Shown here: positions 1 to 64,000 of the stretch, one piece after another
How positions within the stretch are numbered: position 1 is the first letter of the stretch
Layout of the letters: each line of letters opens with the position of its first letter
From: a virus
Virus record (IMG/VR): IMGVR_UViG_3300036766_002289
Coordinates: 92,056-156,055 of that record
DNA length: 64,000 nt
Direction: 5' to 3' (one strand)
Notes under the pieces: generated by a model
The model's input: only the letters and a program-made list of their open reading frames with translations
Told to the model about the DNA's origin: nothing
Databases searched by the model: none
Position numbers and translations under genes: made by a program

Positions 1-1
1 T

Positions 2-3000
2 GTTTTAGTTGGTGCGTTTGCAGCAGGTTCAGGCTTACAAGCTGGGCATGATAATACCGTTATTGGTACGTTGGCAAATGTTACAAACCCAGACGCTGCG
101 TTTCGTGGAGTATTTGGTGCTGCGGCGGTTGATGCTGGCGTTGACAATTCTGTTTTCATCGGCCGCTCTGGACGGGATACGGTTTATGTTTTTCGTCTTG
201 CTAGCGGCACTGTAACATCTGGAATGCTAGGTGTTACAGGAACGCCAGACGGGACTAAGTTCCTGAGAGACGATTTTACTTGGGCGAGCCCAATTATAAG
301 CGGTTCTATTCAATCAGGTATGATTGCAAGTGGTGCAGTACAAGGTTTCTTTGGTTCCACTAGACACATAGCTTCAGGCACAGTAGGAGTATTTGACTTT
401 GGTAGTGGTGCAGTAATAGCGGGAACAGTAGGCAGTGGGGCAATTGTAAGTGGAAATGTTGCTTCAGGCCAAGTAGGACAGTTTGCTATATCTTCTGGTG
501 CAGTAACAAGTGGACGATTAGGAGTAACAGGAACGCCAGATGGAACTAAGTTCTTAAGAGACGATTTTACTTGGACCGCACCAACAGCAACGGTTGCTAG
601 TGGTGGCATTCAATCAGGTATGATTGCAAGTGGTGCAGTACAAGGTTTCTTTGGTTCCACTAGACACATAGCTTCAGGCACAGTAGGCGTATTTGATTTT
701 GGCAGTGGTGCAGTAATAGCAGGAACAGTCGGCAGTGGGGCAATTGTAAGTGGAAATATAGCTAGTGGTCAATTATCGACGTTCCATTTTGCTTCTGGTG
801 CAAAAATAGATTCAGCCGAATGGCTTATTGACGATATTTTTGTTACGAATGAAGTAATTTCTGGTGGTAAAGCAGTAGCGTTTAACCAGTCTGGGCAGTT
901 AGTAATAGCAATGGCAGGTGTCTCGGGCAGAATGCCAGCAGTTGGTATATTGCCAACTAACGTTGCAAGTGGAAGTGCGGCAACAATATATCGTAATGGA
1001 AGATTATTCAATACTATATTTAACTTCTCTGGCTGGACAGGTAGTGAAGTATTTGTTGGCCAGTCTGGTGATGTAGTTGCATCTGGCAATCCAACTAATT
1101 CAGGGGCAGTACAGCAAATCTTGGGTGTGTCGATTGCTGGGTCTGGCATAATGATTCAGATTGGTGATCCTTTCTTAGACACTATTATTCAATCAGGCAG
1201 CATTGGTTCGGGTGCAGTCCAAGGTTTCTTTGGGTCCACACCAAATATAGCAAGTGGAACCGTAGGTGTATTTGATTTTGGTAGTGGTGCAGTTATAGCA
1301 GGAACGATTGGTTCTGGCGCAGTTGTAAGTGGAAATATAGCAAGCGGCCAGGTTGGCAATTTTGCTATATCTTCTGGGGCAGTAACAAGTGGTCGATTAG
1401 GTGTTACAGGAACACCAGACGGTACTAAGTTCCTACGTGATGATTTTACTTGGGTTACACCTGCTGGCGGTAGCGTTACTAGTGGTGGCATTCAATCAGG
1501 TATGATTGCGAGCGGTGCAGTACAAGGTTTCTTCGGAAGCACAAGACACATAGCTTCAGGCACAATTGGCGTATTCGATTTCGGCAGTGGTGCAGTAATA
1601 GCAGGAGCAGTTGGTTCTGGTGCAATTGTAAGTGGAAACGTAGCAAGCGGTCAGATATCTACGTTCCACTTTGCAAGTGGTGCAGGAATCGACTCGGCAG
1701 AATGGATTGCAACTAATAATTTTTCTACTGCTGAATTAATTTCTGGTGGTAAGGCAGTTGCATTTAACCAATCAGGTCAATTGGTCATTGCTATGGCAGG
1801 CGTCCCATCTAGAATGCCAGCCATAGGTATATTGCCGACCAATGAAGCAAGTGGTAACGTGGCATTAGTTTACCGTAATGGTAGACTATTCAATACAGTA
1901 TTTAACTTCTCTGGTTGGACTGGTCAAAGTGTATTCGTAGGTCAATCTGGTGATGTGGTCGCATCTGGGTCGCCAACAAATTCGGGTGCAGTGCAGCAAG
2001 CATTAGGTGAATCAATTTATGGGTCTGGTTTAATGATTCAGTTAGGTGATCCTTTCTTGGATGCAACAATTCTATCTGGCCAGATTGGCAGTGGTACGAT
2101 TGGTGGAATACATATTGCTTCAGGGCAAATCGGGAACAATCAGTTTGCATCAGGAAATATGCCTAACCCTGGTTATCTTTATGGATTAGGCTTAACTTGG
2201 GTTAGTTCAGGTCAGATTATCGTTGGCAGTGGCGTGGCTATGGATAGCACTGGCTATACTAACATTTGGCTCCCAACAAGAACTACCGTAATGATTTCAG
2301 GAACTAATGGTGGCCCTGCAAGTATGGATATTTCGCCTATAGGTAACGTAAGTATCCTTACATCTGGGTCCATTGTCTCAGGCGCAACGAACATGTTTTT
2401 ACTATGGCCTATGAAAACAGGAACAGGCTTAATTGCTTTCAGTGGAACGGCAGGAATTGTAGGCAGCGGCGGCGACTCACTTAATCAAATTGCAGTTGGC
2501 GACTTAGTTGGAACTTCAGGGCAGTCATTCTGGAGAGTAACAGCGGTCAATAGCGGCACATTTACAACTGCGATTTCAGGCGGTCTGACTTCAGGCTCCA
2601 AGTTGAACATAATTGAGAATGCATTCTTTAGTACAAGTGGTCAAATTTCTTGTGTCGTGAACAATATTCTCAGTGGAATCAGCATGACGCTTGGCGGTGT
2701 GCCGAAAGCAAGCGGTAACACGGTGCCAGGCTTTATCGGTGGCGCGCCTAATAACGTCACAAGCGGGTTCCAATCATATTTGATGGCATGGGTAAGTCAG
2801 GGTTTAAGTGGAACTACGGCATTCTTGTCTACACAGAGAACCACTCCATTAGTGTCTGGCATTAACGGCTATCAGACTTATTTCCGTCGTGTTGGTAGTG
2901 TTATTTATAACGGTTTCTCTGGACAGATTGTGCCATTCGATCAGTGGGGCAATGCAGGTTATGGTAAATTTACACAGTTTGAAGTTCCAAACCATACTAA

Positions 3001-3337
3001 TAACACTGTTATTTTCAGTGGTACTCTTAGTGGTTTGGCAGCGGTTTGGGCTGGACTTGATTGTTCAAAAGTTGCACCACCTACTGCGACGGCAATTAAA
3101 TTTAATGCTATTAATACATCTCCAACAAGTGGTGGTGCTATTTACTTCCGCAAGAGGGGTGCTGGCGAATCAACAGGCACAAGAAATATTAGGTCTATGG
3201 GTCTTCAGTCTGGTTTGATTACCTCCTACTTATTTGATTGTGCTTGTGACGGTGTGCAGAGCATTGAATATGCTTGGCCGATTTCAGGTCTTCAGTTGCA
3301 GCTTGACGTTGTTGGTTATTTCGAACCACAGTTCTAA
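2..3337 (+). CDS. Gly/Ser-rich repetitive fibre/adhesin-like protein (5' partial)
   Basis: The frame is open from the window edge, so the true start lies upstream; a TTG at 71 is only the first in-window candidate. More than 1,100 residues are visible. The first two thirds is built from short units such as GSGAV, ASGQV and SGAVTSG with a Ser-Gly about every 8-15 residues, typical of beta-solenoid or trimeric phage fibres. A longer module (GVTGTPDGTKFLRDDFTW) occurs three times, and a roughly 130-residue module containing EVISGGKAVAFNQSGQLVIA occurs twice. The last third is non-repetitive and ends in YFEPQF, probably a head or receptor domain. An AGGAG ribosome site for the next gene follows directly. 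A virion role is inferred from architecture only; no family was recognised. Confidence 0.75.
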   Translation, partial: VLVGAFAAGSGLQAGHDNTVIGTLANVTNPDAAFRGVFGAAAVDAGVDNSVFIGRSGRDTVYVFRLASGTVTSGMLGVTGTPDGTKFLRDDFTWASPIISGSIQSGMIASGAVQGFFGSTRHIASGTVGVFDFGSGAVIAGTVGSGAIVSGNVASGQVGQFAISSGAVTSGRLGVTGTPDGTKFLRDDFTWTAPTATVASGGIQSGMIASGAVQGFFGSTRHIASGTVGVFDFGSGAVIAGTVGSGAIVSGNIASGQLSTFHFASGAKIDSAEWLIDDIFVTNEVISGGKAVAFNQSGQLVIAMAGVSGRMPAVGILPTNVASGSAATIYRNGRLFNTIFNFSGWTGSEVFVGQSGDVVASGNPTNSGAVQQILGVSIAGSGIMIQIGDPFLDTIIQSGSIGSGAVQGFFGSTPNIASGTVGVFDFGSGAVIAGTIGSGAVVSGNIASGQVGNFAISSGAVTSGRLGVTGTPDGTKFLRDDFTWVTPAGGSVTSGGIQSGMIASGAVQGFFGSTRHIASGTIGVFDFGSGAVIAGAVGSGAIVSGNVASGQISTFHFASGAGIDSAEWIATNNFSTAELISGGKAVAFNQSGQLVIAMAGVPSRMPAIGILPTNEASGNVALVYRNGRLFNTVFNFSGWTGQSVFVGQSGDVVASGSPTNSGAVQQALGESIYGSGLMIQLGDPFLDATILSGQIGSGTIGGIHIASGQIGNNQFASGNMPNPGYLYGLGLTWVSSGQIIVGSGVAMDSTGYTNIWLPTRTTVMISGTNGGPASMDISPIGNVSILTSGSIVSGATNMFLLWPMKTGTGLIAFSGTAGIVGSGGDSLNQIAVGDLVGTSGQSFWRVTAVNSGTFTTAISGGLTSGSKLNIIENAFFSTSGQISCVVNNILSGISMTLGGVPKASGNTVPGFIGGAPNNVTSGFQSYLMAWVSQGLSGTTAFLSTQRTTPLVSGINGYQTYFRRVGSVIYNGFSGQIVPFDQWGNAGYGKFTQFEVPNHTNNTVIFSGTLSGLAAVWAGLDCSKVAPPTATAIKFNAINTSPTSGGAIYFRKRGAGESTGTRNIRSMGLQSGLITSYLFDCACDGVQSIEYAWPISGLQLQLDVVGYFEPQF
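302..1700 (+). repeat. Internal near-identical direct repeats in the fibre gene
   Basis: Blocks starting near 302, 606 and 1490 encode almost the same IQSGMIASGAVQGFFGS-type segment, and a variant starts near 1186. Some stretches of about 80 bases are identical between the 302 and 606 copies. Such repeats favour recombination and repeat-number change, and can also collapse in short-read assembly. Confidence 0.8.
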
Positions 3338-3347
3338 TTAGGAGCAT

Positions 3348-4412
3348 ATGTTAAGACAAACAATTGCAGTAGCTCATAGCACTACACCTTTTGCTACCTT
3401 GTATCCTTGGGGTGGTACTTATTGGACCATAATAGCTAATCCTTCAACGTTACCTGCTAGTACTGGACAAGATATCAAATGGTCTCCAGATGGAGCTTAT
3501 GTTGCAATAGGTCATAGCACCACTCCATTTGTAAGTGTATATCCTTGGACTGGTCAATTTGGGGCTAAATTTGCAGACCCATCAACTTTGCCTCCAGCCG
3601 CAGGGAATTGCGTTGCGTGGAGTCCTCGCGGTGATTTCATTGCAGTTAGTAGCAGTACTACTCCATTCATAAGTGTATATCCTTGGAGTAGTGCTGGATT
3701 TGGTGCAAAGGTTGCAGACCCTTCAACTTTACCTACTGGTACTGGTGTTTTCGGAATGGTTTGGTCTCCTGATGGCAATGCTATTGCACTCGCTGTAAAT
3801 GATATTAGTAATTTCATCATTGTGTATTCTTGGAGTAGTGCTGGGTTTGGCTTTAGATATGCTAATTATGTTACCCCGTCAAACACTGGAACTGGAAATT
3901 CTGTTGCGTGGTCTCCAGATGGAACTGCAATTGGTGTTACCATTTTTAACACTCCAGGCATATATACGTGGCCTTGGAGCGGCATTACTGGTTTTGGTGC
4001 TAGAATTGCTGATCCTACAACTCTTCCTGGTGGTGCAGGAACTAACGGATGCAGTGGTTTTGCATGGTCTCCAGATGGGGCTAATATTGCTATGACGGTC
4101 AATGATACTCCTTTTATAGCGGCGTATCCTTGGACTACAAAATTCGGGGCTAAATTTGCTGATCCATCTACTTTGCCTGTCAGTGGAAACCTTGTTAAAC
4201 GTAATACTCTTGCATGGTCCCCAGATCAAAAATATGTTACGGGCACAACGTCCACTACTCCTTTTATATTTGTTTATCCTTGGAGCAATAGTACTGGACT
4301 AGGTACTAAAATTGCTGATCCTTCAACTTTACCAGCAGGGGCTACTGGAGGTTGTGCATGGCTTAATAAGCCAATATTACCTAATGCAAAGGTCGTATTT
4401 GGCACTGGTTAA
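3348..4412 (+). CDS. Seven-bladed WD40/TolB-like beta-propeller protein, paralogue A
   Basis: A 354-residue protein made of about seven units of roughly 45 residues. Each unit reads approximately SVYPW-GFGAKxADPSTLP-xVAWSPDGxYIAV-HSTTPF. The WSPDG turn followed by a hydrophobic strand is the pattern of WD40/TolB-type blades. Counting the aromatic (Y/W)xW strand gives seven, the usual number for a closed propeller. An AGGAG just before the ATG at 3348 supports the start. There is no signal peptide or catalytic motif. It is the first of a tandem family that follows the fibre gene, so a role in the virion surface or host binding is inferred. It ends in a short GTG tail shared in style with its neighbours. 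Confidence 0.8.
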   Translation: MLRQTIAVAHSTTPFATLYPWGGTYWTIIANPSTLPASTGQDIKWSPDGAYVAIGHSTTPFVSVYPWTGQFGAKFADPSTLPPAAGNCVAWSPRGDFIAVSSSTTPFISVYPWSSAGFGAKVADPSTLPTGTGVFGMVWSPDGNAIALAVNDISNFIIVYSWSSAGFGFRYANYVTPSNTGTGNSVAWSPDGTAIGVTIFNTPGIYTWPWSGITGFGARIADPTTLPGGAGTNGCSGFAWSPDGANIAMTVNDTPFIAAYPWTTKFGAKFADPSTLPVSGNLVKRNTLAWSPDQKYVTGTTSTTPFIFVYPWSNSTGLGTKIADPSTLPAGATGGCAWLNKPILPNAKVVFGTG

Positions 4413-4425
4413 GGATATATAAATT

Positions 4426-5064
4426 ATGCTAAAGTTGACATTGGCGGTTTCGTCAAACTTAACACCGTTTATACAAGCCTATCCTTTCAGTGGAAATTTT
4501 TGGCAAAAAGTACCTGATCCTTCAACTCTGCCTGGCGGTTCCCAAGGAACAGGCACCTGTTGGTCGCCGCGAGGCAGTTATGTTGTGGCACTAAGTAATG
4601 CATCTCCTTTTATCCAAGCCTATCCTTGGACTGGTCAATTTGGGGCTAAAGTTGCAGACCCTACAACTTTACCTCCTGGAGAATGTTTAGATGCAGCATG
4701 GCGACCAGATGGCAATTTTATTGCAACGGCTGGATTCACCGCACCATGTATAACTGCGTATCCTTGGACTGGAACTGGATTTGGTGCTAAAGTTGCAGAC
4801 CCAGCCATAGTTCCTTCTAGCACAGGTTGGAGTGTTGCATGGAGTCCAGATGGCAAGTTTATTGCTGTTGGTAGCGATGTTTCTCCTTTTTTACAAGTAT
4901 ATCCTTGGACTGGAGGTGGGTTTGGTGCTAAAGTTGCAGACCCTTCAGTAATATCTGTTGGACAATGTTGGGGGGTAAAATGGTCTCCAGCTGGAGATTA
5001 TATTGCTGTTGGTTGCTCTAATACGCCTTTTATACAAGCTTATTCTTGGAGCAATAGGTCATAA
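4426..5064 (+). CDS. Beta-propeller paralogue B, 5' part of a frameshifted gene
   Basis: It begins MLKLTLAVSSNLTPFIQAYPF, like the other family members, and encodes four full units plus the start of a fifth (AYSWSN). The frame then ends abruptly at a TAA. The remaining two blades continue in another frame from 5051. The five-base sequence GCAAT at 5051-5055 can be read as the end of the fifth YSWSN strand or as the start of the AIGHNTSPF strand. This suggests a deletion between two GCAAT copies that removed the middle of one blade, about 90 bases, and shifted the frame. The upstream AAGGA and the TATATAAA box at 4416-4423 are intact, so a truncated product could still be made. Confidence 0.75.
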   Translation: MLKLTLAVSSNLTPFIQAYPFSGNFWQKVPDPSTLPGGSQGTGTCWSPRGSYVVALSNASPFIQAYPWTGQFGAKVADPTTLPPGECLDAAWRPDGNFIATAGFTAPCITAYPWTGTGFGAKVADPAIVPSSTGWSVAWSPDGKFIAVGSDVSPFLQVYPWTGGGFGAKVADPSVISVGQCWGVKWSPAGDYIAVGCSNTPFIQAYSWSNRS

Positions 5065-5356
5065 CACTTCGCCTTTCATGAGCGTATATCCTTGGAGTGC
5101 TGGATTTGGAGCTAAAGTTGCTGATCCTTCAACTTTACCTGCTGGCAATGGCTGGCGTATTGCTTGGACACCGCAAGGTGATTATATTGTTTTAGGGCAT
5201 GATACTACACCATTTGTTAGTGTCTATCCTTGGACTGCTGGGTTTGGGGCTAAGCTTGCTGATCCTAGCACATTACCTGGAGATAGTGGTTTTGGTGTGG
5301 CTTGGCTCCCTCCACCAACATCATATGTTGCCAAGGCATTATTCGGTTCAGGTTAA
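5051..5356 (+). pseudogene. Beta-propeller paralogue B, 3' part cut off by frameshift
   Basis: This frame encodes AIGHNTSPFMSVYPW and two further propeller units ending in KALFGSG, which matches the C-terminal tail of paralogue A. It lacks an initiation region of its own. Together with the 4426 ORF it gives exactly seven YPW-type strands, so the ancestor was probably an intact seven-bladed protein. An assembly or sequencing error at the junction is the main alternative to a real mutation. Confidence 0.7.
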
Positions 5357-5367
5357 TATATAATAAT

Positions 5368-6414
5368 ATGCTTCAAACTTCAGTTGCAATCGGCTCGGAT
5401 ACGACCTCGCCTTTTTTGTTTGCTTATCCTATAAATGGACAATTTTATACTAAATACGCAGACCCATCAACGATTCCAACTGGTACTGGTTCTAATGGTG
5501 TTGCGTGGAGTCCTGATGGTTCTTATTTTGCTATCGTACATAATGCATCACCGTTTGTAAGTGTATATCCTTGGACAGGGCAATTTGGTGCTAAAGTTGC
5601 TGATCCATCTACTTTGCCCCCCAATACGACAGATACTGTTTTTTGGTCGCCTGACATGAAATATATTGCTGTTACTTTTCAAGTGACGCCTTTTATATAT
5701 GTATATCCTTGGAGTAGTGCTGGGTTTGGGGCTAGATTTGCTAACCCATCAACGCTTCCTGCTGGTATTGGTTATTGTTCTGCATGGTCTCCTGATGGGC
5801 AGTTTCTTGCTGTTAGTCAGCTTACTTCTCCATTTATAGGTGTATATCCTTGGAGTAGTGCTGGATTTGGGCCTAGATTTGCTAACCCATCAACGCTTCC
5901 TGCTGGGGCATGTCGTTGGGTTACATGGTCCCCAGATGGAGCATTTATTGGAATGGGTGTTACAAACACGCCATTTGTAGCAGTGTATCCTTGGACTACT
6001 CAAGGATTTGGTGCTAAAATTGCGAACCCTACAACTTTGCCTCCTGCTTCATCTGGTTGTACAGGCATGTCATGGAGTCCAGATGGAAACTATGTTGGTT
6101 TGGTTGGTGATTCTAGTCCTTTCATAAGAGTTTATAACTGGACTAGTGCTGGATTTGGAACTCCTGTCGCTGATCCTAGTACTTTGCCCAATAGTGTTGC
6201 TCGCGGAATTGCATGGTCTCCTGATGGAACCTATGTTGGTGCTTCTGTCGCAGTGAATCCTGAGATAGTCGTATACCCTTGGAGTGCTGGATTCGGGGCC
6301 AAGCTTCCTGATCCTGCAACTGTGCCTGCTGGGACTTCTTTAACAATTACATTTACTGGTTCTCAGGCTAAGCCGAAAGCAAGAAAACCATTTAACTCAA
6401 TTGACTATATATAA
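5368..6414 (+). CDS. Seven-bladed beta-propeller protein, paralogue C
   Basis: A 348-residue member of the local propeller family with seven YPW/YNW-type strands and repeated WSPDG turns. The ATG at 5368 is chosen because it gives the family N-terminus (MLQTSVAIGSDTTSPF) and follows a TATATAATA box at 5358-5366. The longer in-frame extension from 5302 overlaps the preceding gene and is not homologous to the siblings. The C-terminus is basic (KPKARKPFNSIDYI) and differs from the FGTG-type tail of its siblings. No Shine-Dalgarno sequence is obvious. Confidence 0.8.
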   Translation: MLQTSVAIGSDTTSPFLFAYPINGQFYTKYADPSTIPTGTGSNGVAWSPDGSYFAIVHNASPFVSVYPWTGQFGAKVADPSTLPPNTTDTVFWSPDMKYIAVTFQVTPFIYVYPWSSAGFGARFANPSTLPAGIGYCSAWSPDGQFLAVSQLTSPFIGVYPWSSAGFGPRFANPSTLPAGACRWVTWSPDGAFIGMGVTNTPFVAVYPWTTQGFGAKIANPTTLPPASSGCTGMSWSPDGNYVGLVGDSSPFIRVYNWTSAGFGTPVADPSTLPNSVARGIAWSPDGTYVGASVAVNPEIVVYPWSAGFGAKLPDPATVPAGTSLTITFTGSQAKPKARKPFNSIDYI

Positions 6415-6416
6415 TC

Positions 6417-7445
6417 ATGCTTAAACAAGTCCTTGCAGTGGCTCATTTTTCAACTCCTTTTGTAAGTGTATACCCCTGGAGTAATAATTTTTGGGGGAAA
6501 GTTGCCGATCCTTCGACTTTGCCACCTAATCTTGGCCACGGTGTTGCATTTAGTCCAGATGGTGCTTTTATTGCTGTGGCACATAGTACAACTCCTTTTG
6601 TAAGTGTATATCCTTGGACTGGACAATTTGGTGCTAAAGTTGCAGACCCCACAACACTTCCTACTGGTTCTGCCAATAAGGTTGCTTGGAATCCTGCTGG
6701 CAATTATATTGCCGTTGCACATGGAACTTCCCCTAGTATAAGTGTTTATCCTTGGACGACGGCAGGATTTGGTGCTAAAGTTGCGGACCCTTCAACTTTG
6801 CCAAATGGTGATTGTTTTGGTCTCGCTTGGTCGCCTAAAGGTGATTACATTGCCGTAGGGTTCAATAATAACTCTCCTTTTATAAGTGTGTATCCTTGGA
6901 GCAATGGATTTGGTGCTAAGTTTGCTAATCCTTCTGCACCGCTTGGTGGGACTGGAGAAGGTGTCGCATTTTCCCCAGATGGTAATTATATAGCTGTGGC
7001 TCAAGATAGCAGTCCTTATATAAATGCATATCCTTGGAGTAGTGCAGGATTTGGAAGTATAGTTACCGCACCCACCACTCTTCCTGGTTTACAAGCCTTC
7101 GCTGTAAGCTGGTCTCCAGATGGGGCTTATATAGGGGTAGGACACGGTAATTCTCCGTTCGTAAGTGTTTACCCTTGGAGTGCTGGGTTTGGTGCCAGAC
7201 TTGCTAATCCTAGTACATTGCCGCCTAATCAGGTTACAAATTTAGCATGGTCTCCAGATGGAGCTTATGTTGCTCTGGCACATGCAACTAATCCTGATGT
7301 AAGTGTATATCCTTGGAGTGCTGGATTTGGGTCTAAGCTAGCTGACCCTTCTACTTTGCCAGTTGGAGGTGGTAATAGCGTTGCTTGGTTTAATCCAAAT
7401 GTTATAAATCACCCAAAATCTTTATTTGGCACTAATATATTTTAG
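6417..7445 (+). CDS. Seven-bladed beta-propeller protein, paralogue D
   Basis: A 342-residue protein with seven regular units; this is the clearest copy of the local consensus, with VAFSPDGAFIAVAHSTTPFVSVYPW-like blades. It starts two bases after the previous stop, directly behind a CTATATATAAT box. The tail KSLFGTNIF resembles paralogues A and B. It shares the same presumed surface or receptor-binding role as its neighbours, inferred from context only. Confidence 0.8.
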   Translation: MLKQVLAVAHFSTPFVSVYPWSNNFWGKVADPSTLPPNLGHGVAFSPDGAFIAVAHSTTPFVSVYPWTGQFGAKVADPTTLPTGSANKVAWNPAGNYIAVAHGTSPSISVYPWTTAGFGAKVADPSTLPNGDCFGLAWSPKGDYIAVGFNNNSPFISVYPWSNGFGAKFANPSAPLGGTGEGVAFSPDGNYIAVAQDSSPYINAYPWSSAGFGSIVTAPTTLPGLQAFAVSWSPDGAYIGVGHGNSPFVSVYPWSAGFGARLANPSTLPPNQVTNLAWSPDGAYVALAHATNPDVSVYPWSAGFGSKLADPSTLPVGGGNSVAWFNPNVINHPKSLFGTNIF

Positions 7446-7451
7446 AGGAAT

Positions 7452-9056
7452 ATGTTAAAATTATCACTTGCAGTAGCACATACCACGACACCCTTTATAA
7501 GTGTATACCCTTGGAATGGCGGATTCTGGACGAAGAATGCTAATCCTAGTACATTACCTGCGGGTGATTGTGTCAATACTGCATGGTCTCCTAATGGTGC
7601 TTATGTAGCAGTCACAACTGGCACTTCTCCTTATATAGCTGTCTATCCTTGGACAGGGCAGTTTGGTGCTAAATTTGCTGATCCACAGGTTTTACCTGCT
7701 GTTCCTGGTGATGTACAATGGTCTCCTAAAGGAGATTTTATTGCTGTAACTCACACTGTCGCTAATTACATACATGTTTATCCTTGGAACAGTTCTGGTT
7801 TTGGTGCGCCAGTAGCGGACCCAGCAACGCCACCTACTGCAAATACCATAGGTGTTGCATGGCGTCCCCAAGGTGATTATATTGCTGTTGCCTATGGTGC
7901 ATCACCTTGGTTAAATGTTTATTCTTGGAATAGTGCTAGTGGATTTGGTGCCAAAGTTGCTGATCCTAGTACATTGCCAACTGGTATTGGGAATTGTGTT
8001 ACGTGGTCTCCTTTGGGAGATTATGTTGCCATAGGACATGCCACTTCCCCTAATATAAGTGTATATCCTTTTTCAAATGGTACATTAGGTGCTAAAATAG
8101 CTGACCCTAGTACATTACCTGGGAATACTTGTGTAGGGATACAATGGTCTCCACTTGGTAATTTTATTGGTGTTGCTGTCATTGTTTCTCCTTTCGTAGT
8201 TGTATATCCTTGGAGTGCTGGATTTGGTGCCAAAGTAGCTGATCCTAGTACATTACCAGCCAGTACTGGCAGGGGATTATCGTGGTCTCCTGCACAAGAT
8301 TACCTTGCAGTCGCTCATGATAGTACGCCATTTATAAGTGTATATCCGTGGACTGGCACTTTTGGTTCTAAGTTGGCCAACCCTGGAGTATTGCCAGCTA
8401 GTGATGGTAAGGACGTTGCGTGGCTTAATGTTCCACAAGTATCCAAAACAAAGACTTTATTTAATCCGTTTAATCCTAAATCCATATCTGGTTTGGTTTC
8501 TTGGCATGATGCTAGTGTTCAGTCATCCCTTTGGCAGAATAGTACCAGAACTACGCCTGTAACATCTAATAACGATCCAATTGGTGGCTGGGATGATTTA
8601 AGTGGTAATGGATATCACATTATTCAGTCTACGAATGGCAGTAGGCCACTTTACAAAACTAGTATGCTTAATAACTTGCCAGTGATCCGTGCGGACGGTG
8701 TTGACGATTACTTAACTAATGCATCATACACTAATGGCACTACTTGGTCTATTTTTGTGGTTTGTAGAAGGCTTACCAATAATGTTAATTGTAGATTTCT
8801 ATGTATTTCTCTAAATGCATCCCCAGGTGGTTCCACTAGTATTAATTTATTCAACGACACTACTGGAGTTTTTGGTTATTATGGTGATAACGTGGCTGGT
8901 GCCCCTGTATTTTCTCCAGGCAATGATACAATATTTTCTCTTGCAGAACTTTTATTAACTGGTGGTGGCACGGGAAACGCATATTACAATGGTAATTTGG
9001 CAGGCACTTGGACGATGCCAACTCTGTTTTGTCAGCTGCGAATAGAATCAAAGTAG
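7452..9056 (+). CDS. Seven-bladed propeller fused to a LamG/concanavalin-like domain (C-terminus frameshifted)
   Basis: Residues 1 to about 330 form seven propeller units of the local family. From about residue 340 a LamG-like fold follows (SGLVSWHDAS, GGWDDLSGNGYHI, VIRADGVDDYL). These are hallmark strands of concanavalin-like carbohydrate- or surface-binding domains. The domain breaks off after YYNGNLAGTW, where the frame runs into an unrelated tail (MPTLFCQLRIESK). The expected last strands (SVLSAANRIKVENYLMKKW) appear in another frame from 9008. About 25-30 residues expected between the two are missing, so a deletion with frameshift or an assembly error is likely. A GAGG ribosome site precedes the ATG. 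Confidence 0.75.
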   Translation: MLKLSLAVAHTTTPFISVYPWNGGFWTKNANPSTLPAGDCVNTAWSPNGAYVAVTTGTSPYIAVYPWTGQFGAKFADPQVLPAVPGDVQWSPKGDFIAVTHTVANYIHVYPWNSSGFGAPVADPATPPTANTIGVAWRPQGDYIAVAYGASPWLNVYSWNSASGFGAKVADPSTLPTGIGNCVTWSPLGDYVAIGHATSPNISVYPFSNGTLGAKIADPSTLPGNTCVGIQWSPLGNFIGVAVIVSPFVVVYPWSAGFGAKVADPSTLPASTGRGLSWSPAQDYLAVAHDSTPFISVYPWTGTFGSKLANPGVLPASDGKDVAWLNVPQVSKTKTLFNPFNPKSISGLVSWHDASVQSSLWQNSTRTTPVTSNNDPIGGWDDLSGNGYHIIQSTNGSRPLYKTSMLNNLPVIRADGVDDYLTNASYTNGTTWSIFVVCRRLTNNVNCRFLCISLNASPGGSTSINLFNDTTGVFGYYGDNVAGAPVFSPGNDTIFSLAELLLTGGGTGNAYYNGNLAGTWTMPTLFCQLRIESK

Positions 9057-9787
9057 AAAACTATTTAATGAAAAAATGGAGTCCATTTACATTTACTCCA
9101 AATCTAATTCCTGGTTTGTCAGCGTGGTATGATTCAACAAAATTAACTTCATTATGGCAAAATAGTACTAGAACAACATCTGTGAAAGTAGATGGTGATT
9201 TAGTTGGTGCTTGGGATGATTTGAGTGGGAACGGCAATCATGTTATACAATCTGTTAATATAAATAGACCGACATATAAAACTGCTATACAAAATGGCAA
9301 TCCAATTGTTCGTTTTACTTTTGCAAACGGGACGTTCTTGGCCAAGACATATGGCACTCTTTTAAGTCAACCAAGTACAATTTTTTGGGCTGGATCATTT
9401 GGAAGTCATATAAACACTTTCATTTATGATGGTGTGGATGCAACTAATAGAAATGTTTTGTGTCATGGACCAAGTGGTAGTGCTGTAAATTTTGGAGCTT
9501 TTGCTGGTGTGTCCTTGGAAGCTGCACACGCCATACCAATTGCGGCAGGGGTATGGTCTGTCGTATTTAATGGTGGTTCAAGTCAGATATGGCAGGATGG
9601 AGCTTCATTTACTTCTGGTAATGCGGGGGCGGCAGCAATGGGTGGTCTAACGATGGGAGCCGCATATACTGGTGGGGCCAATGCTGATGAAGATACTTTT
9701 GAATTGATTATATACAACAGGTTGTTAACCACGGATGAGCGACAGCAGGTGGAAAGGTATCTAAAACTTAAATGGGGAACTCCATAA
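9008..9787 (+). CDS. LamG/concanavalin-like domain protein, probably the 3' part of the preceding gene
   Basis: The first 23 residues are the C-terminal strands of the LamG domain broken in the preceding ORF. Residues from about 30 to 259 form a complete second LamG domain: LIPGLSAWYDST, AWDDLSGNGNHVIQS, then the typical ending ELIIYNRLLTTDERQQVERYL. The only in-frame starts are non-ATG (TTG at 9008) or internal ATGs, with no ribosome site, so this is best read as one frameshifted gene 7452-9787. The second LamG parallels the first closely (SLWQNSTRTT occurs in both), indicating internal domain duplication. Confidence 0.75.
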   Translation: MDDANSVLSAANRIKVENYLMKKWSPFTFTPNLIPGLSAWYDSTKLTSLWQNSTRTTSVKVDGDLVGAWDDLSGNGNHVIQSVNINRPTYKTAIQNGNPIVRFTFANGTFLAKTYGTLLSQPSTIFWAGSFGSHINTFIYDGVDATNRNVLCHGPSGSAVNFGAFAGVSLEAAHAIPIAAGVWSVVFNGGSSQIWQDGASFTSGNAGAAAMGGLTMGAAYTGGANADEDTFELIIYNRLLTTDERQQVERYLKLKWGTP

Positions 9788-9826
9788 AATTTAAATAATT
9801 TTTTTTAGAACTTACTATATCAATTT

Positions 9827-10480
9827 ATGCCAGCATCATGGGAAATAGCTAATCAACAAAGAGTGCTTGTAGTGATCTTAACAAGAGAAACAACCAGCAC
9901 AGCCTGGGCATCTGGATTTCGTAATCTTCGCATACCAGGAACACACGTATTCCTTACGGGAATGCCATTCGATCATGCCAGAAACGTAGGGTGCCAAAAG
10001 CTCCTTGAATTTGGCTGGGAATGGTTATTCTTCTTGGATGACGATGTGATTGCACCGTCAGACGCTATTGAAAAATTGGTGAGTCGTAACTTACCAATTA
10101 TTAGTGGTTTATATTACAGAAGAAGTCCACCAATTGCTCCAGTAATGCTGAGAGAAAATAAAGAAGGTAGAACCTGGGTAACTGAATTTAAAGTACCAGA
10201 TTTAATGCCTGTCGATTATGTTGGGGCTGGTTGTTTACTCATACATAGAGACGTTATAAGGTCATTGCCCCCATTAAGTTCAAAATGTCATTGGTTTGAG
10301 TGGCGTGTAGACCGAGTTGATCTTCCAGCAAATCAACGTATGTCAGAGGACTTTGCTTTTTGTCAACATGCTAGAAGTCATGGTTATAAGATAATAATGG
10401 ACACAAGCGTACAGTGTCGTCACGCGGGACTTGGTGAAAGTAGAATCGGTGGTCAATTTATTCCTTTGGAGTTGGTATGA
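9827..10480 (+). CDS. GT-A type glycosyltransferase-like protein
   Basis: A 217-residue single-domain protein. The central FFLDDDV at about residues 68-74 is the metal-binding DxD signature of GT-A glycosyltransferases. It follows a PFDHARNVG motif, in which NVG after a conserved R is common in phage and planctomycete GT2-like proteins. The second half contains EDFAFCQHARSHGYKI, which resembles the acceptor-side acidic motif ED. The stop overlaps the start of the next glycosyltransferase (ATGA), indicating translational coupling. Donor and acceptor are unknown. Confidence 0.75.
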   Translation: MPASWEIANQQRVLVVILTRETTSTAWASGFRNLRIPGTHVFLTGMPFDHARNVGCQKLLEFGWEWLFFLDDDVIAPSDAIEKLVSRNLPIISGLYYRRSPPIAPVMLRENKEGRTWVTEFKVPDLMPVDYVGAGCLLIHRDVIRSLPPLSSKCHWFEWRVDRVDLPANQRMSEDFAFCQHARSHGYKIIMDTSVQCRHAGLGESRIGGQFIPLELV

Positions 10481-11502
10481 AAATATGTGTAATTTCTACA
10501 ACTGTTCTTGTTTGTCCACCTCCTGGATATGCAGGACTTGAACAACTTGCATGGTTACAAGCAAAAGGTCTAGCCGCCAAAGGCCATAAGGTGACATTAA
10601 TTGCGCCAAAAGGCTCAACGGCACCACCTAATGTAGAAATGCATGAAACAACATTAGGAGAAGAAGAAAAACAAGCTTATAGTGGCTATTGGCAAAAGTT
10701 GTCTGGATTTAATTGTATCATTGATAACTCCTGGCAGAAATGGAGTTATATGTTAAAGATGGAAGGCAAACTAAAAGCACCTATTTTAGGCGTAGTACAT
10801 GCTCCGATCAATACTATGTATAGTGCAGCACCGCCCAACATAGAGTCTCCTTGTTTTGTTGCTATAAGTAAAGATCAGGCAAAGCATATTAAGGAACATT
10901 TGAAGTGCGATTCGAGAGTTGCCTATAATGGTGTTGATGTTGATTTTTATAAGCCAGATGGGACAGCCAGGAATAATAGATACTTGTTTTTAGCCAGAAT
11001 GAGCAGTATAAAAGGTCCAGATATTGCTATAAATTCAGCTAAAAAATGTAGAGTAGCACTAGATTTAGTAGGGGACGATACAATAACTGGAGAACCAGAT
11101 TTTTGTAACTTTTTAAGACAACAATGTGCGTTAACTCCTGGTTTAAGATATATTGGACCACAAAGTAGAGATGACTGTGTTATGTGGTTTAACATGAATA
11201 AGGCATTACTACATCCTAATAAGATATTTAGAGAACCATTTGGGCTTGCTCCTGTAGAAGCTCAGTTGTGTGGAATGCCTGTAATAGCTTGGGATAACGG
11301 GGCAATGAGAGAAACAATCAAGAATAAGGAAACTGGATTTTTGGTTAAATCCGAAGAAGAGTTTGATGAATTAATTAGAACCAACGCGGTTAAATCAATT
11401 AATGCAAAAAGATGCCGCGAATGGGCAAGTCAGTTCTCGTATGAGAATATGATTGATAAGTATGATGAACTTTGTAAAGAAGCAATTGAGGAAGGATGGT
11501 AA
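10477..11502 (+). CDS. GT4-family glycosyltransferase (GT-B fold)
   Basis: A 341-residue protein. The N-terminal Rossmann domain has the Gly-rich acceptor loop GYAGLEQLA, and the C-terminal domain has the GT4 nucleotide-sugar motif EPFGLAPVEAQLCGMPVIA at about residues 253-271 (E-x7-E pattern). It overlaps the preceding GT by four bases and is followed after three bases by a HAD-like gene. It likely transfers a sugar from a nucleotide donor in the cytoplasm; the substrate is not predictable. Confidence 0.88.
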   Translation: MKICVISTTVLVCPPPGYAGLEQLAWLQAKGLAAKGHKVTLIAPKGSTAPPNVEMHETTLGEEEKQAYSGYWQKLSGFNCIIDNSWQKWSYMLKMEGKLKAPILGVVHAPINTMYSAAPPNIESPCFVAISKDQAKHIKEHLKCDSRVAYNGVDVDFYKPDGTARNNRYLFLARMSSIKGPDIAINSAKKCRVALDLVGDDTITGEPDFCNFLRQQCALTPGLRYIGPQSRDDCVMWFNMNKALLHPNKIFREPFGLAPVEAQLCGMPVIAWDNGAMRETIKNKETGFLVKSEEEFDELIRTNAVKSINAKRCREWASQFSYENMIDKYDELCKEAIEEGW

Positions 11503-11505
11503 ATT

Positions 11506-11937
11506 ATGACAAAGACTAAGGCTAAGAAGTCACCAAAAGCTACTAAGGTTGCCAAGGTGAAGAAGGTTGTATATGCATTCGACGTGGATGATACCTTGGA
11601 GGTATCAAAGGGTCCAATCAAGATGCAACAATTGATGGATTTAAGAGTTGATGGACATATTGTCGGATTATGTGGCAATGTTATTCCTGTATTATCTGTG
11701 GATGGATGGGAACACCTTATTTCCTTCTTTAACGTAGGTATGCCTAAAGATGCTTATCTCAATGAAGTAAAGAGATTCGTCAGGGCCGATGACTATGTGT
11801 TTGTAGGAAATGTTGGCCCAATTGATAGTGCCTATTTGAAGGTACCACAAACTGGTGCCTCCGATGACATGGGCGCTGCAATGCGTTCAAGTTGGAGATT
11901 TATCACTGAAGCAGATTTCGCCAATGGAACTCGATAA
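11506..11937 (+). CDS. HAD-like small protein with DVDDT motif
   Basis: 143 residues. A Lys/Ala-rich N-terminal tail (about 22 residues) precedes AFDVDDTLEV, which matches motif I of the HAD phosphatase superfamily (DxDxT). The later LCGN and the acidic SDDMGAA stretch could serve as the other HAD motifs, but motif III is not obvious, so activity is uncertain. Its position between two GT4 glycosyltransferases suggests a phosphosugar substrate, as inference. Confidence 0.55.
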   Translation: MTKTKAKKSPKATKVAKVKKVVYAFDVDDTLEVSKGPIKMQQLMDLRVDGHIVGLCGNVIPVLSVDGWEHLISFFNVGMPKDAYLNEVKRFVRADDYVFVGNVGPIDSAYLKVPQTGASDDMGAAMRSSWRFITEADFANGTR

Positions 11938-11939
11938 TT

Positions 11940-12962
11940 ATGAAAAAGTTATTGTATGTGACCTCAGATAAAATTGGGGAAGAAACTGGTGCAGGTGCGG
12001 TTACACAAAACGAGTTGGATAGTCTAAAAAAACTCGGTGCGACTGATGTTTTAAACCCTGCACCCCAACAAGACCCCTTTGAAAGCGATGAGATTGCTTT
12101 AAATCAGTGTGAAGGTGCGTATAAATTAGCGCACTTTTACGCTGGAACTTATTCCAAACTTATCAGCTTTCTAAAGAGTAAAGGTACCAAAATTACCTAT
12201 ACTGCCGCTGCACATGATGTAAAAGTAAGCAAAGAAGATCATGAGAAATTTGGACAGATTTTTGATTATCCACACTTAACCGATCCAGATTTATGGAAGA
12301 GATATTTGGAAGGATACAAGAGTGCAGATGTAATCATTTGTCCGTCTACGCACAGCAAAGAAGTCATGGAAAGCTATGGATGCAAGAAGGTTAAGGTGAT
12401 ACCACATGGATGTTACGTGTCACCTGCTTTTGAGCCTATTCCTAAAGTGTTTAGGGTTGGATACTTAGGTGCGGTTGGATTTGATAAAGGTCTTGTTTAT
12501 CTTTTACAAGCTTGGGCTAAGTTGAATTATAATAACACTTATCTTACATTGGCGGGCAGACATACTCCAAGTATCATGCATTTAGTTCGTCAATATGGTG
12601 GTGGCTCAATTTATCTTGCAGGATGGTTGAAGTCGGCTTCAAATTTATACAATTCGTGTTCAGTGTATGTCCAACCAAGTGTTTCAGAAGGTTTTGGGTG
12701 TGAGGTAATTGAGGCAATGGCTCATGGACGCCCTGTTATTTGCTCAGATGGAGCAGGTGCGGTAGATTGTGTGACCCACGAAAAAGATGGTATCATTGTG
12801 CCTAAAAGGAATGTCAAGGCGATTGCTGATGCTATTGACTTCTATAAAAAGAATCCTGATACGCTTTATGAACATGGTAAAAATGCCAGAGAGAAGGCTA
12901 AGCAATATTCTTGGGATTTAATAAGAGAAAAATATTATAAATTGTGGAAGGATATGGTATGA
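11940..12962 (+). CDS. GT4-family glycosyltransferase
   Basis: 340 residues. The C-terminal half shows the GT4 signature SEGFGCEVIEAMAHGRPVI near residue 250, preceded by VGYLGAVGFDKG and YVQPSV, all typical of GT4 enzymes. The N-terminal domain has the acceptor-binding Gly cluster EETGAGAVTQNEL. The stop overlaps the next gene in ATGA fashion. It is not closely similar to the 10477 enzyme, so a different linkage is likely. Confidence 0.85.
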   Translation: MKKLLYVTSDKIGEETGAGAVTQNELDSLKKLGATDVLNPAPQQDPFESDEIALNQCEGAYKLAHFYAGTYSKLISFLKSKGTKITYTAAAHDVKVSKEDHEKFGQIFDYPHLTDPDLWKRYLEGYKSADVIICPSTHSKEVMESYGCKKVKVIPHGCYVSPAFEPIPKVFRVGYLGAVGFDKGLVYLLQAWAKLNYNNTYLTLAGRHTPSIMHLVRQYGGGSIYLAGWLKSASNLYNSCSVYVQPSVSEGFGCEVIEAMAHGRPVICSDGAGAVDCVTHEKDGIIVPKRNVKAIADAIDFYKKNPDTLYEHGKNAREKAKQYSWDLIREKYYKLWKDMV

Positions 12963-13591
12963 GCTACGATAAAGTAAAATACCAAGCTGAGTACAGAGAG
13001 AAAAACAAAGAAAGACTTAACAACTACGACAAAATTCGTAATTCAACTGATGAACGTAAGTTGAAGAAAAGTCTAAATCATAAAAAATACTATGCTCTAA
13101 ACAGAGAAAAAGTAATCGAGCGAACTAGAGAGTACAAAAAAACACATCCTGAATTAAAAATTTTTATTGGGGCTTGGAGAAAAGAATTAAATCAAATTTG
13201 GGGTGTTGGCCAAAAAGTAGCATCCCAAGAAGTTGGGTTTAAAGCTGAAGCAATTATTGCTGCACTGCTTCCGAGCGAAGGTTATCAAGATGTTTATTAT
13301 GTTGCAGACGACAAGCATTATGCCAATTTTCCAATTGATGTTTTTGCCAAGAAAGATGGTTTTATACACGCATTCCAAGTAACAACATATCCAAAACGAA
13401 AAATTACTTCTAGATTAAGAGATTTAGTCTCATATATGGGTTGGATTTTGCATATTACTTTTGTAAGACCTAATTTAAGAGACTATTATGATATAGTAGT
13501 CTCATCTGATAGAAAAAACGTCGCTGTGCCAATTGATATTGTAATGAAAGAAGGGAGATTGATTCCAAATGAGTTACAACTTACCATTTAG
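12959..13591 (+). CDS. Possible PD-(D/E)XK-like homing-type nuclease
   Basis: 210 residues, taking the ATG that overlaps the preceding stop rather than the upstream in-frame ATG at 12944. The N-terminal 65 residues are basic and repetitive (EYREKNKERL, KYYALNREKVIERTREYKKTHPE), a tail seen in many phage-borne HNH and homing endonucleases. The C-terminal half has FPIDVFAKKDGFIHAFQVTT, which resembles a D-x(n)-(E/Q)-x-T/K nuclease core but lacks a clean E/D-x-K. The 3' end overlaps the following methyltransferase by 23 bases. A homing-type role in this glycan cluster is inferred. Confidence 0.45.
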   Translation: MSYDKVKYQAEYREKNKERLNNYDKIRNSTDERKLKKSLNHKKYYALNREKVIERTREYKKTHPELKIFIGAWRKELNQIWGVGQKVASQEVGFKAEAIIAALLPSEGYQDVYYVADDKHYANFPIDVFAKKDGFIHAFQVTTYPKRKITSRLRDLVSYMGWILHITFVRPNLRDYYDIVVSSDRKNVAVPIDIVMKEGRLIPNELQLTI

Positions 13592-15194
13592 TGAAGGTCA
13601 AAAAATAATTGAGTTGGGCGGGGGTCAATTCCCTCGTTTTCGGCCCAATGTGGACATACGCAAAGAAGATACAGTCGATCTTGTTGCTGACTTCGATGAC
13701 CCACTTCCGCTGAACCCAAATGAATGGCATGGTGTATTTTGCAGTTACGTTTTAGAGCATATTTCTTATCGTAAAATTAAACAATTTATCACAGAAGTCC
13801 ACAGAATCCTTAAGCCAGGCGGCATTGCCGTATTTATTACTGCAAACACAGAAGCTCAGATGGAATGGGTTCTGGGACAAAAAGATTGGGACGACCGAGC
13901 CTCTTCAATTCTTTATGGCGACCAAGACTATAAAGACAATACACACAAGAACACACTTTCACCGAAATATGTTTTTAAACTGCTTCAGGAATTAGGATAT
14001 AAAGATATCTTTGTCATGCCTTGGGGTGAATTAGGCACCGACATGATAATTGAAGCTAAAAAAGAAGTTACAGAAAGAAAAAACTTATTCGATAAGCATT
14101 ATTTCAATGGTGGTAAAAAAGTCGGCGGTTATGCCAGAGAAGGTTATTGGGACTACCCCGTCCATAATGTGACTTTTGATAAAGTAATGGAGCTAAAGCC
14201 TAAATCTGTACTGGAAATTGGCTCATCGAGAGGGTATATCCTCAAGAGAATTCAGGACACAGGTATCCCTGTTCTTGGTTTAGAAATATCTAAGCACTGT
14301 TATCTTACTAGAGCAATTAAAGAAATAGTTGAATGGGATTTGTGTAAGTTTCCGTGGCCAGTCAAAGACAAGGCATTCGACCTAGCTATAAGCTGTGCAG
14401 TATTAGAACATATACCAGAGGAACATCTGCCAAGCTTGATTAAGGAATTAAGTAGAGTAAGCAAGCGTGGTCTTCATGGTGTCGATTTTGGCGAACATGA
14501 TGATGGTTTTGATAAGACTCATTGTACACTTAAAAAGAGAACTTGGTGGGAAGAAAAAATGCCTGCCAAACAAGAAGTTATTAATAAGGAAGAATTAGAA
14601 CAGGGTTCATTATTGAGACATATTCCTGCTGGGGACGATAAGTTGAAGCTTAATATTGGTTCATTTATAAATCAATTCCACTATGGTTGGTTGAACATGG
14701 ATATTATTGACCTTAATCAATTTGCAAGGCAAAATTACTATAAGTTCTTCGCAAGAGATGTTAGAGAAGGACTACCATTTGCAAATAAGTCTGTTGACCT
14801 AATGTATTCAAGTCATTTCATCGAACACTTAACATACGCTGAAGCCAAGGCATTTATTAATGAGTGCAAGAGAGTGATGAAGGAAAATGGGACTGTAAGA
14901 TTGCTCATTCCAGACCTTGAATTATTGTTTAATAAGTACAAGAGCAATGAATTAGGCATGTTTGATGAAATCAACGATGATTCGGCATCTTTCAGTACTC
15001 AGGCGAGCAAATTGTGGACATTGTTGTTCTCAGGGCATAAGGCCGCGTTTGATTTCAATACAATCAAAGAAATGGGCACTGAGGCTGGATTTAAAGTAGA
15101 GAAAAAGTCATTTAGAGAAGGTCATCCACAAATTATTAAAGAAACAATTGATATGCTTCCAGACTTAAGCTTGTTTGTGGAACTCTCTCAGTGA
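13569..15194 (+). CDS. Triple-domain SAM-dependent methyltransferase
   Basis: 541 residues containing three successive class I methyltransferase-like modules. Module 1 (1-165) has IIELGGGQFPRFRPNVD and CSYVLEHISYRKIKQFI. Module 2 (about 200-320) has VLEIGSSRGYILKRI and SCAVLEHIPEEHLPSLI. Module 3 (about 355-541) has LKLNIGSFINQFHYGWLNMDI and YSSHFIEHLTYAEAKAFI. The repeated (E/H)H(I/L) after the D/S-rich strand is characteristic of Methyltransf_11-type folds. Modules 1 and 3 look like the short SAM-binding form found next to glycosyltransferases. The substrate is presumably glycan. The 3' end overlaps the convergent next gene by 30 bases. Confidence 0.8.
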   Translation: MSYNLPFSEGQKIIELGGGQFPRFRPNVDIRKEDTVDLVADFDDPLPLNPNEWHGVFCSYVLEHISYRKIKQFITEVHRILKPGGIAVFITANTEAQMEWVLGQKDWDDRASSILYGDQDYKDNTHKNTLSPKYVFKLLQELGYKDIFVMPWGELGTDMIIEAKKEVTERKNLFDKHYFNGGKKVGGYAREGYWDYPVHNVTFDKVMELKPKSVLEIGSSRGYILKRIQDTGIPVLGLEISKHCYLTRAIKEIVEWDLCKFPWPVKDKAFDLAISCAVLEHIPEEHLPSLIKELSRVSKRGLHGVDFGEHDDGFDKTHCTLKKRTWWEEKMPAKQEVINKEELEQGSLLRHIPAGDDKLKLNIGSFINQFHYGWLNMDIIDLNQFARQNYYKFFARDVREGLPFANKSVDLMYSSHFIEHLTYAEAKAFINECKRVMKENGTVRLLIPDLELLFNKYKSNELGMFDEINDDSASFSTQASKLWTLLFSGHKAAFDFNTIKEMGTEAGFKVEKKSFREGHPQIIKETIDMLPDLSLFVELSQ

Positions 15195-16253
15195 GTTTTT
15201 TGCTAGGCTCCAATCACCATTTAGACGCATAATACGTGTTTTGGGGTACCAATAGGTCGTTTCATCGTCAATTCCCCAACGCCAATCGTGTTGTTTGCCC
15301 AATAATAGAATAGTTGGTATCCCCATCGCCCCAGCAATATGTGCAACTGCCGTATCTACTGATACTACTACATCCATTTCGCTAATTAGATTGGCGGTTT
15401 CTTGAAGTGTTGAGAAATTGTATGATACGATATCATCTTTAACATCTTTTGTAAGATTGTATAATACTCTATCTTCGTTCTTTAATTCCAATAAGTGCTT
15501 AACATCACATGAACGATGTTTATTATTTTTGTATGTTGGGTTCCCTTTCCAGCATACGCCAATTTTCAGTTTGTCAGTTTGTTGGGGAAATTTTCTAATT
15601 TTAAGACCTGGGCTGTTGATTTCTCTGGAGAAAATATAAGGTTTGTTTGGAATTTTGTCCTTAGTAATCTTGAATTTATAAGGCAAACTTCCAATAGACA
15701 CAGCACAATCAAAGTCAAAAGAAGGAATCGGTGGTTGTTTACCTCTTGTAACGATGATATCGCAGTATTGCTCAGTGAATAAGCCATTCATTTCTTCGGC
15801 ACATTCGACTATGATCTTTTTGAAGAACTTCTTAAGCATAGGTAGGAATCGCATATATTGCACCATGTCGCCTATGCCTTGTTCATTGTAAACATAGATA
15901 GTATTGCCTTTCTTTTTACCATCCCAATGGTTCCTGAAGCGGTCATGATACATGGAGAATGTATCATTTACTTTGAAACGACATTCGAATTCTCTGAAGA
16001 AGTTTGGTAGGTCGTGTTTAATGCCGTAGCAGGTTGCTAGGTTATAATGGGCTAATGGAAAATCTAATTTCTTGTAATGAGAGATTGCTTCGTCTATTTT
16101 GCGTAAATTGTAGCAACAAATACCAAGATAGAAATCTACTCTTTGTGTGGTTTTCTCTGACGGACAATCTTTCAGAAGACCATATACGGATTGGTAGTCT
16201 TCTTCGTTAATTAAAATTTCGCATTGATTGCAGGTTTCAAACCAACTACTCAT
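15165..16253 (-). CDS. TPR-containing GT9/heptosyltransferase-like protein
   Basis: 362 residues, taking the ATG at 16253 (MSSWFETCNQ); the longer frame runs into the divergent propeller gene. The N-terminal ~110 residues look like TPR helices (YQSVYGLLKDC, YLGICCYNLRKIDEAISHYKKLDF). The C-terminal ~250 residues have the GT9-like GIGDMVQYMRFLPML loop and CWKGNPTY...DVVVSVDTAVAHIAGAMGIPTILLL. The TAVAHIAGAMG segment is the nucleotide-sugar binding motif of TPR-linked GT41/GT9 proteins. This fusion is common in bacteria that glycosylate proteins. It diverges from the propeller gene at 16276, with 22 bases between the two starts. Confidence 0.8.
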   Translation of the reverse strand: MSSWFETCNQCEILINEEDYQSVYGLLKDCPSEKTTQRVDFYLGICCYNLRKIDEAISHYKKLDFPLAHYNLATCYGIKHDLPNFFREFECRFKVNDTFSMYHDRFRNHWDGKKKGNTIYVYNEQGIGDMVQYMRFLPMLKKFFKKIIVECAEEMNGLFTEQYCDIIVTRGKQPPIPSFDFDCAVSIGSLPYKFKITKDKIPNKPYIFSREINSPGLKIRKFPQQTDKLKIGVCWKGNPTYKNNKHRSCDVKHLLELKNEDRVLYNLTKDVKDDIVSYNFSTLQETANLISEMDVVVSVDTAVAHIAGAMGIPTILLLGKQHDWRWGIDDETTYWYPKTRIMRLNGDWSLAKNSLREFHKQA

Positions 16254-16275
16254 TGAATCACCTATATATACTAGT

Positions 16276-17292
16276 ATGTTAAAGTTAACAATTGTTGTCG
16301 GGCATAGTACTACGCCATACATAAGCGTGTACCCCTGGAGTAATAATTTTTGGACTAAGATTGCTGATCCATCGACTTTGCCTGGGGTTCAGTCTACAGT
16401 GACAGTATTGTCTCCAGATGGGAATTATGTTGCCGTAGGGTCTAATGGTTCACCTTTTCTACAAGTCTATCCCTGGACAGGACAATTTGGTAATAAAGTT
16501 GCTAATCCTAGTATTGCGGCTACAGGTGGAGTTGGTGTTGCTTGGTCTCCAAATGGTGATTATATTGCAACGGCCTCCCTCTCTTCACCATATATTAACA
16601 TATATCCTTGGAGCAATGGTGCTTTCGGAGCTAGGTTGCCCGACCCTTCACCATTACCTCCTTTAACTTCTAGGAATATATCATGGTCTTCAGATGGCAA
16701 TTATATTGCACTTACCAGTGACACTTCGCCCAGAGTGGTTGTCTATCCATTTAATAATGGTGTTTTAGGTAGTAAGTTTGCCGACGCATCTACAATTCCT
16801 CCAGGGGCAGGAGGGGGTGTGGCATTCTCCCCCAAAGGGGACTATCTTGCGGTAGGTTTTGGAACTTCTTCCCCATTTATATATGTATACCCTTGGAGCA
16901 GTGCTGGATTTGGTACTAGAGTTGCTGATCCTAGTACGGTACCTACGAATCAGATAAAGGGAATAGCTTGGTCCCTAGACGGAACGTATTTAGCATGTGC
17001 ATCGGCGGCAACACCTTTTATATTAGTATATCCTTGGAGTGCTGGATTTGGAGCAAAACTTGCTGATCCTAGTACTTTACCTACTGGAGCGGGACAAGCC
17101 GTAGCATTTAGTCCAGATGGAGCATATATTGCTGTAGCTCATACCACTACGCCTTTTGTAAGCGTCTATCCTTGGAATGCGGGATTTGGTGCTAAACTTG
17201 CTGATCCTAGTACTTTACCTACTGGCAATGGTGATGGCGTGGCATGGCTAAATCCACCAAACTTGAAGCATTTGGCTAGGTGTTTAACTTAA
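16276..17292 (+). CDS. Seven-bladed beta-propeller protein, paralogue F
   Basis: 338 residues, with seven YPW/YPF strands and WSPDG/FSPKG turns. It is a detached member of the 3.3-9 kb family. The ATG at 16276 gives the family N-terminus (MLKLTIVVGHSTTPYISVYPW) and sits right behind a TATATATACTAGT box. Its separation from the main array by the glycan genes suggests either translocation of one copy or insertion of the glycan genes into the array. The last blade is nearly identical to the one before it. Confidence 0.8.
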   Translation: MLKLTIVVGHSTTPYISVYPWSNNFWTKIADPSTLPGVQSTVTVLSPDGNYVAVGSNGSPFLQVYPWTGQFGNKVANPSIAATGGVGVAWSPNGDYIATASLSSPYINIYPWSNGAFGARLPDPSPLPPLTSRNISWSSDGNYIALTSDTSPRVVVYPFNNGVLGSKFADASTIPPGAGGGVAFSPKGDYLAVGFGTSSPFIYVYPWSSAGFGTRVADPSTVPTNQIKGIAWSLDGTYLACASAATPFILVYPWSAGFGAKLADPSTLPTGAGQAVAFSPDGAYIAVAHTTTPFVSVYPWNAGFGAKLADPSTLPTGNGDGVAWLNPPNLKHLARCLT

Positions 17293-17297
17293 ATTAA

Positions 17298-17373
17298 TGG
17301 GCCTGCTTGGATTTGAACCAAGGACCAAGGTTTTATGAGAACCCTGCTCTAGGCCAGACTGAGCTACAGGCCC
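17298..17373 (-). tRNA. tRNA with anticodon CAT (Met or lysidine-Ile type)
   Basis: Read on the minus strand it folds into a complete cloverleaf. The acceptor is GGGCCTG/CAGGCCC, the D stem GCTC/GAGC and the anticodon stem GGGTT/AACCT with loop CTCATAA, giving anticodon CAT. The T arm is CTTGG-TTCAAAT-CCAAG and the discriminator is A. There is no encoded CCA. The first acceptor pair is G-C, so it is not a bacterial initiator tRNA (which has a 1-72 mismatch). Elongator Met or tRNA-Ile2 with modified C34 are the options. Confidence 0.9.
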
Positions 17374-17702
17374 TAATCTTTATTAAACCAGGCAATATCA
17401 CCTATAGAGACTTTTTCAAACTCATTCCACTCACGGTTTATTTTTTCTAAAATCTGTTCATTAGTTAAATCAAATGGCTTGAAGCCGCCATCACCTAAGA
17501 GTGTTCCAGCTTGAACACCAGATTCTAACAAATCTTTAATTACAACCATTAGTTCCCATCTTAGATCGGTTCCATTATAAGTATTCTTTGGGCAAGTAGC
17601 ATCGAAAGCATCAAGAACTATTTCTATTTCTTTTATAATTTCCCAAAGTCCAACATAATCATCCTTAAGTTGGGCTAGTATTGTTTCTTTGATGTTCAAC
17701 AT
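17373..17702 (-). CDS. Hypothetical protein (109 aa)
   Basis: A short acidic protein of unknown function, last gene of the minus-strand block; its stop codon overlaps the tRNA by one base. It is predicted mainly helical (MLNIKETILAQLKDDYVGLWEIIKEIEIVLDAF is split here only by one Asp-Asp turn), with no metal or catalytic motif. It overlaps the upstream ORF by seven bases, suggesting a shared transcript. Confidence 0.6.
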   Translation of the reverse strand: MLNIKETILAQLKDDYVGLWEIIKEIEIVLDAFDATCPKNTYNGTDLRWELMVVIKDLLESGVQAGTLLGDGGFKPFDLTNEQILEKINREWNEFEKVSIGDIAWFNKD

Positions 17703-17887
17703 ATGTATTTCGTAATGATATCTCTTATCCTAATAAACTCTAGGTTTGGAAGACTTTTGGCATCTTTTTTGTGAATGCGTCGGCAGAATGCATTAATAGA
17801 TTCTTCAATCTCGGAAGTCATTTCCTGATAATCTTGAATTATGCTAATTAATTCTTTTTTTGTATACAGATGTAGTTCTTTGCCCAT
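17696..17887 (-). CDS. Small hypothetical protein (63 aa)
   Basis: A small helical, charged protein (TKKELISIIQDYQEMTSEIE) of unknown function. Its start overlaps the stop of the upstream 260-residue gene by one base and its end overlaps the next ORF, so it is probably translated in series with them. Confidence 0.5.
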   Translation of the reverse strand: MGKELHLYTKKELISIIQDYQEMTSEIEESINAFCRRIHKKDAKSLPNLEFIRIRDIITKYIC

Positions 17888-18669
17888 TATGCGGCTTTCT
17901 TATATTCCTTGAAGATTTCCAATAAACTTCTATTATCTTGTGCTATTTCAATCTCGGCTGGGTGATACCCAACACCATGTTTAACAGCAAAAGACTTGAA
18001 CTGTTGTTCGTTATTAAGTACCATCAAATAACGCATGATTAGGCTATCGGTGGGAGGGAAGTTGCCTTGTAAGACAACACAGTATCGGTCTATCATAACG
18101 CCACGGTCATAAACCTTTGTAAAATCATAGCCAGGGAAAATCTGATAGACTAAGCCACTCTTTGCCATAACCGAGATGAACCCTTTACGTAAAAAGGCTT
18201 TATATTTTTCTTCACCCAATACGCGATGTAGTGTCTCTCTTGCTCTAATTTCGCGTAGGTCTTTGGTGAAGCCCAATGGCTTGGCATGAGTGTAGATTCT
18301 TGGAGCGACCCGCATACGTAGAGTTTCTTTGAGACGTTCGGCGGGTGTGGCGAGTTTGATAAAACTGCCAGCGGTATCATACCACAAATGATAAGTTGGA
18401 TTTGTGGTGTTACTGTATTGTGGATACAGTCTAAGTGCGGTAGATGTGCCAGCATATGCAGCATATCCTGCTGTGGTGTAAGAAGTGCCGTCTTGATAGC
18501 GGATATTTACATTGATAAGTCCACCAATAGGTAATGCAGTGGTATCGCACGTAATTTCTGTGTAATGCGTGCTTGGAATTACGGTGCAATTTCCTGTCAA
18601 ATCATAGGTTTGAGTATAGTTATAATTTGTCCAGGAACTATAAACTGATGCTGTCGTATTTGTATACAT
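17887..18669 (-). CDS. Putative virion-associated protein with two regions
   Basis: 260 residues. The first ~105 are Thr/Tyr/Gly-rich and strand-like, without Lys (TSYTTAGYAAYAGTSTALRLYP), as in surface or structural proteins. The C-terminal ~150 are helical and basic. From memory, ARETLHRVLGEEKYKAFLRKGF followed by an IFPGYD...YCVV segment resembles a domain that recurs in uncharacterised bacterial and phage proteins (pattern AxxLLxxxLxxEQxxxFxxxGxF). Its function is unknown. An LAGLIDADG gene ends two bases upstream of its start. Confidence 0.6.
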   Translation of the reverse strand: MYTNTTASVYSSWTNYNYTQTYDLTGNCTVIPSTHYTEITCDTTALPIGGLINVNIRYQDGTSYTTAGYAAYAGTSTALRLYPQYSNTTNPTYHLWYDTAGSFIKLATPAERLKETLRMRVAPRIYTHAKPLGFTKDLREIRARETLHRVLGEEKYKAFLRKGFISVMAKSGLVYQIFPGYDFTKVYDRGVMIDRYCVVLQGNFPPTDSLIMRYLMVLNNEQQFKSFAVKHGVGYHPAEIEIAQDNRSLLEIFKEYKKAA

Positions 18670-18670
18670 T

Positions 18671-19756
18671 TCAACTGGCGTCCTTTAATTTTTCTTTTGA
18701 TTGCCTTACCATGACGGCTTCTTCTTTTGTTTTGTAATAGCCAAGATGCTTTTTGCCCATATGTGCTGACCATTTTTTCTTGTCTTTGTTCCAAGAAACG
18801 CCTACCACCCCAGACCTATTGCGAAAGTTTTTGATTTTCCATCTTTTTCTTAAAACGTTGTAAATGTAAAGTTTAGGATAATTTATTTCTTTGGCTATTT
18901 CATCTAAATTTAATCCATTATCAAAAAGGGCCATTATGAGTTGCTTAGTTTCTTCTGAAGAGACATTGAATTTATATTCTGGGTATTTTTCTAAACTAAT
19001 CTTATATTCCATGCATGGATGCGGGATATAGGGTTTTATCAAGTCGATAAAACCTAAATATGAACTAGTGCCTATGTATATTTTTGGAAAGTTCGCATGG
19101 CAATTTGTTATGCCAAGCGTTTTAATTTTTGAAATTAGGAATTCTATTTCTTTAGCAGTAAAGCAGTTAACACATAATTCTGCGCTTCTTTTTGCTGACA
19201 TATTGCACCCGTCATCCATGAACCATATCGCTAAAGAAAATGGTGTTAATAATAAATCTTGTGGCACTATCTTAATTTTTTTATTATCTTTTAAGACGTA
19301 ATTATTATTTTGATCTCGCTTATACCATTTATATTCCAACTCCGTGAACGTCGGATGACAAATTGTTCGTAATGTAAAATTATCTGTGCCATTAATTATT
19401 AACTCACAAGGCGTTTTTTTGGTTTGAAAGAACTTCTTACTAAATGGCAGCAATTCTTGAAACTTCCAATAACAATATTCTTTCTGGGGTGTGCCGTGCC
19501 CTTCTTGGAATTGTGAATTATAGGTTTTTCTTCTGGGAGTGGTAAGACACCCATCCCCTAAAAGGGAGCCTACAATAATTTCTTGTTGTCTTTCTGTAAG
19601 TTGAATCGCAAATTTGATATCGGTTTTTGTGGGAAGCCCATATCTTAATACTAAGTTATAAACTGAGCTATGAGAAATTTTGAAAAATTCAATGATTTCA
19701 GATACTGAATGATATTCATAGTAGTTTACAAAATCTTCTTTATTGATATTTAACAT
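18671..19756 (-). CDS. LAGLIDADG homing endonuclease with AP2-like C-terminal domain
   Basis: 361 residues. The N-terminal helix-turn-helix-like segment (SVSEIIEFFKISHSSVYNLV) precedes two LAGLIDADG helices: EIIVGSLLGDGCL near residue 58 and LAIWFMDDGCN near residue 175, each with the catalytic acidic residue. A second HTH (LNLDEIAKEINYPKLYIYNVL) and a C-terminal AP2/ERF-type DNA-binding module (GVVGVSWNKDKKKWSAHM...LGYYKTKEEAV) follow. It is free-standing and placed exactly between two genes of the minus block, typical of phage mobile endonucleases. It is the same architecture as the gene at 50937. Confidence 0.9.
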   Translation of the reverse strand: MLNINKEDFVNYYEYHSVSEIIEFFKISHSSVYNLVLRYGLPTKTDIKFAIQLTERQQEIIVGSLLGDGCLTTPRRKTYNSQFQEGHGTPQKEYCYWKFQELLPFSKKFFQTKKTPCELIINGTDNFTLRTICHPTFTELEYKWYKRDQNNNYVLKDNKKIKIVPQDLLLTPFSLAIWFMDDGCNMSAKRSAELCVNCFTAKEIEFLISKIKTLGITNCHANFPKIYIGTSSYLGFIDLIKPYIPHPCMEYKISLEKYPEYKFNVSSEETKQLIMALFDNGLNLDEIAKEINYPKLYIYNVLRKRWKIKNFRNRSGVVGVSWNKDKKKWSAHMGKKHLGYYKTKEEAVMVRQSKEKLKDAS

Positions 19757-19765
19757 TTCTTGATA

Positions 19766-20122
19766 TCATCCGCCTGCGACCTGTGAAATGGGCAAAAAAA
19801 TAATTTCACCACATTCACTATCAAACTCATCCATGACTTCAGAAGTAGCTCGGCCATTAGTGCCAACCCAATAAGGCACTAGACCTTTGGCAACGCATTC
19901 ATCAAACATTGCCTTTGCGTCTTCAATCTGGTTTATGTCCCGACTATCCCAGACAACACGCTTATCCCCATCCTTGGCAGTAAGAATCCGAAAGATATGT
20001 TGGCCTTTCTTAGGGGTCTCGCCATCTTTCAATATTCTTAGAGTATCGGGGATTCCAATTTTTTCAATAACATTGGAATTTTTGACAACAGGGGCGTCAA
20101 CATATTCTTGAAAAGTGTTCAT
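19766..20122 (-). CDS. Hypothetical protein with C-terminal Gly-Gly
   Basis: 118 residues, ending in EIIFLPISQVAGG. The middle part reads RVVWDSRDINQIEDAKAMFDE followed by GLVPYWVGTNGRATSEVMDEFD, giving an alternating strand-helix small domain. From memory, proteins ending in a DEFD...EVIFLP-like stretch plus GG recur in phage structural regions, but no family name is claimed. It overlaps the upstream gene start by one base. Confidence 0.6.
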   Translation of the reverse strand: MNTFQEYVDAPVVKNSNVIEKIGIPDTLRILKDGETPKKGQHIFRILTAKDGDKRVVWDSRDINQIEDAKAMFDECVAKGLVPYWVGTNGRATSEVMDEFDSECGEIIFLPISQVAGG

Positions 20123-20646
20123 TATTTCACCTTTAAGACTTCACTACATCCGACACAATTATCGTCTAATTCATTAACTAGAGCATTTACTTTTTCCACT
20201 AAGTCGTTTGCTTTCTTACTGAGGTCTTTATCGTAGTCAATAGCGTCTATGCACGCATCACAAAGAACATCATCCAAGGCGCTTTGTAAGTCTTGTTGAC
20301 CACCTAATTGCTTAGCGTTGACAATCTTACCTTTGTAGGTTGCGGCGAACAAATCTTCAAGATAAACGCTACCACTACTGAGTAGGTCGTCCACTTTGTA
20401 TTGTGGTTTTAAGGTTATATGAAGTTCCACTTCAAACTTGACTGTGGTGGATTTGGGAAGGGATTTATATTCTTCTTGGACCTGTTTGATTCTCTCTTTG
20501 AGTTTCAAAGCAGTAGCTGATTTAAGAAATTTCTTTCTAGCCTCAGTGTCTTCAGCTTCGTTTTTGGCAGTTATAGCTCCAAAAACTTCTTCACTGAGAG
20601 CAAGTAAATCTTCTTTGCTTAGTTCTTTAACATTTAAATCGTACAT
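20122..20646 (-). CDS. Hypothetical protein (174 aa)
   Basis: An acidic, mostly helical protein with a central strand region (TTVKFEVELHITLKPQYKVDDLL) and a C-terminal Cys pair (DNCVGCSEV), plus CDAC upstream that could bind metal. Not recognised. It sits in a tightly packed minus-strand run, nine bases downstream of the zinc-ribbon gene. Confidence 0.6.
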   Translation of the reverse strand: MYDLNVKELSKEDLLALSEEVFGAITAKNEAEDTEARKKFLKSATALKLKERIKQVQEEYKSLPKSTTVKFEVELHITLKPQYKVDDLLSSGSVYLEDLFAATYKGKIVNAKQLGGQQDLQSALDDVLCDACIDAIDYDKDLSKKANDLVEKVNALVNELDDNCVGCSEVLKVK

Positions 20647-20654
20647 AATTCACC

Positions 20655-21011
20655 TTATTCTCTTCCTGCAATTTCAATCCAACGTTCACGGAAGTAGTTA
20701 TCTCTGATTAAATCCTCCGAGGATTTAATGACTACTCCATCTCTTGTGCCATATTTGGCGATTCCGAGTTTCTTAGTAATTGGTTCTTTACTACAAGCTG
20801 ACTTAGGTGGGCAAATTTCTTCAACTGGAGTTCCATTGGCGTAACGTCCATCGTCTTGAATCACACCGTCTTTGATAAATCGTTGGTGTTGATGTTTGCA
20901 CATTGGACACTCAACGAATACAGTGCGGTTCCAGTCCATGCTTAGTCGAAATCTGATATAGGTGGAGCAATTACCACACCACCATTCCTGAAATACTTTA
21001 TCGTCGTACAT
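20655..21011 (-). CDS. Zinc-ribbon hypothetical protein
   Basis: 118 residues with a four-Cys zinc ribbon in the first 40 residues (CGNC...CPMCKHQH), as in small phage nucleic-acid-binding or virion proteins. The C-terminal half ends with DNYFRERWIEIAGRE. The start overlaps the stop of the upstream gene by one base. A role in DNA or RNA binding is possible but unproven. Confidence 0.6.
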   Translation of the reverse strand: MYDDKVFQEWWCGNCSTYIRFRLSMDWNRTVFVECPMCKHQHQRFIKDGVIQDDGRYANGTPVEEICPPKSACSKEPITKKLGIAKYGTRDGVVIKSSEDLIRDNYFRERWIEIAGRE

Positions 21012-21403
21012 TATTTTCTCTTGGAGAATGTGTTTAATTTAGAATAATCATCACTTACAGTAATTTTATCTATAGAGATAACCACATCTAATCGTCCGTT
21101 GATGGGGAATGGTTGTTCAGGGGGTCTAAATGAAACCGCCGTGGGGAGTGGTTCTTCATCAACCAGGGTTTCAACTGTAATTGCGGTATTATTGGATGTA
21201 TCTACATAATTCCAGAATCCAGGCTCAGCCCTGATCCTGTCCCAAGCTTTCCACCAAGCTCCCATTGGGACAGCACATTTTAGGTTATTTACATCGTCAT
21301 GGAAATGAACTTCACCGTTATTTTCGTGAATACGAAAACTACTTAATTTAGCTTCGCCACTTTTACCTTTTTGCTCCACAATCGTTTCTTTTTCTCCACC
21401 CAT
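21011..21403 (-). CDS. Hypothetical protein (130 aa)
   Basis: No recognised motif. The N-terminus is charged, the middle contains FHDDVNNLKCAVPMGAWWKAWDRI and the C-terminus is strand-rich. It is the first ORF of the run 21403-19766 and has GGAG-like spacing before the ATG. Function unknown. Confidence 0.55.
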   Translation of the reverse strand: MGGEKETIVEQKGKSGEAKLSSFRIHENNGEVHFHDDVNNLKCAVPMGAWWKAWDRIRAEPGFWNYVDTSNNTAITVETLVDEEPLPTAVSFRPPEQPFPINGRLDVVISIDKITVSDDYSKLNTFSKRK

Positions 21404-21441
21404 GACAGTCTCCTAAATTACGGTATTATTGTATCAGCAAT

Positions 21442-22128
21442 TCATGCTTTGTCAAGAGTATTTTGTTTGTGGGGGCAGATACCATTTACTCTTTTTCCCC
21501 AATTGCAATTCATACATAATACCTGCACTACGTTAGGATAACCATTTCTTTTAAGCCATAAATACAAAGATTTACCATGCCCGCCACTAGTATGATATTT
21601 ACCATATCTACTAGTGCTTATTTCTCTTCTATGTTTGGCACCATCATTATGAATATGGTCTAAAGTTAAAAAGTCTTTTATTGTTTCTTTGCAACAATTA
21701 CATTCATAGCCGCCATATTGCAAATAAGCTTCATCTTTCAGTTTGATATGATATTGAAAAGATTGTTTGATACAATCATCACATCTTTTTTTATCATCTG
21801 CTTTTGGATTACCACATCTATAACATAATCCCAACGCAATAAATTGCTCTGCTCTGATTTTATGCGAAAGCCTGTCATTTTCTTTACGATTTTCGTACTC
21901 TAATTTTTGTCGATCCCTTCTAGATTGACGACAAGTTTCACATTCTCTGGCATTTACTAGTGGTTGTTCACCGCAAAGAGAACACAATCCATTTTTTATT
22001 CGTTCTCTTTCTCTTTTGTTATTTTTATATGTTTTGTTTTGTCGATCTTTCCTTTTTTGCCTACAGCTTTCACATTCACTAGAATTTACCAATGGTAGTT
22101 TATGACATTTTTTACATAATCTTTCCAA
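21442..22128 (-). CDS. HNH homing endonuclease with tandem zinc-finger N-terminus
   Basis: 228 residues. Three CxxC...CxxC repeats in the first ~130 residues (CKKCHKLPLVNSSECESC and two similar copies) act as DNA-binding zinc fingers. Residues ~150-215 form the HNH core (CNCCKETIKDFLTLDHIHNDGAKHRREI...VQVLCMNCNWGK). The frame opens with TTG at 22128; a strong GGAGG lies five bases upstream, which supports TTG over any downstream ATG. Free-standing and flanked by non-coding or degenerate sequence at 22129-22438. Confidence 0.85.
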   Translation of the reverse strand: MERLCKKCHKLPLVNSSECESCRQKRKDRQNKTYKNNKRERERIKNGLCSLCGEQPLVNARECETCRQSRRDRQKLEYENRKENDRLSHKIRAEQFIALGLCYRCGNPKADDKKRCDDCIKQSFQYHIKLKDEAYLQYGGYECNCCKETIKDFLTLDHIHNDGAKHRREISTSRYGKYHTSGGHGKSLYLWLKRNGYPNVVQVLCMNCNWGKRVNGICPHKQNTLDKA

Positions 22129-22217
22129 ATTTCCTCCAAAACATATATAACTTAGTTCACGTAGCCACCCTTTTGTGTTAGGTCTACATTTATCTCGTCT
22201 TTATGACGGGCAGTCTA

Positions 22218-22391
22218 TTACGACACGCCTGCACCAACCCGACCATCATAGCGTTGTTCATCCACATAGGTCTGTTTGGCTTGCACGTATTTTGGTATAA
22301 CGATACTTGCAATTTCTTGCGTTCTCTTCCAAAATAAAACAAATGTGGGGTGAGCTTCCTCTGGTTTTAGCAGCGTAGACCCAGAACCAAA
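22218..22391 (-). pseudogene. Possible gene remnant between HNH gene and hairpin
   Basis: On the minus strand, 57 sense codons free of stops read FGSGSTLLKPEEAHPTFVLF and later QAKQTYVDEQRYDGRVGAG before TAA. The composition looks protein-like, but there is no ATG or ribosome site, and an in-frame TAA lies immediately upstream. It could be the 3' end of a gene broken by arrival of the neighbouring HNH gene, or an exon. The rest of 22129-22438 holds a small CGTC/GACG hairpin near 22192 and nothing else recognised. Confidence 0.3.
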
Positions 22392-22401
22392 TTATATATG
22401 C

Positions 22402-22434
22402 TTAGAGAAAACAAAATTTCAAAATTTTCTCTAA
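22402..22434 (-). terminator. Hairpin after the 22439 gene, possible terminator
   Basis: TTAGAGAAAA at 22402-22411 pairs with TTTTCTCTAA at 22425-22434 around a 13-base AT-rich loop, just downstream of the stop of the minus-strand gene ending at 22439. The stem is AT-rich and the T tract is part of the stem, so it could terminate in either direction only weakly. Confidence 0.4.
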
Positions 22435-22438
22435 TAAA

Positions 22439-22786
22439 CTACGACTCTTTTATAACATCCATGTCCGATTTGTCAAGAAGAATCAGTTGAAATCTCAAAT
22501 TTCCTTCTACGATATGGGGGTCGAGAATTAAACGAAAATCAAGCCTTGTTCTGGCTTCCATTAAACACTCAAAGAGTTTTTTATAATCTGTGATTGTCAT
22601 ACACTCAGCACCTTGGAAACCCCATTCATCGTATTTTTCTTTTGTAGAAAAGAGTGGGATTAAAAGCCCATCTGCACATTCGATGACGATCATTTTCTTC
22701 GTATCGGGATGTACGGGATACACAGCCCCGTTCAATTCCGATTTTTCAAATTTGTCTTCTAGTCTTTTCATGATGGTTGGTGCCAT
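22439..22786 (-). CDS. Hypothetical protein (115 aa)
   Basis: A mixed alpha/beta small protein (KKMIVIECADGLLIPLFSTKEKYDEWGF) that loosely recalls SseB-like folds in having a value-of-setting strand pattern, but the similarity is too weak to assign. Its start overlaps the end of the upstream ORF by 19 bases. Function unknown. Confidence 0.55.
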   Translation of the reverse strand: MAPTIMKRLEDKFEKSELNGAVYPVHPDTKKMIVIECADGLLIPLFSTKEKYDEWGFQGAECMTITDYKKLFECLMEARTRLDFRLILDPHIVEGNLRFQLILLDKSDMDVIKES

Positions 22787-23088
22787 ACCTCTGGATTAAC
22801 CCTTCGGGCTACCCTAAGTGCTATTATTTGTTGTGCCCTATGAATTGCGTCCATATATTCATTTTTGTCTGCGTCCGAAGTTTTGTCTAAAGACATAAAA
22901 ATACTCCAGGCTTCAGCAAGTTTTTTAAGAATATCTTCTTCAGATGGTGTTAATCTTACCCCTAATAAGAAATCAATCTTAATTGTATGATCTGGGAGCG
23001 TAAAATTTACCATTGGCGGGGGTGGCGGTAAATAACCAGGCCATCCTGGATTTATACAACAACCTAAACATATTCCCATCTCTGTCAT
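22768..23088 (-). CDS. Hypothetical protein with Cys/Pro-rich N-terminus
   Basis: 106 residues. The first 25 contain CLGCC and a run of five prolines, and the remainder is helical (LTPSEEDILKKLAEAWSIF). No family recognised. It lies seven bases downstream of the zinc-ribbon gene starting at 23347, in the same transcriptional direction. Confidence 0.55.
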   Translation of the reverse strand: MTEMGICLGCCINPGWPGYLPPPPPMVNFTLPDHTIKIDFLLGVRLTPSEEDILKKLAEAWSIFMSLDKTSDADKNEYMDAIHRAQQIIALRVARRVNPEVWHQPS

Positions 23089-23095
23089 AAAACTC

Positions 23096-23347
23096 CTAAC
23101 CTCTTGGTACTGATACTGTTACGACGTTTTCTACACCACACCACGAGCATTCAATCGTGAATTTTCGTTCTCTGGTAAATTTCTTGCAAGCAAATTTATT
23201 TTTACCTAAGCATAGCCAGCAATTAAAGTATAATGGTCTATAGCCTGGCGGTGCGTCGTTTTTAACATCTTTTTTCGCTTCTAAAACTTGTTTCCTATTG
23301 AATATACTTGCTAGAAAGTCGGAAACAGCTTTATAAATTGATTGCAT
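23096..23347 (-). CDS. Small zinc-ribbon protein
   Basis: 83 residues. The C-terminal half has CWLCLGKNKFACKKF followed by IECSWCGVENVV, giving two CxxC knuckles of a zinc ribbon. The N-terminal helix is amphipathic (YKAVSDFLASIFNRKQVLEA). It resembles in style its upstream neighbour, another Cys-rich protein. Role unknown. Confidence 0.55.
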   Translation of the reverse strand: MQSIYKAVSDFLASIFNRKQVLEAKKDVKNDAPPGYRPLYFNCWLCLGKNKFACKKFTRERKFTIECSWCGVENVVTVSVPRG

Positions 23348-23351
23348 CCAC

Positions 23352-23594
23352 TTATTTATTAGTTCTCCTGGTAAACTTTTTGTGTTTTATAGGAACTTTG
23401 TGTTTTAAATGTTGATATTTTTCACCGCAAAGGTCGCATGAAAACGCCAATATGGTTTGATTTTGCCAGTTTTCTTTAACAAACTGAGCATGGATTAAAC
23501 CGCCGCAATTACATTTCATTGGGTAGTTTCTGTAGCATTCGGAGCATCTTTGATCCCCGCTTGTGTGTTGTGCATTATTAACTAAAAAGGCCAT
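23352..23594 (-). CDS. Small zinc-binding protein
   Basis: 80 residues with CSECYRNYPMKCNCGG and CDLCGEKY, two zinc knuckles, and a basic C-terminus (KHKVPIKHKKFTRRTNK). It is the first gene of the minus-strand block and diverges from the HEXXH gene at 23672 across 77 bases, which should hold both promoters (GATAAATAATATACTAAT at 23640-23657). Confidence 0.55.
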   Translation of the reverse strand: MAFLVNNAQHTSGDQRCSECYRNYPMKCNCGGLIHAQFVKENWQNQTILAFSCDLCGEKYQHLKHKVPIKHKKFTRRTNK

Positions 23595-23671
23595 GTTTTG
23601 ACTCCACTAGATTTTACTGCTGGAAAGAACTACCTATGGATAAATAATATACTAATTAATCAGGAAAAGCA

Positions 23672-24292
23672 ATGGGAAGTTTCAGAGAATTTTTGCAGAA
23701 TAACATAGATGAATCACAAATAGACTCCGTTTACAACAAAGCCCATATTGCCGTTGAACTTGCAAGAGCGTATGACAGAATGGCAGATAAAAGAGACCTG
23801 TTGAACAACATATCTGTTATCGCCAATTTAGCTTCAGGCGCTTACGGAGTCTATAATTCAGGGGAGAACCGTAAGGTTATACCACCCCAATTACAACAAT
23901 CTCTGATTTATTATGGAAAAGTAACACCCCAAAACCTTCATAATATACCAAGAGCAACAATTAAACAATATTATCCACAAATTAAAGATGACCAAATTAA
24001 AAACACAGACACCATACATGTTAATATAAGAAGAATATTAAATGAATTACCTAAAGACGAAGATAGGATTATGGAAATAGCCTCGACCATACTCCACGAA
24101 TCTTGCCACGAATGGGAGCGGGAAAATTACGGGACCACTTCGGAAGCTGGTCCGTTAAAGACTGAAGCGGCATTCAAGGGCTGGATGCAGGGTGCAGGCA
24201 AACAGGTTTTGCAGGGATTGATGGCCCAAAACAAGAATTTATTCCCAGCATCGTCGAACACACCTTTGAACACCATTCAACAAAATCTTTAA
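23672..24292 (+). CDS. HEXXH-motif putative zinc metallopeptidase
   Basis: 206 residues. The segment STILHESCHEWERE near residues 143-156 contains HESCH, the HEXXH zinc-binding and catalytic motif of gluzincin/metzincin-type peptidases, with downstream Glu candidates (SEAGPLKTEAAF) for the third ligand. There is no signal peptide. AGGAAA precedes the ATG with good spacing. The C-terminal 40 residues are Gln/Asn-rich and overlap antisense with the HNH gene 24174-24848. It could process virion proteins or, as a cargo protein, host proteins; neither is shown. Confidence 0.6.
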   Translation: MGSFREFLQNNIDESQIDSVYNKAHIAVELARAYDRMADKRDLLNNISVIANLASGAYGVYNSGENRKVIPPQLQQSLIYYGKVTPQNLHNIPRATIKQYYPQIKDDQIKNTDTIHVNIRRILNELPKDEDRIMEIASTILHESCHEWERENYGTTSEAGPLKTEAAFKGWMQGAGKQVLQGLMAQNKNLFPASSNTPLNTIQQNL

Positions 24293-24848
24293 CACTACGG
24301 TTCATTTTCATCTCATTTATTATACAGCAACAAAAAACTACATTATTGACAGTATAGCCTTTTGCATTATCAATTCTATCTAAAGAAATTGTATTGATTT
24401 TATTTTTTTCTAAAGTTAGTATCTCTCCAGTATAATGGCATACCATCGGTATAGTTTGCAAATCCTCTATAGTTAAATCCCAATCTATATTTCTTTTTTT
24501 AGCGTTATATTTCCACGCAACAAATCTTCCTTTAAATGTAGCCTGGCGTATTTTATTCTGAGCATTACGACGATCCTTATTTTCGATATAATAATTTCTC
24601 CTACGCTCTTTAACCTTATCTTTGTTGTTTTTCATATAAGTTTTATTAAGCAGTAATAATCTCTTTTTATTTTTTTGATAGTAATTACTACGTTCGGACT
24701 TTAGCTTGTCGTTGCGATTCAATTTATATTTTTTGTTTCTTAATTTTTTACATATTTTGCATAAAGCTCCTTTTTTGCTGGACACTCTATTGTCGGTTGC
24801 GAATTCATCTAGTAATTTAGGCAAACCACAAATTTTACATTTTTTCAT
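24174..24848 (-). CDS. HNH homing endonuclease
   Basis: 224 residues. The N-terminal zinc knuckles (CKICGLPKLLDEF...CKICKKL) and a Lys/Arg/Asn-rich linker lead to an HNH-type core: CHYTGEILTLEKNKINTISLDRIDNAKGYTVNNVVFCC...INEMK. The LDRIDN-GY-N pattern is typical of phage HNH homing enzymes. The family usually ends soon after VEWCSKV; here about 28 extra residues (to PASSP) are read across the 3' end of the convergent metallopeptidase gene, a 119-base antisense overlap. Confidence 0.8.
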   Translation of the reverse strand: MKKCKICGLPKLLDEFATDNRVSSKKGALCKICKKLRNKKYKLNRNDKLKSERSNYYQKNKKRLLLLNKTYMKNNKDKVKERRRNYYIENKDRRNAQNKIRQATFKGRFVAWKYNAKKRNIDWDLTIEDLQTIPMVCHYTGEILTLEKNKINTISLDRIDNAKGYTVNNVVFCCCIINEMKMNRSVKDFVEWCSKVCSTMLGINSCFGPSIPAKPVCLHPASSP

Positions 24849-24912
24849 GTAATTATATTAGTAAAGTTTCTGTTAAAATTCATCATGGGGCTAACAAATT
24901 GTTAGTAAAAAT

Positions 24913-24949
24913 TCCCAAAGTTATACTATATCATAGTATGACTTTGGGA
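24913..24949 (+). promoter_or_regulatory. Inverted repeat enclosing the start codon of the Vgb-propeller gene
   Basis: A 17-base arm at 24913-24929 pairs with 24933-24949 (one T-G wobble, no mismatch) around a three-base loop. The ATG at 24938 lies in the 3' arm, within the shared sequence ATAGTATG. A transcript coming from upstream would hide the start codon. The AT-rich centre ACTATATCATAG could itself be a promoter whose transcript lacks the 5' arm. Confidence 0.6.
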
Positions 24950-26782
24950 TGTGAACAATTTGCAAATGATGCAGTAACCACGTTATCGGTTGCTGTTACA
25001 CTAACAGATACGACTATTACAGTCACATCTGCTTCGGGATTCCCTACTTATCCATTTCGGATTATGATTGATAACGAAATTATGATGGTTACGCTTGTTG
25101 TAGGACTAGTTTTTACTGTAACAAGAGGTATTGAAGAAACAACTATAGAGACTCACGACATTAATACCACAGTAGGTCAAGTCCTAACTAATGGTGGCCT
25201 TTGTGCGTTTAGTGAGTGTAGATTTGCCACTGGCACAAGAGCAAATCTACCAAGCCCCGAACTTGAAGGTAGACTTTATTTAACTCAATCTCCAGGTTGG
25301 TATCTCTTCAGGGAAAATGGCGCAGCGTGGCGTGCCTGGGGACCAATTTTCCAACTATCTGAAGGATTAGACCCACAAAATAGCATTTGGAGTTGGATTA
25401 ATGAAGACGACGGCGTGAATCCAAATCCTGGTTTGACAAATTTGTTTGGAGATTTAGTTTTCTCCGTTGCCCCTAATGTCGGTGCTGGCGAAAATGTAAG
25501 GCTATTCACAGAGAACGTTAATGCATCAACTCCTTATCCCCTTGAAAGTTCTGAACCATACGACATTTGCAGCGGACCTGATGGCAATTTGTGGGTCACT
25601 GATCTTGAAGGATTTGTGTGGAAAGTCACAACTGGCGGTGTAGCAACAGCTTATGCCTTATCAGGGGCAGAACCATATGGGATTGCAAGTGGCCCTGATG
25701 GCAATTTGTGGGTAGCCGATCTTAATGGTTTTGTCTGGAAGGTTACGACAGGTGGGGTAGGAACAGCTTATCCTTTAGTAGGGGCTACACCATACGATAT
25801 TTGTACTAATCCAGATGGTAATTTATGGGTTACAGATACAAATGGCAAGGTATGGAAGGTAACAACAGGTGGTGCAGGAACGTCTTATACATTAACAGCT
25901 TCAGAACCGCAAGGCATTTGTACTGGTTTTGATAATAATTTATGGGTAGCCGATCTTAATGGATTTGTCTGGAAGGTTACGACAGGTGGAGTAGGAACAT
26001 CCTATGCTTTAACTAATTCTTCTCCTGAAGACATTTGTAGTGGTTCGGATAATAACCTATGGGTTACAGACATGAATGGTTTTGTCTGGAAGGTCACGAC
26101 AGGTGGTGCAACAACATCTTATACATTATCGGGGGCAGAACCATATGATATTGCTAGTGGTGCAGATAGTAATTTATGGGCAACGGACCTTAATGGCTTT
26201 TTATGGAAAATAACGACAGGTGGCACTCCTACGAAATACAACACAATTGCTGGTTCAGAACCATATGGTATCTGCAATGGGCCTGACAGTAACTTATGGA
26301 TTGCGGATGCTGTAGGATTTGTGTGGAAAGCAACAAATACACAAGCCTTCGTGCCTTATACTGTAACTGTTGCGTTTACTCCGTTTTTATCACCTGTAGA
26401 TCAGACATATTGTGGCGTAGTTTTCAGAGATAGTGCTACCGATAAATTTGTATTCTATAAGATAATGTATGACACAACGAGTATTACTAAAAGGGATTTG
26501 GTAATATCCTTGGACAAATACACTAATTCAACCAGCTTGAGTGCTAATTATAAAACTTTGAGTGCTGGCACGTTGGTTTCACCAATGGTGTGGTTTAAGA
26601 TAAATGATGATGGGGCTAATTTGAATTGGTATTTTTCTAATGACGGGTTTAATTTTATGTTATTTGACAGTCATACAAGAACGGATTTCCTGGCTAATCC
26701 TGATGAAGTAGGCATTGCTTTCGGAACTAATAATGCAACGGGTGGTGCTGGAATGAATTTACACTCTTGGCTAAAGGTATAA
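24938..26782 (+). CDS. Structural-type protein with inserted Vgb-like seven-bladed propeller
   Basis: 614 residues from the ATG at 24938. Residues 1 to ~190 and the last ~150 match the paralogue at 26784 end to end. Between them, after ENVRLFTENVNASTPY, lie exactly seven ~39-residue repeats (PYDICSGPDGNLWVTDLNGF, VWKVTTGGVGTSY). That is the virginiamycin-B-lyase/SMP-30-like blade pattern, here used as a binding scaffold; the lyase catalytic His residues are not evident. The N-terminal part has an alternation of a DNEIMMVT strand and TVTRGIEE, as in phage receptor-binding or tail proteins. The C-terminal domain (VVFRDSATDKFVFYKIMYD) looks like a jelly-roll. Extracellular or virion role inferred. 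Confidence 0.75.
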   Translation: MTLGCEQFANDAVTTLSVAVTLTDTTITVTSASGFPTYPFRIMIDNEIMMVTLVVGLVFTVTRGIEETTIETHDINTTVGQVLTNGGLCAFSECRFATGTRANLPSPELEGRLYLTQSPGWYLFRENGAAWRAWGPIFQLSEGLDPQNSIWSWINEDDGVNPNPGLTNLFGDLVFSVAPNVGAGENVRLFTENVNASTPYPLESSEPYDICSGPDGNLWVTDLEGFVWKVTTGGVATAYALSGAEPYGIASGPDGNLWVADLNGFVWKVTTGGVGTAYPLVGATPYDICTNPDGNLWVTDTNGKVWKVTTGGAGTSYTLTASEPQGICTGFDNNLWVADLNGFVWKVTTGGVGTSYALTNSSPEDICSGSDNNLWVTDMNGFVWKVTTGGATTSYTLSGAEPYDIASGADSNLWATDLNGFLWKITTGGTPTKYNTIAGSEPYGICNGPDSNLWIADAVGFVWKATNTQAFVPYTVTVAFTPFLSPVDQTYCGVVFRDSATDKFVFYKIMYDTTSITKRDLVISLDKYTNSTSLSANYKTLSAGTLVSPMVWFKINDDGANLNWYFSNDGFNFMLFDSHTRTDFLANPDEVGIAFGTNNATGGAGMNLHSWLKV

Positions 26783-26783
26783 A

Positions 26784-27791
26784 ATGGCGTTTACTGAATA
26801 TTTTGCTAATAATGCTGTGACTACTCTTGCCGCACCTGTGGCGGCTATAGATTTGACGATAACAGTCGTTGCATCATTTAGTCCATTTCCAGCTAGTTTC
26901 CCTTATAGAATAAGGATTGGCGTTGAATATATGTTGGTTACGAATGCCGTAGGGCTGCTTTGGACGGTAACAAGGGGCGAAGAAGGTTCGACGCCAGCAG
27001 CATATGACACAGGTGATGAAGTTGCTAACGTGTTCACAGTTGAGAGTCTAATAAATTCCGCATATATGTATTGCCGTGCAGGAACAAGAGCGGCATTGCC
27101 TGTTACTGACCCATCTTTAGAAGGTAGATTTTATTTCCAAGATGATCCAGGTATTTACATCAAGAGAGATGATGGAACGGGTTGGACTTCTTATGGGACA
27201 TTATTCGAGTTATTTGAACCAAATGAAACGGGATTTAGTTGGGTAAATCAACAAACTGCTACGACGACAACTACTCAAGGCGGGGTTGTTTTAAGTAGTG
27301 CCGCACCTGCTGGTGCAGGTGATAATATCAACATTAGAGTTAAAACATCCCCAGGAACGCCTTATACAGTTAAAGCAGCATTTATACCTTTATTGTATCC
27401 AGTGAATCAAACTAGTGTAGGGTTTATTTTTAGAGAAAGCGGCACAAGCAAGATCATATTCTTCAGATTAATGTTTGATAATACAACGACGACCAAGACA
27501 GACTTGGTATTATCTGTAGATAAGTATACTAATCCTACAACTCTGTCTGCAAATTATAAGGTTGCCAGTGCTAATATATTCAAATCTCCGTTAATTTGGT
27601 TTAGTGTTACTGATAATGGTACTGACTTAATCTTTAGTTACTCAAATAACGACATTGATTACACTAGTTTCTTTACTTCTGCTAGAAATAACTTCTTTAC
27701 AACTGGCCCAAATCAGGTGGGGTATGCCATAAATAGTAACACAACCAGTGGTAATGCAATCATGACGCTATTATCATGGAAAGAATCTTAA
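26784..27791 (+). CDS. Structural-type protein, short paralogue of the 24938 gene
   Basis: 335 residues. The N-terminal domain (ANNAVTTLAAPVAAIDLTITVV, MLVTNAVGLLWTVTRGEEG) and C-terminal domain (VGFIFRESGTSKIIFFRLMFD...DKYTNPTTLSANYKV) match the preceding protein, but the propeller is absent and the two flanks join at SPGTPYTVKAAF. It starts one base after the previous stop. It documents the ancestral, uninserted form. Virion or surface role inferred. Confidence 0.7.
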   Translation: MAFTEYFANNAVTTLAAPVAAIDLTITVVASFSPFPASFPYRIRIGVEYMLVTNAVGLLWTVTRGEEGSTPAAYDTGDEVANVFTVESLINSAYMYCRAGTRAALPVTDPSLEGRFYFQDDPGIYIKRDDGTGWTSYGTLFELFEPNETGFSWVNQQTATTTTTQGGVVLSSAAPAGAGDNINIRVKTSPGTPYTVKAAFIPLLYPVNQTSVGFIFRESGTSKIIFFRLMFDNTTTTKTDLVLSVDKYTNPTTLSANYKVASANIFKSPLIWFSVTDNGTDLIFSYSNNDIDYTSFFTSARNNFFTTGPNQVGYAINSNTTSGNAIMTLLSWKES

Positions 27792-27810
27792 AAATTAAGG
27801 TAAATATATT

Positions 27811-29118
27811 ATGGCTCTATGTCCAAGTTCCGCCGATCCTGTTGTTACCGCCAATGACGTATTGGACTTATATACATCTATAACGTTAGATGGTGATTAT
27901 ACCGTTGCTGGATGTGGCACTAGGAATAACGGCACTGGCACCATCAATGTCAAGGATATACCGCCTGGCACCACTATTGACAGTGCCTATTTTATATACA
28001 ATACGTATGTGTCCAATAATATAGATACCCCAACTGTTTTGCTCAATGGCAGTGATGCTTCTGGAGTTTTGTATGGCATATGTGGGTCTACTTGCTGGGT
28101 TAATCCAGGGCCAGAATTAACCACTTATTTAAGAAATAGAGTTTACATTGAAGATGTTGGTCCTTCTGGTTTAGATTTGATTAATGGTAATGGTAAATAT
28201 ACTGTAAGTGACTTGCCAACTGACCCATCCATGCGTATTGGTACAGATGGGGATAGGGTACCTGGCTGTTCGTGTAGTCAAGGGGCGGTATTGGTTATTG
28301 TTTGGAAGTGGAACGATGATGCTGGTCCACTTCCTGGAACACCTGAAAGGGAAAGAAAGGTGCAAATACATGTTGGAGCAAAACTAATTGCTACACCAAC
28401 AGGAATTTGGGGCGGTTCTACCGATTACGCATACAATTTTGATCCTGGTAATTATAAAGGAAACTCAAAGATAGTGTTGGCAGCAGGGGATACGCAAAAT
28501 TCTATTATTGGTGATAGTATTGAACTTAATGGAGTGCGACTTGCGCCACCTAATAACGCATTTATAAAAACTGGTAAGAGTATATCGGTTAGAAACCTCA
28601 GTGCCGTCAATTTGTATAGTGGAGCTAGTAATAATCTTGCTTATGTCAAGACAACTAACGATTGTATTTGTTGGTTTTTATTTGTAATTTCTGGGGACCA
28701 AACTTCGCCTGCTTCAAGATTTCAACCTGTGAGTTGTGCTGCGCAATTATTAGACGACTCTATAACTGCTGGCGATCTTACTCTTAATATTCATTCAAAT
28801 CTAAATGAAGTCCCCCCTTGGACGGCCGATGGGGATATTCCTAATTGCTATGCAGTAGTGGGGGGTGGTTTCCCACCACCACCTTTTTACGTAAGTATTG
28901 ATAAAGAGATAATAGAAGTTACTGGCAAAGGTGGAGCTAATCCACAAGACCAAACGACTTGGACGATTGTTAGAGCACAAGGCGGAACAACAGCTGCTTC
29001 TCATGCAATTAAGTCGTGTGTAAGAATGGCAATGCCGATACAGTCTAAGCAGGCAATGCAAGCAGCACTGAATCAAAGAAGACAGGCTTCGCAAAGACCG
29101 CAGCCTGGACAAGTTTAA
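27811..29118 (+). CDS. Cys-containing surface protein with DUF3344-like domain
   Basis: 435 residues. The main domain (1 to ~300) has features also repeated twice in the 29823 gene: VAGCGTRN, a TIDSAYFIYN strand, GICGSTCW, YTVSDLP, CSCSQGAVLVIVWKW, an acidic DGD turn and AAGDTQNS. This pattern recalls the DUF3344 repeat of archaeal and bacterial surface proteins, assigned from memory. Conserved Cys pairs suggest disulphides, unusual for a cytoplasmic product. The C-terminal ~100 residues form another domain ending in a Gln-rich basic tail. It sits within the surface-protein cluster, preceded by a TAAATATATT box. Confidence 0.6.
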   Translation: MALCPSSADPVVTANDVLDLYTSITLDGDYTVAGCGTRNNGTGTINVKDIPPGTTIDSAYFIYNTYVSNNIDTPTVLLNGSDASGVLYGICGSTCWVNPGPELTTYLRNRVYIEDVGPSGLDLINGNGKYTVSDLPTDPSMRIGTDGDRVPGCSCSQGAVLVIVWKWNDDAGPLPGTPERERKVQIHVGAKLIATPTGIWGGSTDYAYNFDPGNYKGNSKIVLAAGDTQNSIIGDSIELNGVRLAPPNNAFIKTGKSISVRNLSAVNLYSGASNNLAYVKTTNDCICWFLFVISGDQTSPASRFQPVSCAAQLLDDSITAGDLTLNIHSNLNEVPPWTADGDIPNCYAVVGGGFPPPPFYVSIDKEIIEVTGKGGANPQDQTTWTIVRAQGGTTAASHAIKSCVRMAMPIQSKQAMQAALNQRRQASQRPQPGQV

Positions 29119-29131
29119 TAAGGGATGATAA

Positions 29132-29815
29132 ATGAGTAGTATAATAAGTGGAAGAATATTTACAGATGCATTTCCTGGTTGGTCCTGGTCGAGAGACGAT
29201 GGTTCAGCGTGGACAAAATGGGGTCATTTTAATGAACTTAATGAGCCAGATCAAAGTTTATTCGCTTGGGTAAATCAGAGTTCTGCAACTTTTTCAACAA
29301 CTTATGGCCCAACGGTTCTTAAAACACCTGCGCCAGGTGGGGCAGGAGAAAATGTAAACCTTCGTGTGCTAACTGCTGTTGCAACACCATATAGTCTAAT
29401 TGCAGGGTTTTTACCGCAAATTGACCCCACAAACCAGACTAGTTGTGGGGTTGTTTTTAGAGAAAGTTCTACTGGAAAGTTTATATTTTTTAGATTGATG
29501 TTTGACACAACTTCGTCCATTACTAAGAGCGATATTGTGTTTTCAGTGGACAAATATACAAATCCAACTACTTTTAGTAGTAATTATGCTGTTGAAAGTG
29601 CTGGATTTTTGAAAGGGTCCATAATTTGGTTAAAAATGACTGATGACGGAATTAATTTAACTTGGTCATATTCTAACGATGGGCAGAATTACATAGATAT
29701 TACAAGTCAAAGTAGAACTAATTTTCTTGCTTCTGGTCCAAATCAGGTGGGGTTTGCCATAAATAGTAATACGACTAGCGGAGCGGCTGGGATGACTTTG
29801 CTATCTTGGGATTAA
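29132..29815 (+). CDS. Structural-type protein, C-terminal-domain paralogue
   Basis: 227 residues that align with the C-terminal two thirds of the 26784 protein: GWSWSRDDGSAWTKWGHFNELNEP, then VVFRESSTGKFIFFRLMFD and QVGFAINSNTTSGAAGM. It lacks the N-terminal TVTRGE domain, so the family here exists in three lengths. A GATAA-spaced ATG follows 13 bases after the previous stop. Confidence 0.65.
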   Translation: MSSIISGRIFTDAFPGWSWSRDDGSAWTKWGHFNELNEPDQSLFAWVNQSSATFSTTYGPTVLKTPAPGGAGENVNLRVLTAVATPYSLIAGFLPQIDPTNQTSCGVVFRESSTGKFIFFRLMFDTTSSITKSDIVFSVDKYTNPTTFSSNYAVESAGFLKGSIIWLKMTDDGINLTWSYSNDGQNYIDITSQSRTNFLASGPNQVGFAINSNTTSGAAGMTLLSWD

Positions 29816-29822
29816 GGAGATA

Positions 29823-31883
29823 ATGGCAGCGATATTAGATTTAAGTGGGACTCCAGGCTGTCCTAATTGCAAGCCTGGAACTTTTCAACAAGGCTTGTTA
29901 GACGATACGCCTTGTTGCACCCCATCAGGCACACCACCAGATATTGCTCTTTATAACAATTTATTTCCATTTTTCGATACAACTGGCGACCTTAATTTCT
30001 ACTTAGCAGGTGTTGGCACAAGAGATACGGATACTAACACTAATGTTGTCAATATTATTGTGCCAGACTTTACAGGATTTTCACCAGCAGGTGTAGCCGT
30101 AGTAGACGCTTATTTGTATTGGAATATACTTGCAGCAGATGCTGTTACAGCAGATACAGTCATCTTTGACGGCAATGGTCCATTTACTGGTTTACTTGTT
30201 GGTTGGTGTAATGATACTTGTTGGTTAGCACAGAATGATGGTTCAAATAGCGACGGCGCAACCCCTCCCCAATGTATATTCAACAGAGTTTATCGTTATA
30301 ATGTATCTGCTTTTGTACCTATTACTGGCGGAACTTTTAGAGTAGAACTCCCTGGAATAAGTACTTTGTTCCCTTCAATAGCCACAAACGGTTCTGATAC
30401 CCCTGCTTATCCTGGCTGTAATGGAAGTCAAGGTTTCGCATTGTTAGTTACCTATACTGATGGTGTGACAAGAAGAATTATAGCTTATGACGGCGCGGCT
30501 TTAGTTACAAATCCTGGTCACGGTTTCGGTGGATATGGTACTTATTCAGTGACGATTGATCCAGGTAATTTCAATAAGAATGCTGTTATTGCAAACGCAG
30601 CTGGTGATACGCAAACTGAGTATTCTGATAGTTTGAAATGGAATGGATCGCCATTCCCAGGCAACGGATTTGGTAGTTATTTTAATCCTAATGCTGGCAA
30701 TCTGTTATTTACTGGTGCAGGTGCTGGAGCGGACCAAAAAGAACCTGTAACCGCAGTTAGTGGCTATCCTACCATAAAAAACTGTCCTAATACGGCAACG
30801 ATTGATATTACTGCGGGAGTTGAATGCTTAGATTGGTTCTTATTTGTATATGCAGCAGAAGATGATGTATGTTGTGTGCAGGACACTAATCCTGTTGCAC
30901 CTTACGACCAAATGAGCCTGTACCAGAACATAGTCGCAAATGCTGATTTCGTTCTTGAAGGTGTGGGCACAAGAAACATTGATATGGCTGGAGTAGGCAC
31001 GACTATTAATATCAACGTGCCAGGAACTACTGTAATAAAGGCTTGGGTATATTGGAACGTATTTGCAGACAACACTAATTTAGCTACTTTTAATAAGATA
31101 AACTTTAAGGGTGCTGGAGATGTTGTTGGAACCTTTATTGGTTGGGGAGATAACACATGTTGGAGCGTTTGTGATCCAGGAGATGGTAGTAATACTGTTT
31201 GTGATACTGTTGGCGGGTATAATGAAATTAACAAGATTAAAAACAGAGTGTATAGACTTGATGTAACAGCACAAGTTACGACTGGCATGAATCCTTATAC
31301 AGTTAAATTACCTGGGGCAATTTTGGACCCTGGCATTTGTACTGCTTGTCCAGATGGAACAACTCATTATCCTGGTTGTGCAGGTACGCAAGGCGTAGCT
31401 TTGTTTGTGATATATGATGACCCGATTGAAAGAAACATTCTTCTATATGATGGTTGTGCGGTCGTAATTCCAGACGATTTCCCGCCTTTTACCCTTCAGA
31501 CTCCAGGTCCAATTGTGCCAAGTTATTCAATTGGTTTCGATACAATATATTATTTAAATGCCAAGATAGCTCTTGCAGTGGGAGACTCGCAAAACAATCC
31601 AGCTGTTGATAAACTTATTTTCAATCATGTTGACTTGCAGACGATTCCAAATCATTTCACACCTGACAGCGGAGCGTTATTGTCTGCAAATACTATTGAT
31701 CCTGTAAAAGCCTTCCCTGGCCCATGTTGTGGTAAATTTGGCAATACTGTAACGGTTTCTACAACGAGTGACTGTCTTAGTTGGTTCTTGTTTGCATACA
31801 GTGCAGAGAAATGTACGCCAAATTTGGCAACGAATTGCTCTATAGCTACGGTGCAAAATAATAATCAGCACTTCAGAAGTTAA
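29823..31883 (+). CDS. Two-domain Cys-rich surface protein (tandem DUF3344-like)
   Basis: 686 residues built of two homologous halves (about 30-350 and 360-670). Each has a YLYWNI/VYWNVF strand, F-x-G-x10-GWxxDTCW, a NRVYR(Y/L)(N/D)V strand, a PGCxG(S/T)QGxAL(L/F)V turn, an R-x-I-x-YDGxA(L/V)V strand and AxGD(T/S)QN, and each ends ECLDWFLFVYAAE / DCLSWFLFAYSAE. It begins with a Cys-rich segment (PGCPNCKPG, TPCCTPS). The 27811 gene carries a third copy. The many paired Cys suggest a secreted or virion-exposed protein. GGAG precedes the ATG. The 3' end meets the convergent GT9 gene with a four-base overlap. Confidence 0.65.
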   Translation: MAAILDLSGTPGCPNCKPGTFQQGLLDDTPCCTPSGTPPDIALYNNLFPFFDTTGDLNFYLAGVGTRDTDTNTNVVNIIVPDFTGFSPAGVAVVDAYLYWNILAADAVTADTVIFDGNGPFTGLLVGWCNDTCWLAQNDGSNSDGATPPQCIFNRVYRYNVSAFVPITGGTFRVELPGISTLFPSIATNGSDTPAYPGCNGSQGFALLVTYTDGVTRRIIAYDGAALVTNPGHGFGGYGTYSVTIDPGNFNKNAVIANAAGDTQTEYSDSLKWNGSPFPGNGFGSYFNPNAGNLLFTGAGAGADQKEPVTAVSGYPTIKNCPNTATIDITAGVECLDWFLFVYAAEDDVCCVQDTNPVAPYDQMSLYQNIVANADFVLEGVGTRNIDMAGVGTTININVPGTTVIKAWVYWNVFADNTNLATFNKINFKGAGDVVGTFIGWGDNTCWSVCDPGDGSNTVCDTVGGYNEINKIKNRVYRLDVTAQVTTGMNPYTVKLPGAILDPGICTACPDGTTHYPGCAGTQGVALFVIYDDPIERNILLYDGCAVVIPDDFPPFTLQTPGPIVPSYSIGFDTIYYLNAKIALAVGDSQNNPAVDKLIFNHVDLQTIPNHFTPDSGALLSANTIDPVKAFPGPCCGKFGNTVTVSTTSDCLSWFLFAYSAEKCTPNLATNCSIATVQNNNQHFRS

Positions 31884-32578
31884 TTGTGTTTCAGGGATTC
31901 TTCGGTAATGCCAATTAATATGTTTTGTAGAGGTGGTTTCATATAGCGTGACATTGAAAACCCTTCAGCAATAACTAATTGACTACTTGCACAACCCATA
32001 AATACTTTTGATTTTGCAATCCAGGCGGTAGTTTCCAAGAAGTCTAATCCAGTTTTATCAATGCCTATATCCCCAACATAATCGCCTTTAGCCCCAATTT
32101 GTACTATGTTAACTTTACTTGGGCCATTATCTAAATCCTTAATTAAAGGAGTCCAGAAATCTTCACCTCTTGGGGCAACAATGATATATTCTTTATCTAA
32201 TGTAGCCATATCTTCATATTCATAATATACCTTTTGATTCATTGGTATATCTAAACTTTTACATATATGATCGGGAATATACATTTGTGGCACTTCGCGT
32301 ATCCCTGCTTGATAGACCGCTTCATATTCGTTTTCATTTGGAACTGGTAAGTACCAGGGTTGGATGCCTAATCCCATATGATCCATTACATAGTCTTCGT
32401 TAATAAGAAATTGGTCAATACAGGATTGATATTCCATGAGTCTTTTTAGGGGGCGACAATATTCGCTGGTCCAGAAGTCCGCAACTGCATTATGTTTTTT
32501 GCATAGCCAGCGTACAGCTGTTAGGCAATACAAAACGTCTCCCATTTTTCCTGGCATTGCTACTGCTATCTTGTTCAT
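31880..32578 (-). CDS. GT9/heptosyltransferase-like glycosyltransferase
   Basis: 232 residues starting MNKIAVAMPGKMGDVLYCLTA, the N-terminal loop (G-x-x-GD-x-L) of GT9 heptosyltransferase-type enzymes. The C-terminal half has FLETTAWIAKSKVFMGCASSQLVIAEGF, equivalent to the nucleotide-sugar site. It is shorter than typical GT9 (~330). TATAAT lies 7-12 bases upstream of the ATG, a start-proximal promoter. The first codons and this promoter are duplicated at 33313-33362. Confidence 0.7.
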   Translation of the reverse strand: MNKIAVAMPGKMGDVLYCLTAVRWLCKKHNAVADFWTSEYCRPLKRLMEYQSCIDQFLINEDYVMDHMGLGIQPWYLPVPNENEYEAVYQAGIREVPQMYIPDHICKSLDIPMNQKVYYEYEDMATLDKEYIIVAPRGEDFWTPLIKDLDNGPSKVNIVQIGAKGDYVGDIGIDKTGLDFLETTAWIAKSKVFMGCASSQLVIAEGFSMSRYMKPPLQNILIGITEESLKHN

Positions 32579-32599
32579 GCAGTTATTATAGAATAATGA

Positions 32600-33232
32600 C
32601 TAAATTTTTAAGATAAAAGAATCTTGATTATACACAACCCGCTCTATTGCTGCCCATTTAGGATTATTTTCATAGATAGTTTTGATTTCTTCAGTGGTGA
32701 AGTGGGCAAGTGGGTCTTTATTATAATTATTTAATGATGTTTTTGTTTTAGTAAATTTAATAATTTGTTCATCAATAGAATAAAATTTGTTTACTAAATT
32801 TAAAAAATCGGATTGAATGTTTTCGCACCTTAACCAATAATCAATATTGAAGTTAGCTACATAATAGTCGATCATCCAATCTCCTAAAGTAGAAAGAGTT
32901 TCTGGTTGATTCTGGACTGAATAAGGTGGTGGTAAATATAATTTGTAGTTTTTATCAAAATAAGCTGCCTTATCTGGGACCGTTGAAATACCACCAGTGA
33001 ATAAATGATGATAAATAAAACTTAAAATAAAATTTGGTAGTCTTCTAATATTAAGAATAAGTTTTTTATCTTTAATTAGGTCTATTCTTTCCGAAAATGG
33101 AGCATGTTTGTTATTATCATCAGGGTCAGCAAATATAATTTTATCAGGAATGGAATTTATAAAAAATGCACTGGTTGCATCACCAGCAGTTTTGGGCATA
33201 TGTCCCCATGAAAAATCATCTGTAACAATCAT
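32600..33232 (-). CDS. Sulfotransferase-family protein
   Basis: 210 residues. WGHMPKTAGDATSAFF near residues 9-24 resembles the 5'-phosphosulfate loop (PKT-G-T/S) of PAPS-dependent sulfotransferases. KLILNIRRLPNFILSFIYHHLF near residues 56-77 gives the 3'-phosphate motif (R...S). The C-terminal helical part is short. It presumably sulfates a glycan in the cytoplasm. It diverges from the FkbM gene at 33385. Confidence 0.6.
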   Translation of the reverse strand: MIVTDDFSWGHMPKTAGDATSAFFINSIPDKIIFADPDDNNKHAPFSERIDLIKDKKLILNIRRLPNFILSFIYHHLFTGGISTVPDKAAYFDKNYKLYLPPPYSVQNQPETLSTLGDWMIDYYVANFNIDYWLRCENIQSDFLNLVNKFYSIDEQIIKFTKTKTSLNNYNKDPLAHFTTEEIKTIYENNPKWAAIERVVYNQDSFILKI

Positions 33233-33312
33233 TGTATATATCTATCTATAGCTGCGTTAGCTATATAATCAATCTATTTCTGGTCATGCTCAAGATTTTA
33301 TATAACCATAAC

Positions 33313-33351
33313 TCACTTTTTCCCTGGCATTGCTACTGCTATCTTGTTCAT
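33313..33351 (-). pseudogene. Duplicated start of the GT9 gene, truncated after 12 codons
   Basis: 30 bases at 33323-33352 are identical to 32550-32579, the first codons of the GT9 gene. On the minus strand this gives MNKIAVAMPGKK then TGA. The flanking CTATAATA box is also present (33355-33362). It is the remnant of a duplicated gene start, probably left when a paralogue was lost. The rest of the intergenic stretch 33233-33384 has a seven-base hairpin (33247-33265) and no gene. Confidence 0.7.
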
Positions 33352-33384
33352 GTAAATATTATAGAAAGTTGAATACATATTTTT

Positions 33385-34032
33385 ATGGAATATGTAACAG
33401 AAGGTGCCCCTGAGTATGCAATGACCTTATTTCCCCCAGGTTTTAAAGGTGTATGCGTCGATGTAGGTGCCTATGACTCTAAATGGATTAATAATACATG
33501 GATTTTTGAGAAAGCTGGCTGGGAGACGTATTGTATTGAACCTAATCCCAAATGTATTCCAACCCTTAAAAAAGAAAGAAAAAATGTATTAGAATATGCT
33601 TGTGGTGCTGCCAATCAAGACGATGTTGATTTCTTTGTTTATACAGTTGAAACTGTAGGAGAAGCTGCTGGCAGTGGTTTAATTGACCACTGTGCTGGGC
33701 CTCAAGGCGAATATCACAAAACAATCTTCACTAGAAAAGAAAAAGTTAAAGTTAGAACTCTGGATTGGCTGATGGAAAATGAAATCAAGCAAGACCACGT
33801 TGACTATGTTTCTATTGACGTAGAAAGAAACGAAATGAATGTCTTAAGGGGGTTTGACCTTGCTAGATGGAAGGTTAATGTAGTTCTTATTGAGAATCTT
33901 GAGCATGACCAAGAACAGCGTGATTATATGGTTGAAGCTGGCTATAGATACATCCATCGCATGACATTTAATGATTTCTATGTAACGCACGCCTTTTACG
34001 ATAATATGAAAGACTATTATCAATTTCCGTAA
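33385..34032 (+). CDS. FkbM-family methyltransferase
   Basis: 215 residues: GVCVDVGAYDSKWINNTWIF is the SAM-binding strand-loop, CIEPNP is motif II with the acidic ribose ligand, and YVSIDVERNEMNVLRGFDL is the FkbM-family metal/SAM segment (ID-E-NE-VL-G). FkbM enzymes O-methylate sugars. The 3' end overlaps the convergent small gene by 13 bases. Confidence 0.85.
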   Translation: MEYVTEGAPEYAMTLFPPGFKGVCVDVGAYDSKWINNTWIFEKAGWETYCIEPNPKCIPTLKKERKNVLEYACGAANQDDVDFFVYTVETVGEAAGSGLIDHCAGPQGEYHKTIFTRKEKVKVRTLDWLMENEIKQDHVDYVSIDVERNEMNVLRGFDLARWKVNVVLIENLEHDQEQRDYMVEAGYRYIHRMTFNDFYVTHAFYDNMKDYYQFP

Positions 34033-34319
34033 GTCTTCATTGATACTGAATCTAAACTAAAATTCAATAACTCGTCAATACTCTTGATGAGTTTGTTTCT
34101 TTTGGCGTTCAGGAGTTGGCAATCTTTACTGTATTTGGCTATTTCTTCATCGGTTCCGCCACCCATGATTTTTTCTTGAAGAAACCAGATTTTCATATTG
34201 ACCGTGAAAATTTCGTCTACTAGTAAACCTGGAGTCTTGACACATATAGAATCCTGATACATATAGTCATATATTCTTTTAATGAAGAATCTGAATTGGT
34301 CTTTAATAAATTTAATCAT
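34020..34319 (-). CDS. Small helical protein, possibly DUF4254-like
   Basis: 99 residues: GLLVDEIFTVNMKIWFLQEK followed by QLLNAKRNKLIKSIDELL. From memory this V-x-N-x-K-I-W-x-x-x-E pattern recalls DUF4254-type proteins found in sugar biosynthesis loci, but this is weak. The start overlaps the stop of the C-methyltransferase (ATGA-type), so the two are translationally coupled. Confidence 0.5.
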   Translation of the reverse strand: MIKFIKDQFRFFIKRIYDYMYQDSICVKTPGLLVDEIFTVNMKIWFLQEKIMGGGTDEEIAKYSKDCQLLNAKRNKLIKSIDELLNFSLDSVSMKTYGN

Positions 34320-36604
34320 ATAATTACAAATTTAGGACAAGGGACTATGAATTTACCACCGTTCTTTAGGAAGTCTGCTTCTCTTGCTACAAATTCATTT
34401 ATAAAGTGCCAAGGCAAGACAAGCAGATAATCTGGCTTAGCTTTTCTCATTTCTTCTTCGGAACAAATAGGAATATTGGTTCCTATTGTTTTGAGTCCAA
34501 ATTTGGCAGGACTTCTCTCAGCAATACCATCTATTAAAGTGTTATCTAATTTGAAATATTGGAGTAAGGTATTGCCTTTTGTACTTGCGCCATACCCCCA
34601 CACAGTTTTACCTTTTGCTTTTTCTTGTTTTATAAAGCTTACAGTTTTATCTTTAAGGTCATTAATTTTGTTGAAAAAATCTTTCCATGTCTCTTCACAG
34701 TCTAGTTTAAGTGTTTTTTCATATTCTAGAATTGAGTTTACTCTAAAACTACAAACATCTCGATATGGTTGAGAAGAGAAATTCTTGGAAGTGGCAGAGT
34801 ATTTCATGGCATAAACCCTGAATGAGCCACCATTTATGTCATTTAACTGGCAATCCATGATTTTAAACCCATTCTTTTCAAGTAGGGTTTTTATGTTGAA
34901 GAGGGAATAATAATACAAATGCTCGTGGCAATTATGAACTATTGCATTAGAAACGAGATAAGTATTGTCTTCGGTTTCAATGTTGTAAACTATTCCATCA
35001 TAATGTTCGGTTTTGATTTTACTAATTGGGACGTAGGTGAAATTATCGTCGGAATAATATCTTAAAGAGTCTCTTCTATTGTGATAAAAAGACGTGAAGA
35101 TTTTATCTAGAACTTTATTTTTACCTCTTAATTGCCAAGAATCTTTTGAAATGACCTTCCCACCTCGTATTTCTCTTTCATAAGGTTTCACATAAGAAAA
35201 TCCAGTCATTGCGTTTAGATTTGCGAGCATTAATTGAACTTGATATATTAAAGTTTTGGAAGCAGAATGTAATCCTACCTGATTGTCGATATAACCATCG
35301 CCGTTAACTAGTCCATTTAAAAAAGGTATGGTTATATCTTGAGTTGCATTAAAGATAAAATCTGGTATTTTTTTATTCAATGCACCTTTGCCGAACCATT
35401 CTTCAAACACTCTTGCCAATGCAGTGCAGGATATTTGTACATCCATTCCTTCAGATACTTTACTTTCATAAATTCTAGTTTTATAACCAATCTTTAAAAA
35501 TACTTTTTTAAGCTTGTCTGCGTAATCTTTTTCATTTTTGTTTAATGAGAAATTAATATGCAAATTAGTTGGTCTTCCATTTATGTATCCTTCAGCGACA
35601 TATAACCCCATCATCCATAAGATTTCATTAGTTAGAGTTAAATTTTTAAGACCTCTTCTATAATTGGGACTATCTGTTTTGTTGTATTTGGATAAATCTA
35701 TTTTTCTATTTGTTTCTTTTGCTTTTAATTTTGGCAGCAACAAATAGTCACCAGTTTTAATATCTTTAGCATCGACCCATTTAGGTGTGCTGTGGATATC
35801 TTTTGTCGTTAAAATTGGATGTTCTGGAGTACATTCTATTTCTTCTAAATATAGAGCTTTTATTTTAATCATCTCCCCTTTGTAGGGTCTACTGAATTTT
35901 TTCATTACCTTAGTATAATCGCCGTTTTTACCAATTACTTCATCGCCCACATTAATTTCAGATATTGGTTTGTTGGCACCTGTGATAAAAGCATCAGGTT
36001 TAAAACATATGTTATCAAAAGCAGTTTGTTGGAGCATTAAAGGAGTATAGCTCATTTGCATGACCCATATACCTTCATCTTCTAAGATTTCCCATACATC
36101 TTGAATGAATTTATCTGGGTGTTCTAGGTCATAAAACATGGCTATAGATGTAACAATTTTAGCTTTTAATTCACCGAACATTGACTTTTTGAATACTTCT
36201 GCACTGAAATAGTCTTGGATTATAATATTAGCATGGATTTTGGCTTCTTCCTTAAAAGTGTCATCGGCGGGGTCAATGCCCATCTTAAATATGCCTCTGG
36301 GCACAAAGCTAAGAAGGGTTCCATCGTTACTAGCAATGTCTATCCACAGGTCGTCATTGTCTAGTTTAGAAATACTGCAAATTGAGTCCACAATGCCTTT
36401 AAGTTCGTTTCTCATTGTGGCATTTATACCAGACCTATACCAGTATTTGCCATACATGGCATCGAGTGGTGCTGATTTATCTAATCTTACTGCCCCACTA
36501 TCTTCCAACATTAGTTTCATTTCAACCTTATTTGTTTGCGGCTCAGCATCTTTTGCGATAAAATCAGAGATGTATAGTTCGCCCAAAGTAAATAATTCTT
36601 TCAT
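34316..36604 (-). CDS. Sugar C-methyltransferase interrupted by an intein
   Basis: 762 residues translated. The host protein is residues 1-199 plus 559-762 (403 after splicing), the size of NDP-hexose C-methyltransferases. SAM motif I is WIDIASNDGTLLSF (87-100), followed by GIDPADDTF. The family motif CHEHLYYYSL continues directly from FDNI when the intein is removed, then NDINGGSFRV and a C-terminal domain with VWGYGASTKGNTLLQYF. The N-terminal Cys4 zinc module common in this family is mostly missing. It probably acts on a nucleotide-linked keto-sugar. It diverges from the LAGLIDADG gene at 36654. Confidence 0.9.
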   Translation of the reverse strand: MKELFTLGELYISDFIAKDAEPQTNKVEMKLMLEDSGAVRLDKSAPLDAMYGKYWYRSGINATMRNELKGIVDSICSISKLDNDDLWIDIASNDGTLLSFVPRGIFKMGIDPADDTFKEEAKIHANIIIQDYFSAEVFKKSMFGELKAKIVTSIAMFYDLEHPDKFIQDVWEILEDEGIWVMQMSYTPLMLQQTAFDNICFKPDAFITGANKPISEINVGDEVIGKNGDYTKVMKKFSRPYKGEMIKIKALYLEEIECTPEHPILTTKDIHSTPKWVDAKDIKTGDYLLLPKLKAKETNRKIDLSKYNKTDSPNYRRGLKNLTLTNEILWMMGLYVAEGYINGRPTNLHINFSLNKNEKDYADKLKKVFLKIGYKTRIYESKVSEGMDVQISCTALARVFEEWFGKGALNKKIPDFIFNATQDITIPFLNGLVNGDGYIDNQVGLHSASKTLIYQVQLMLANLNAMTGFSYVKPYEREIRGGKVISKDSWQLRGKNKVLDKIFTSFYHNRRDSLRYYSDDNFTYVPISKIKTEHYDGIVYNIETEDNTYLVSNAIVHNCHEHLYYYSLFNIKTLLEKNGFKIMDCQLNDINGGSFRVYAMKYSATSKNFSSQPYRDVCSFRVNSILEYEKTLKLDCEETWKDFFNKINDLKDKTVSFIKQEKAKGKTVWGYGASTKGNTLLQYFKLDNTLIDGIAERSPAKFGLKTIGTNIPICSEEEMRKAKPDYLLVLPWHFINEFVAREADFLKNGGKFIVPCPKFVII
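34931..36007 (-). mobile_element. Intein with LAGLIDADG (DOD) endonuclease domain
   Basis: 359 residues (host positions 200-558). It begins with Cys (CFKPDAFITGANKPISEI, block A) and has block B GEMIKIKALYLEEIECTPEHPI (TPEHP with the conserved His). The two DOD helices are LWMMGLYVAEGYI and FLNGLVNGDGYI. Block F is YDGIVYNIETEDNTYLV and the end is AIVHN followed by Cys+1 of the extein. All residues needed for canonical Cys/Asn splicing are present: Cys1, TxxH-like block B, penultimate His, final Asn and Cys+1. The insertion point is the conserved CHEHL motif, as expected for an active-site-targeting intein. Confidence 0.93.
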
Positions 36605-36653
36605 GTTTTACCTGTTCCAATTAATACTATAATAGTGTAAGGAACTTGGATTT

Positions 36654-37487
36654 ATGAATTTGAAAACCAAAAAAATCACATGCAAACAGTGCCAAGTAAT
36701 TTTTGAGTGTAAAGATAATAAAAAAAATGAAAATAGAGTGTGTTGTTCTCATCATTGTTCATCTGTTTTAAATGGTCTCAGCAATAAAGGCAAACAACGC
36801 ACGAATGAATTTAAGAAAAGCCATTCAATAAGGTTCAGTGGAGTAAATAATCCTTTCTTTGGAAGGCAACATTCCATTGAGAGTAAGACTAGGATGAGTG
36901 AAAACAATAAATGGCATGATGAAGACTTTAACTATTGCGATTTGTCTGAATCACAGAAAGAGGTATTAGATGGCATAATGTTATCGGACGGTCACTTAGA
37001 CGCATCTAATACGTCGGCCCGTATTACTTACGGAAGCAAGTTTAGGGAAACTTTAGAAGATATTAAAAGTGAATTTTCAAATCTGCATTTCAGTGAGCCT
37101 TGGAAATCAAAAGTAAATTGTTATCATTTTAAATCAGCGTATTATAAAAACTTGTTAGAAGAACGGCACAGATGGTATCCAAATGATTATAAAATTGTGC
37201 CTTCTGACGTTCGGATTACTCCACTATCTTGTCAATGGTGGTTTATGGGCGATGGTTATCAAGTTGATTATGGTGTCATGTTATGTACGGATGCTTTTAA
37301 TGCAGAAAGCATTAAAATATTAGTGGAAAAATTAGATTTTGATTGTCACAGGACTATCAGTAATAGAATAAGAATCAATAGTCGATCCGCTACGAATTTT
37401 TTGAATTGGACTAGGGATGCTGCGACTATACCAAAGCAGTATTTATACAAATGGGGTAATCACAGGAGGCAGAAACTTGTTAAATAA
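36654..37487 (+). CDS. LAGLIDADG-type homing endonuclease with zinc finger and NUMOD3
   Basis: 277 residues. The N-terminal CKQCQVIFECKDNKKNENRVCCSHHC forms a zinc finger. FSGVNNPFFGRQHSIESKTRMSE matches the NUMOD3 DNA-binding repeat. LDGIMLSDGHL and QWWFMGDGY are the two LAGLIDADG helices with acidic residues. The gene sits between the C-methyltransferase and gmd and its last 11 bases overlap the gmd start, with the gmd ribosome site inside its coding sequence. An imperfect hairpin (GTTCC...GGAAC arms around ATACTAT/ATAGTGT, 36612-36643) precedes it. Confidence 0.82.
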   Translation: MNLKTKKITCKQCQVIFECKDNKKNENRVCCSHHCSSVLNGLSNKGKQRTNEFKKSHSIRFSGVNNPFFGRQHSIESKTRMSENNKWHDEDFNYCDLSESQKEVLDGIMLSDGHLDASNTSARITYGSKFRETLEDIKSEFSNLHFSEPWKSKVNCYHFKSAYYKNLLEERHRWYPNDYKIVPSDVRITPLSCQWWFMGDGYQVDYGVMLCTDAFNAESIKILVEKLDFDCHRTISNRIRINSRSATNFLNWTRDAATIPKQYLYKWGNHRRQKLVK

Positions 37488-38502
37488 AAAGATTGTTTTT
37501 TGCACAGGAATAAATGGCCAAGACGGAAGTTATTTGGCTGAAAGACTGTTAGAAGATGGCTACAAGGTTCATGGTTTAATAAGGCGTAGTTCCTTGCCAA
37601 ATACGGGACGAATAACACATATAATAGACAAAATTACATTAGAAACTGGAGATATGACTGATTGTTCTAATTTAAGTAGGCTAATTCGTGCCCTTCAACC
37701 CACAGAAATTTACAATTTAGCTGCCCAAAGTGACGTTAAAACATCGTTCACAATGCAGGAATTCACTGCTCAAACTAACGCAGTTGGTGTCTTACATATT
37801 TTAGAGGCAGTTAAAAGTCATTCCCCACATACTCGGGTTTATCAAGCTTCTACTTCGGAATTGTACGGGGGGAAGAATGTCCCAATAACTGGATACAATG
37901 AAGATAGTCCATTTAGGCCAAGAAGTCCATATGCAGTAGCAAAGCTTTATGCATATTGGATGTGTCGAATGTATAGGGAGGCTTATGGGACTTTTGCCGC
38001 TAATGGGATTCTAATGAATCACGAAAGTCCCCGTCGTGGGGAGAATTTCGTGACTAAAAAAATCACTTCATGGTGTGGGCGCTATAAAAAATCACTTCAT
38101 GGCGGCGCAAATTGGCCAGGTGTTTTAGAGCTTGGTAACTTGGAGAGTTTCCGTGATTGGGGTCATGCCAAAGATTATATTGAAGCAATGATTCTTATCA
38201 ATAGGCATTCTGAACCTGATGATTGGGTCGTTGCCACGGGTGAAACCCATAGTATCCGTGAATTTGTGCAGAATTGTTTTGATTGGATGAATATCAAACT
38301 AGAATGGCAAGGAAGTGGCTTAGGCGAAGTTGGCTTAGTGGATGGGAAGAAAGTAATTGCCATTAGCGAAGAATTCTTTCGGCCATCTGAAGTGGATAGA
38401 TTATTAGGCGATAGTAGTAAGATTCGTAGCAAACTCGGTTGGAAGCCTAAATTTAGTTTCAGTGATTTGATTGATGACATGATGACTTATGAGGTGAATT
38501 AA
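37477..38502 (+). CDS. gmd: GDP-mannose 4,6-dehydratase
   Basis: 341 residues from TTG at 37477, chosen because AGGAGG lies seven bases upstream (37464-37469) and because it puts the NADP loop T-GINGQDG at residues 10-17, normal for the family; the in-frame ATG further upstream lies inside the endonuclease. Short-chain dehydrogenase motifs are Y152-x3-K156 (PYAVAK) and STSELYG with the catalytic Thr/Glu. NHESPRRGENFVT is diagnostic of GMD. It converts GDP-D-mannose to GDP-4-keto-6-deoxymannose, the entry point to GDP-L-fucose; fcl follows at 44384. The stop overlaps the next gene. Confidence 0.95.
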   Translation: MLNKKIVFCTGINGQDGSYLAERLLEDGYKVHGLIRRSSLPNTGRITHIIDKITLETGDMTDCSNLSRLIRALQPTEIYNLAAQSDVKTSFTMQEFTAQTNAVGVLHILEAVKSHSPHTRVYQASTSELYGGKNVPITGYNEDSPFRPRSPYAVAKLYAYWMCRMYREAYGTFAANGILMNHESPRRGENFVTKKITSWCGRYKKSLHGGANWPGVLELGNLESFRDWGHAKDYIEAMILINRHSEPDDWVVATGETHSIREFVQNCFDWMNIKLEWQGSGLGEVGLVDGKKVIAISEEFFRPSEVDRLLGDSSKIRSKLGWKPKFSFSDLIDDMMTYEVN

Positions 38503-39425
38503 TGAAAAAAGGTTTATTCATTAATCAAATAAAAACTCAGTGTAGCATTTATGAGTCTGGAGTAATGATTTATAATGCTCTTAAAGCCAACCCAAATTTT
38601 CAATTAGATTACATAGAAACCACATGCAATTTTAGTATTACAGAAAAATATGACTTCTGTGTGGTGAACTGGCATCATTGCACGATGCCTTTTACCAAAA
38701 CACAGATTCAACAGCTGCCAGGGTTGAAAATAGGCATTAATTTGGAAGTATCACCATTAAATTGCATTCCTTATATGCCTGGGGACATATTTGATGCTTA
38801 TATGATAATCGACCCAACTAAAGTCAAGGAAGGGAACTTTTTCCCATTTCCAAGACCTTTAGAAGTTGTGGATGGTTTGAAGCCTTTGTTAGATGGAAAT
38901 AAGATGGTTGTAGGAGCGTTTGGATTTTGTGGTAACAATGACAAGCGTTTCAATGAAATCATAGAGTATTTTAACACAACTGGTGAAGAATGCATCATAA
39001 GATTTAATTTCCCATTTGCGACTTACATGCCCGATAATCACATTTTTGTAAGCTCATATGTACAAAATTTAAAACTGAAAGTCAAATCTCCTAATATAGA
39101 TTTAAGAATTACACATCATTACATGTCCAAGCCTGAGTTGGTGAGATGGTGTTCAGAGCATACAATTAATGCATTTCCTTATTATAGGAACATTCCTGGT
39201 TTGGCAGCTGTAACCGATCAGGCAATATCTTCAGGTAGGCCATTAGCGGTATCAAATTGTTCCACATTTCGACATTTGTTCAAGTATATATCTTATTATC
39301 CTAAACAGAGTTACAAGGAACTGATGGTTTCTACTCTAGACGGCATTAAACAGATGCAAATTGATTGGAGTACTGGCAGATTTAATGCTAGGTTTAATGA
39401 ATTGTTAATTGAGAAGGGACTATAA
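38502..39425 (+). CDS. GT-B-like glycosyltransferase, single-domain member of a local family
   Basis: 307 residues. Shared features with the next, two-domain protein include C-xxYESGVMIYNAL near the N-terminus (compare CGVYQFGKRVYEL), VVNWHHCTMP, a FPRPL turn, VGAFGFCGNNDKRF and the C-terminal INAFPY...PGLAAVTDQAISSGRPLAVS. The last resembles the nucleotide-sugar loop of GT4-like enzymes. It is probably a diverged glycosyltransferase. Its start overlaps the gmd stop and it runs to within one base of the next start. Confidence 0.65.
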   Translation: MKKGLFINQIKTQCSIYESGVMIYNALKANPNFQLDYIETTCNFSITEKYDFCVVNWHHCTMPFTKTQIQQLPGLKIGINLEVSPLNCIPYMPGDIFDAYMIIDPTKVKEGNFFPFPRPLEVVDGLKPLLDGNKMVVGAFGFCGNNDKRFNEIIEYFNTTGEECIIRFNFPFATYMPDNHIFVSSYVQNLKLKVKSPNIDLRITHHYMSKPELVRWCSEHTINAFPYYRNIPGLAAVTDQAISSGRPLAVSNCSTFRHLFKYISYYPKQSYKELMVSTLDGIKQMQIDWSTGRFNARFNELLIEKGL

Positions 39426-41390
39426 TTGGCAAGATATACACATAAAACTCAACTAGAGTTATTACAGGAACAAATAGAAATAAGTAAGACTCTACAGGAG
39501 CAAGTCAAATTAAGGCCAGTTGATAAACCAATTGGCAGACCAAGAGTTCTGCTATTAAATCATACTCATGTCCAATGCGGAGTATATCAATTTGGTAAAA
39601 GGGTTTATGAATTAGCGGCCAGATCAAAAAAAGTTGATTATTTTTATAAAGATTTAAACAGTCATGCCGAATATGTTAAAGTTCTTGATGAAGTTAAGCC
39701 CCATTATGTAATTTACAACTGGCATTGGGACAGGATGCCTTGGTTGAGAGATAAGGATATTATAACTAACAAGGCCATGAAGCATTATTTCATTTATCAT
39801 GATGGTTCTATGATGGAGGTGTATGATAAATATTTGTTTTTTGGAGAATATGACCCACAGAAAAAAGATGCAGTAAACAATAGAATCCTTTTACCAAGAC
39901 CTTTATTCCCATACGAAGGTAAGTATCCTGTCAATACAGTGCCAACAATAGGTAGTTTTGGTTTTGCCTTTACGCACAAACGTTTTCCAGAACTAGTTAC
40001 GTTAGTAAATAATCAATTTAGTGAAGCTGTGATAAACATTCATATGACTTTGCCATTTTTTGGAGACAGTGCTGGTGGGAAAATCGCTGACATTGTGAAG
40101 GCTTGTCATAAGAATAATTTCAGAAAAGAAGTGACATTAAATGTTACGCAACATTTTATGGATGACCAGCAATTATTAAGCTTTTTGGCCAAAAATGATA
40201 TCAATGTTTTCAACTATGCAGACCAACATAATCCAGGTTTGTCCAGTGTCCCTGATTATGCTTTGTCTGTTAAGAGACCGATAGCAATTACTAGTAATAT
40301 GATGTTTCGGCACATAGCCAGTGAAGGTATTATGTTGGAGAAGAATAGTATAAAAGAGATATTGAATAAAGGCATAGGCCCTGTAGAGCAATACCATGAT
40401 AAATGGTCGATTAATAATTTTACTTCAAGTATGGAACAATTGTTTTTACCAGAGAGAAGTATGTCCCTTTTAAAGCCAGAAGTGTTGTTTGTAAATCATA
40501 AAATCCCTAATTGTGGAGTTTACCAATTTGGCAAACGTGCATATGAGCAGGTTGCGGCATCTGATAGGGTTGAGTATTCTTATAAGGAAGTAGATTCGAC
40601 AGGGGAAATTGAGGCAATATTTAGAAACCCCCCAAAACATATTGTTTTCAATTGGCACCGTGCAACAATGCCGTGCTTAACAGAGCAAATGGTTATAAAC
40701 AACAAAAAGTCGAAGCATTATTTCCTTTTTCATGAAGAAGTCATAAGGCAAAACTATAACAAATATTTCTTTTTTGGGGATTATGATATTGGTAATAAAA
40801 GAGTGCCGCTTAGTAAGAGTGAATTATTGCCCAGACCTTTGTTTACTTACACTGGTAATTATCCAGTTAATGAAATTTTTACTGTTGGCAGTTTCGGTTT
40901 TGGGTTTTGGAATAAGGGGTTTCATGTATTGGTCAATCGCATTAATATGGAATTTGACAATGCTATTATCAACTTACATATACCTTATTCTCATTTTGGT
41001 GATCCAGATAAATCACAAACGCACGCAGTTATAGCCGCCTGTAGAAGATTGAATGTTAAGCCTGGTATAAAACTCAACATTACTCAGTCATTCCTAACTA
41101 ATGATGAAATATTGACCTTTTTAGCTGGCAATGATATCAATGCTTTTCTTTATTCAGATAATGGGGAAGGACTGTCCAGTGCAGTTGATTATGCTTTGTC
41201 GGTTAAGCGACCAATGATGATTACAGATTGTCAGATGTTCAGGCACTTCAAAATGAATGAAATAGCCGCAGAATGTAATACAACAATGAGTATTTACAAT
41301 CGCGGGCTTCAGCCTTTAGAAAAAGTTCGTGAAGATTGGGCAACAGAGAAACTTATAAATCAAATGGATGAGGTGTTCCTTTATGAATAA
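39426..41390 (+). CDS. Tandem two-domain GT-B-like glycosyltransferase
   Basis: 654 residues made of two homologous halves (about 35-350 and 355-654). Each has L(L/F)(L/V)NH, C-GVYQFGKR-YE, an NWH-MPxL strand, HYF-(Y/F)H, (L)LPRPLF-Y-G-YPVN, TxGSFGF and an NDIN-F-YAD...GLSS-(P/A)VDYALSVKRP module. The 38502 gene carries a third, more distant copy. The start is TTG at 39426 directly after the preceding stop. Bifunctional polymerase-like activity is possible. The C-terminus overlaps the next methyltransferase by eight bases. Confidence 0.65.
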   Translation: MARYTHKTQLELLQEQIEISKTLQEQVKLRPVDKPIGRPRVLLLNHTHVQCGVYQFGKRVYELAARSKKVDYFYKDLNSHAEYVKVLDEVKPHYVIYNWHWDRMPWLRDKDIITNKAMKHYFIYHDGSMMEVYDKYLFFGEYDPQKKDAVNNRILLPRPLFPYEGKYPVNTVPTIGSFGFAFTHKRFPELVTLVNNQFSEAVINIHMTLPFFGDSAGGKIADIVKACHKNNFRKEVTLNVTQHFMDDQQLLSFLAKNDINVFNYADQHNPGLSSVPDYALSVKRPIAITSNMMFRHIASEGIMLEKNSIKEILNKGIGPVEQYHDKWSINNFTSSMEQLFLPERSMSLLKPEVLFVNHKIPNCGVYQFGKRAYEQVAASDRVEYSYKEVDSTGEIEAIFRNPPKHIVFNWHRATMPCLTEQMVINNKKSKHYFLFHEEVIRQNYNKYFFFGDYDIGNKRVPLSKSELLPRPLFTYTGNYPVNEIFTVGSFGFGFWNKGFHVLVNRINMEFDNAIINLHIPYSHFGDPDKSQTHAVIAACRRLNVKPGIKLNITQSFLTNDEILTFLAGNDINAFLYSDNGEGLSSAVDYALSVKRPMMITDCQMFRHFKMNEIAAECNTTMSIYNRGLQPLEKVREDWATEKLINQMDEVFLYE

Positions 41391-41997
41391 AATACTTGGG
41401 GATGAAGATAGAGTGGCACTAGAGCCTCTGATTAGAGAAATGTTCCTGAAATGTCCAGAGATGATGGCTAGGAAATATCCTGACGCCAATGTTCAACAAG
41501 CATTCGTGTTGAACGAAGTATTGAAGCTAAATTCACCTAAAGATGTAGCAATGCTTTGTGTAGGATGCGTGGAAGATACAGCCGCCGAATACCTAAAAGT
41601 TAGTGGTTATAACGTAATTGGGATAGACCCAGAAATTAACCTTTCCCTCGCTGATTACAAGAAAATCGCAACTAATAAGTTCAATATAATCTTTTCAACT
41701 TCTGTTATTGAGCATGTGCCAGATGATGAACAATTTACCAAGGATATCTGTGAGTTACTTAACGTTGGGGGACATGCGATTCTAACCTGTGACTTCAGAG
41801 AAGCCCCAGGAAAAGTGCATCCATTGGATGTTAGATTCTATAAAGAGTTTGACTTGCTAAGAAGGTTAGGCAATATAATTGCCTCCTACAATTGTGAACT
41901 AGTGGGAGAACCAAACTGGAAAGGTGAGCCTAATTTTTGGTATGACCATTATCATTATGGCTTTGCAACGTGGATGTTTACCAAAACTTCGGCATAG
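41383..41997 (+). CDS. SAM-dependent methyltransferase
   Basis: 204 residues from ATG 41383, which overlaps the preceding stop region. AMLCVGCVEDTAAEYL is a degenerate SAM motif I, NVIGIDPEIN is motif II, and IIFSTSVIEHVPDDEQFTKDI gives the Methyltransf_11-like IEHV motif, followed by NVGGHAILTCDF. Likely acts on glycan. It ends in a 20-base convergent overlap with the GT2-like gene. Confidence 0.75.
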   Translation: MNKILGDEDRVALEPLIREMFLKCPEMMARKYPDANVQQAFVLNEVLKLNSPKDVAMLCVGCVEDTAAEYLKVSGYNVIGIDPEINLSLADYKKIATNKFNIIFSTSVIEHVPDDEQFTKDICELLNVGGHAILTCDFREAPGKVHPLDVRFYKEFDLLRRLGNIIASYNCELVGEPNWKGEPNFWYDHYHYGFATWMFTKTSA

Positions 41998-42658
41998 ATG
42001 GTTGAACCAGAGTCACGTTTGGGACTAAAATAACGCCTTTTTTGAATTTGTTTAGTTCTTGCATATATTCATCTTCTTTACAGCAGTCGTGCCATAAGAC
42101 ATTAGGCATTTTTCGCATCCTATTGTTGCCTATTTCATGCCAGACGCCGAAGGTTTTGGCAATGTTGAATATGTCATATTCAATAGAATCTCTGTTCTTT
42201 TTGATTACCTTTTTAAGGTCTTCCAAATGATTAAGCCAGTGTTGTGTCTCATAAGCTACGCATTCCGTTCTGAGTGGAAACTTGAAGTGTTCACAGTGAT
42301 TGCCGTAGGTAGAGTTTGGTTCTCTTTTGATGGTGTTGAATAGGCTTTTTGTCCAATTAAAAAGAGGAATAAACCTTCTAGACATTTTGACTAAAATATC
42401 CAAGTTATTATCTCCAGCCCATAAAAGACCGCTATATAGGGCTTTCACATCCCCAGCGTAGTGGCCGTGTTTGAATGGTGTCGAGACGAAGTTACAATTA
42501 TAGTCCTTACATACTTGTTTTAGTGCTTCATCGCCGCTTGAGTCATCATGGACAAGAACTGGTATGTTGATACCGTTTCTTTTCATCATTTCCATAGCGA
42601 GTTTGATGTAGTCTGGGGTGCCATAAGTGCTTATTATCAGGCCAATTGAAGGAGGCAT
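41978..42658 (-). CDS. GT2-like glycosyltransferase
   Basis: 226 residues: SIGLIISTYGTPDYIKLAMEMM and VLVHDDSSGDEALKQVC form the GT-A N-terminal Rossmann strands with the DDSS donor site. The metal-binding DxD is replaced by LDILVKMSRRFIPL (D-I-L-V-K), so activity is uncertain. It diverges from the RgpF-like gene at 42695; TATATAT boxes lie between them. Confidence 0.65.
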   Translation of the reverse strand: MPPSIGLIISTYGTPDYIKLAMEMMKRNGINIPVLVHDDSSGDEALKQVCKDYNCNFVSTPFKHGHYAGDVKALYSGLLWAGDNNLDILVKMSRRFIPLFNWTKSLFNTIKREPNSTYGNHCEHFKFPLRTECVAYETQHWLNHLEDLKKVIKKNRDSIEYDIFNIAKTFGVWHEIGNNRMRKMPNVLWHDCCKEDEYMQELNKFKKGVILVPNVTLVQPSMPKFW

Positions 42659-42694
42659 AATTTAAACTAGTAAGATATATAGAATAGGCTAAAT

Positions 42695-43546
42695 ATGATT
42701 TCTGTACTCTGCCACCTTTACCATCATCACCTTTGGAATGAAATTAGTACCTCAATATCCCGTATTAAAACAGATAAACAAGTATACGTTAATTTGACTA
42801 ATGATAAACCATACGAGCAGATTAGCAAAGAGATTAAAAGCAAATTTCCAAACGCAAAAATTTCAGTTAGTCCAAATCAAGGTAAGGATATTGGTGGTAA
42901 TTTAAGACTAATAGACAAATGGATGGGGGACGGTTCCCCTGGAGAACTATTAATAGTCTGTCACGGGAAAAACAGAGATGGAGGTTGGAGAAAGGAACTA
43001 TTTGCTCCATTATTCAGTAATTACGTTCCATATCTTTTTAAGAATAATACTAGATTGGGTATGGTTGGCAATAAGAGATGGCTTTATCATCGTTCCCAAG
43101 ACGTAAATTCAAATTTTTACAATGAATATTGTAAAAGATTTGGATTTAGTGATACTAGTATGCATTTCATAGCAGGTACGATGTTTTGCGTGCGAAGTAG
43201 TATTTTCAAAGAGTTTTTTTCAAGGTTTAATGCAGCTAATATAGCCAATGAGTTAGAACATGGTGATTGCAGAGAGCCTTCTAGGACTCACTCTTGGGAG
43301 AGATTATACGGTGGAATTATTACGCATTCTCACTACCTAATCAAGCCAATTGAATATTATGAAGATGTAGACCTTGGTATTTTACAGTCTTTTAATGAAG
43401 AATATTACTTGGTTAACAATCCAGACGTTAATAACGTAGTTTTGTCCAATGATTATTCATCTGGGTTAATTCATTATATTAAATACGGTAGAAAGGAGGG
43501 TAGATTAATGACTAAACCTAGAAATAAAGCTCTATTGATGCTATAA
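42695..43546 (+). CDS. RgpF-like (rhamnan synthesis F) protein
   Basis: 283 residues: VLCHLYHHHLWNEISTSI, VYVNLTND, NQGKDIGGNLRLIDKW and LIVCHGKNRDGGWRKELFAPL match the RgpF/PF05045 pattern of a donor-sugar loop followed by GKD-G. Its C-terminal ~45 residues carry a FNEEYYLVNNPDV...HYIKYGRKEGR motif that is also found in two other proteins of this island (43553, 48636). Likely a rhamnose- or deoxysugar-transfer enzyme. Confidence 0.7.
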   Translation: MISVLCHLYHHHLWNEISTSISRIKTDKQVYVNLTNDKPYEQISKEIKSKFPNAKISVSPNQGKDIGGNLRLIDKWMGDGSPGELLIVCHGKNRDGGWRKELFAPLFSNYVPYLFKNNTRLGMVGNKRWLYHRSQDVNSNFYNEYCKRFGFSDTSMHFIAGTMFCVRSSIFKEFFSRFNAANIANELEHGDCREPSRTHSWERLYGGIITHSHYLIKPIEYYEDVDLGILQSFNEEYYLVNNPDVNNVVLSNDYSSGLIHYIKYGRKEGRLMTKPRNKALLML

Positions 43547-43552
43547 TATTTT

Positions 43553-44383
43553 ATGTCATTGTGTATATTTTCGCATTACGCTGGTTTAGTATTTAATGAA
43601 ACTTTTTACTTGGAAAATAATCCAGATGTAAAACAGGCTGTTCAGAATAGAAAATTTTCTAGTGGTCATAGACATTTCTCAGAGTATGGGAAACATGAAA
43701 ACAGAAAGCATGAATTCCTACCATCAGTCACTCCTAAGTATATCAATGTATATTTGAAAGAGCTTTCCAAGCACTTTGGCAAGGTGATACTTGTCAGCAA
43801 TGCCAAAGTAGAAACAAATTTTCCTGTGGTTATTGTGGAAAACGAGGGCTATGATTTCGGCATGTGGAAAAAAGTTCTGAAAAACGTTGGTGCAGAAAAC
43901 AGGATAGCATTAGTGAATGATAGTGTAGTTTTGTTTAATACTTTGGACCACATATTTAAATGGGCCGAATCTAATAAGTCAGATTTTTGGGGTTTAACTG
44001 ATTCCAGGGAATTGGCGTATCATATACAGAGTTATTTTATGGTTTTTGAAATGAAAGCAGTAAGTTTACTCCTAGAATTTTTCAAGAATTATGTCATTGA
44101 TAATGTTAGAAAGCGAACCATAATGAATGGCGAGTTGGGCTTATCCAGATTTATGATGAATAATGGTATGAATCTCAAGGCGTTTGTGAGTATGGGAGGC
44201 GTTCTTAATCCTCATTTTCATCATTGGAAACAATTGATTGAATCTGGTGTGCCAATTATTAAGAAGAAAATTGTGATTGGTCACAAAGATTTACCTAGAG
44301 TTGATTATAATAATTGGCATCTGGTGGTGCAGAAACACATGAAGTGGGAATATAATGATATTTTTAGCTATATAGGTGTATAA
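43553..44383 (+). CDS. RgpF-like protein with N-terminal FNExYYLxNNPDV module
   Basis: 276 residues. FNETFYLENNPDV...HFSEYGKHENR is an N-terminal copy of the short module at the end of the previous gene. The core (NEGYDFGMWKKVLKNVGAENRIALVNDSVVL, DFWGLTDSRELAYHIQSYFMVF) is diagnostic for RgpF-family glycosyltransferases (GYD-G, LVNDS, YHIQSYF). Six bases separate it from the previous gene, so the pair is probably co-translated. Confidence 0.8.
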   Translation: MSLCIFSHYAGLVFNETFYLENNPDVKQAVQNRKFSSGHRHFSEYGKHENRKHEFLPSVTPKYINVYLKELSKHFGKVILVSNAKVETNFPVVIVENEGYDFGMWKKVLKNVGAENRIALVNDSVVLFNTLDHIFKWAESNKSDFWGLTDSRELAYHIQSYFMVFEMKAVSLLLEFFKNYVIDNVRKRTIMNGELGLSRFMMNNGMNLKAFVSMGGVLNPHFHHWKQLIESGVPIIKKKIVIGHKDLPRVDYNNWHLVVQKHMKWEYNDIFSYIGV

Positions 44384-45313
44384 ATGTCAAACAAAAAAAT
44401 TCTTGTAACAGGTGGTAGTGGGTTAGTAGGATGTGCTTTTCGCAGGAGCATTCCACATGCAATTTTTATTTCTTCTAAAGATGTTGACTTAAGGGATGAA
44501 TCACAAACAATGAATTGCTTTAAATATGTTAAGCCTGATTATGTTATTCACCTTGCTGGTAAAGTAGGCGGTGTTGCTTCTAATTATAATTACACAGGAA
44601 CTTTTTTTACAGACAATATTCGTATTAATACCAATGTTTTAGATGCTTGCAAAAATTATAATGTAGAAAAAGTAGTTTCTTTTTTAAGCACTTGTATCTA
44701 TCCAGATAAAGCAAACTACCCTCTAATAGAAAATCAGATACATAATGGCGAACCGCATTTTACCAATTTTGGTTATGCGTATGCCAAAAGGATGCTCCAT
44801 ATCCAAAGCATGGCATATCGTCGTCAGTATGGATGTAATTTTGTGTGTGTTGTACCAAATAATCTCTATGGGGAAAATGATAATTTTGATCTACAAAACG
44901 CACATGTAATACCTGCTTTAATTCGTAAGATTTATCAAGCTAAAATAAGCAATAATTCATTAGATGTTTGGGGAGATGGAGAAGTTTATCGAGAATTTAC
45001 TTATGTGAATGATATAGTTAAAATTGTCAATTCATTATTAGCTTCATCTTATGCTGAAGACATGCCGTTAAATATTGGCAACCCAACAGAAATTTTGCTT
45101 AATGATGTAATTAAAAAGTTATGTGAAATCATGGAGTTCTGTGGTGAAATTAAATACGATATTACCAAGCCAAAAGGACAATTGAGAAAACCTACATCAA
45201 ATGCATGTTTGCTGAAACTGATGAACGTAGAGTACACAACTTTGCAAGAAGGACTCAAAAAAACTTGTGATTGGTTTGTTGAAAATTATCCTAATGTAAG
45301 AGGCGTGAAATGA
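44384..45313 (+). CDS. fcl: GDP-L-fucose synthase (epimerase/reductase)
   Basis: 309 residues. NAD(P) loop TGGSGLVG (G10/G13/G16), FLSTCIYP with the catalytic Ser/Cys, and YAYAK (Y131-K135) of the short-chain dehydrogenase fold. The NNLYGENDNFD and GDG-YREFTYVND segments are characteristic of fcl/WcaG. Converts GDP-4-keto-6-deoxymannose from the gmd product to GDP-L-fucose. Starts one base after the previous gene. Confidence 0.93.
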   Translation: MSNKKILVTGGSGLVGCAFRRSIPHAIFISSKDVDLRDESQTMNCFKYVKPDYVIHLAGKVGGVASNYNYTGTFFTDNIRINTNVLDACKNYNVEKVVSFLSTCIYPDKANYPLIENQIHNGEPHFTNFGYAYAKRMLHIQSMAYRRQYGCNFVCVVPNNLYGENDNFDLQNAHVIPALIRKIYQAKISNNSLDVWGDGEVYREFTYVNDIVKIVNSLLASSYAEDMPLNIGNPTEILLNDVIKKLCEIMEFCGEIKYDITKPKGQLRKPTSNACLLKLMNVEYTTLQEGLKKTCDWFVENYPNVRGVK

Positions 45314-45933
45314 GTGAAATATGGAGTGTTTTACATTCATTATTAAATGAGCCAAAAATAATTGTTGAGATAGGGGCGGCGGATGGTTTAGACACAATAA
45401 AACTCCTTAATGTTTTTAAAAATGCACATATTTATGTTTTTGAGCCAGACCCTAGAAACATTGAAAAATTCAAGAACAATTTAACATCATTGCGTGTGTC
45501 TTTTGCGGGAAAAGCAATAAGTAATTATAATGGATTTGGCAAGATGTATTTATCGGGTACAGCGGAAAATGCGGATGGCTGGACATATTCTTCTTCTTTG
45601 AAAAAACCAAATTTACACTTAGTCATGGCTCCTTGGTGTGTGTTTAATAAGCAAACCAGAGTAGAAGTTGTGACTTTAGACAGTGCATTAAATCACCTTG
45701 AGAGTGAAATAGATTTTATTTGGGCTGACGTTCAAGGGAGTGAAGGGGAAATAATTGCTGGTGGTCAACAAATTTTAAATAAAACCAGATATTTCTACAC
45801 TGAATATTATAATGACCAAATTTATGAAGGGCAAATAAATATAGACCAAATACAGAAATTACTGCCTGGAACATGGGAGGTTGTTAGCAGGTGGGGGTGT
45901 GATGTTCTCTTCAAGAACAAAAGTTTACCTTAA
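45310..45933 (+). CDS. FkbM-family methyltransferase
   Basis: 207 residues: IIVEIGAADGLDTIKLL (SAM loop), VFEPDPRNIEKF (motif II) and FIWADVQGSEGEIIAGG (FkbM D-QG-E motif). ATGA overlap with fcl. Likely O-methylation of a sugar in the same pathway. The 3' end overlaps the convergent methyltransferase by nine bases. Confidence 0.85.
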   Translation: MSEIWSVLHSLLNEPKIIVEIGAADGLDTIKLLNVFKNAHIYVFEPDPRNIEKFKNNLTSLRVSFAGKAISNYNGFGKMYLSGTAENADGWTYSSSLKKPNLHLVMAPWCVFNKQTRVEVVTLDSALNHLESEIDFIWADVQGSEGEIIAGGQQILNKTRYFYTEYYNDQIYEGQINIDQIQKLLPGTWEVVSRWGCDVLFKNKSLP

Positions 45934-46455
45934 TTTAGCAACCAAAACATCAGTGGATGAAAGACTAGATGGCATAAAAGTAAATCTATAATTTTGGTGT
46001 ATTTCCAATATTTTTTTAGTAATGTCCTGCAAAGGCGGAATCCACTCAGTCCCAGCTAATCTTATATCATCAATTAATATTATGTTGTTTTTAATATCAT
46101 GGGCTTTTATAGCTTCTAATTCTTCCAATAAGGGGCTGCTTTTTTTCCCTTTTGCGGTATTACCCCCAGAATAATGTCCATCTAGCCAAAATAAAATTTT
46201 TTTGTTTATAGTTTTTAATAGTTGTGGAAGAACCTCAGAAGAATCTCCAAAATGAACATGAATATTTGGATTTCCAAGAAATTTTTCTTTAGAAAAATCA
46301 TACCAATCTTTACTTAACTCGATAGTGTGTAATTCTTTAAAGTTAAATAAACTTGCCAATGAGGTTGTATGACCCGCCTCTGTTCCTGTCTCTACAAAAA
46401 TATCACAGTCTTCTTTATTTTGGCGGATTATTTCAAACATGTCAATATATCGCAT
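45925..46455 (-). CDS. Class I methyltransferase-like protein
   Basis: 176 residues: DIFVETGTEAGHTTSLASLF and LHTIELSKDWYDF are the SAM-binding GT-x-G-T and IE(L) strands. VHFGDSSEVLPQLL and KILFWLDGHYSGG complete the fold. This short family (FVETGT...FWLDGH) is often encoded in glycan loci. The catalytic substrate is unknown. Confidence 0.7.
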   Translation of the reverse strand: MRYIDMFEIIRQNKEDCDIFVETGTEAGHTTSLASLFNFKELHTIELSKDWYDFSKEKFLGNPNIHVHFGDSSEVLPQLLKTINKKILFWLDGHYSGGNTAKGKKSSPLLEELEAIKAHDIKNNIILIDDIRLAGTEWIPPLQDITKKILEIHQNYRFTFMPSSLSSTDVLVAKLR

Positions 46456-46519
46456 AAATTATTTAGTCATTTACAATTATTTTTGGATGCGAGTTTGTAG
46501 GGATTGCATCACTGTTCCA

Positions 46520-47308
46520 CTAACTAGGAACTTGTAATGCACATAATCTCTTATAAATATTACTTAATTGAAAATCTTCTACGGCATTAAGTATTCCATC
46601 ATATTGATTAAAAACTCCTGTGTTGTATACAGGCAAATTATTGGACGCCCCTCTTTTGATTTTGGCAAGATAATCATTAAAACTTCTGTTCATATAATGA
46701 TTAATATGAGCTTTAGTGCAAGAGAATGGGGAGAATGGTCCATTTATTGCATACCCCAATTCATTAACACAGTATTTGCCATTAATGTAATTGAAAGAAT
46801 GTCCCTCACGGGCATTGACTACATGATCCAACCTAACTATTGATTTAATATGTTTATTGACCTCCAGGGATTGCTCCCCCCTTCTAGTAAATGCATGTAT
46901 TTGTGATCCGCTTTGATTTTCTATTAAATTGTTCGAGCCAAAACCCAACCAATTTAGTCCTAAACCTCCATAATTTACATAGTTGGCTAATAATTCATCC
47001 AAATAGTTATGGCACACATCATTTACAACTATAAATTCGTCGCTGTCTATAAATGCTGCCCAAGTTACACTGTATCGAAATTTGTTTATAAAATCATCGT
47101 ATGCGATCATATGTTTGTGCGGCGATGTACTTTCAAACCTAAACACCTGAACTTGTCGCATGTCACCCAATAAATATTTTATGTGCGGCGTACTGTTGTT
47201 GTCGTAAATGTAAATCATGTCTACGCCGATGAGTAGATGGTAATTTATCCATTCTTTCAGATAATCTTCCCTTTCGTCTTTTATAATTGAGCAAATAGCT
47301 AGATTCAT
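46520..47308 (-). CDS. GT92/GT2_4-type glycosyltransferase
   Basis: 262 residues from ATG 47308 (MNLAICSIIKDEREDYLKEWINYHLLIGVDMIYIYDNNST), the canonical N-terminal of the DUF23/GT92 family (KDE-x-Y-L-x-EW, HxxxG, D-NS). AAFIDSDEFI is the DxD-type donor-metal site. The longer frame overlaps the divergent methyltransferase gene and is not conserved in type. Confidence 0.82.
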   Translation of the reverse strand: MNLAICSIIKDEREDYLKEWINYHLLIGVDMIYIYDNNSTPHIKYLLGDMRQVQVFRFESTSPHKHMIAYDDFINKFRYSVTWAAFIDSDEFIVVNDVCHNYLDELLANYVNYGGLGLNWLGFGSNNLIENQSGSQIHAFTRRGEQSLEVNKHIKSIVRLDHVVNAREGHSFNYINGKYCVNELGYAINGPFSPFSCTKAHINHYMNRSFNDYLAKIKRGASNNLPVYNTGVFNQYDGILNAVEDFQLSNIYKRLCALQVPS

Positions 47309-47350
47309 AGCTAAATATCTATGTAATAGTAAGAATTTTTGGGGAATAAA

Positions 47351-47896
47351 ATGCCAATACTTGAAAGAATAAACTTGAATAAAGAAGAGATTGAGGAAAT
47401 TGAAAAAAAAATAAGTTATGAAAGACATGTGGAGCGATATTGTATGATTCGGCAGTGGTGCAGAGGAAGAATTTTGGACTATGGGTGTGGGTGTGGCTAT
47501 GGCTCTTATTTGGTTTCGAAGAACCCAGATGTTAAGTTCATCCAGGGGTATGACATTAATTTAGAAGCAATTGAATGGGCTAATAAAAATTTCAGTAACG
47601 ATAAAACAGAGTATGTGTCGTCAATAGAAATTAAAGATTTTGACATGTTGCTAGCAATAGAGGTCATAGAACACATAAAAGATAAATCAATTTTACCCGA
47701 CATCGCTAGTAAAACAAATATAAAAGAAATTATTATTTCTTATCCATCAAAAAAAACCACACATTACAATAAATTTCATTATTATGATTACAATACTCAA
47801 GAAATTGTTGATTTATTCAATGGTTTTAAATTGTTGAAAGAAATAAATTTTTATGAAGAATCTCACTTATTGATATTTACAAAGGACTTTATTTAA
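47351..47896 (+). CDS. SAM-dependent methyltransferase
   Basis: 181 residues from ATG 47351 (GGGGAA ribosome site nearby, 47341). RILDYGCGCGYGSYLVS is a clear motif I, QGYDINLEAIEWA is motif II, and MLLAIEVIEHIKDKSIL is the EVIEH motif of Methyltransf_11. Ends one base before fucosyltransferase ATG, so coupled. Confidence 0.85.
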   Translation: MPILERINLNKEEIEEIEKKISYERHVERYCMIRQWCRGRILDYGCGCGYGSYLVSKNPDVKFIQGYDINLEAIEWANKNFSNDKTEYVSSIEIKDFDMLLAIEVIEHIKDKSILPDIASKTNIKEIIISYPSKKTTHYNKFHYYDYNTQEIVDLFNGFKLLKEINFYEESHLLIFTKDFI

Positions 47897-48630
47897 TGAT
47901 TACTGTAATTGATTTGGAAAAATACAGGCTTGGGAACGCATTGTTTAAGGTAGCGGCGGCATATGCTTTAGCTTTAAGAAACAATGACATTTTTTTGCTG
48001 CCAGAATGGAGATATTCTAAGTTTTTCAAAAAAATGCCAGCATATCAAGGTGAGACAATTAGCAGCATTTATCATCAGCAAGAGTATCATTACAAGCCTA
48101 TACCTTATACCCCAAATATGGCAATTTGCATTAAAGATGCTGGATATTTTCAATCAGAAAATTATTTTAGTGATTATGCCAGCGAGGTGCGGGATTTCCT
48201 CACCCCTAAATGTGAAAAAGAATTTCCTTTTTTTGATAGCATCACATGCTCGATTCATGTGCGACGAGGAGATTATGTTCAGTTGCAAAATTTCATGCCA
48301 TTGGTAACAATGGACTATTACAATTTTTGTGTTGCGTTTACGTCTTTTAAAGAAATTAAGTTCATTGTTTTTTCAGATGATATAGATTGGTGTAAAAAGC
48401 ATTTTGATAACAATTTCATTTTTGTCGAAGGCAATAGTGATATTGAAGATTTGTGTTGGATGAGTCAATGTACGCATAATATAATTGCAAACTCTAGTTT
48501 TTCATGGTGGGGGGCTTGGCTAAATAGCAATCCTAATAAAGCTGTATACGCACCTGCTGTTTGGGTAGGCCCAGGACATAGGGGACTAGATACTAGGGAC
48601 TTAATTCCAGCTAAGTGGCTAAAAATTTAA
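47896..48630 (+). CDS. GT11 alpha-1,2-fucosyltransferase-like
   Basis: 244 residues: RLGNALFKVAAAYALA and DAGYFQSENYF are early family features. SIHVRRGDYVQ is the GDP-fucose-binding HxRRGDY motif. ANSSFSWWGAWL is the GT11 C-terminal signature (N-S-S-F-S-W-W). With gmd and fcl upstream, this completes synthesis and transfer of L-fucose. Its acceptor is unknown. Confidence 0.9.
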   Translation: MITVIDLEKYRLGNALFKVAAAYALALRNNDIFLLPEWRYSKFFKKMPAYQGETISSIYHQQEYHYKPIPYTPNMAICIKDAGYFQSENYFSDYASEVRDFLTPKCEKEFPFFDSITCSIHVRRGDYVQLQNFMPLVTMDYYNFCVAFTSFKEIKFIVFSDDIDWCKKHFDNNFIFVEGNSDIEDLCWMSQCTHNIIANSSFSWWGAWLNSNPNKAVYAPAVWVGPGHRGLDTRDLIPAKWLKI

Positions 48631-48635
48631 ATTAT

Positions 48636-49409
48636 TTATTTCTCTAATATCAATAGACCATTGCACAAATCTGTACTAAACACAATCTTACATTTATTTG
48701 TTGCCATATATTCATCAATTGCTAGTTTAATTCCTTCTGCCGAATTTTCCTCACAGGGAGTAGCACATGTGAAGGTGTCATGAAAAACCAGATACTTTTT
48801 GGACTTCGCAGCGTGAATTTCTAATTCATTTTTAACTTGTTCATAGGAGTGGTGACTATCAAAAAAGATTAAGTCTGTGGTGTTTATTATAAGTTCTTTA
48901 TCAGCCGTATTATGTTGGTGGAACTCCCATTTCATTAGATTTTTACTTTTAAGCCATACTATGAAAGGAGTTTCTTCTATATCATAGCTTTCTAGTTTGC
49001 CATCGGCTGGCAAACCATATAAGAAGGCAATTGTGCTTTGTCCGTGTCGTACACCGAACTCAGTAATGTGCTTACATTGGGATGCGTAGTATTCGAGTAC
49101 GGGGAAATGTGACACCATATTACTTCTTAAATAAAATGGTAAACTGCCTACAGTTTCTTCTTTCATTACTATGGTGAGATCATCTGGCACAGTATGATAA
49201 TAATGTTGTCTTACCTGATCTAAACTTAGTTGGTCGAATTTGAGGCAGGCATCTCGTCTTTGTCTGGTTTTATTAAATCTGCCTGAACCTTTTTCATTGA
49301 TGCCATGTTGAAAATAATGGTCGTATGCGTCAACTCCAACTTTCGCCACATCTTCATTAGCTTTGTAATAATACTCGCTATCGAACAAATTTCTAGGTAA
49401 GTTTTCCAT
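48636..49409 (-). CDS. Methyltransferase with N-terminal FDSEYYYKANEDV module
   Basis: 257 residues. The N-terminal LFDSEYYYKANEDVAKVGVD...HYFQHGINEKG is the third copy of the short module found in the RgpF-like proteins. The core is a class I methyltransferase: HITEFGVRHGQSTIAFLYG, LESYDIEE, DLIFFDSHHSYEQVKNELEIHA and YLVFHDT (CmcI/Methyltransf_24-like DSHHSY). It is convergent with the fucosyltransferase five bases away. Confidence 0.75.
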   Translation of the reverse strand: MENLPRNLFDSEYYYKANEDVAKVGVDAYDHYFQHGINEKGSGRFNKTRQRRDACLKFDQLSLDQVRQHYYHTVPDDLTIVMKEETVGSLPFYLRSNMVSHFPVLEYYASQCKHITEFGVRHGQSTIAFLYGLPADGKLESYDIEETPFIVWLKSKNLMKWEFHQHNTADKELIINTTDLIFFDSHHSYEQVKNELEIHAAKSKKYLVFHDTFTCATPCEENSAEGIKLAIDEYMATNKCKIVFSTDLCNGLLILEK

Positions 49410-49413
49410 AAAG

Positions 49414-50028
49414 TTATAATAGTGAAATTTCTTTAAAATATTGATTTTTAATCAATTTAATCTTATCTGGCGCATGAAAATTGTGAATCCCATGATACCC
49501 CAATGTGCCTAATCTGAAATATTTTTCACAACAAAAACGCGAAGCTTCTTCTCTTGGTGCAACTTTAGCTCCAACACTTCCCATTCTATGATGAAAATAG
49601 ATATCTTCTGACTCGCCATTGTGCCTATGTTTACTTATAACGTCTAGCGTTTTTGACCTGGACCTTATGGACAAACCACCGTTATAATGTCCCGCAGATG
49701 GACCACCAATCCAGTCCCATTGCATAAATTCTTCAATCCCATGCCTTAATAACATGCTATCGTGTTGAAAAATCAATATTTTTTCATGTGGAATTTGATT
49801 CCAGAAACTTGCAGAAGCCAATAAACCACTGTATGAATGTCTATCTAGATTTCTATGAAGACTTATCTTTGTAGCTCGTAAGTCCTTAAATATTGAAGCG
49901 TTAAGATGGTGAAATATGTACAGTTCCCAGCCACTGCCCAGCTTTTTCATGTGCTTCTCTATGGTCGTTTTTAAATCTGGCAAGTGACGAGTTTCAACTA
50001 TTACTGCTGCATGTGAATTTCTCAGCAT
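49414..50028 (-). CDS. DUF5672-type glycosyltransferase-like protein
   Basis: 204 residues: AAVIVETRHLPDLKTTIEKH, GLLASASFWNQIPHEKILIFQHDSMLLRHGIEEF (F-W-x4-EK-L-F-Q-DS), WDWIGGP and NGGLSIRSRSKTLDVI followed by GESEDIYF all match the DUF5672 pattern (FW-EK-L-FQ-DS, IG-P, GG-SLR, EDxYF). Probably a GT-A-like glycosyltransferase. Tight four-base spacing to the next minus gene. Confidence 0.8.
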   Translation of the reverse strand: MLRNSHAAVIVETRHLPDLKTTIEKHMKKLGSGWELYIFHHLNASIFKDLRATKISLHRNLDRHSYSGLLASASFWNQIPHEKILIFQHDSMLLRHGIEEFMQWDWIGGPSAGHYNGGLSIRSRSKTLDVISKHRHNGESEDIYFHHRMGSVGAKVAPREEASRFCCEKYFRLGTLGYHGIHNFHAPDKIKLIKNQYFKEISLL

Positions 50029-50130
50029 TTGTAGTATTTACTTTACAAATCGAGATTTTGTAGTAAAATAAGTCAGTGCAGACTTAAATAGAGTAGAAGA
50101 ACTATAGCTTAGTTGTACTAGAGGCAGAAT

Positions 50131-50203
50131 CTCAGTGTAGTCTCATGGCGGGGCGCTATCCTCATAAGATAGTCCAAAGTGGGTTCGATTCCCACCACTG
50201 AGA
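50131..50203 (+). tRNA. tRNA with anticodon CAT (Met or lysidine-Ile type)
   Basis: Cloverleaf with acceptor CTCAGTG/CACTGAG, D stem GTCT/GGGC, anticodon stem CTATC/GATAG with loop CTCATAA (anticodon CAT at 50163-50165), T arm GTGGG-TTCGATT-CCCAC and discriminator A. The D stem contains G-T pairs. No encoded CCA. Same anticodon and identical loop as the 17298 tRNA but different stems, so not a simple duplication. Confidence 0.85.
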
Positions 50204-50240
50204 CTTCCCCATTAATAATTTATAGGAAACGGGGGTATTT

Positions 50241-50885
50241 ATGAGCGTTATGACTCAAAAGAAGGTTTTGGTTCTTAACAGGGGTTGGAATCCCATTGCT
50301 GTCGTTAATCTTGAGAAGGCCATGTGTCTTGTATGCTCCACATACAAGAATGATGAGCCAAAGGCAAGGATTCTAGACGCAACACAGGATTTCAAGCTTT
50401 TCACTTGGGCTGATTGGGCAGAACTAATTCCAGCCGCAGGTGAACCTATAATTCGTAGTGCCAAAGCTGACTTCCGTTGCCCTGAAATTATCCTGTTAAG
50501 TCGCTATAACAAGCTACCACAACAGAGAATTCATTTCAGTCGTCGCACAATATACAAGCGTGATAATAACACTTGTCAATATTGTGGGGCTAAGCCAGGG
50601 ACTTCTGAACTTTCCATTGACCACATTCTGCCAAAATCCAGAGGTGGAAAAACGGATTGGACTAACTGCGTCTTAGCTTGCACCAACTGCAATAGGAAGA
50701 AGGCAGATCGTATCCTTAGCTGGAGGAACACTGCTACTGAAGTAAATATGAAGCTTCTCAAGCAGCCGAAGAAGCCTAAGTTTACTTTCTACAAGGGCGA
50801 CTACCGTTGCAAGTCTTGGGAAAGTATTCTTGGAGTTTCCTACTGGTTATGTGAGCTTCAAAACGACATGGACGAAGACTCTTGA
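50241..50885 (+). CDS. HNH endonuclease, McrA-like
   Basis: 214 residues. The N-terminal VLVLNRGWNPIAVVNLEKAM domain plus HNH core (IYKRDNNTCQYCGAKPGTSELSIDHILPKSRGGKTDW, CTNCNRKK) match the widespread bacterial HNH family with the LVLNRxWxPI start, many members of which are planctomycete, cyanobacterial and phage proteins. Codon use is more GC-rich than the neighbouring homing genes. May cut DNA or act as a housekeeping phage nuclease; not obviously a homing enzyme. Confidence 0.85.
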   Translation: MSVMTQKKVLVLNRGWNPIAVVNLEKAMCLVCSTYKNDEPKARILDATQDFKLFTWADWAELIPAAGEPIIRSAKADFRCPEIILLSRYNKLPQQRIHFSRRTIYKRDNNTCQYCGAKPGTSELSIDHILPKSRGGKTDWTNCVLACTNCNRKKADRILSWRNTATEVNMKLLKQPKKPKFTFYKGDYRCKSWESILGVSYWLCELQNDMDEDS

Positions 50886-50906
50886 GGTTTGGTAAACTAT
50901 TTTTGG

Positions 50907-50953
50907 AAATATTCGGTTGGCACACTATATTATAGTATGTCAACCGAATATTT
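50907..50953 (+). promoter_or_regulatory. Near-perfect inverted repeat over the start codon of the LAGLIDADG gene
   Basis: 23-base arms at 50907-50929 and 50931-50953 pair with one G-T wobble and one C-A mismatch, around a single central base (the actual loop would be a few bases). The ATG at 50937 is inside the 3' arm, again within ATAGTATG. No ribosome site is visible between arms, so initiation may need a short leaderless transcript starting in the palindrome (ACTATATTATAG). Confidence 0.7.
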
Positions 50954-51860
50954 ATTTACAACTGAGCAATGGTCAATAATCAACGGTTCTTTGTTGGGTG
51001 ATGGACACATTACTAATCAAAGATATGGAAATTCCGCTTTCGCTAAAAACCAGTGTGGAAAACATGAGGATTATTTAAAGTGGCATTTTGATAAACTTAC
51101 ACCTTATTCATGTTCTATAAAATATTATGATAATTATTGTCTTGGTAAAAAATACGATAGAATTAGTTTTAGGACTAAATCAAATTTGTCTTTCGCAAAA
51201 TTAAGGGAAAAATGGTATCCATCAGGCAAAAAAATTATTCCACAAGATTTAAAGCTAGACCCATTAACTATAGCTGTTTGGTTTTTTGATGATGGATCGA
51301 ATAGTATTAAGTCTAGGTGTTGTAAATTCGCAACCTATTGTTTTACCAAAAAAGAATGTGAATTCTTAGCGGAAGAATTAACTAACTTTAATATAAAATG
51401 TAATATTTCTAAAAAAAATGTTATAATAGTTAAAACTCAGTCTTATAAGGAACTAGTTGATTTAATTAAGCCTTACATGTTATGGGATTGTTTCAAACAT
51501 AAAGTTCAATACAGAGACTCTGAGCTAAGTTTTACCACAGAAGAAGAAGCGTTAAAAATTTTTGAGTTATTTAAATCAGGTGACACACAAAGACAAATCG
51601 CCAAGAAAGTCGGAAGAAGTACAACACTGGTTTCGACAATTCTACGGGGGTGCAGAAAACATTATCTAGGACTGTCTGTTGCCAAAGAGGGAGTTTCATT
51701 AAACAATACAACAGGATTTACTGGAGTTTGTTGGGAGAAAAATAGAAATAAATGGCGGGTGGATGGTAAGAAAAATAATAAAAATGTGTACTTAGGCAGA
51801 TTCAAAAAGAAAGAAGACGCAATTAAGGCTAGGAAAAATTGGGAAATTAGGAATAAATAA
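50937..51860 (+). CDS. LAGLIDADG homing endonuclease with AP2-like domain
   Basis: 307 residues from ATG 50937. WSIINGSLLGDGHI and TIAVWFFDDGSN are the LAGLIDADG helices. FKSGDTQRQIAKKVGRSTTLVSTIL is an HTH. GFTGVCWEKNRNKWRVDGKKN...YLGRFKKKEDAIKAR is an AP2-type module. The same domain order as the 18671 gene. Start chosen by similarity of N-termini and by the hairpin; the longer frame from 50889 is unsupported. Confidence 0.9.
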   Translation: MSTEYLFTTEQWSIINGSLLGDGHITNQRYGNSAFAKNQCGKHEDYLKWHFDKLTPYSCSIKYYDNYCLGKKYDRISFRTKSNLSFAKLREKWYPSGKKIIPQDLKLDPLTIAVWFFDDGSNSIKSRCCKFATYCFTKKECEFLAEELTNFNIKCNISKKNVIIVKTQSYKELVDLIKPYMLWDCFKHKVQYRDSELSFTTEEEALKIFELFKSGDTQRQIAKKVGRSTTLVSTILRGCRKHYLGLSVAKEGVSLNNTTGFTGVCWEKNRNKWRVDGKKNNKNVYLGRFKKKEDAIKARKNWEIRNK

Positions 51861-51863
51861 GGT

Positions 51864-52349
51864 ATGTCATGGGCAGATTTCATAGCTTGGTTAATTTCGC
51901 TTTTTAAGAAGCCAACACCAACTCCGCAACCAACTCCAGTTCCTAGTAATTTTACTATACAACTCCTAAATTTGCATAATGCTCATAGAAAGCAAATAGG
52001 AGTTCCTGCATTAACATTGAATCCCATTTTAAATGGTACAGCACAAAAACATTCTAATTGGATGTTTCAAAACAAGACCTTGGACCACAATGAAAGTGGT
52101 GTATCGCCAGGACAAAGAATAACGGCAGCAGGTTACATTTGGCGAGCGTATGGCGAAAACATAGCATATGGTTATGCAACACCAGATGCTGTATTCGCTG
52201 GTTGGATGAGTTCAGCAGGACATAGACAAAACATAGAATCGCCTCTTTACAAAGACGCTGGTTTCGGGTTTAATGGCAATTACTGGACAGCTGATTTTGC
52301 TAAGGGTTTAATGGCAATTACTGGACAGCTGATTTTGCTAAGGGTTTAA
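51864..52349 (+). CDS. CAP/SCP (PR-1) domain protein, C-terminus altered by tandem repeat
   Basis: 161 residues. The N-terminal amphipathic helix (MSWADFIAWLISLF) and a Pro/Thr linker (TPTPQPTPVP) lead to a CAP domain: LLNLHNAHRKQIGVPAL, AQKHSNWMFQNKTLDHNE, AYGENIAYGYATPDAVFAGWMSSAGHRQNI. The His and Glu pairs of the CAP cavity are present. The natural end GNYWTADFAKS is reached only if one copy of the 38-base repeat is present; with three copies the frame exits into KGLMAITGQLILLRV. CAP proteins are secreted or membrane-bound binders; function here unknown. Confidence 0.75.
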   Translation: MSWADFIAWLISLFKKPTPTPQPTPVPSNFTIQLLNLHNAHRKQIGVPALTLNPILNGTAQKHSNWMFQNKTLDHNESGVSPGQRITAAGYIWRAYGENIAYGYATPDAVFAGWMSSAGHRQNIESPLYKDAGFGFNGNYWTADFAKGLMAITGQLILLRV

Positions 52350-52379
52350 TGGCAATTACTGGACAGCTGATTTTGCTAA
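52266..52379 (+). repeat. Three exact 38-base tandem copies in the CAP gene
   Basis: Units at 52266-52303, 52304-52341 and 52342-52379 are identical, from GGGTTTAATGG to TTTTGCTAA. Because 38 is not a multiple of three, each extra copy shifts the frame. The single-copy reading would end NYWTADFAKS at TAA 52384-52386. Slippage, recombination or an assembly artefact could explain it. Confidence 0.95.
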
Positions 52380-52398
52380 ATCCTAAGAGAGTATAAAC

Positions 52399-52920
52399 AT
52401 GTTTTTCCATAAAAACTTAGTGCAAGAGATTAAAATTAAAACACTGACAAGGGGTGATTTTACCCTAGCAAGTGGCATTAAGAGCGATTATTACATAGAT
52501 TTAAGTAAAGTTGTGTTTGGCGGTCGCGGCTTTGGATTAATAACAGATTGTATTATTCATTCTATTTGTTTGAATAACATAAACAAAATTGGTGGGCCTG
52601 CAATTGGTGCAATACCAATTGTTGTAGGGTTAATGTGTCGTTGCGATATGGAAGGTTTTATCGTTCGCAAACAAGAAAAAGAATATGGAAAAAAGGATGT
52701 AATTGAAGGTTGCCTGGATAAAGGTGATAATGTCATATTGGTAGAAGACGTAACAACTTCAGGCAATTCATTGCTTAAGGCTGTCAAAGTTGTTCAGGAA
52801 TTTGGTTGCAACGTAAAACAGGTTGTGTCAGTTTTAGACCGAAATCAAGGAGCTACGGAACTGTTTGAAAAAGAAAACATTCCTTTTAAATATTTGGTAT
52901 CAATTGATGAAGTCCTATAA
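52399..52920 (+). CDS. pyrE: Orotate phosphoribosyltransferase
   Basis: 173 residues: LTRGDFTLASGIKSDYYIDL (PyrE N-terminal T-ASG-S-YY-D), GGPAIGAIPIV, FIVRKQEKEYGKK (flexible loop RK-KEYG) and VILVEDVTTSGNSLLKAV, the 13-residue PRPP-binding motif at about 112-126. Makes OMP from orotate and PRPP; the PRPP synthetase at 61077 supplies the co-substrate. Short compared with 210-220 in bacteria but complete at the motifs. Confidence 0.93.
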   Translation: MFFHKNLVQEIKIKTLTRGDFTLASGIKSDYYIDLSKVVFGGRGFGLITDCIIHSICLNNINKIGGPAIGAIPIVVGLMCRCDMEGFIVRKQEKEYGKKDVIEGCLDKGDNVILVEDVTTSGNSLLKAVKVVQEFGCNVKQVVSVLDRNQGATELFEKENIPFKYLVSIDEVL

Positions 52921-52927
52921 ATAATGT

Positions 52928-53128
52928 ATGCGAAATTATTGGCTTGATAGATATCAAGTGGGCAAACGTGTCCGTTATGTCGGACTGCAAACAGATTTAT
53001 GGGGAAAATTCGGTCGCATAGTTAAAAATCTTAAAGACGGTAACGTAGAAGTGGAGTTCGAATTTCTTGGAATGTTTACCACCACAAGAAATGTGATTAT
53101 CAAAAAAACCGAGATTATAGTCTTGTAA
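52928..53128 (+). CDS. Small protein with MRNYWLDR N-terminus
   Basis: 66 residues. MRNYWLDRYQVGKRV shares its first eight positions with the proteins at 54757 and 55014 (M-[RK]-N-Y-W-L-D-[RK]) though the rest differ. The remainder (GKFGRIVKNLKDGNVEVEFEFLG) looks like a small SH3-like barrel. TATAAATA, identical to the T4 late promoter core, lies at 52916-52923, overlapping the pyrE stop. Confidence 0.65.
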   Translation: MRNYWLDRYQVGKRVRYVGLQTDLWGKFGRIVKNLKDGNVEVEFEFLGMFTTTRNVIIKKTEIIVL

Positions 53129-53138
53129 AGGGGCTAAT

Positions 53139-54041
53139 ATGCTTTTGCAGGAACTTGAAGCTAAAGGACTGATTAAACCACCGTCTTGGCTAAGTAGCAA
53201 CTGCCATTATATTTCTATTGTTGGTTCAACGGCATACGCTGCGCAAGATACTAATGGTGGGGATTCTGATTGGGATATAATGGGGATTTGCACACCACGG
53301 AAAGAAGTAATTTTCCCCCATCTCGCTGGAGTAATTAAAAATTTTGGCTATCAAGGTGAGGAGTTTAACGAATGGCAGCAACATAAAGTATTTGACAAAG
53401 ATGCATTAGGTGGGCATGGCAGAGAATATGATTTTGCTATTTACAATATAGTCAAATTTTTCGATCTGCTAATGAACAATAATCCTACTGTTATAGATAG
53501 TTTGTTTACCCCAAGAGAGTGTATTTTGCATATCACTGAAGTAGGCAATATGATTAGAGACAACAGGAAATTATTCTTGAGTAAAAAGTGCTGGGCGAGA
53601 TATAAAGGTTATGCCATGAGTCAGTTGCATAAAATGGCTGGCAAAAAACGAAGCGGCAAGAGGAAAATCATTCAAGAAGAATATGGCTGGGATTTGAAAT
53701 TCGGGATGCACCTTGTAAGACTCCTGTATGAGGCTGAAATGATTCTAAGTGAAGGTGACATAGATTTACGAAGACACAAAGAACACTTGAAATCTATAAG
53801 AAGAGGAGATATGTCTGAAAGTGATGTTCGTAAATGGGCTGCTGATAAAGAGCGTCAGCTAGAAGAGGTTTTTACGAAGAGTAAATTACAAGAAGAACCC
53901 AATGAAAATGAGATAAAAACTCTTTTAGTCAATTGTCTTGAACATCATTATGGCAACATTAAGTCCGCTATAGTGATGCCCGATAGGTATCAGTCAATAC
54001 TGACTCAGTTTAAGAAAATTTTAGAGGAAAATGGAATTTAA
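53139..54041 (+). CDS. Predicted nucleotidyltransferase (YcgL/COG3541-like)
   Basis: 300 residues: SIVGSTAYAAQDTNGGDSDWDIMGI is the GS-(x)-SD-D nucleotidyltransferase active site (S-D-W-D at about 45-49). The rest is helical with DFAIYNIVKFFDLLMNNNPTVIDSLF. This pattern is known from phage and bacterial proteins annotated as nucleotidyltransferases of unknown target; transfer RNA or RNA-end modification is a guess. GGGGC ribosome site. Confidence 0.8.
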   Translation: MLLQELEAKGLIKPPSWLSSNCHYISIVGSTAYAAQDTNGGDSDWDIMGICTPRKEVIFPHLAGVIKNFGYQGEEFNEWQQHKVFDKDALGGHGREYDFAIYNIVKFFDLLMNNNPTVIDSLFTPRECILHITEVGNMIRDNRKLFLSKKCWARYKGYAMSQLHKMAGKKRSGKRKIIQEEYGWDLKFGMHLVRLLYEAEMILSEGDIDLRRHKEHLKSIRRGDMSESDVRKWAADKERQLEEVFTKSKLQEEPNENEIKTLLVNCLEHHYGNIKSAIVMPDRYQSILTQFKKILEENGI

Positions 54042-54043
54042 TT

Positions 54044-54099
54044 GATTTCTCCTATCAATTAGTATATTGAATATATTGTACTAATTGATAGGAGAAATC
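54044..54099 (+). promoter_or_regulatory. Perfect 21-base inverted repeat sequestering the HNH ribosome site
   Basis: 54044-54064 is exactly complementary to 54079-54099, with a 14-base AT-only-plus-two-G loop (54065-54078). The 3' arm contains AGGAG (54090-54094) and ends on the base before the ATG at 54100. Read-through RNA would hide the ribosome site completely. The AT-rich loop could hold a promoter whose transcript omits the 5' arm. Confidence 0.8.
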
Positions 54100-54744
54100 A
54101 TGCCAAGTGGTGGGTTAAATAAAGTCAATTTACTAGGCAAAAGATTTGGTAAATTAATTGTTGAAGAAGAATCTGGTAGTAGTCCTCGTGGACTAGCATT
54201 ATGGAAATGCCTATGCGACTGTGGTGAAACATGTATTATATCTGGATACTACTTAACACAAGGAAGAAGAAAATCTTGTGGTTGTACAAATTTTAGAAAA
54301 CGCGGGAAAGAAAATTCTAGATGGACTGGTCATGAAGAAATTAGTGGTTCCTATTGGAACGCTATTAAAGCAGGAGCTAAAACTAGAAATTTAGAAATGG
54401 GAATAACAATAGAATGCGCATGGGATAAGTTTAGTGAACAAAACGGGAAATGCGCATTAAGTGGCATGGACATATATTTATGCCCTTCATCAGGTTATCA
54501 AAGAGCCGATATAGATAGACAAACTGCATCCTTAGACAGAATTGATAATAATCTAGGCTATATTGAAAGTAATATTCAATGGGTGCATAAAGATATCAAT
54601 AGAATTAAAATGGACTTGCCTGTAAAATATTTCGTCTATTTTTGCAGCATGGTTGCACAACATGCTAAGCTTCCAGAGTTTAAAATTTCCGATGTAGATG
54701 TTATTTTTGAAATTAAGGAAATTCTTAATAATGTTGGCATTTAG
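54100..54744 (+). CDS. HNH homing endonuclease
   Basis: 214 residues. LLGKRFGKLIVEEE...WKCLCDCGETCIISGYYLTQGRRKSCGC is the zinc-containing N-terminal module typical of phage homing HNH proteins. CALSGMDIYL...SLDRIDNNLGYIESNIQWVHKDINRIKMDLP is the HNH-like core. ATG 54100 is chosen over TTG 54085 because AGGAG lies between them. Free-standing between the nucleotidyltransferase and the MxNYWLD genes. Confidence 0.85.
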   Translation: MPSGGLNKVNLLGKRFGKLIVEEESGSSPRGLALWKCLCDCGETCIISGYYLTQGRRKSCGCTNFRKRGKENSRWTGHEEISGSYWNAIKAGAKTRNLEMGITIECAWDKFSEQNGKCALSGMDIYLCPSSGYQRADIDRQTASLDRIDNNLGYIESNIQWVHKDINRIKMDLPVKYFVYFCSMVAQHAKLPEFKISDVDVIFEIKEILNNVGI

Positions 54745-54756
54745 AATAAATATACT

Positions 54757-55017
54757 GTGAAAAATTATTGGTTAGATAGACGCCCCAAGATCGGTCAAGT
54801 ATTAGACCCATACAATCCTGACGTATACCAGAAATGGTACATATGTAAACCAGGCCCTGATGCTAATCTTTTTGCAGGATATGGACATACATCTTTATTT
54901 CTACATAAGGATGGCGTCTGGCGTAATACAACTTATAACATGGAAACAGAGCAATACTCTGGCTATTATGATTCTTGGGAAGAAGCATACGACACATTAA
55001 TGAAAAAGGGCAAATGA
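54757..55017 (+). CDS. Small protein with MKNYWLDR N-terminus
   Basis: 86 residues starting with GTG at 54757. (M)KNYWLDRRPKIGQV then a Trp/Tyr-rich domain (YQKWYICKPGPDANLFAGYG, WEEAYDTL). Second of the three neighbouring proteins that share the same first eight residues. The start has no clear ribosome site but follows AATAAATATACT. Stop overlaps the next ATG (ATGA). Confidence 0.65.
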   Translation: MKNYWLDRRPKIGQVLDPYNPDVYQKWYICKPGPDANLFAGYGHTSLFLHKDGVWRNTTYNMETEQYSGYYDSWEEAYDTLMKKGK

Positions 55018-55160
55018 AAAACTATTGGCTTGATAAAAAGAAAGTACAGGAAGAAAAAGAAAAATTCAAAGGTCTTTTTCAAGAACCCGCTAAGTATGGT
55101 TACTATAGACCTAGAAGATTCAATCTTATGCCAAAAGCATTCTATTATCCTAAAACATAG
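55014..55160 (+). CDS. Very small protein with MKNYWLDK N-terminus
   Basis: 48 residues, MKNYWLDKKKVQEEKEKF followed by a basic Tyr-rich tail (YGYYRPRRFNLMPK). Third member of the MxNYWLD set and translationally coupled to the second. The 3' end overlaps the convergent methyltransferase by 16 bases. Function unknown. Confidence 0.6.
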   Translation: MKNYWLDKKKVQEEKEKFKGLFQEPAKYGYYRPRRFNLMPKAFYYPKT

Positions 55161-56110
55161 TCCACAAAATGGTATGCAAGGGGTGGAATGACTTCTTTCT
55201 TGGCCATCTCAAATGAAGTTTGATAATGTGCTTTAATTCTTTCTGAAATAACTGGAGTATTGGTAAAAAATGGCTCGATTTTATCATGCTTTACATTAGG
55301 CCCGAGAGTAACTCTTAGCCCAGCTGCTTTAAACAGTTCCTCATATTCCTGAACAGGATGCTTGATGAGTTTAACTTTGTCCTGTTTGTGCCCCATTTGT
55401 TCTAACTCTTGTCTAGTAAAAACTATGTGTGCAAATGCTTTGTTTAATTGATGATAAAGATGAGTCCCATGACGTGAACACCAAGGATGGCATCTAACGT
55501 ATATTTTCCCATTAGGAGCCAAAGTTGTTTTAATCTTTTTTAATTGTTCTACGATCTCGTTATTTGACATAACCATGTGGTCTATAACATCATACATCAA
55601 TATTACGTTATAGGGACCAGAGCTTTTTACTATATTCCAGTCATCTGTGTATATAACATTAGAAGTTTTCTCCCAACTATCCCATTTGGGAGATTTAACA
55701 GTGTCATAAGCTACTGATAACTTAGGGTTTTGTAGTCTCGACCTATTGATAACATGTCCTTCCCCACAACCGAAATCAAGGAGTTTCAATCCTTCTAGAT
55801 GTATTTCAATGATTATTTCAAGTATACCTTCTGCCCGTTCCTCTTTCATGATTTCTGAATCGCAGATTAGAGATGGATCAACAGCAGGTGGCCAATTAGA
55901 GGAGTGAAGTAAATTAGTCAATTCTTTCATTGTTGGATCGGTAGTTTCTAGTGATTTGACTAATTCTACATCCATTGCTTCAGCTAATTGCTCTAGTTGG
56001 GCGGGTGGTAAATGACCGCCATTTTTCAATTTGCCCATTAATTCTTGGATTTGTGCATCTTTATCTTGTAAGGTTCTTTCAAGCTCGGCTAATTTATCAT
56101 TGATTTCCAT
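55145..56110 (-). CDS. SAM-dependent methyltransferase with coiled-coil N-terminus
   Basis: 321 residues from ATG 56110. Residues 1-30 are a heptad-like coiled coil (LAELERTLQDKDAQIQELMGKL is interrupted by no helix breaker). The methyltransferase core has LKLLDFGCGEGHVIN, VAYDTVKSP, VILMYDVIDHMV and NGKIYVRCHPWCSRHG. The longer frame reaches into the promoter shared with the divergent 56142 gene and is rejected. Confidence 0.8.
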   Translation of the reverse strand: MEINDKLAELERTLQDKDAQIQELMGKLKNGGHLPPAQLEQLAEAMDVELVKSLETTDPTMKELTNLLHSSNWPPAVDPSLICDSEIMKEERAEGILEIIIEIHLEGLKLLDFGCGEGHVINRSRLQNPKLSVAYDTVKSPKWDSWEKTSNVIYTDDWNIVKSSGPYNVILMYDVIDHMVMSNNEIVEQLKKIKTTLAPNGKIYVRCHPWCSRHGTHLYHQLNKAFAHIVFTRQELEQMGHKQDKVKLIKHPVQEYEELFKAAGLRVTLGPNVKHDKIEPFFTNTPVISERIKAHYQTSFEMAKKEVIPPLAYHFVDYVLG

Positions 56111-56141
56111 TTTTCCCTCTATTGTATTATAATAATAGCGT

Positions 56142-56948
56142 ATGAAAATTACCGCGATTTTAAATGCAGCTAGTGCCCCTATAACACTGGACACTTTGGA
56201 TTCTATACGATATTACATGACCGATCAGGTTATGGTCTTGATAGATGGTTTTGCTTGGCATTCCTTTGATAAAGTGGAGCTTCCTGCTCATAAACTGAAA
56301 GGACTTAATCATGGGTGGTTTAAATCACCTTACCGTAATATAATATTAAGTCTTTTAACTGCCTATCGTAACTTCCCAACAACCGATTGGTATTGTTATT
56401 TAGAGCATGATTGCCTAATTAGTTCTTCTAATTTCAAAAAAGATTTGATCGAAGCTGAGAAAAATAACGTTTGGTGCCTTGGGAGCGATTTTAGAAGGAA
56501 TCAAGAAGAAAAAGTTAATTTATCCTATTTAGAAAAGATTATTAAAGATAAATTAAAAGAAAATACCTATTTATTAGGTGCGTGTATATTCTATCATAGG
56601 AACTTTATTAAGTTAGCGGTAGAAACTGAATTTTTTGACAAGTTTTTGTTTTACACAAATGAATTCAAAAACGGGTTTTTCCCGTTTTATTCAGCTTGGG
56701 ACTTGACAGAACACGTTTTGCCGACTATGGTAGTGTATTACGGCGGTGAGATAAGTCAACTTTCAGTCTACAATGAAGCGGCTCATCTTTGGGCAGGAAA
56801 CTATAGGCGATACCCAATAAGGTATCGGCCAGATATTGAGTATGATACAGAGTTGTTTCTTCAAGCTTCAATTATACACCCACTAAAAACTTTGAATCAC
56901 CCTATAAGGGATTTTTATAGGTCGAAAAGACAAAAGGAGGAAGTCTAA
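56142..56948 (+). CDS. Putative glycosyltransferase-like protein
   Basis: 268 residues. WYCYLEHDCLIS near residue 87 is a DxD-like donor site of GT-A enzymes (EHDC), following the strand DQVMVLIDGF. LGACIFYHRNF and the HLWAGNYRRYP ending appear family-specific. It starts after a TATAATAATAG box and ends on the ATG of the next gene (overlap of one base). Confidence 0.55.
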   Translation: MKITAILNAASAPITLDTLDSIRYYMTDQVMVLIDGFAWHSFDKVELPAHKLKGLNHGWFKSPYRNIILSLLTAYRNFPTTDWYCYLEHDCLISSSNFKKDLIEAEKNNVWCLGSDFRRNQEEKVNLSYLEKIIKDKLKENTYLLGACIFYHRNFIKLAVETEFFDKFLFYTNEFKNGFFPFYSAWDLTEHVLPTMVVYYGGEISQLSVYNEAAHLWAGNYRRYPIRYRPDIEYDTELFLQASIIHPLKTLNHPIRDFYRSKRQKEEV

Positions 56949-57268
56949 TGGAAAGACTATTTTTAGATAACGTGGCCCATATCGGGCGTGAGATATTCGA
57001 GGATATCGCAAACAAGCACGAAGATGATGAATTCTTGCCAGAAGTCACTTCAGCAAACCCAAATTTGCACAGGGAAACTAATGCAGTGTTAGCTTCTTAT
57101 TGTGAACTTCTGGCTGAATTAAGCGAAGTTTTTGTTCTTCATGGACTTTGTAAAATAAGTGCAATGTCGAAACTAGCTAAACTAAAATCCAAATTGAAGG
57201 AAAACCGTAAGAAGGAAAATACTTTATTTTGGAAAACATTTAACCTTGAGATTGGTGGGGATCATTAA
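56948..57268 (+). CDS. Hypothetical protein (106 aa)
   Basis: All-helical, acidic N-terminus (NKHEDDEFLPEVTSANPN) and Lys-rich C-terminus (KLAKLKSKLKENRKKEN). Not recognised. Strong AGGAGG ribosome site; coupled to the upstream gene. The 3' end overlaps the convergent small Cys-rich gene by 29 bases. Confidence 0.6.
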   Translation: MERLFLDNVAHIGREIFEDIANKHEDDEFLPEVTSANPNLHRETNAVLASYCELLAELSEVFVLHGLCKISAMSKLAKLKSKLKENRKKENTLFWKTFNLEIGGDH

Positions 57269-57428
57269 AACATCTACAACAATCCAGGCAATTTTTGCAA
57301 ATGCTGCATTCGTCCAAAGGCTCACCATAAGTTCTTAAAACATCTTCATCATCTAATAACATGATTGCATATGAAAAACTTGATTTGCAGCATTTGCAAA
57401 AATCGAAATTCCTGTGAAATGCTCCCAT
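57240..57428 (-). CDS. Small Cys-rich zinc-knuckle protein
   Basis: 62 residues with CKCCKSS and CSICKNCLDCCRC, eight Cys able to bind one or two zinc ions. Convergent with 56948 and sharing a start region (57426-57429) with the plus-strand ligase upstream region. Unknown role. Confidence 0.5.
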   Translation of the reverse strand: MGAFHRNFDFCKCCKSSFSYAIMLLDDEDVLRTYGEPLDECSICKNCLDCCRCFNDPHQSQG

Positions 57429-57486
57429 GTTCTATTTATGCCCCGAAATCCACTTTACAAACGCGGATTTCGTGCTAGAGTCTAGT

Positions 57487-58119
57487 ATGACTTACATTTT
57501 CCCACCAAGACCGAAAGGTGCAGTGCCGCCACATGACCTCCCTTATTTTGAAAAACAGGGGAAGTGGTGTGTGCAACCCAAGCTTAAGGGGGCACGGTGC
57601 GTAATCACCATTTCGGAAGATTCCGTGGTCGAATGCTATGGCAGGCATGGGCAGGATTTCTTGGCTTATTCGATGCCACAATCTCTAAGAAATGAAATTT
57701 TGGCATTGCCAGGTCTCAAAAAAGGTGTTAAGTACGTATTTGACAGCGAATTGATGATTAAGACCAAAGCAGAAGACACCAAGGGCAAAATTATCCTGTT
57801 TGATATTCTTCAAGAGGGTAATTATTTCTTCTACACTTTGAATCAAAAACAAAGGCTAGAATTGCTTGATGAGATTTGCGGCAAGCCAAGGAAGCTAGAC
57901 CCGTGGCGTGGAATGGTCTATTACATTTCAGAAAACGTGCTAATGGCTCCCACTTATTTTTCAAAATTCAAGGAAGAATTCGAGAAAGATTTAGGTGAAG
58001 AAGTAGAGGGAGTTGTCTTACGTAAACTGGATTCTGTGATTGATAACTTTGGTGGAAAAGAGTATTTAGTAGATTGGATGATTCGGTGTCGTAGACCAGC
58101 GAAGCATTGTAACTTCTAA
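57487..58119 (+). CDS. ATP-dependent DNA (or RNA) ligase, adenylation domain only
   Basis: 210 residues from ATG 57487. WCVQPKLKGARCVI holds the nucleotidyl-transfer motif I (K32-L-K-G-A-R, Lys32 catalytic). VKYVFDSELMIK is motif III-like and EGVVLRKLDSV is motif IV; YLVDW follows. No OB-fold is visible, making it a minimal ligase. The in-frame ATG at 57427 would add 20 residues without motif; ATG 57487 lies in CTAGTATG as do other starts here. Closes nicks or seals RNA; which is unknown. Confidence 0.75.
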   Translation: MTYIFPPRPKGAVPPHDLPYFEKQGKWCVQPKLKGARCVITISEDSVVECYGRHGQDFLAYSMPQSLRNEILALPGLKKGVKYVFDSELMIKTKAEDTKGKIILFDILQEGNYFFYTLNQKQRLELLDEICGKPRKLDPWRGMVYYISENVLMAPTYFSKFKEEFEKDLGEEVEGVVLRKLDSVIDNFGGKEYLVDWMIRCRRPAKHCNF

Positions 58120-58129
58120 GGAGTTAAAG

Positions 58130-59317
58130 ATGGAATTGTCAAAGGTTGCAGTAGTTGATGGTAAGGAATTTGAAATCCCTGAAGGCTTTACCCCATTGGG
58201 CGAAGATGGTCTGTTTCTTGCTGATTTCGATTTACTCGAATTGGCGGAAGAACCAGATTTACTTGAAGTTGGTAAGGAAGGGGATATTCAATTTTTTAAT
58301 CCCCGTCATTTGGGTAAGTCTGACGAAGATGCTGTCAAGGGACAGGGTTTCAACAAGGATGAGATGCACGAATTGCTGAATGACATTCAGCGTAATGGCC
58401 TAGAATATCACCTTTGCGGTTTTTGGACTGAGAAAGATGGTAAGGTCAAAGCCAAGGTCAATGATGGTGAACGGCGTTGGCGCTGTGTGGATCGTATGCG
58501 TGCTAAGGATGAGAAGGTTTGGTCCCCAGCTTCTCAGCAATTCATGTCCGCTAAGGATGTGTATGCCAAGATTCCGATTAAGATCAAGCCCATGAGCCAG
58601 GAAGAAGCTTTGATGAGGGCATGTGCAGTAAGCGAGACTGCTATCAAGTGGGGCGATGCGGCGATGGCACGTCTCATTAAGGCCCTGTATGCTAAGGGTA
58701 AGGGTGATGAAGCTGTTTGTAAGTTGGTCAATAAGGGAAAGCAATGGGTCGCTGAAACCTATTCCCTCAATGACCTTGACGAAGTTTGCTTTGGCTATTT
58801 GCTTAGCAATAAGATCAACCGCACTGTCGCTAAGCAGTTATTGAAGATCGCTGTCATAGCTGACCGTCAGCGGATTTGTGCTGACGCTTTCAAGGATGCA
58901 GTGGACAATCATGCTACCGAAGTGGTTGAGGCTGAAAAGGCTGTCGAAAAAGCAGAAGATAAGGAAGAATTGGCACGGGCAGAACTCGCAGAAGCCAAAC
59001 TCAATGGTGCTGCCCCAGAGATTATTGAAGAATTAGAGCAGAAGATTGTTGAGGCTGGCGAGAAGATTAAAACTAAGAAGCGCAACAAGGCCGCTTCCGC
59101 TAAGCCAATGGCCAAGACCAAGAACCTCCGCAACGCTACAGGCGGTTCTAAGTCCATGACTGCTGCAAAGATGAGCAAGCAGTTGAGTCGTGTCAAGGAT
59201 TTGATTGATAAGAATGATGAGACCAATGCTCCTATCGCTACGCTCAAGGTTGTTCAGGTCGTTCTGAGCGCTTTGCTGCAAGGTGATGATATCTTGGAAG
59301 CATTGAAGTCTGTTTGA
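58130..59317 (+). CDS. ParB/Spo0J-domain protein
   Basis: 395 residues. The N-terminal ParB-like domain has FFNPRHLGK, EMHELLNDIQRNGLEYHLCGFW and NDGERRWRCVDRM (GERRWR at 113-118, the ParB motif). EEALMRACAVSETAIKWG follows. A helical middle and a Glu/Lys coiled coil (~263-330: EVVEAEKAVEKAEDKEELARA), then a Lys/Ala-rich tail. Codon choice is GC-richer (AAG, GCC) than neighbours, as in the 62436 gene. May partition or regulate DNA. Followed by a strong terminator. Confidence 0.8.
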   Translation: MELSKVAVVDGKEFEIPEGFTPLGEDGLFLADFDLLELAEEPDLLEVGKEGDIQFFNPRHLGKSDEDAVKGQGFNKDEMHELLNDIQRNGLEYHLCGFWTEKDGKVKAKVNDGERRWRCVDRMRAKDEKVWSPASQQFMSAKDVYAKIPIKIKPMSQEEALMRACAVSETAIKWGDAAMARLIKALYAKGKGDEAVCKLVNKGKQWVAETYSLNDLDEVCFGYLLSNKINRTVAKQLLKIAVIADRQRICADAFKDAVDNHATEVVEAEKAVEKAEDKEELARAELAEAKLNGAAPEIIEELEQKIVEAGEKIKTKKRNKAASAKPMAKTKNLRNATGGSKSMTAAKMSKQLSRVKDLIDKNDETNAPIATLKVVQVVLSALLQGDDILEALKSV

Positions 59318-59337
59318 TAGTTATCAAGCTGGTGTGG

Positions 59338-59371
59338 AAAAAGGCTCAACAGTAAAATGTTGAGCCTTTTT
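59338..59371 (+). terminator. Strong intrinsic terminator after the ParB-like gene
   Basis: A perfect 14-base stem (59338-59351 with 59358-59371) around a GTAAAA loop, ending in TTTTT. It acts as a terminator for the ParB-like gene and, being symmetric with an A tract upstream, could also function on the opposite strand. Confidence 0.9.
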
Positions 59372-59395
59372 CATTTAATATTCATATATAAATTG

Positions 59396-59680
59396 ATGAT
59401 CCTTGTGTGCCCATTCTGTGGGACTGAAATTCAAGAAGCCTTGATTAATGGATTGGCATCTTGCCAGAATTGTAAACGAGTGTTCGATAGTTGCTTGCCA
59501 AATAGACTCTTATCTGCTTCATGGCTAGTTCGAAAGAATAGTTATCATGGCATTGCAGAATTAATTTCCGATACTAAGCTACCAGAACACGAAGCCATTT
59601 TAGTCTACACATTCGTAGTAGACAATTGCTATTCACAAGAAGAATTTCAAAAAGCCATCAAAGACTTGGGCATCCATTGA
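59396..59680 (+). CDS. Small zinc-finger protein
   Basis: 94 residues from ATG 59396. VCPFCGTEIQ...ASCQNCKRVFDSC is a zinc ribbon. The C-terminal part (ELISDTKLPEHEAILVYTFVVDNCYSQEEFQKAIKDLG) is helical. The in-frame ATG at 59357 is inside the terminator stem and is rejected. TATATAAA at 59385-59392 precedes the start. Confidence 0.65.
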   Translation: MILVCPFCGTEIQEALINGLASCQNCKRVFDSCLPNRLLSASWLVRKNSYHGIAELISDTKLPEHEAILVYTFVVDNCYSQEEFQKAIKDLGIH

Positions 59681-59704
59681 CAAATATATCTGAATCATTA
59701 CAAT
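59677..59704 (+). promoter_or_regulatory. Sigma70-type promoter before the P-loop kinase gene
   Basis: TTGACA (59677-59682) and TACAAT (59699-59704) with a 16-base spacer. The start codon at 59712 lies about eight bases after the -10 box, so transcription would begin at or near the ATG and the mRNA would be leaderless. Confidence 0.55.
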
Positions 59705-59711
59705 AAGAAAC

Positions 59712-60224
59712 ATGAACCCAAAAATTCACATATTGTGCGGGATGATCGCGTCGGGGAAAAGTACGTATTGCCAGTCAGTAGCTAAGGCTGGCATAATATC
59801 AATGAATGATGATGCTGTCGTAAATCTATTACACGGCAATAATTATTCACTTTATGACAAGGATTTGAAAATTCTTTACAAGTCCATTGAGACATCTATA
59901 GTTAGCCTAGTTTTGTGCCACGGCAAGATCGTGGCCATAGATCGTGGTGTGAACATCAGTACGTCAAGTAGGAAGCGATGGGTTGCACTTGCTCATAGTT
60001 ATGACGTGCCATGTGAAGCTATCGTTTTCCCAAAAAGTTCTCCAGAGGTCCATGCACAACGCCGAGCAAGTCATGATGGTCGAGGCCATGATTATGATTA
60101 CTGGTTGATGGTTGCAAAACATCATGATTCAATATATAATGAACCTTCCTTAGAAGAAGGATTTGACAATATTCATAAAATCAGTTATGAACAGATTTTA
60201 GCAGGGAGGGTTATAGATGGCTAG
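59712..60224 (+). CDS. P-loop kinase (polynucleotide-kinase-like, AAA_33)
   Basis: 170 residues. HILCGMIASGKSTYC is the Walker A loop (10-18). SMNDDAVVN provides the Asp pair, and ETSIVSLVLCHGKIVAIDRGVNISTSSRKRWVALA is the Walker B-like strand and lid (R-x6-R). The fold is like T4 polynucleotide kinase N-domain. Next to the ligase/nucleotide genes; RNA or nucleotide phosphorylation is plausible. ATG overlap with folD of eight bases. Confidence 0.75.
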   Translation: MNPKIHILCGMIASGKSTYCQSVAKAGIISMNDDAVVNLLHGNNYSLYDKDLKILYKSIETSIVSLVLCHGKIVAIDRGVNISTSSRKRWVALAHSYDVPCEAIVFPKSSPEVHAQRRASHDGRGHDYDYWLMVAKHHDSIYNEPSLEEGFDNIHKISYEQILAGRVIDG

Positions 60225-61077
60225 GTTATTAGATGGATTAGCTCTGGCAAAACAATATAAGACCAATCTTAGGGAAATGTTAGACCATCGCAGAACCAAA
60301 CCAAGATTAGATGTGATCCTAGTTGGAGATAACCCAGCAAGTAAAATTTATGTAAGTAAGAAGGTAGAAGCATGTAGAGAAGTTGGTATAGAATCTGTTA
60401 CGCACAATTGTTCTTGTGATAATTTGTGGGACGCTTTCGGTCTAACAAAACAATGTATAACTAACCTAAATAAAAATTCAAAAGTTAATGGCATACTCGT
60501 TCAATTGCCGCTGCCATTCCCAACTGAAGAAATTTTCGACTTGATTGCCCCAGAAAAAGATGTCGATGTTTTTTCACCTGTGAATGTTGGTTTGTTAGTA
60601 CAAAATAGACCAAGATTTCTGCCACCAACACCACTAGCAGTACAAAAATTAATATTAGATAATGGATTTATATTAAAAGGCAGGCATGTTGTAGTTATCA
60701 ACCGCAGTAATGTGGTAGGATTGCCACTTTCTTCCATGCTTATCCAAGATAATGTTTTGGCTAATGCTACTGTTACCGTATGTCATGATAATACGCCATC
60801 CGAAATTCTAAAACAAATTTGTTTATCTGCTGATATAATAGTTGTCGCTGTAGGTATTCCTAATTTTCTAACATTAGACATGGTTAAAGAACATCAAGTA
60901 ATCATAGATGTTGGAATTACTAGAATTGGTAAAAGGGTTGTTGGAGATGTACATCCAGCAGTCAAGGATAAAGTTCTTGCCATTTCACCTGTTCCAGGGG
61001 GCGTTGGGCCTTTAACAGTCGCCATGCTTTTATATAACACTGCCGATGCTGCTCATTTTCAAAAGGAAGGCGAATAA
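60217..61077 (+). CDS. folD: Bifunctional methylene-THF dehydrogenase/cyclohydrolase
   Basis: 286 residues. LDVILVGDNPASKIYVSKKVEACREVGI is the FolD N-terminal with Y45/K49 catalytic pair, GILVQLPLPFP, PEKDVDVFSPVNVGLL, FLPPTPLAVQKLI, and the NADP loop GRHVVVINRSNVVGLPLSSML (about 155-175); SADIIVVAVGIPNFL; VHPAVKDKVLAISPVPGGVGPLTVAML at the end. Makes 10-formyl-THF for purines and the initiator tRNA. Overlaps the following prs gene by one base. Confidence 0.95.
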   Translation: MARLLDGLALAKQYKTNLREMLDHRRTKPRLDVILVGDNPASKIYVSKKVEACREVGIESVTHNCSCDNLWDAFGLTKQCITNLNKNSKVNGILVQLPLPFPTEEIFDLIAPEKDVDVFSPVNVGLLVQNRPRFLPPTPLAVQKLILDNGFILKGRHVVVINRSNVVGLPLSSMLIQDNVLANATVTVCHDNTPSEILKQICLSADIIVVAVGIPNFLTLDMVKEHQVIIDVGITRIGKRVVGDVHPAVKDKVLAISPVPGGVGPLTVAMLLYNTADAAHFQKEGE

Positions 61078-62051
61078 TGAAAATCAGAATTTTTGGATTA
61101 AACGCTGATAAGATTTTTACTGAGTCTATATGTGACTACCTTGATGCCGCCCCATCACCACATACTGAGAAGTATTTCCCTGATAGGGAGCCATATCTTA
61201 AATCTGATGTAAACGTGCGTGGAGATGATGTATATGTTGTCGCATCTTTATACACAGACGAAAACGAAAGCGTAAATGACAAATTTGCAAAATTGCTAAT
61301 ATTCATTGGTTCTCTAAAAGATGCGTCTGCCGCCAGAATAAATTTAGTTGCACCATATTTGCCTTTTCAGCGGGCAGATAGGAAAACAGAAAGCCGTGCC
61401 CCGATTACAACCAAATATTTTGCAACAATGCTGGAAGCGGTAGGAACAAATCGTGTTTTATCAATGGATGTTCATAATTTAAGTGTTTTCCAGAATTCTT
61501 TCAGGATTCCGACTGACAATCTTGAAGCTAGGAACTTGATGGTGGATTATGTTACTTCAGAATTCAAAGACCAAGAGGCGGATATTTCTATTTTATCCCC
61601 AGATAGTGGCGGGGTTGGTAGGGCAGATCGTTTCAGAAAAAGACTTGCTATAAAAATGAACAGGAAAATTGATCTTTCCCATATGGGCAAGATTAGAGAA
61701 GGCACAATTGTACATGGAGACGAGATTACTGGTGATATAGAAGGCAAAGTTGTTTTGGTGGTCGATGATATGATTGCAAGTGGTTCTACGCTTGTAACTG
61801 CTGCTGGTACTGTGGAAAAACATGGCGGGAAGCTTTGGGCTGCTTGCGCCACCCATCCACTTTTCATAGGGAATGTGAATGACAACTTAATAAAAATAAA
61901 TAGGATCGTTGTGACTGATACCATTATTCCTTCAAAAATCTCTGACCAAGTAAAGAATAAATTGAAGGTTCTTTCAACCACTAAGTTGTTTGCTAGAGCA
62001 ATCCGTAGGATTCATGACCAAGGTGGTTCAATTAGTGATCTTCTGAAATAG
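61077..62051 (+). CDS. prs: Ribose-phosphate pyrophosphokinase (PRPP synthetase)
   Basis: 324 residues. YFPDREPYLKSDVNVRGDDVYVV, LNLVAP-like YLPFQRADRKTESRAPITTKYFATML (ATP site, 94-115), SMDVHNLSVFQNSF (catalytic His-containing DxHN), SILSPDSGGVGRA and VVLVVDDMIASGSTLVTAAG, the PRPP loop at 226-240. Feeds PyrE and FolD-linked purine synthesis. Ends in a 20-base convergent overlap with csrA. Confidence 0.92.
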   Translation: MKIRIFGLNADKIFTESICDYLDAAPSPHTEKYFPDREPYLKSDVNVRGDDVYVVASLYTDENESVNDKFAKLLIFIGSLKDASAARINLVAPYLPFQRADRKTESRAPITTKYFATMLEAVGTNRVLSMDVHNLSVFQNSFRIPTDNLEARNLMVDYVTSEFKDQEADISILSPDSGGVGRADRFRKRLAIKMNRKIDLSHMGKIREGTIVHGDEITGDIEGKVVLVVDDMIASGSTLVTAAGTVEKHGGKLWAACATHPLFIGNVNDNLIKINRIVVTDTIIPSKISDQVKNKLKVLSTTKLFARAIRRIHDQGGSISDLLK

Positions 62052-62220
62052 CGGAAACTGTTTCTAGCTCAGACCTTAAAACAGTTACGTTCTTGTCCGC
62101 TTCGATGCCTACGCGGACCTTATTCTTGTTATCAATACGAACGATGATAATCCTTATGTCTTTTTGGCCAGGTTGCTTGATTACGATTGATTCGTCTCTT
62201 TTTCGGCTTAATACCAACAT
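62032..62220 (-). CDS. csrA: CsrA/RsmA RNA-binding global regulator
   Basis: 62 residues starting MLVLSRKRDESIVI, the invariant CsrA N-terminal strand (L4, R6). VRVGIEADKNVTVLRSELE matches the C-terminal strand and R44-equivalent of the family, with five extra residues between. CsrA dimers bind ANGGA in mRNA leaders. Ribosome site AAGGA precedes. A phage CsrA could reprogramme host carbon metabolism or its own mRNAs. Confidence 0.93.
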   Translation of the reverse strand: MLVLSRKRDESIVIKQPGQKDIRIIIVRIDNKNKVRVGIEADKNVTVLRSELETVSAISEDH

Positions 62221-62355
62221 TTTATTGTGTCCTTTCTTAAACTAAAAGCTCCAACATCTTTACTGGAGTAACTTTAGAAGAATTCTCTAAAAATTTCTTG
62301 ATAGGGGCTTTACAATCCAGTTTTTCGGGCTAGTATAAGATTGTCGGATATGGAC

Positions 62356-62417
62356 GGCAACTGAGTAAGTGATTCAAGGCTCACACGATCAAGTTGCCAT
62401 AAGTTACAATGAGCCTT
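62356..62417 (+). promoter_or_regulatory. Interleaved complementary segments in the leader of the winged-helix gene
   Basis: GGCAACT (62356-62362) pairs with AGTTGCC (62392-62398), while AAGGCTCA (62376-62383) pairs with TGAGCCTT (62410-62417). The two helices interleave, so the leader RNA could form an H-type pseudoknot or two exclusive hairpins just ahead of the GGAG at 62426. Region 62221-62435 holds no gene; the divergent csrA promoter should also lie here (TATAAG near 62335). Confidence 0.5.
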
Positions 62418-62435
62418 ATAGGTTCGGAGATTACT

Positions 62436-62861
62436 ATGAGTCGTTTAGTTGAATTAGCGCAAAAGTTGGTTAAGCTCGAAGCCGAAACCACTTTCGTCAA
62501 GGCGGAACTGGTTGCTGCCCTTAGCGCAAATGCTAAGGCGAAGGCCGTTGCTGCCCCTAAGAAGGCTGCAACTCGCAAGAAGGCTGCTAAGCCTGCTGCG
62601 GACGCTACTAATGCCCCGCAAGAGGACAAGCCAAAGCGTGTTTCTCTCAAGGATGTGGTTCAGACCATTCTTGGCAAGAGTTCCGAAGGACTGGATTTAG
62701 GCGGAATCGTCGCTGAAGTACATGAAATGGTCAAGCGTGGGGAGTACGCCACCAATGCTAAGAGTCTTTCCGCTGTTGTGTCCCAAGCGGTTAACCAACT
62801 CAAGCAAGAAGTCAAGATCAAGCATGACCGCGAGAGCAAGAAGTATTCGCTGGCCAACTAA
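62436..62861 (+). CDS. Lys/Ala-rich histone-H1-like protein with winged helix
   Basis: 141 residues from ATG 62436, chosen by GGAG six bases upstream. Residues 1-28 are a helix (LVELAQKLVKLEAETTFVKAEL is broken only by T/F). Residues 30-65 are Lys/Ala/Pro-rich (AAPKKAATRKKAAKPAAD), like H1 tails. Residues ~70-141 (SLKDVVQTILGKSSEGLDLGGIVAEVHEMV, SLSAVVSQAVNQL, YSL) form a HARE-HTH-type winged helix. GC-rich codon use suggests high expression. Probably DNA-packing or DNA-binding. Strong terminator follows. Confidence 0.8.
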   Translation: MSRLVELAQKLVKLEAETTFVKAELVAALSANAKAKAVAAPKKAATRKKAAKPAADATNAPQEDKPKRVSLKDVVQTILGKSSEGLDLGGIVAEVHEMVKRGEYATNAKSLSAVVSQAVNQLKQEVKIKHDRESKKYSLAN

Positions 62862-62869
62862 GCAAGTTG

Positions 62870-62909
62870 AAAAATAAGCCAGTGGCAAGAATACCACTGG
62901 CTTATTTTT
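62870..62909 (+). terminator. Strong intrinsic terminator after the winged-helix gene
   Basis: A perfect 16-base stem (62870-62885 with 62894-62909) around CAAGAATA, including five T at the 3' side. Bidirectional: it also lies at the end of the minus-strand small gene 62902-63090. Confidence 0.92.
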
Positions 62910-63090
62910 CTCCTATCACCTTTTTGAACTTAGTTTCTAACAACAATTCCATATTGCGGATTACAGTCTTGAATGCTGCCGAACAGCCTGGATTATCAAT
63001 GTTTTTTTGATAATTTGTCCAGGTGTTTTTCAAGCAGAACTGCAAAGTCTGATAATCCAAAGGTGATATAACTAATTTTAATGATGGCAT
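62902..63090 (-). CDS. Small hypothetical protein (62 aa)
   Basis: MPSLKLVISPLDYQTLQFCL then a helical C-terminus (FKTVIRNMELLLETKFKKV). No family recognised; the stop is inside the shared terminator stem. Three bases downstream of the next minus gene. Confidence 0.55.
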   Translation of the reverse strand: MPSLKLVISPLDYQTLQFCLKNTWTNYQKNIDNPGCSAAFKTVIRNMELLLETKFKKVIGEK

Positions 63091-63093
63091 AAA

Positions 63094-63612
63094 TTACTCA
63101 GGAAAAAATCCTTCCATAAGAGACTTAGCTTCTGCAATTTTATCTTTCACCGTTTCTCTCGCAACCCCATAGTCCTCAAGTTTAATCGTGGCATAGAAAT
63201 TAGGATTTTTCTTTGAGAAAGTTGCTCCAACAACGATAGTATTTGTTAGTAATGGGTCAATATACATTCTCCAACGTTTGTCGAATGTTCCTGTATATAA
63301 TACACAATCATACCCCAATGGCAATTGATCCATCGGAACTGCGACATATTTCTTAGGGAAGCTAGTCTCAAGTAATTCATTTATATCTGGGGGCATAACC
63401 AACCAAAAGTAGCCTTTAGCTCCCTTTGACACCAAAACATTAGTCGCTTCTCTTAGTTTCGTATAAAGACCTTCATGCTTTGGTTCGCTGAAACAATGCC
63501 AATTAGTTGTTAAATGTGTTCCTGCTTGAGCTAAGATTAAATCTACTAATTGGTGAGTAAAAAACTCATCTTTTGGGCCTTCTATATCTTCTGGCAAATT
63601 AACTCTACGCAT
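63094..63612 (-). CDS. Hypothetical protein (172 aa)
   Basis: MRRVNLPEDIEGPKDEFFTHQLVDLILAQAG, then YFWLVMPPDINELLETSFPKKYVAVPMDQLP, YTGTFDKRWRMYIDPLLTNTIVVGATFSKKN. Mixed alpha/beta, unknown; the WRMYIDP stretch resembles capsid-type folds (as the T4 gp23-like coat tail) only loosely. Its start lies 31 bases inside the HNH gene, suggesting the HNH gene was inserted at its 5' end. Confidence 0.55.
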   Translation of the reverse strand: MRRVNLPEDIEGPKDEFFTHQLVDLILAQAGTHLTTNWHCFSEPKHEGLYTKLREATNVLVSKGAKGYFWLVMPPDINELLETSFPKKYVAVPMDQLPLGYDCVLYTGTFDKRWRMYIDPLLTNTIVVGATFSKKNPNFYATIKLEDYGVARETVKDKIAEAKSLMEGFFPE

Positions 63613-64000
63613 TTTTCTCCCTCTTCGTTTAAGTAACTGATTAATTTATCGCACTTTAATTTTATTTCTTTTTTATTGTCCCCTAATTTCCCAAGTAAAG
63701 TATTACATAACTCGCACAATAATCCCCTAATCTGTTTTGTGCGATGACAGTGATCTACCGCTAACGACCGTTTGTTAGTTTTATTTTTACCACAAATGGC
63801 ACAGCCATAATTTTGTTCCTTTAAAATATGATTGTATTCTTCTAAAGTTATTCCATATTTCTTTTGTAGGTCTTTGGATTTCATGCAAGCACGACACGAA
63901 GAGGCAACTTTATCTTTGCAATGATTGTTTAAACTAAAATCTTCTTGTGGTTTTACACTTAAACAATTGGCGCATTTTTTGAATCCATCCTTTAAAAAAG
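63582..64000 (-). CDS. Recombination endonuclease VII-like HNH protein (5' partial)
   Basis: The frame runs beyond the right edge of the window; an ATG at 63884 is internal. KKCANCLSVKPQEDFSL plus CRACMKSKDLQKKYGITLEEYNHILKEQNYGCAICGKN (zinc knuckles and DxxQ-x-CAICGK), then LAVDHCHRTKQIRGLLCELCNTLLG is the endonuclease VII/HNH core (DHCH, RGLLC-CN). Many phage genomes carry this as a free-standing mobile endonuclease. Confidence 0.88.
   Translation of the reverse strand, partial: FLKDGFKKCANCLSVKPQEDFSLNNHCKDKVASSCRACMKSKDLQKKYGITLEEYNHILKEQNYGCAICGKNKTNKRSLAVDHCHRTKQIRGLLCELCNTLLGKLGDNKKEIKLKCDKLISYLNEEGEKCVELICQKI

Follow-up and report, generated by a model that had tools for sequence, protein, structure and literature searches.

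An intein with a LAGLIDADG endonuclease at the catalytic motif of a phage sugar C-methyltransferase, and its same-site relatives in archaeal genomes

We report that a sugar C-methyltransferase gene of a 390-kb phage almost certainly carries, in the codon block of its active site, a mobile intein with a LAGLIDADG homing endonuclease, whose splicing and DNA cutting we infer from its sequence. The window, the whole stretch of DNA that was analysed, is 64,000 nucleotides long and comprises bases 92056–156055 of a 390,039-base viral record. On its minus strand, a frame that is open across 762 codons (34316–36604) encodes a 762-aa precursor, which consists of a 199-aa N-extein ending in AFDNI (36008–36604), a 359-aa intein running from Cys1 to a terminal His-Asn (34931–36007; precursor residues 200–558) and a C-extein of 204 aa plus the stop codon that starts with CHEHL and so supplies Cys+1 (34316–34930). 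The translation of this ORF shows that the intein begins with CFKPDAF and ends with AIVHN, directly abutting CHEHL. Once the insert is removed, the resulting 403-aa protein aligns end to end with uninterrupted relatives, without a gap at the junction, and the boundaries are therefore fixed by comparison and not by motif alone. The original prediction of an intein with exact boundaries at 34931–36007 proved correct to the base, as judged from Cys1, from VHN followed by Cys and from the gap-free relatives. The prediction that Cys+1 begins a conserved CHEHL motif likewise held, as the relatives read DNICHEH at this position.

The intein and its host enzyme

Profile searches of the precursor ORF against Pfam recovered Intein_splicing (PF14890; 62 bits, cut-off 35.8) and LAGLIDADG_3 (PF14528; 47 bits, cut-off 22.5), the latter matching the intein in two stretches, and the NCBIfam model intein_Nterm (TIGR01445) scored 25.9 bits against a cut-off of 24.5. 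The window intein has the full set of N-terminal Cys, TxxH, C-terminal His-Asn and Cys at +1. Splicing block A (CFKPDAFITG, with the nucleophile Cys1) lies at 35978–36007, block B (TPEH, the TxxH element) at 35807–35839 and blocks F and G (VYNIETEDNTYLVSNAIVHN) at 34931–35005, all on the minus strand. Block F reads N-T-Y, without the histidine typical of many inteins, and similar variants occur in the aligned related viral and archaeal inteins. The endonuclease, also on the minus strand, contributes LAGLIDADG motif 1 (GLYVAEGYI; 35582–35623), block D (NKKIPDF; 35351–35383) and LAGLIDADG motif 2 (GLVNGDGYI; 35288–35335). Each LAGLIDADG motif retains its acidic residue, that of motif 2 corresponding to the invariant D237 of a 24-row intein alignment (A2), and block D retains the lysine that is invariant in the same alignment (K212). 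The LAGLIDADG endonuclease domain that had been predicted inside the intein is thus supported by a PF14528 match above cut-off, by two motifs and by intact acidic residues.

An AlphaFold model of the intein computed from alignment A2 had a mean pLDDT of 91.7, and its best Foldseek match in the PDB was the TliVMA intein (7qsu; E 1.3e-20, TM 0.71), followed by PI-PkoII, PI-SceI, PI-PfuI and I-DmoI. In this model, the window intein adopts the Hint (horseshoe) fold; the model of the whole precursor was moderate (pLDDT 79, pTM 0.56). The solved inteins PI-PkoII and PI-SceI also matched the window intein by sequence in a search of PDB sequences. Like the window intein, TliVMA/PhoVMA, PI-PkoII and PI-SceI (7qsu, 7qst, 2cw7, 1vde) have a Hint domain in which a two-motif LAGLIDADG endonuclease is embedded, at 13–18% identity in structural alignment. 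The hosts of TliVMA/PhoVMA and PI-SceI are V-type ATPases and that of PI-PkoII is a ribonucleotide reductase; to our knowledge, none of these solved inteins has a sugar C-methyltransferase as its host.

The spliced 403-aa protein matched the Pfam families PF08484 (Methyltransf_14; 157 bits) and PF13489 (32.6 bits), giving a SAM methyltransferase domain together with a C-methyltransferase C-terminal domain, and it aligned with the D-mycarose 3-C-methyltransferase MtmC (4rv9) and with TcaB9. The Methyltransf_14 match and these alignments confirm the predicted class of the host, which by sequence is a sugar C-methyltransferase of the TcaB9/MtmC type with a (Y/C)HEH-type motif. No Pfam match to the N-terminal zinc-binding domain was found in the spliced protein, and its alignments with solved structures begin only at query residue 35–47. 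The insertion point FDNI/CHEH (the slash marks the junction) aligns with FDTI/YHEH of MtmC, and the (Y)HEH motif of TcaB9 holds active-site residues (Tyr222, Glu224 and His225). In an extein alignment of 114 sequences, the junction residue ranked 1 of 403 in smoothed conservation; a preference of inteins for conserved sites has been described (PMC2814812).

With its catalytic motif split by the insert, the 762-aa precursor would, we propose, lack activity. Self-excision of the intein, through an N-S acyl shift at Cys1, transfer to Cys+1 and cyclisation of Asn359, would join AFDNI to CHEHL and release a working 403-aa enzyme that probably 3-C-methylates a 4-keto-6-deoxy nucleotide sugar, the product of the GDP-mannose 4,6-dehydratase encoded next to it. 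Once free, the intein would cut, at the same codons, gene copies that lack an insert whenever one phage meets another, or a different genome, in the same cell, and repair of the cut gene would copy the intein in. As activity is expected only after splicing, the enzyme could serve as a simple activity reporter.

The GDP-mannose 4,6-dehydratase gene (37477–38502, plus strand; TTG start), which overlaps the end of a neighbouring endonuclease gene, is the likely pathway partner of the methyltransferase. In many relatives, too, a dehydratase gene lies no more than 5 kb from that of the methyltransferase; Synechococcus phage DSL-LC02 has the gene order dehydratase, methyltransferase and GDP-L-fucose synthase. 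The product is likely a methyl-branched 6-deoxy sugar derived from GDP-mannose, the substrate being one that we infer. The same glycan gene region includes an FkbM-type methyltransferase gene (33385–34032, plus strand). At 38502–39425 and 39426–41390, the window also encodes tandem copies of a domain of about 300 aa with no Pfam match, relatives of which adjoin C-methyltransferases in many phages; one match, in Synechococcus phage DSL-LC02, is annotated as a glycosyltransferase.

Empty and occupied insertion sites

Among the matches listed from viral contigs, 80 of 80 relatives of the methyltransferase (54–73% identical) have an empty, gap-free site, and their end-to-end alignment with the spliced protein bears out the earlier claim that removal of the insert leaves an unbroken 403-residue C-methyltransferase. 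The site is also empty in the 735-kb phage LR756501 (67% identical), and in one empty-site relative (L012) 28 of the 30 bases around the junction are identical to the window. The allele with the window intein occurs in one phage record, against more than 80 relatives. A close search of viral contigs for the intein alone gave no match, and megablast of the region against named phages returned no relative; an alignment-based intein query of viral contigs recovered relatives of 21–31% identity in other genes and one virus with an intein at the same site. Another viral relative (L101) has no insert at NI/CHEH but carries a different, 347-aa intein (L101 3946–4986) in its homologous C-methyltransferase, inserted at GYGA/STKGN, a second highly conserved motif of the methyltransferase, and ending in SGN/S. 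A pattern search for further inteins of this kind at GYGA/STKGN returned L101 only. The known range of inteins thereby gains a host enzyme with two insertion sites.

Occupied sites were searched for with the pattern HNCHEHxxY, a pattern limited to sites that have Cys at +1 together with this exact motif. This yielded 1 viral and 10 genomic matches. Three of them (L087, L088 and L094) are C-methyltransferases; the remainder are not and were set aside as chance. In a Woesearchaeota archaeon (L094/L182), the same NI/CHEH site is occupied, with 47% identity to the window precursor in the intein, 38% in the N-extein and 55% in the C-extein. A Nitrososphaeraceae archaeon (L088) has the site occupied by an intein 39% identical to that of the window, and a second Nitrososphaeraceae variant contig (L183) contains the N-terminal part of an intein that is 42% identical. 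Contigs L183 and L185 overlap but differ, and were treated as variants with their inteins kept separate; for the tree, their sequences were joined into a single Nitrososphaeraceae extein, which forms a long branch. The site is also occupied in viral contig 3300031576_000113 (L087/L104), by an intein 25% identical to that of the window. The occupied archaeal genomes are metagenome-assembled, and a viral or other contaminant contig may have entered a bin; the Woesearchaeota extein groups with exteins of other archaeal genomes in the extein tree. The Woesearchaeota intein thus shares its site and intact endonuclease motifs with the window intein and differs in residing in an archaeal genome, with its extein among intein-free archaeal exteins.

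Conflicting histories and alternative readings

In the extein tree, the window gene falls in a large clade of phages, beside the empty phage genes L007 and L011; that of Woesearchaeota stands beside the empty archaeal gene L237. Site occupancy requires four changes on this tree, and a topology that unites the window extein with that of Woesearchaeota as one clade is rejected (p-AU 6e-49). The intein tree groups the inteins of the window, Woesearchaeota and Nitrososphaeraceae in a single clade (support 100/99), to which other Nitrososphaeria inteins are closest (100/94). The strong conflict between the two histories, together with the sporadic occupancy of the site, is the pattern of a homing intein, and the comparison points to archaeal-type ancestry of the window intein. 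For the intein of the occupied viral contig (L184), 25% identity and the tree suggest an independent invasion, and its grouping with the other same-site inteins was not rejected (p-AU 0.118). A tentative but plausible reading is that a site-specific intein lineage homes between archaea and very large tailed phages into the CHEH codons of sugar C-methyltransferases, with shared glycan genes as a cross-domain transfer route, and that a different intein invaded GYGA/STKGN. Mechanistically, the window intein is an ordinary mobile intein, and its phage–archaea distribution is what is informative: a site common to a huge phage and to DPANN and Nitrososphaeria archaea, with a conflicting extein history, makes a compact case in which phage–archaea transfer of inteins can be tested. 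Mycobacteriophage inteins also occupy active centres, have several insertion points per protein and show conflicting intein and extein trees (Kelley et al. 2016, PMC5050341). The window case resembles them in its active-centre insertion and its disagreeing trees, whereas their hosts are mainly terminases and nucleotide enzymes and their transfer links phages with actinobacteria, the relatives of the window intein being archaeal.

Other readings were weighed against that of an active mobile intein. The intein might still splice with an inactive endonuclease, so that vertical inheritance has replaced homing and what is seen is the trace of earlier spread alone. The presence of the intein in one phage record among the more than 80 relatives, with the closest phage genes all empty, would fit such a history, and decay does occur in the clade, as the Nitrososphaeraceae intein has lost both acidic residues (VATG and VDDE in the two motifs) and its endonuclease has decayed. 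However, both acidic residues, the block D lysine and the sequence DSWQLRG are retained in the window intein and in the Woesearchaeota intein; their survival across this divergence would not be expected without use, and we consider an inactive endonuclease unlikely. It is far less probable still that the insert is a non-splicing Hint-type element (BIL- or Hedgehog-like) or a dead intein within an inactive methyltransferase: the PT-HINT and Hint families do match weakly, but below cut-off, whereas Cys1, TxxH, HN and Cys+1 are all present, the frame is uninterrupted and joining the flanks restores an intact enzyme that has the conserved motifs.

The active-site insertion would also make the enzyme dependent on splicing, and Cys1 and Cys+1 are redox-sensitive in principle, which would suit conditional splicing, under redox or another signal, as a switch of glycan modification that is kept to the benefit of the phage. 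We regard this as very improbable, as the close relatives all lack the intein, which is distributed like a mobile element that occurs sporadically. Our preferred reading remains that of an active homing intein.

The neighbouring endonuclease gene and other inteins

A free-standing homing endonuclease gene with NUMOD3 and LAGLIDADG_2 (PF03161) matches in Pfam lies at 36654–37487 on the plus strand, separate from the intein. It sits between the methyltransferase and the GDP-mannose dehydratase, with an 11-base overlap with the start of the latter, and has weak relatives in Bacillus and Haloarcula viruses. No group I intron was found around it at the Rfam gathering level. The original prediction described two homing elements flanking this locus; the LAGLIDADG ORF is real, but the implied link to the intein was overstated, as the gene belongs to another LAGLIDADG family, is one of four LAGLIDADG_2 genes in the phage genome and has no homologue at any of the 99 loci searched. 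The most fitting reading of this ORF is that of an independent selfish gene. Further free-standing LAGLIDADG_2 genes of the window lie at 18671–19756 (minus strand) and at 50889–51860 (plus strand), the second of which weakly matches AP2 and lies close to a tRNA-Met gene (50131). Free-standing PF03161 genes within Haloferax glycosylation clusters have been proposed to drive gene conversion of these clusters (PMC5867893). The gene at 36654–37487 is likewise a free-standing member of this Pfam family in a glycan gene cluster, but the Haloferax genes lie on archaeal chromosomes, whereas the present one is in a phage, beside a GDP-mannose dehydratase, and has NUMOD3; by analogy, a role in gene conversion could apply to it.

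Among the open-licence papers searched, none that we found describes an intein inside a sugar C-methyltransferase. The earlier view that a glycan-biosynthesis host is uncommon is fair, but such a host is not unique, as inteins were also found in other sugar genes. With genes named from their flanking motifs, viral inteins occur in a DegT-type sugar aminotransferase (L119) and in a GT4-like glycosyltransferase (L137/L138), and Nitrososphaeria inteins occur in apparent UDP-sugar dehydrogenases (L220, L221, L223 and L224; flank GNRPKMFPG.IGGHC). Many DPANN and Nitrososphaeria inteins (L187–L219) lie in proteins that, judged by their flanks, are NifU-like, SufB-like or 2-oxoacid:ferredoxin oxidoreductase-like. 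The phage genome itself has a second intein (L002) outside the window (G000:C1:372714-373361), of about 232 aa and without LAGLIDADG_3. Its host is a T4-gp20-like portal protein, the C-terminal part of which is 87% identical to the corresponding part in the 595-kb phage LR756511.
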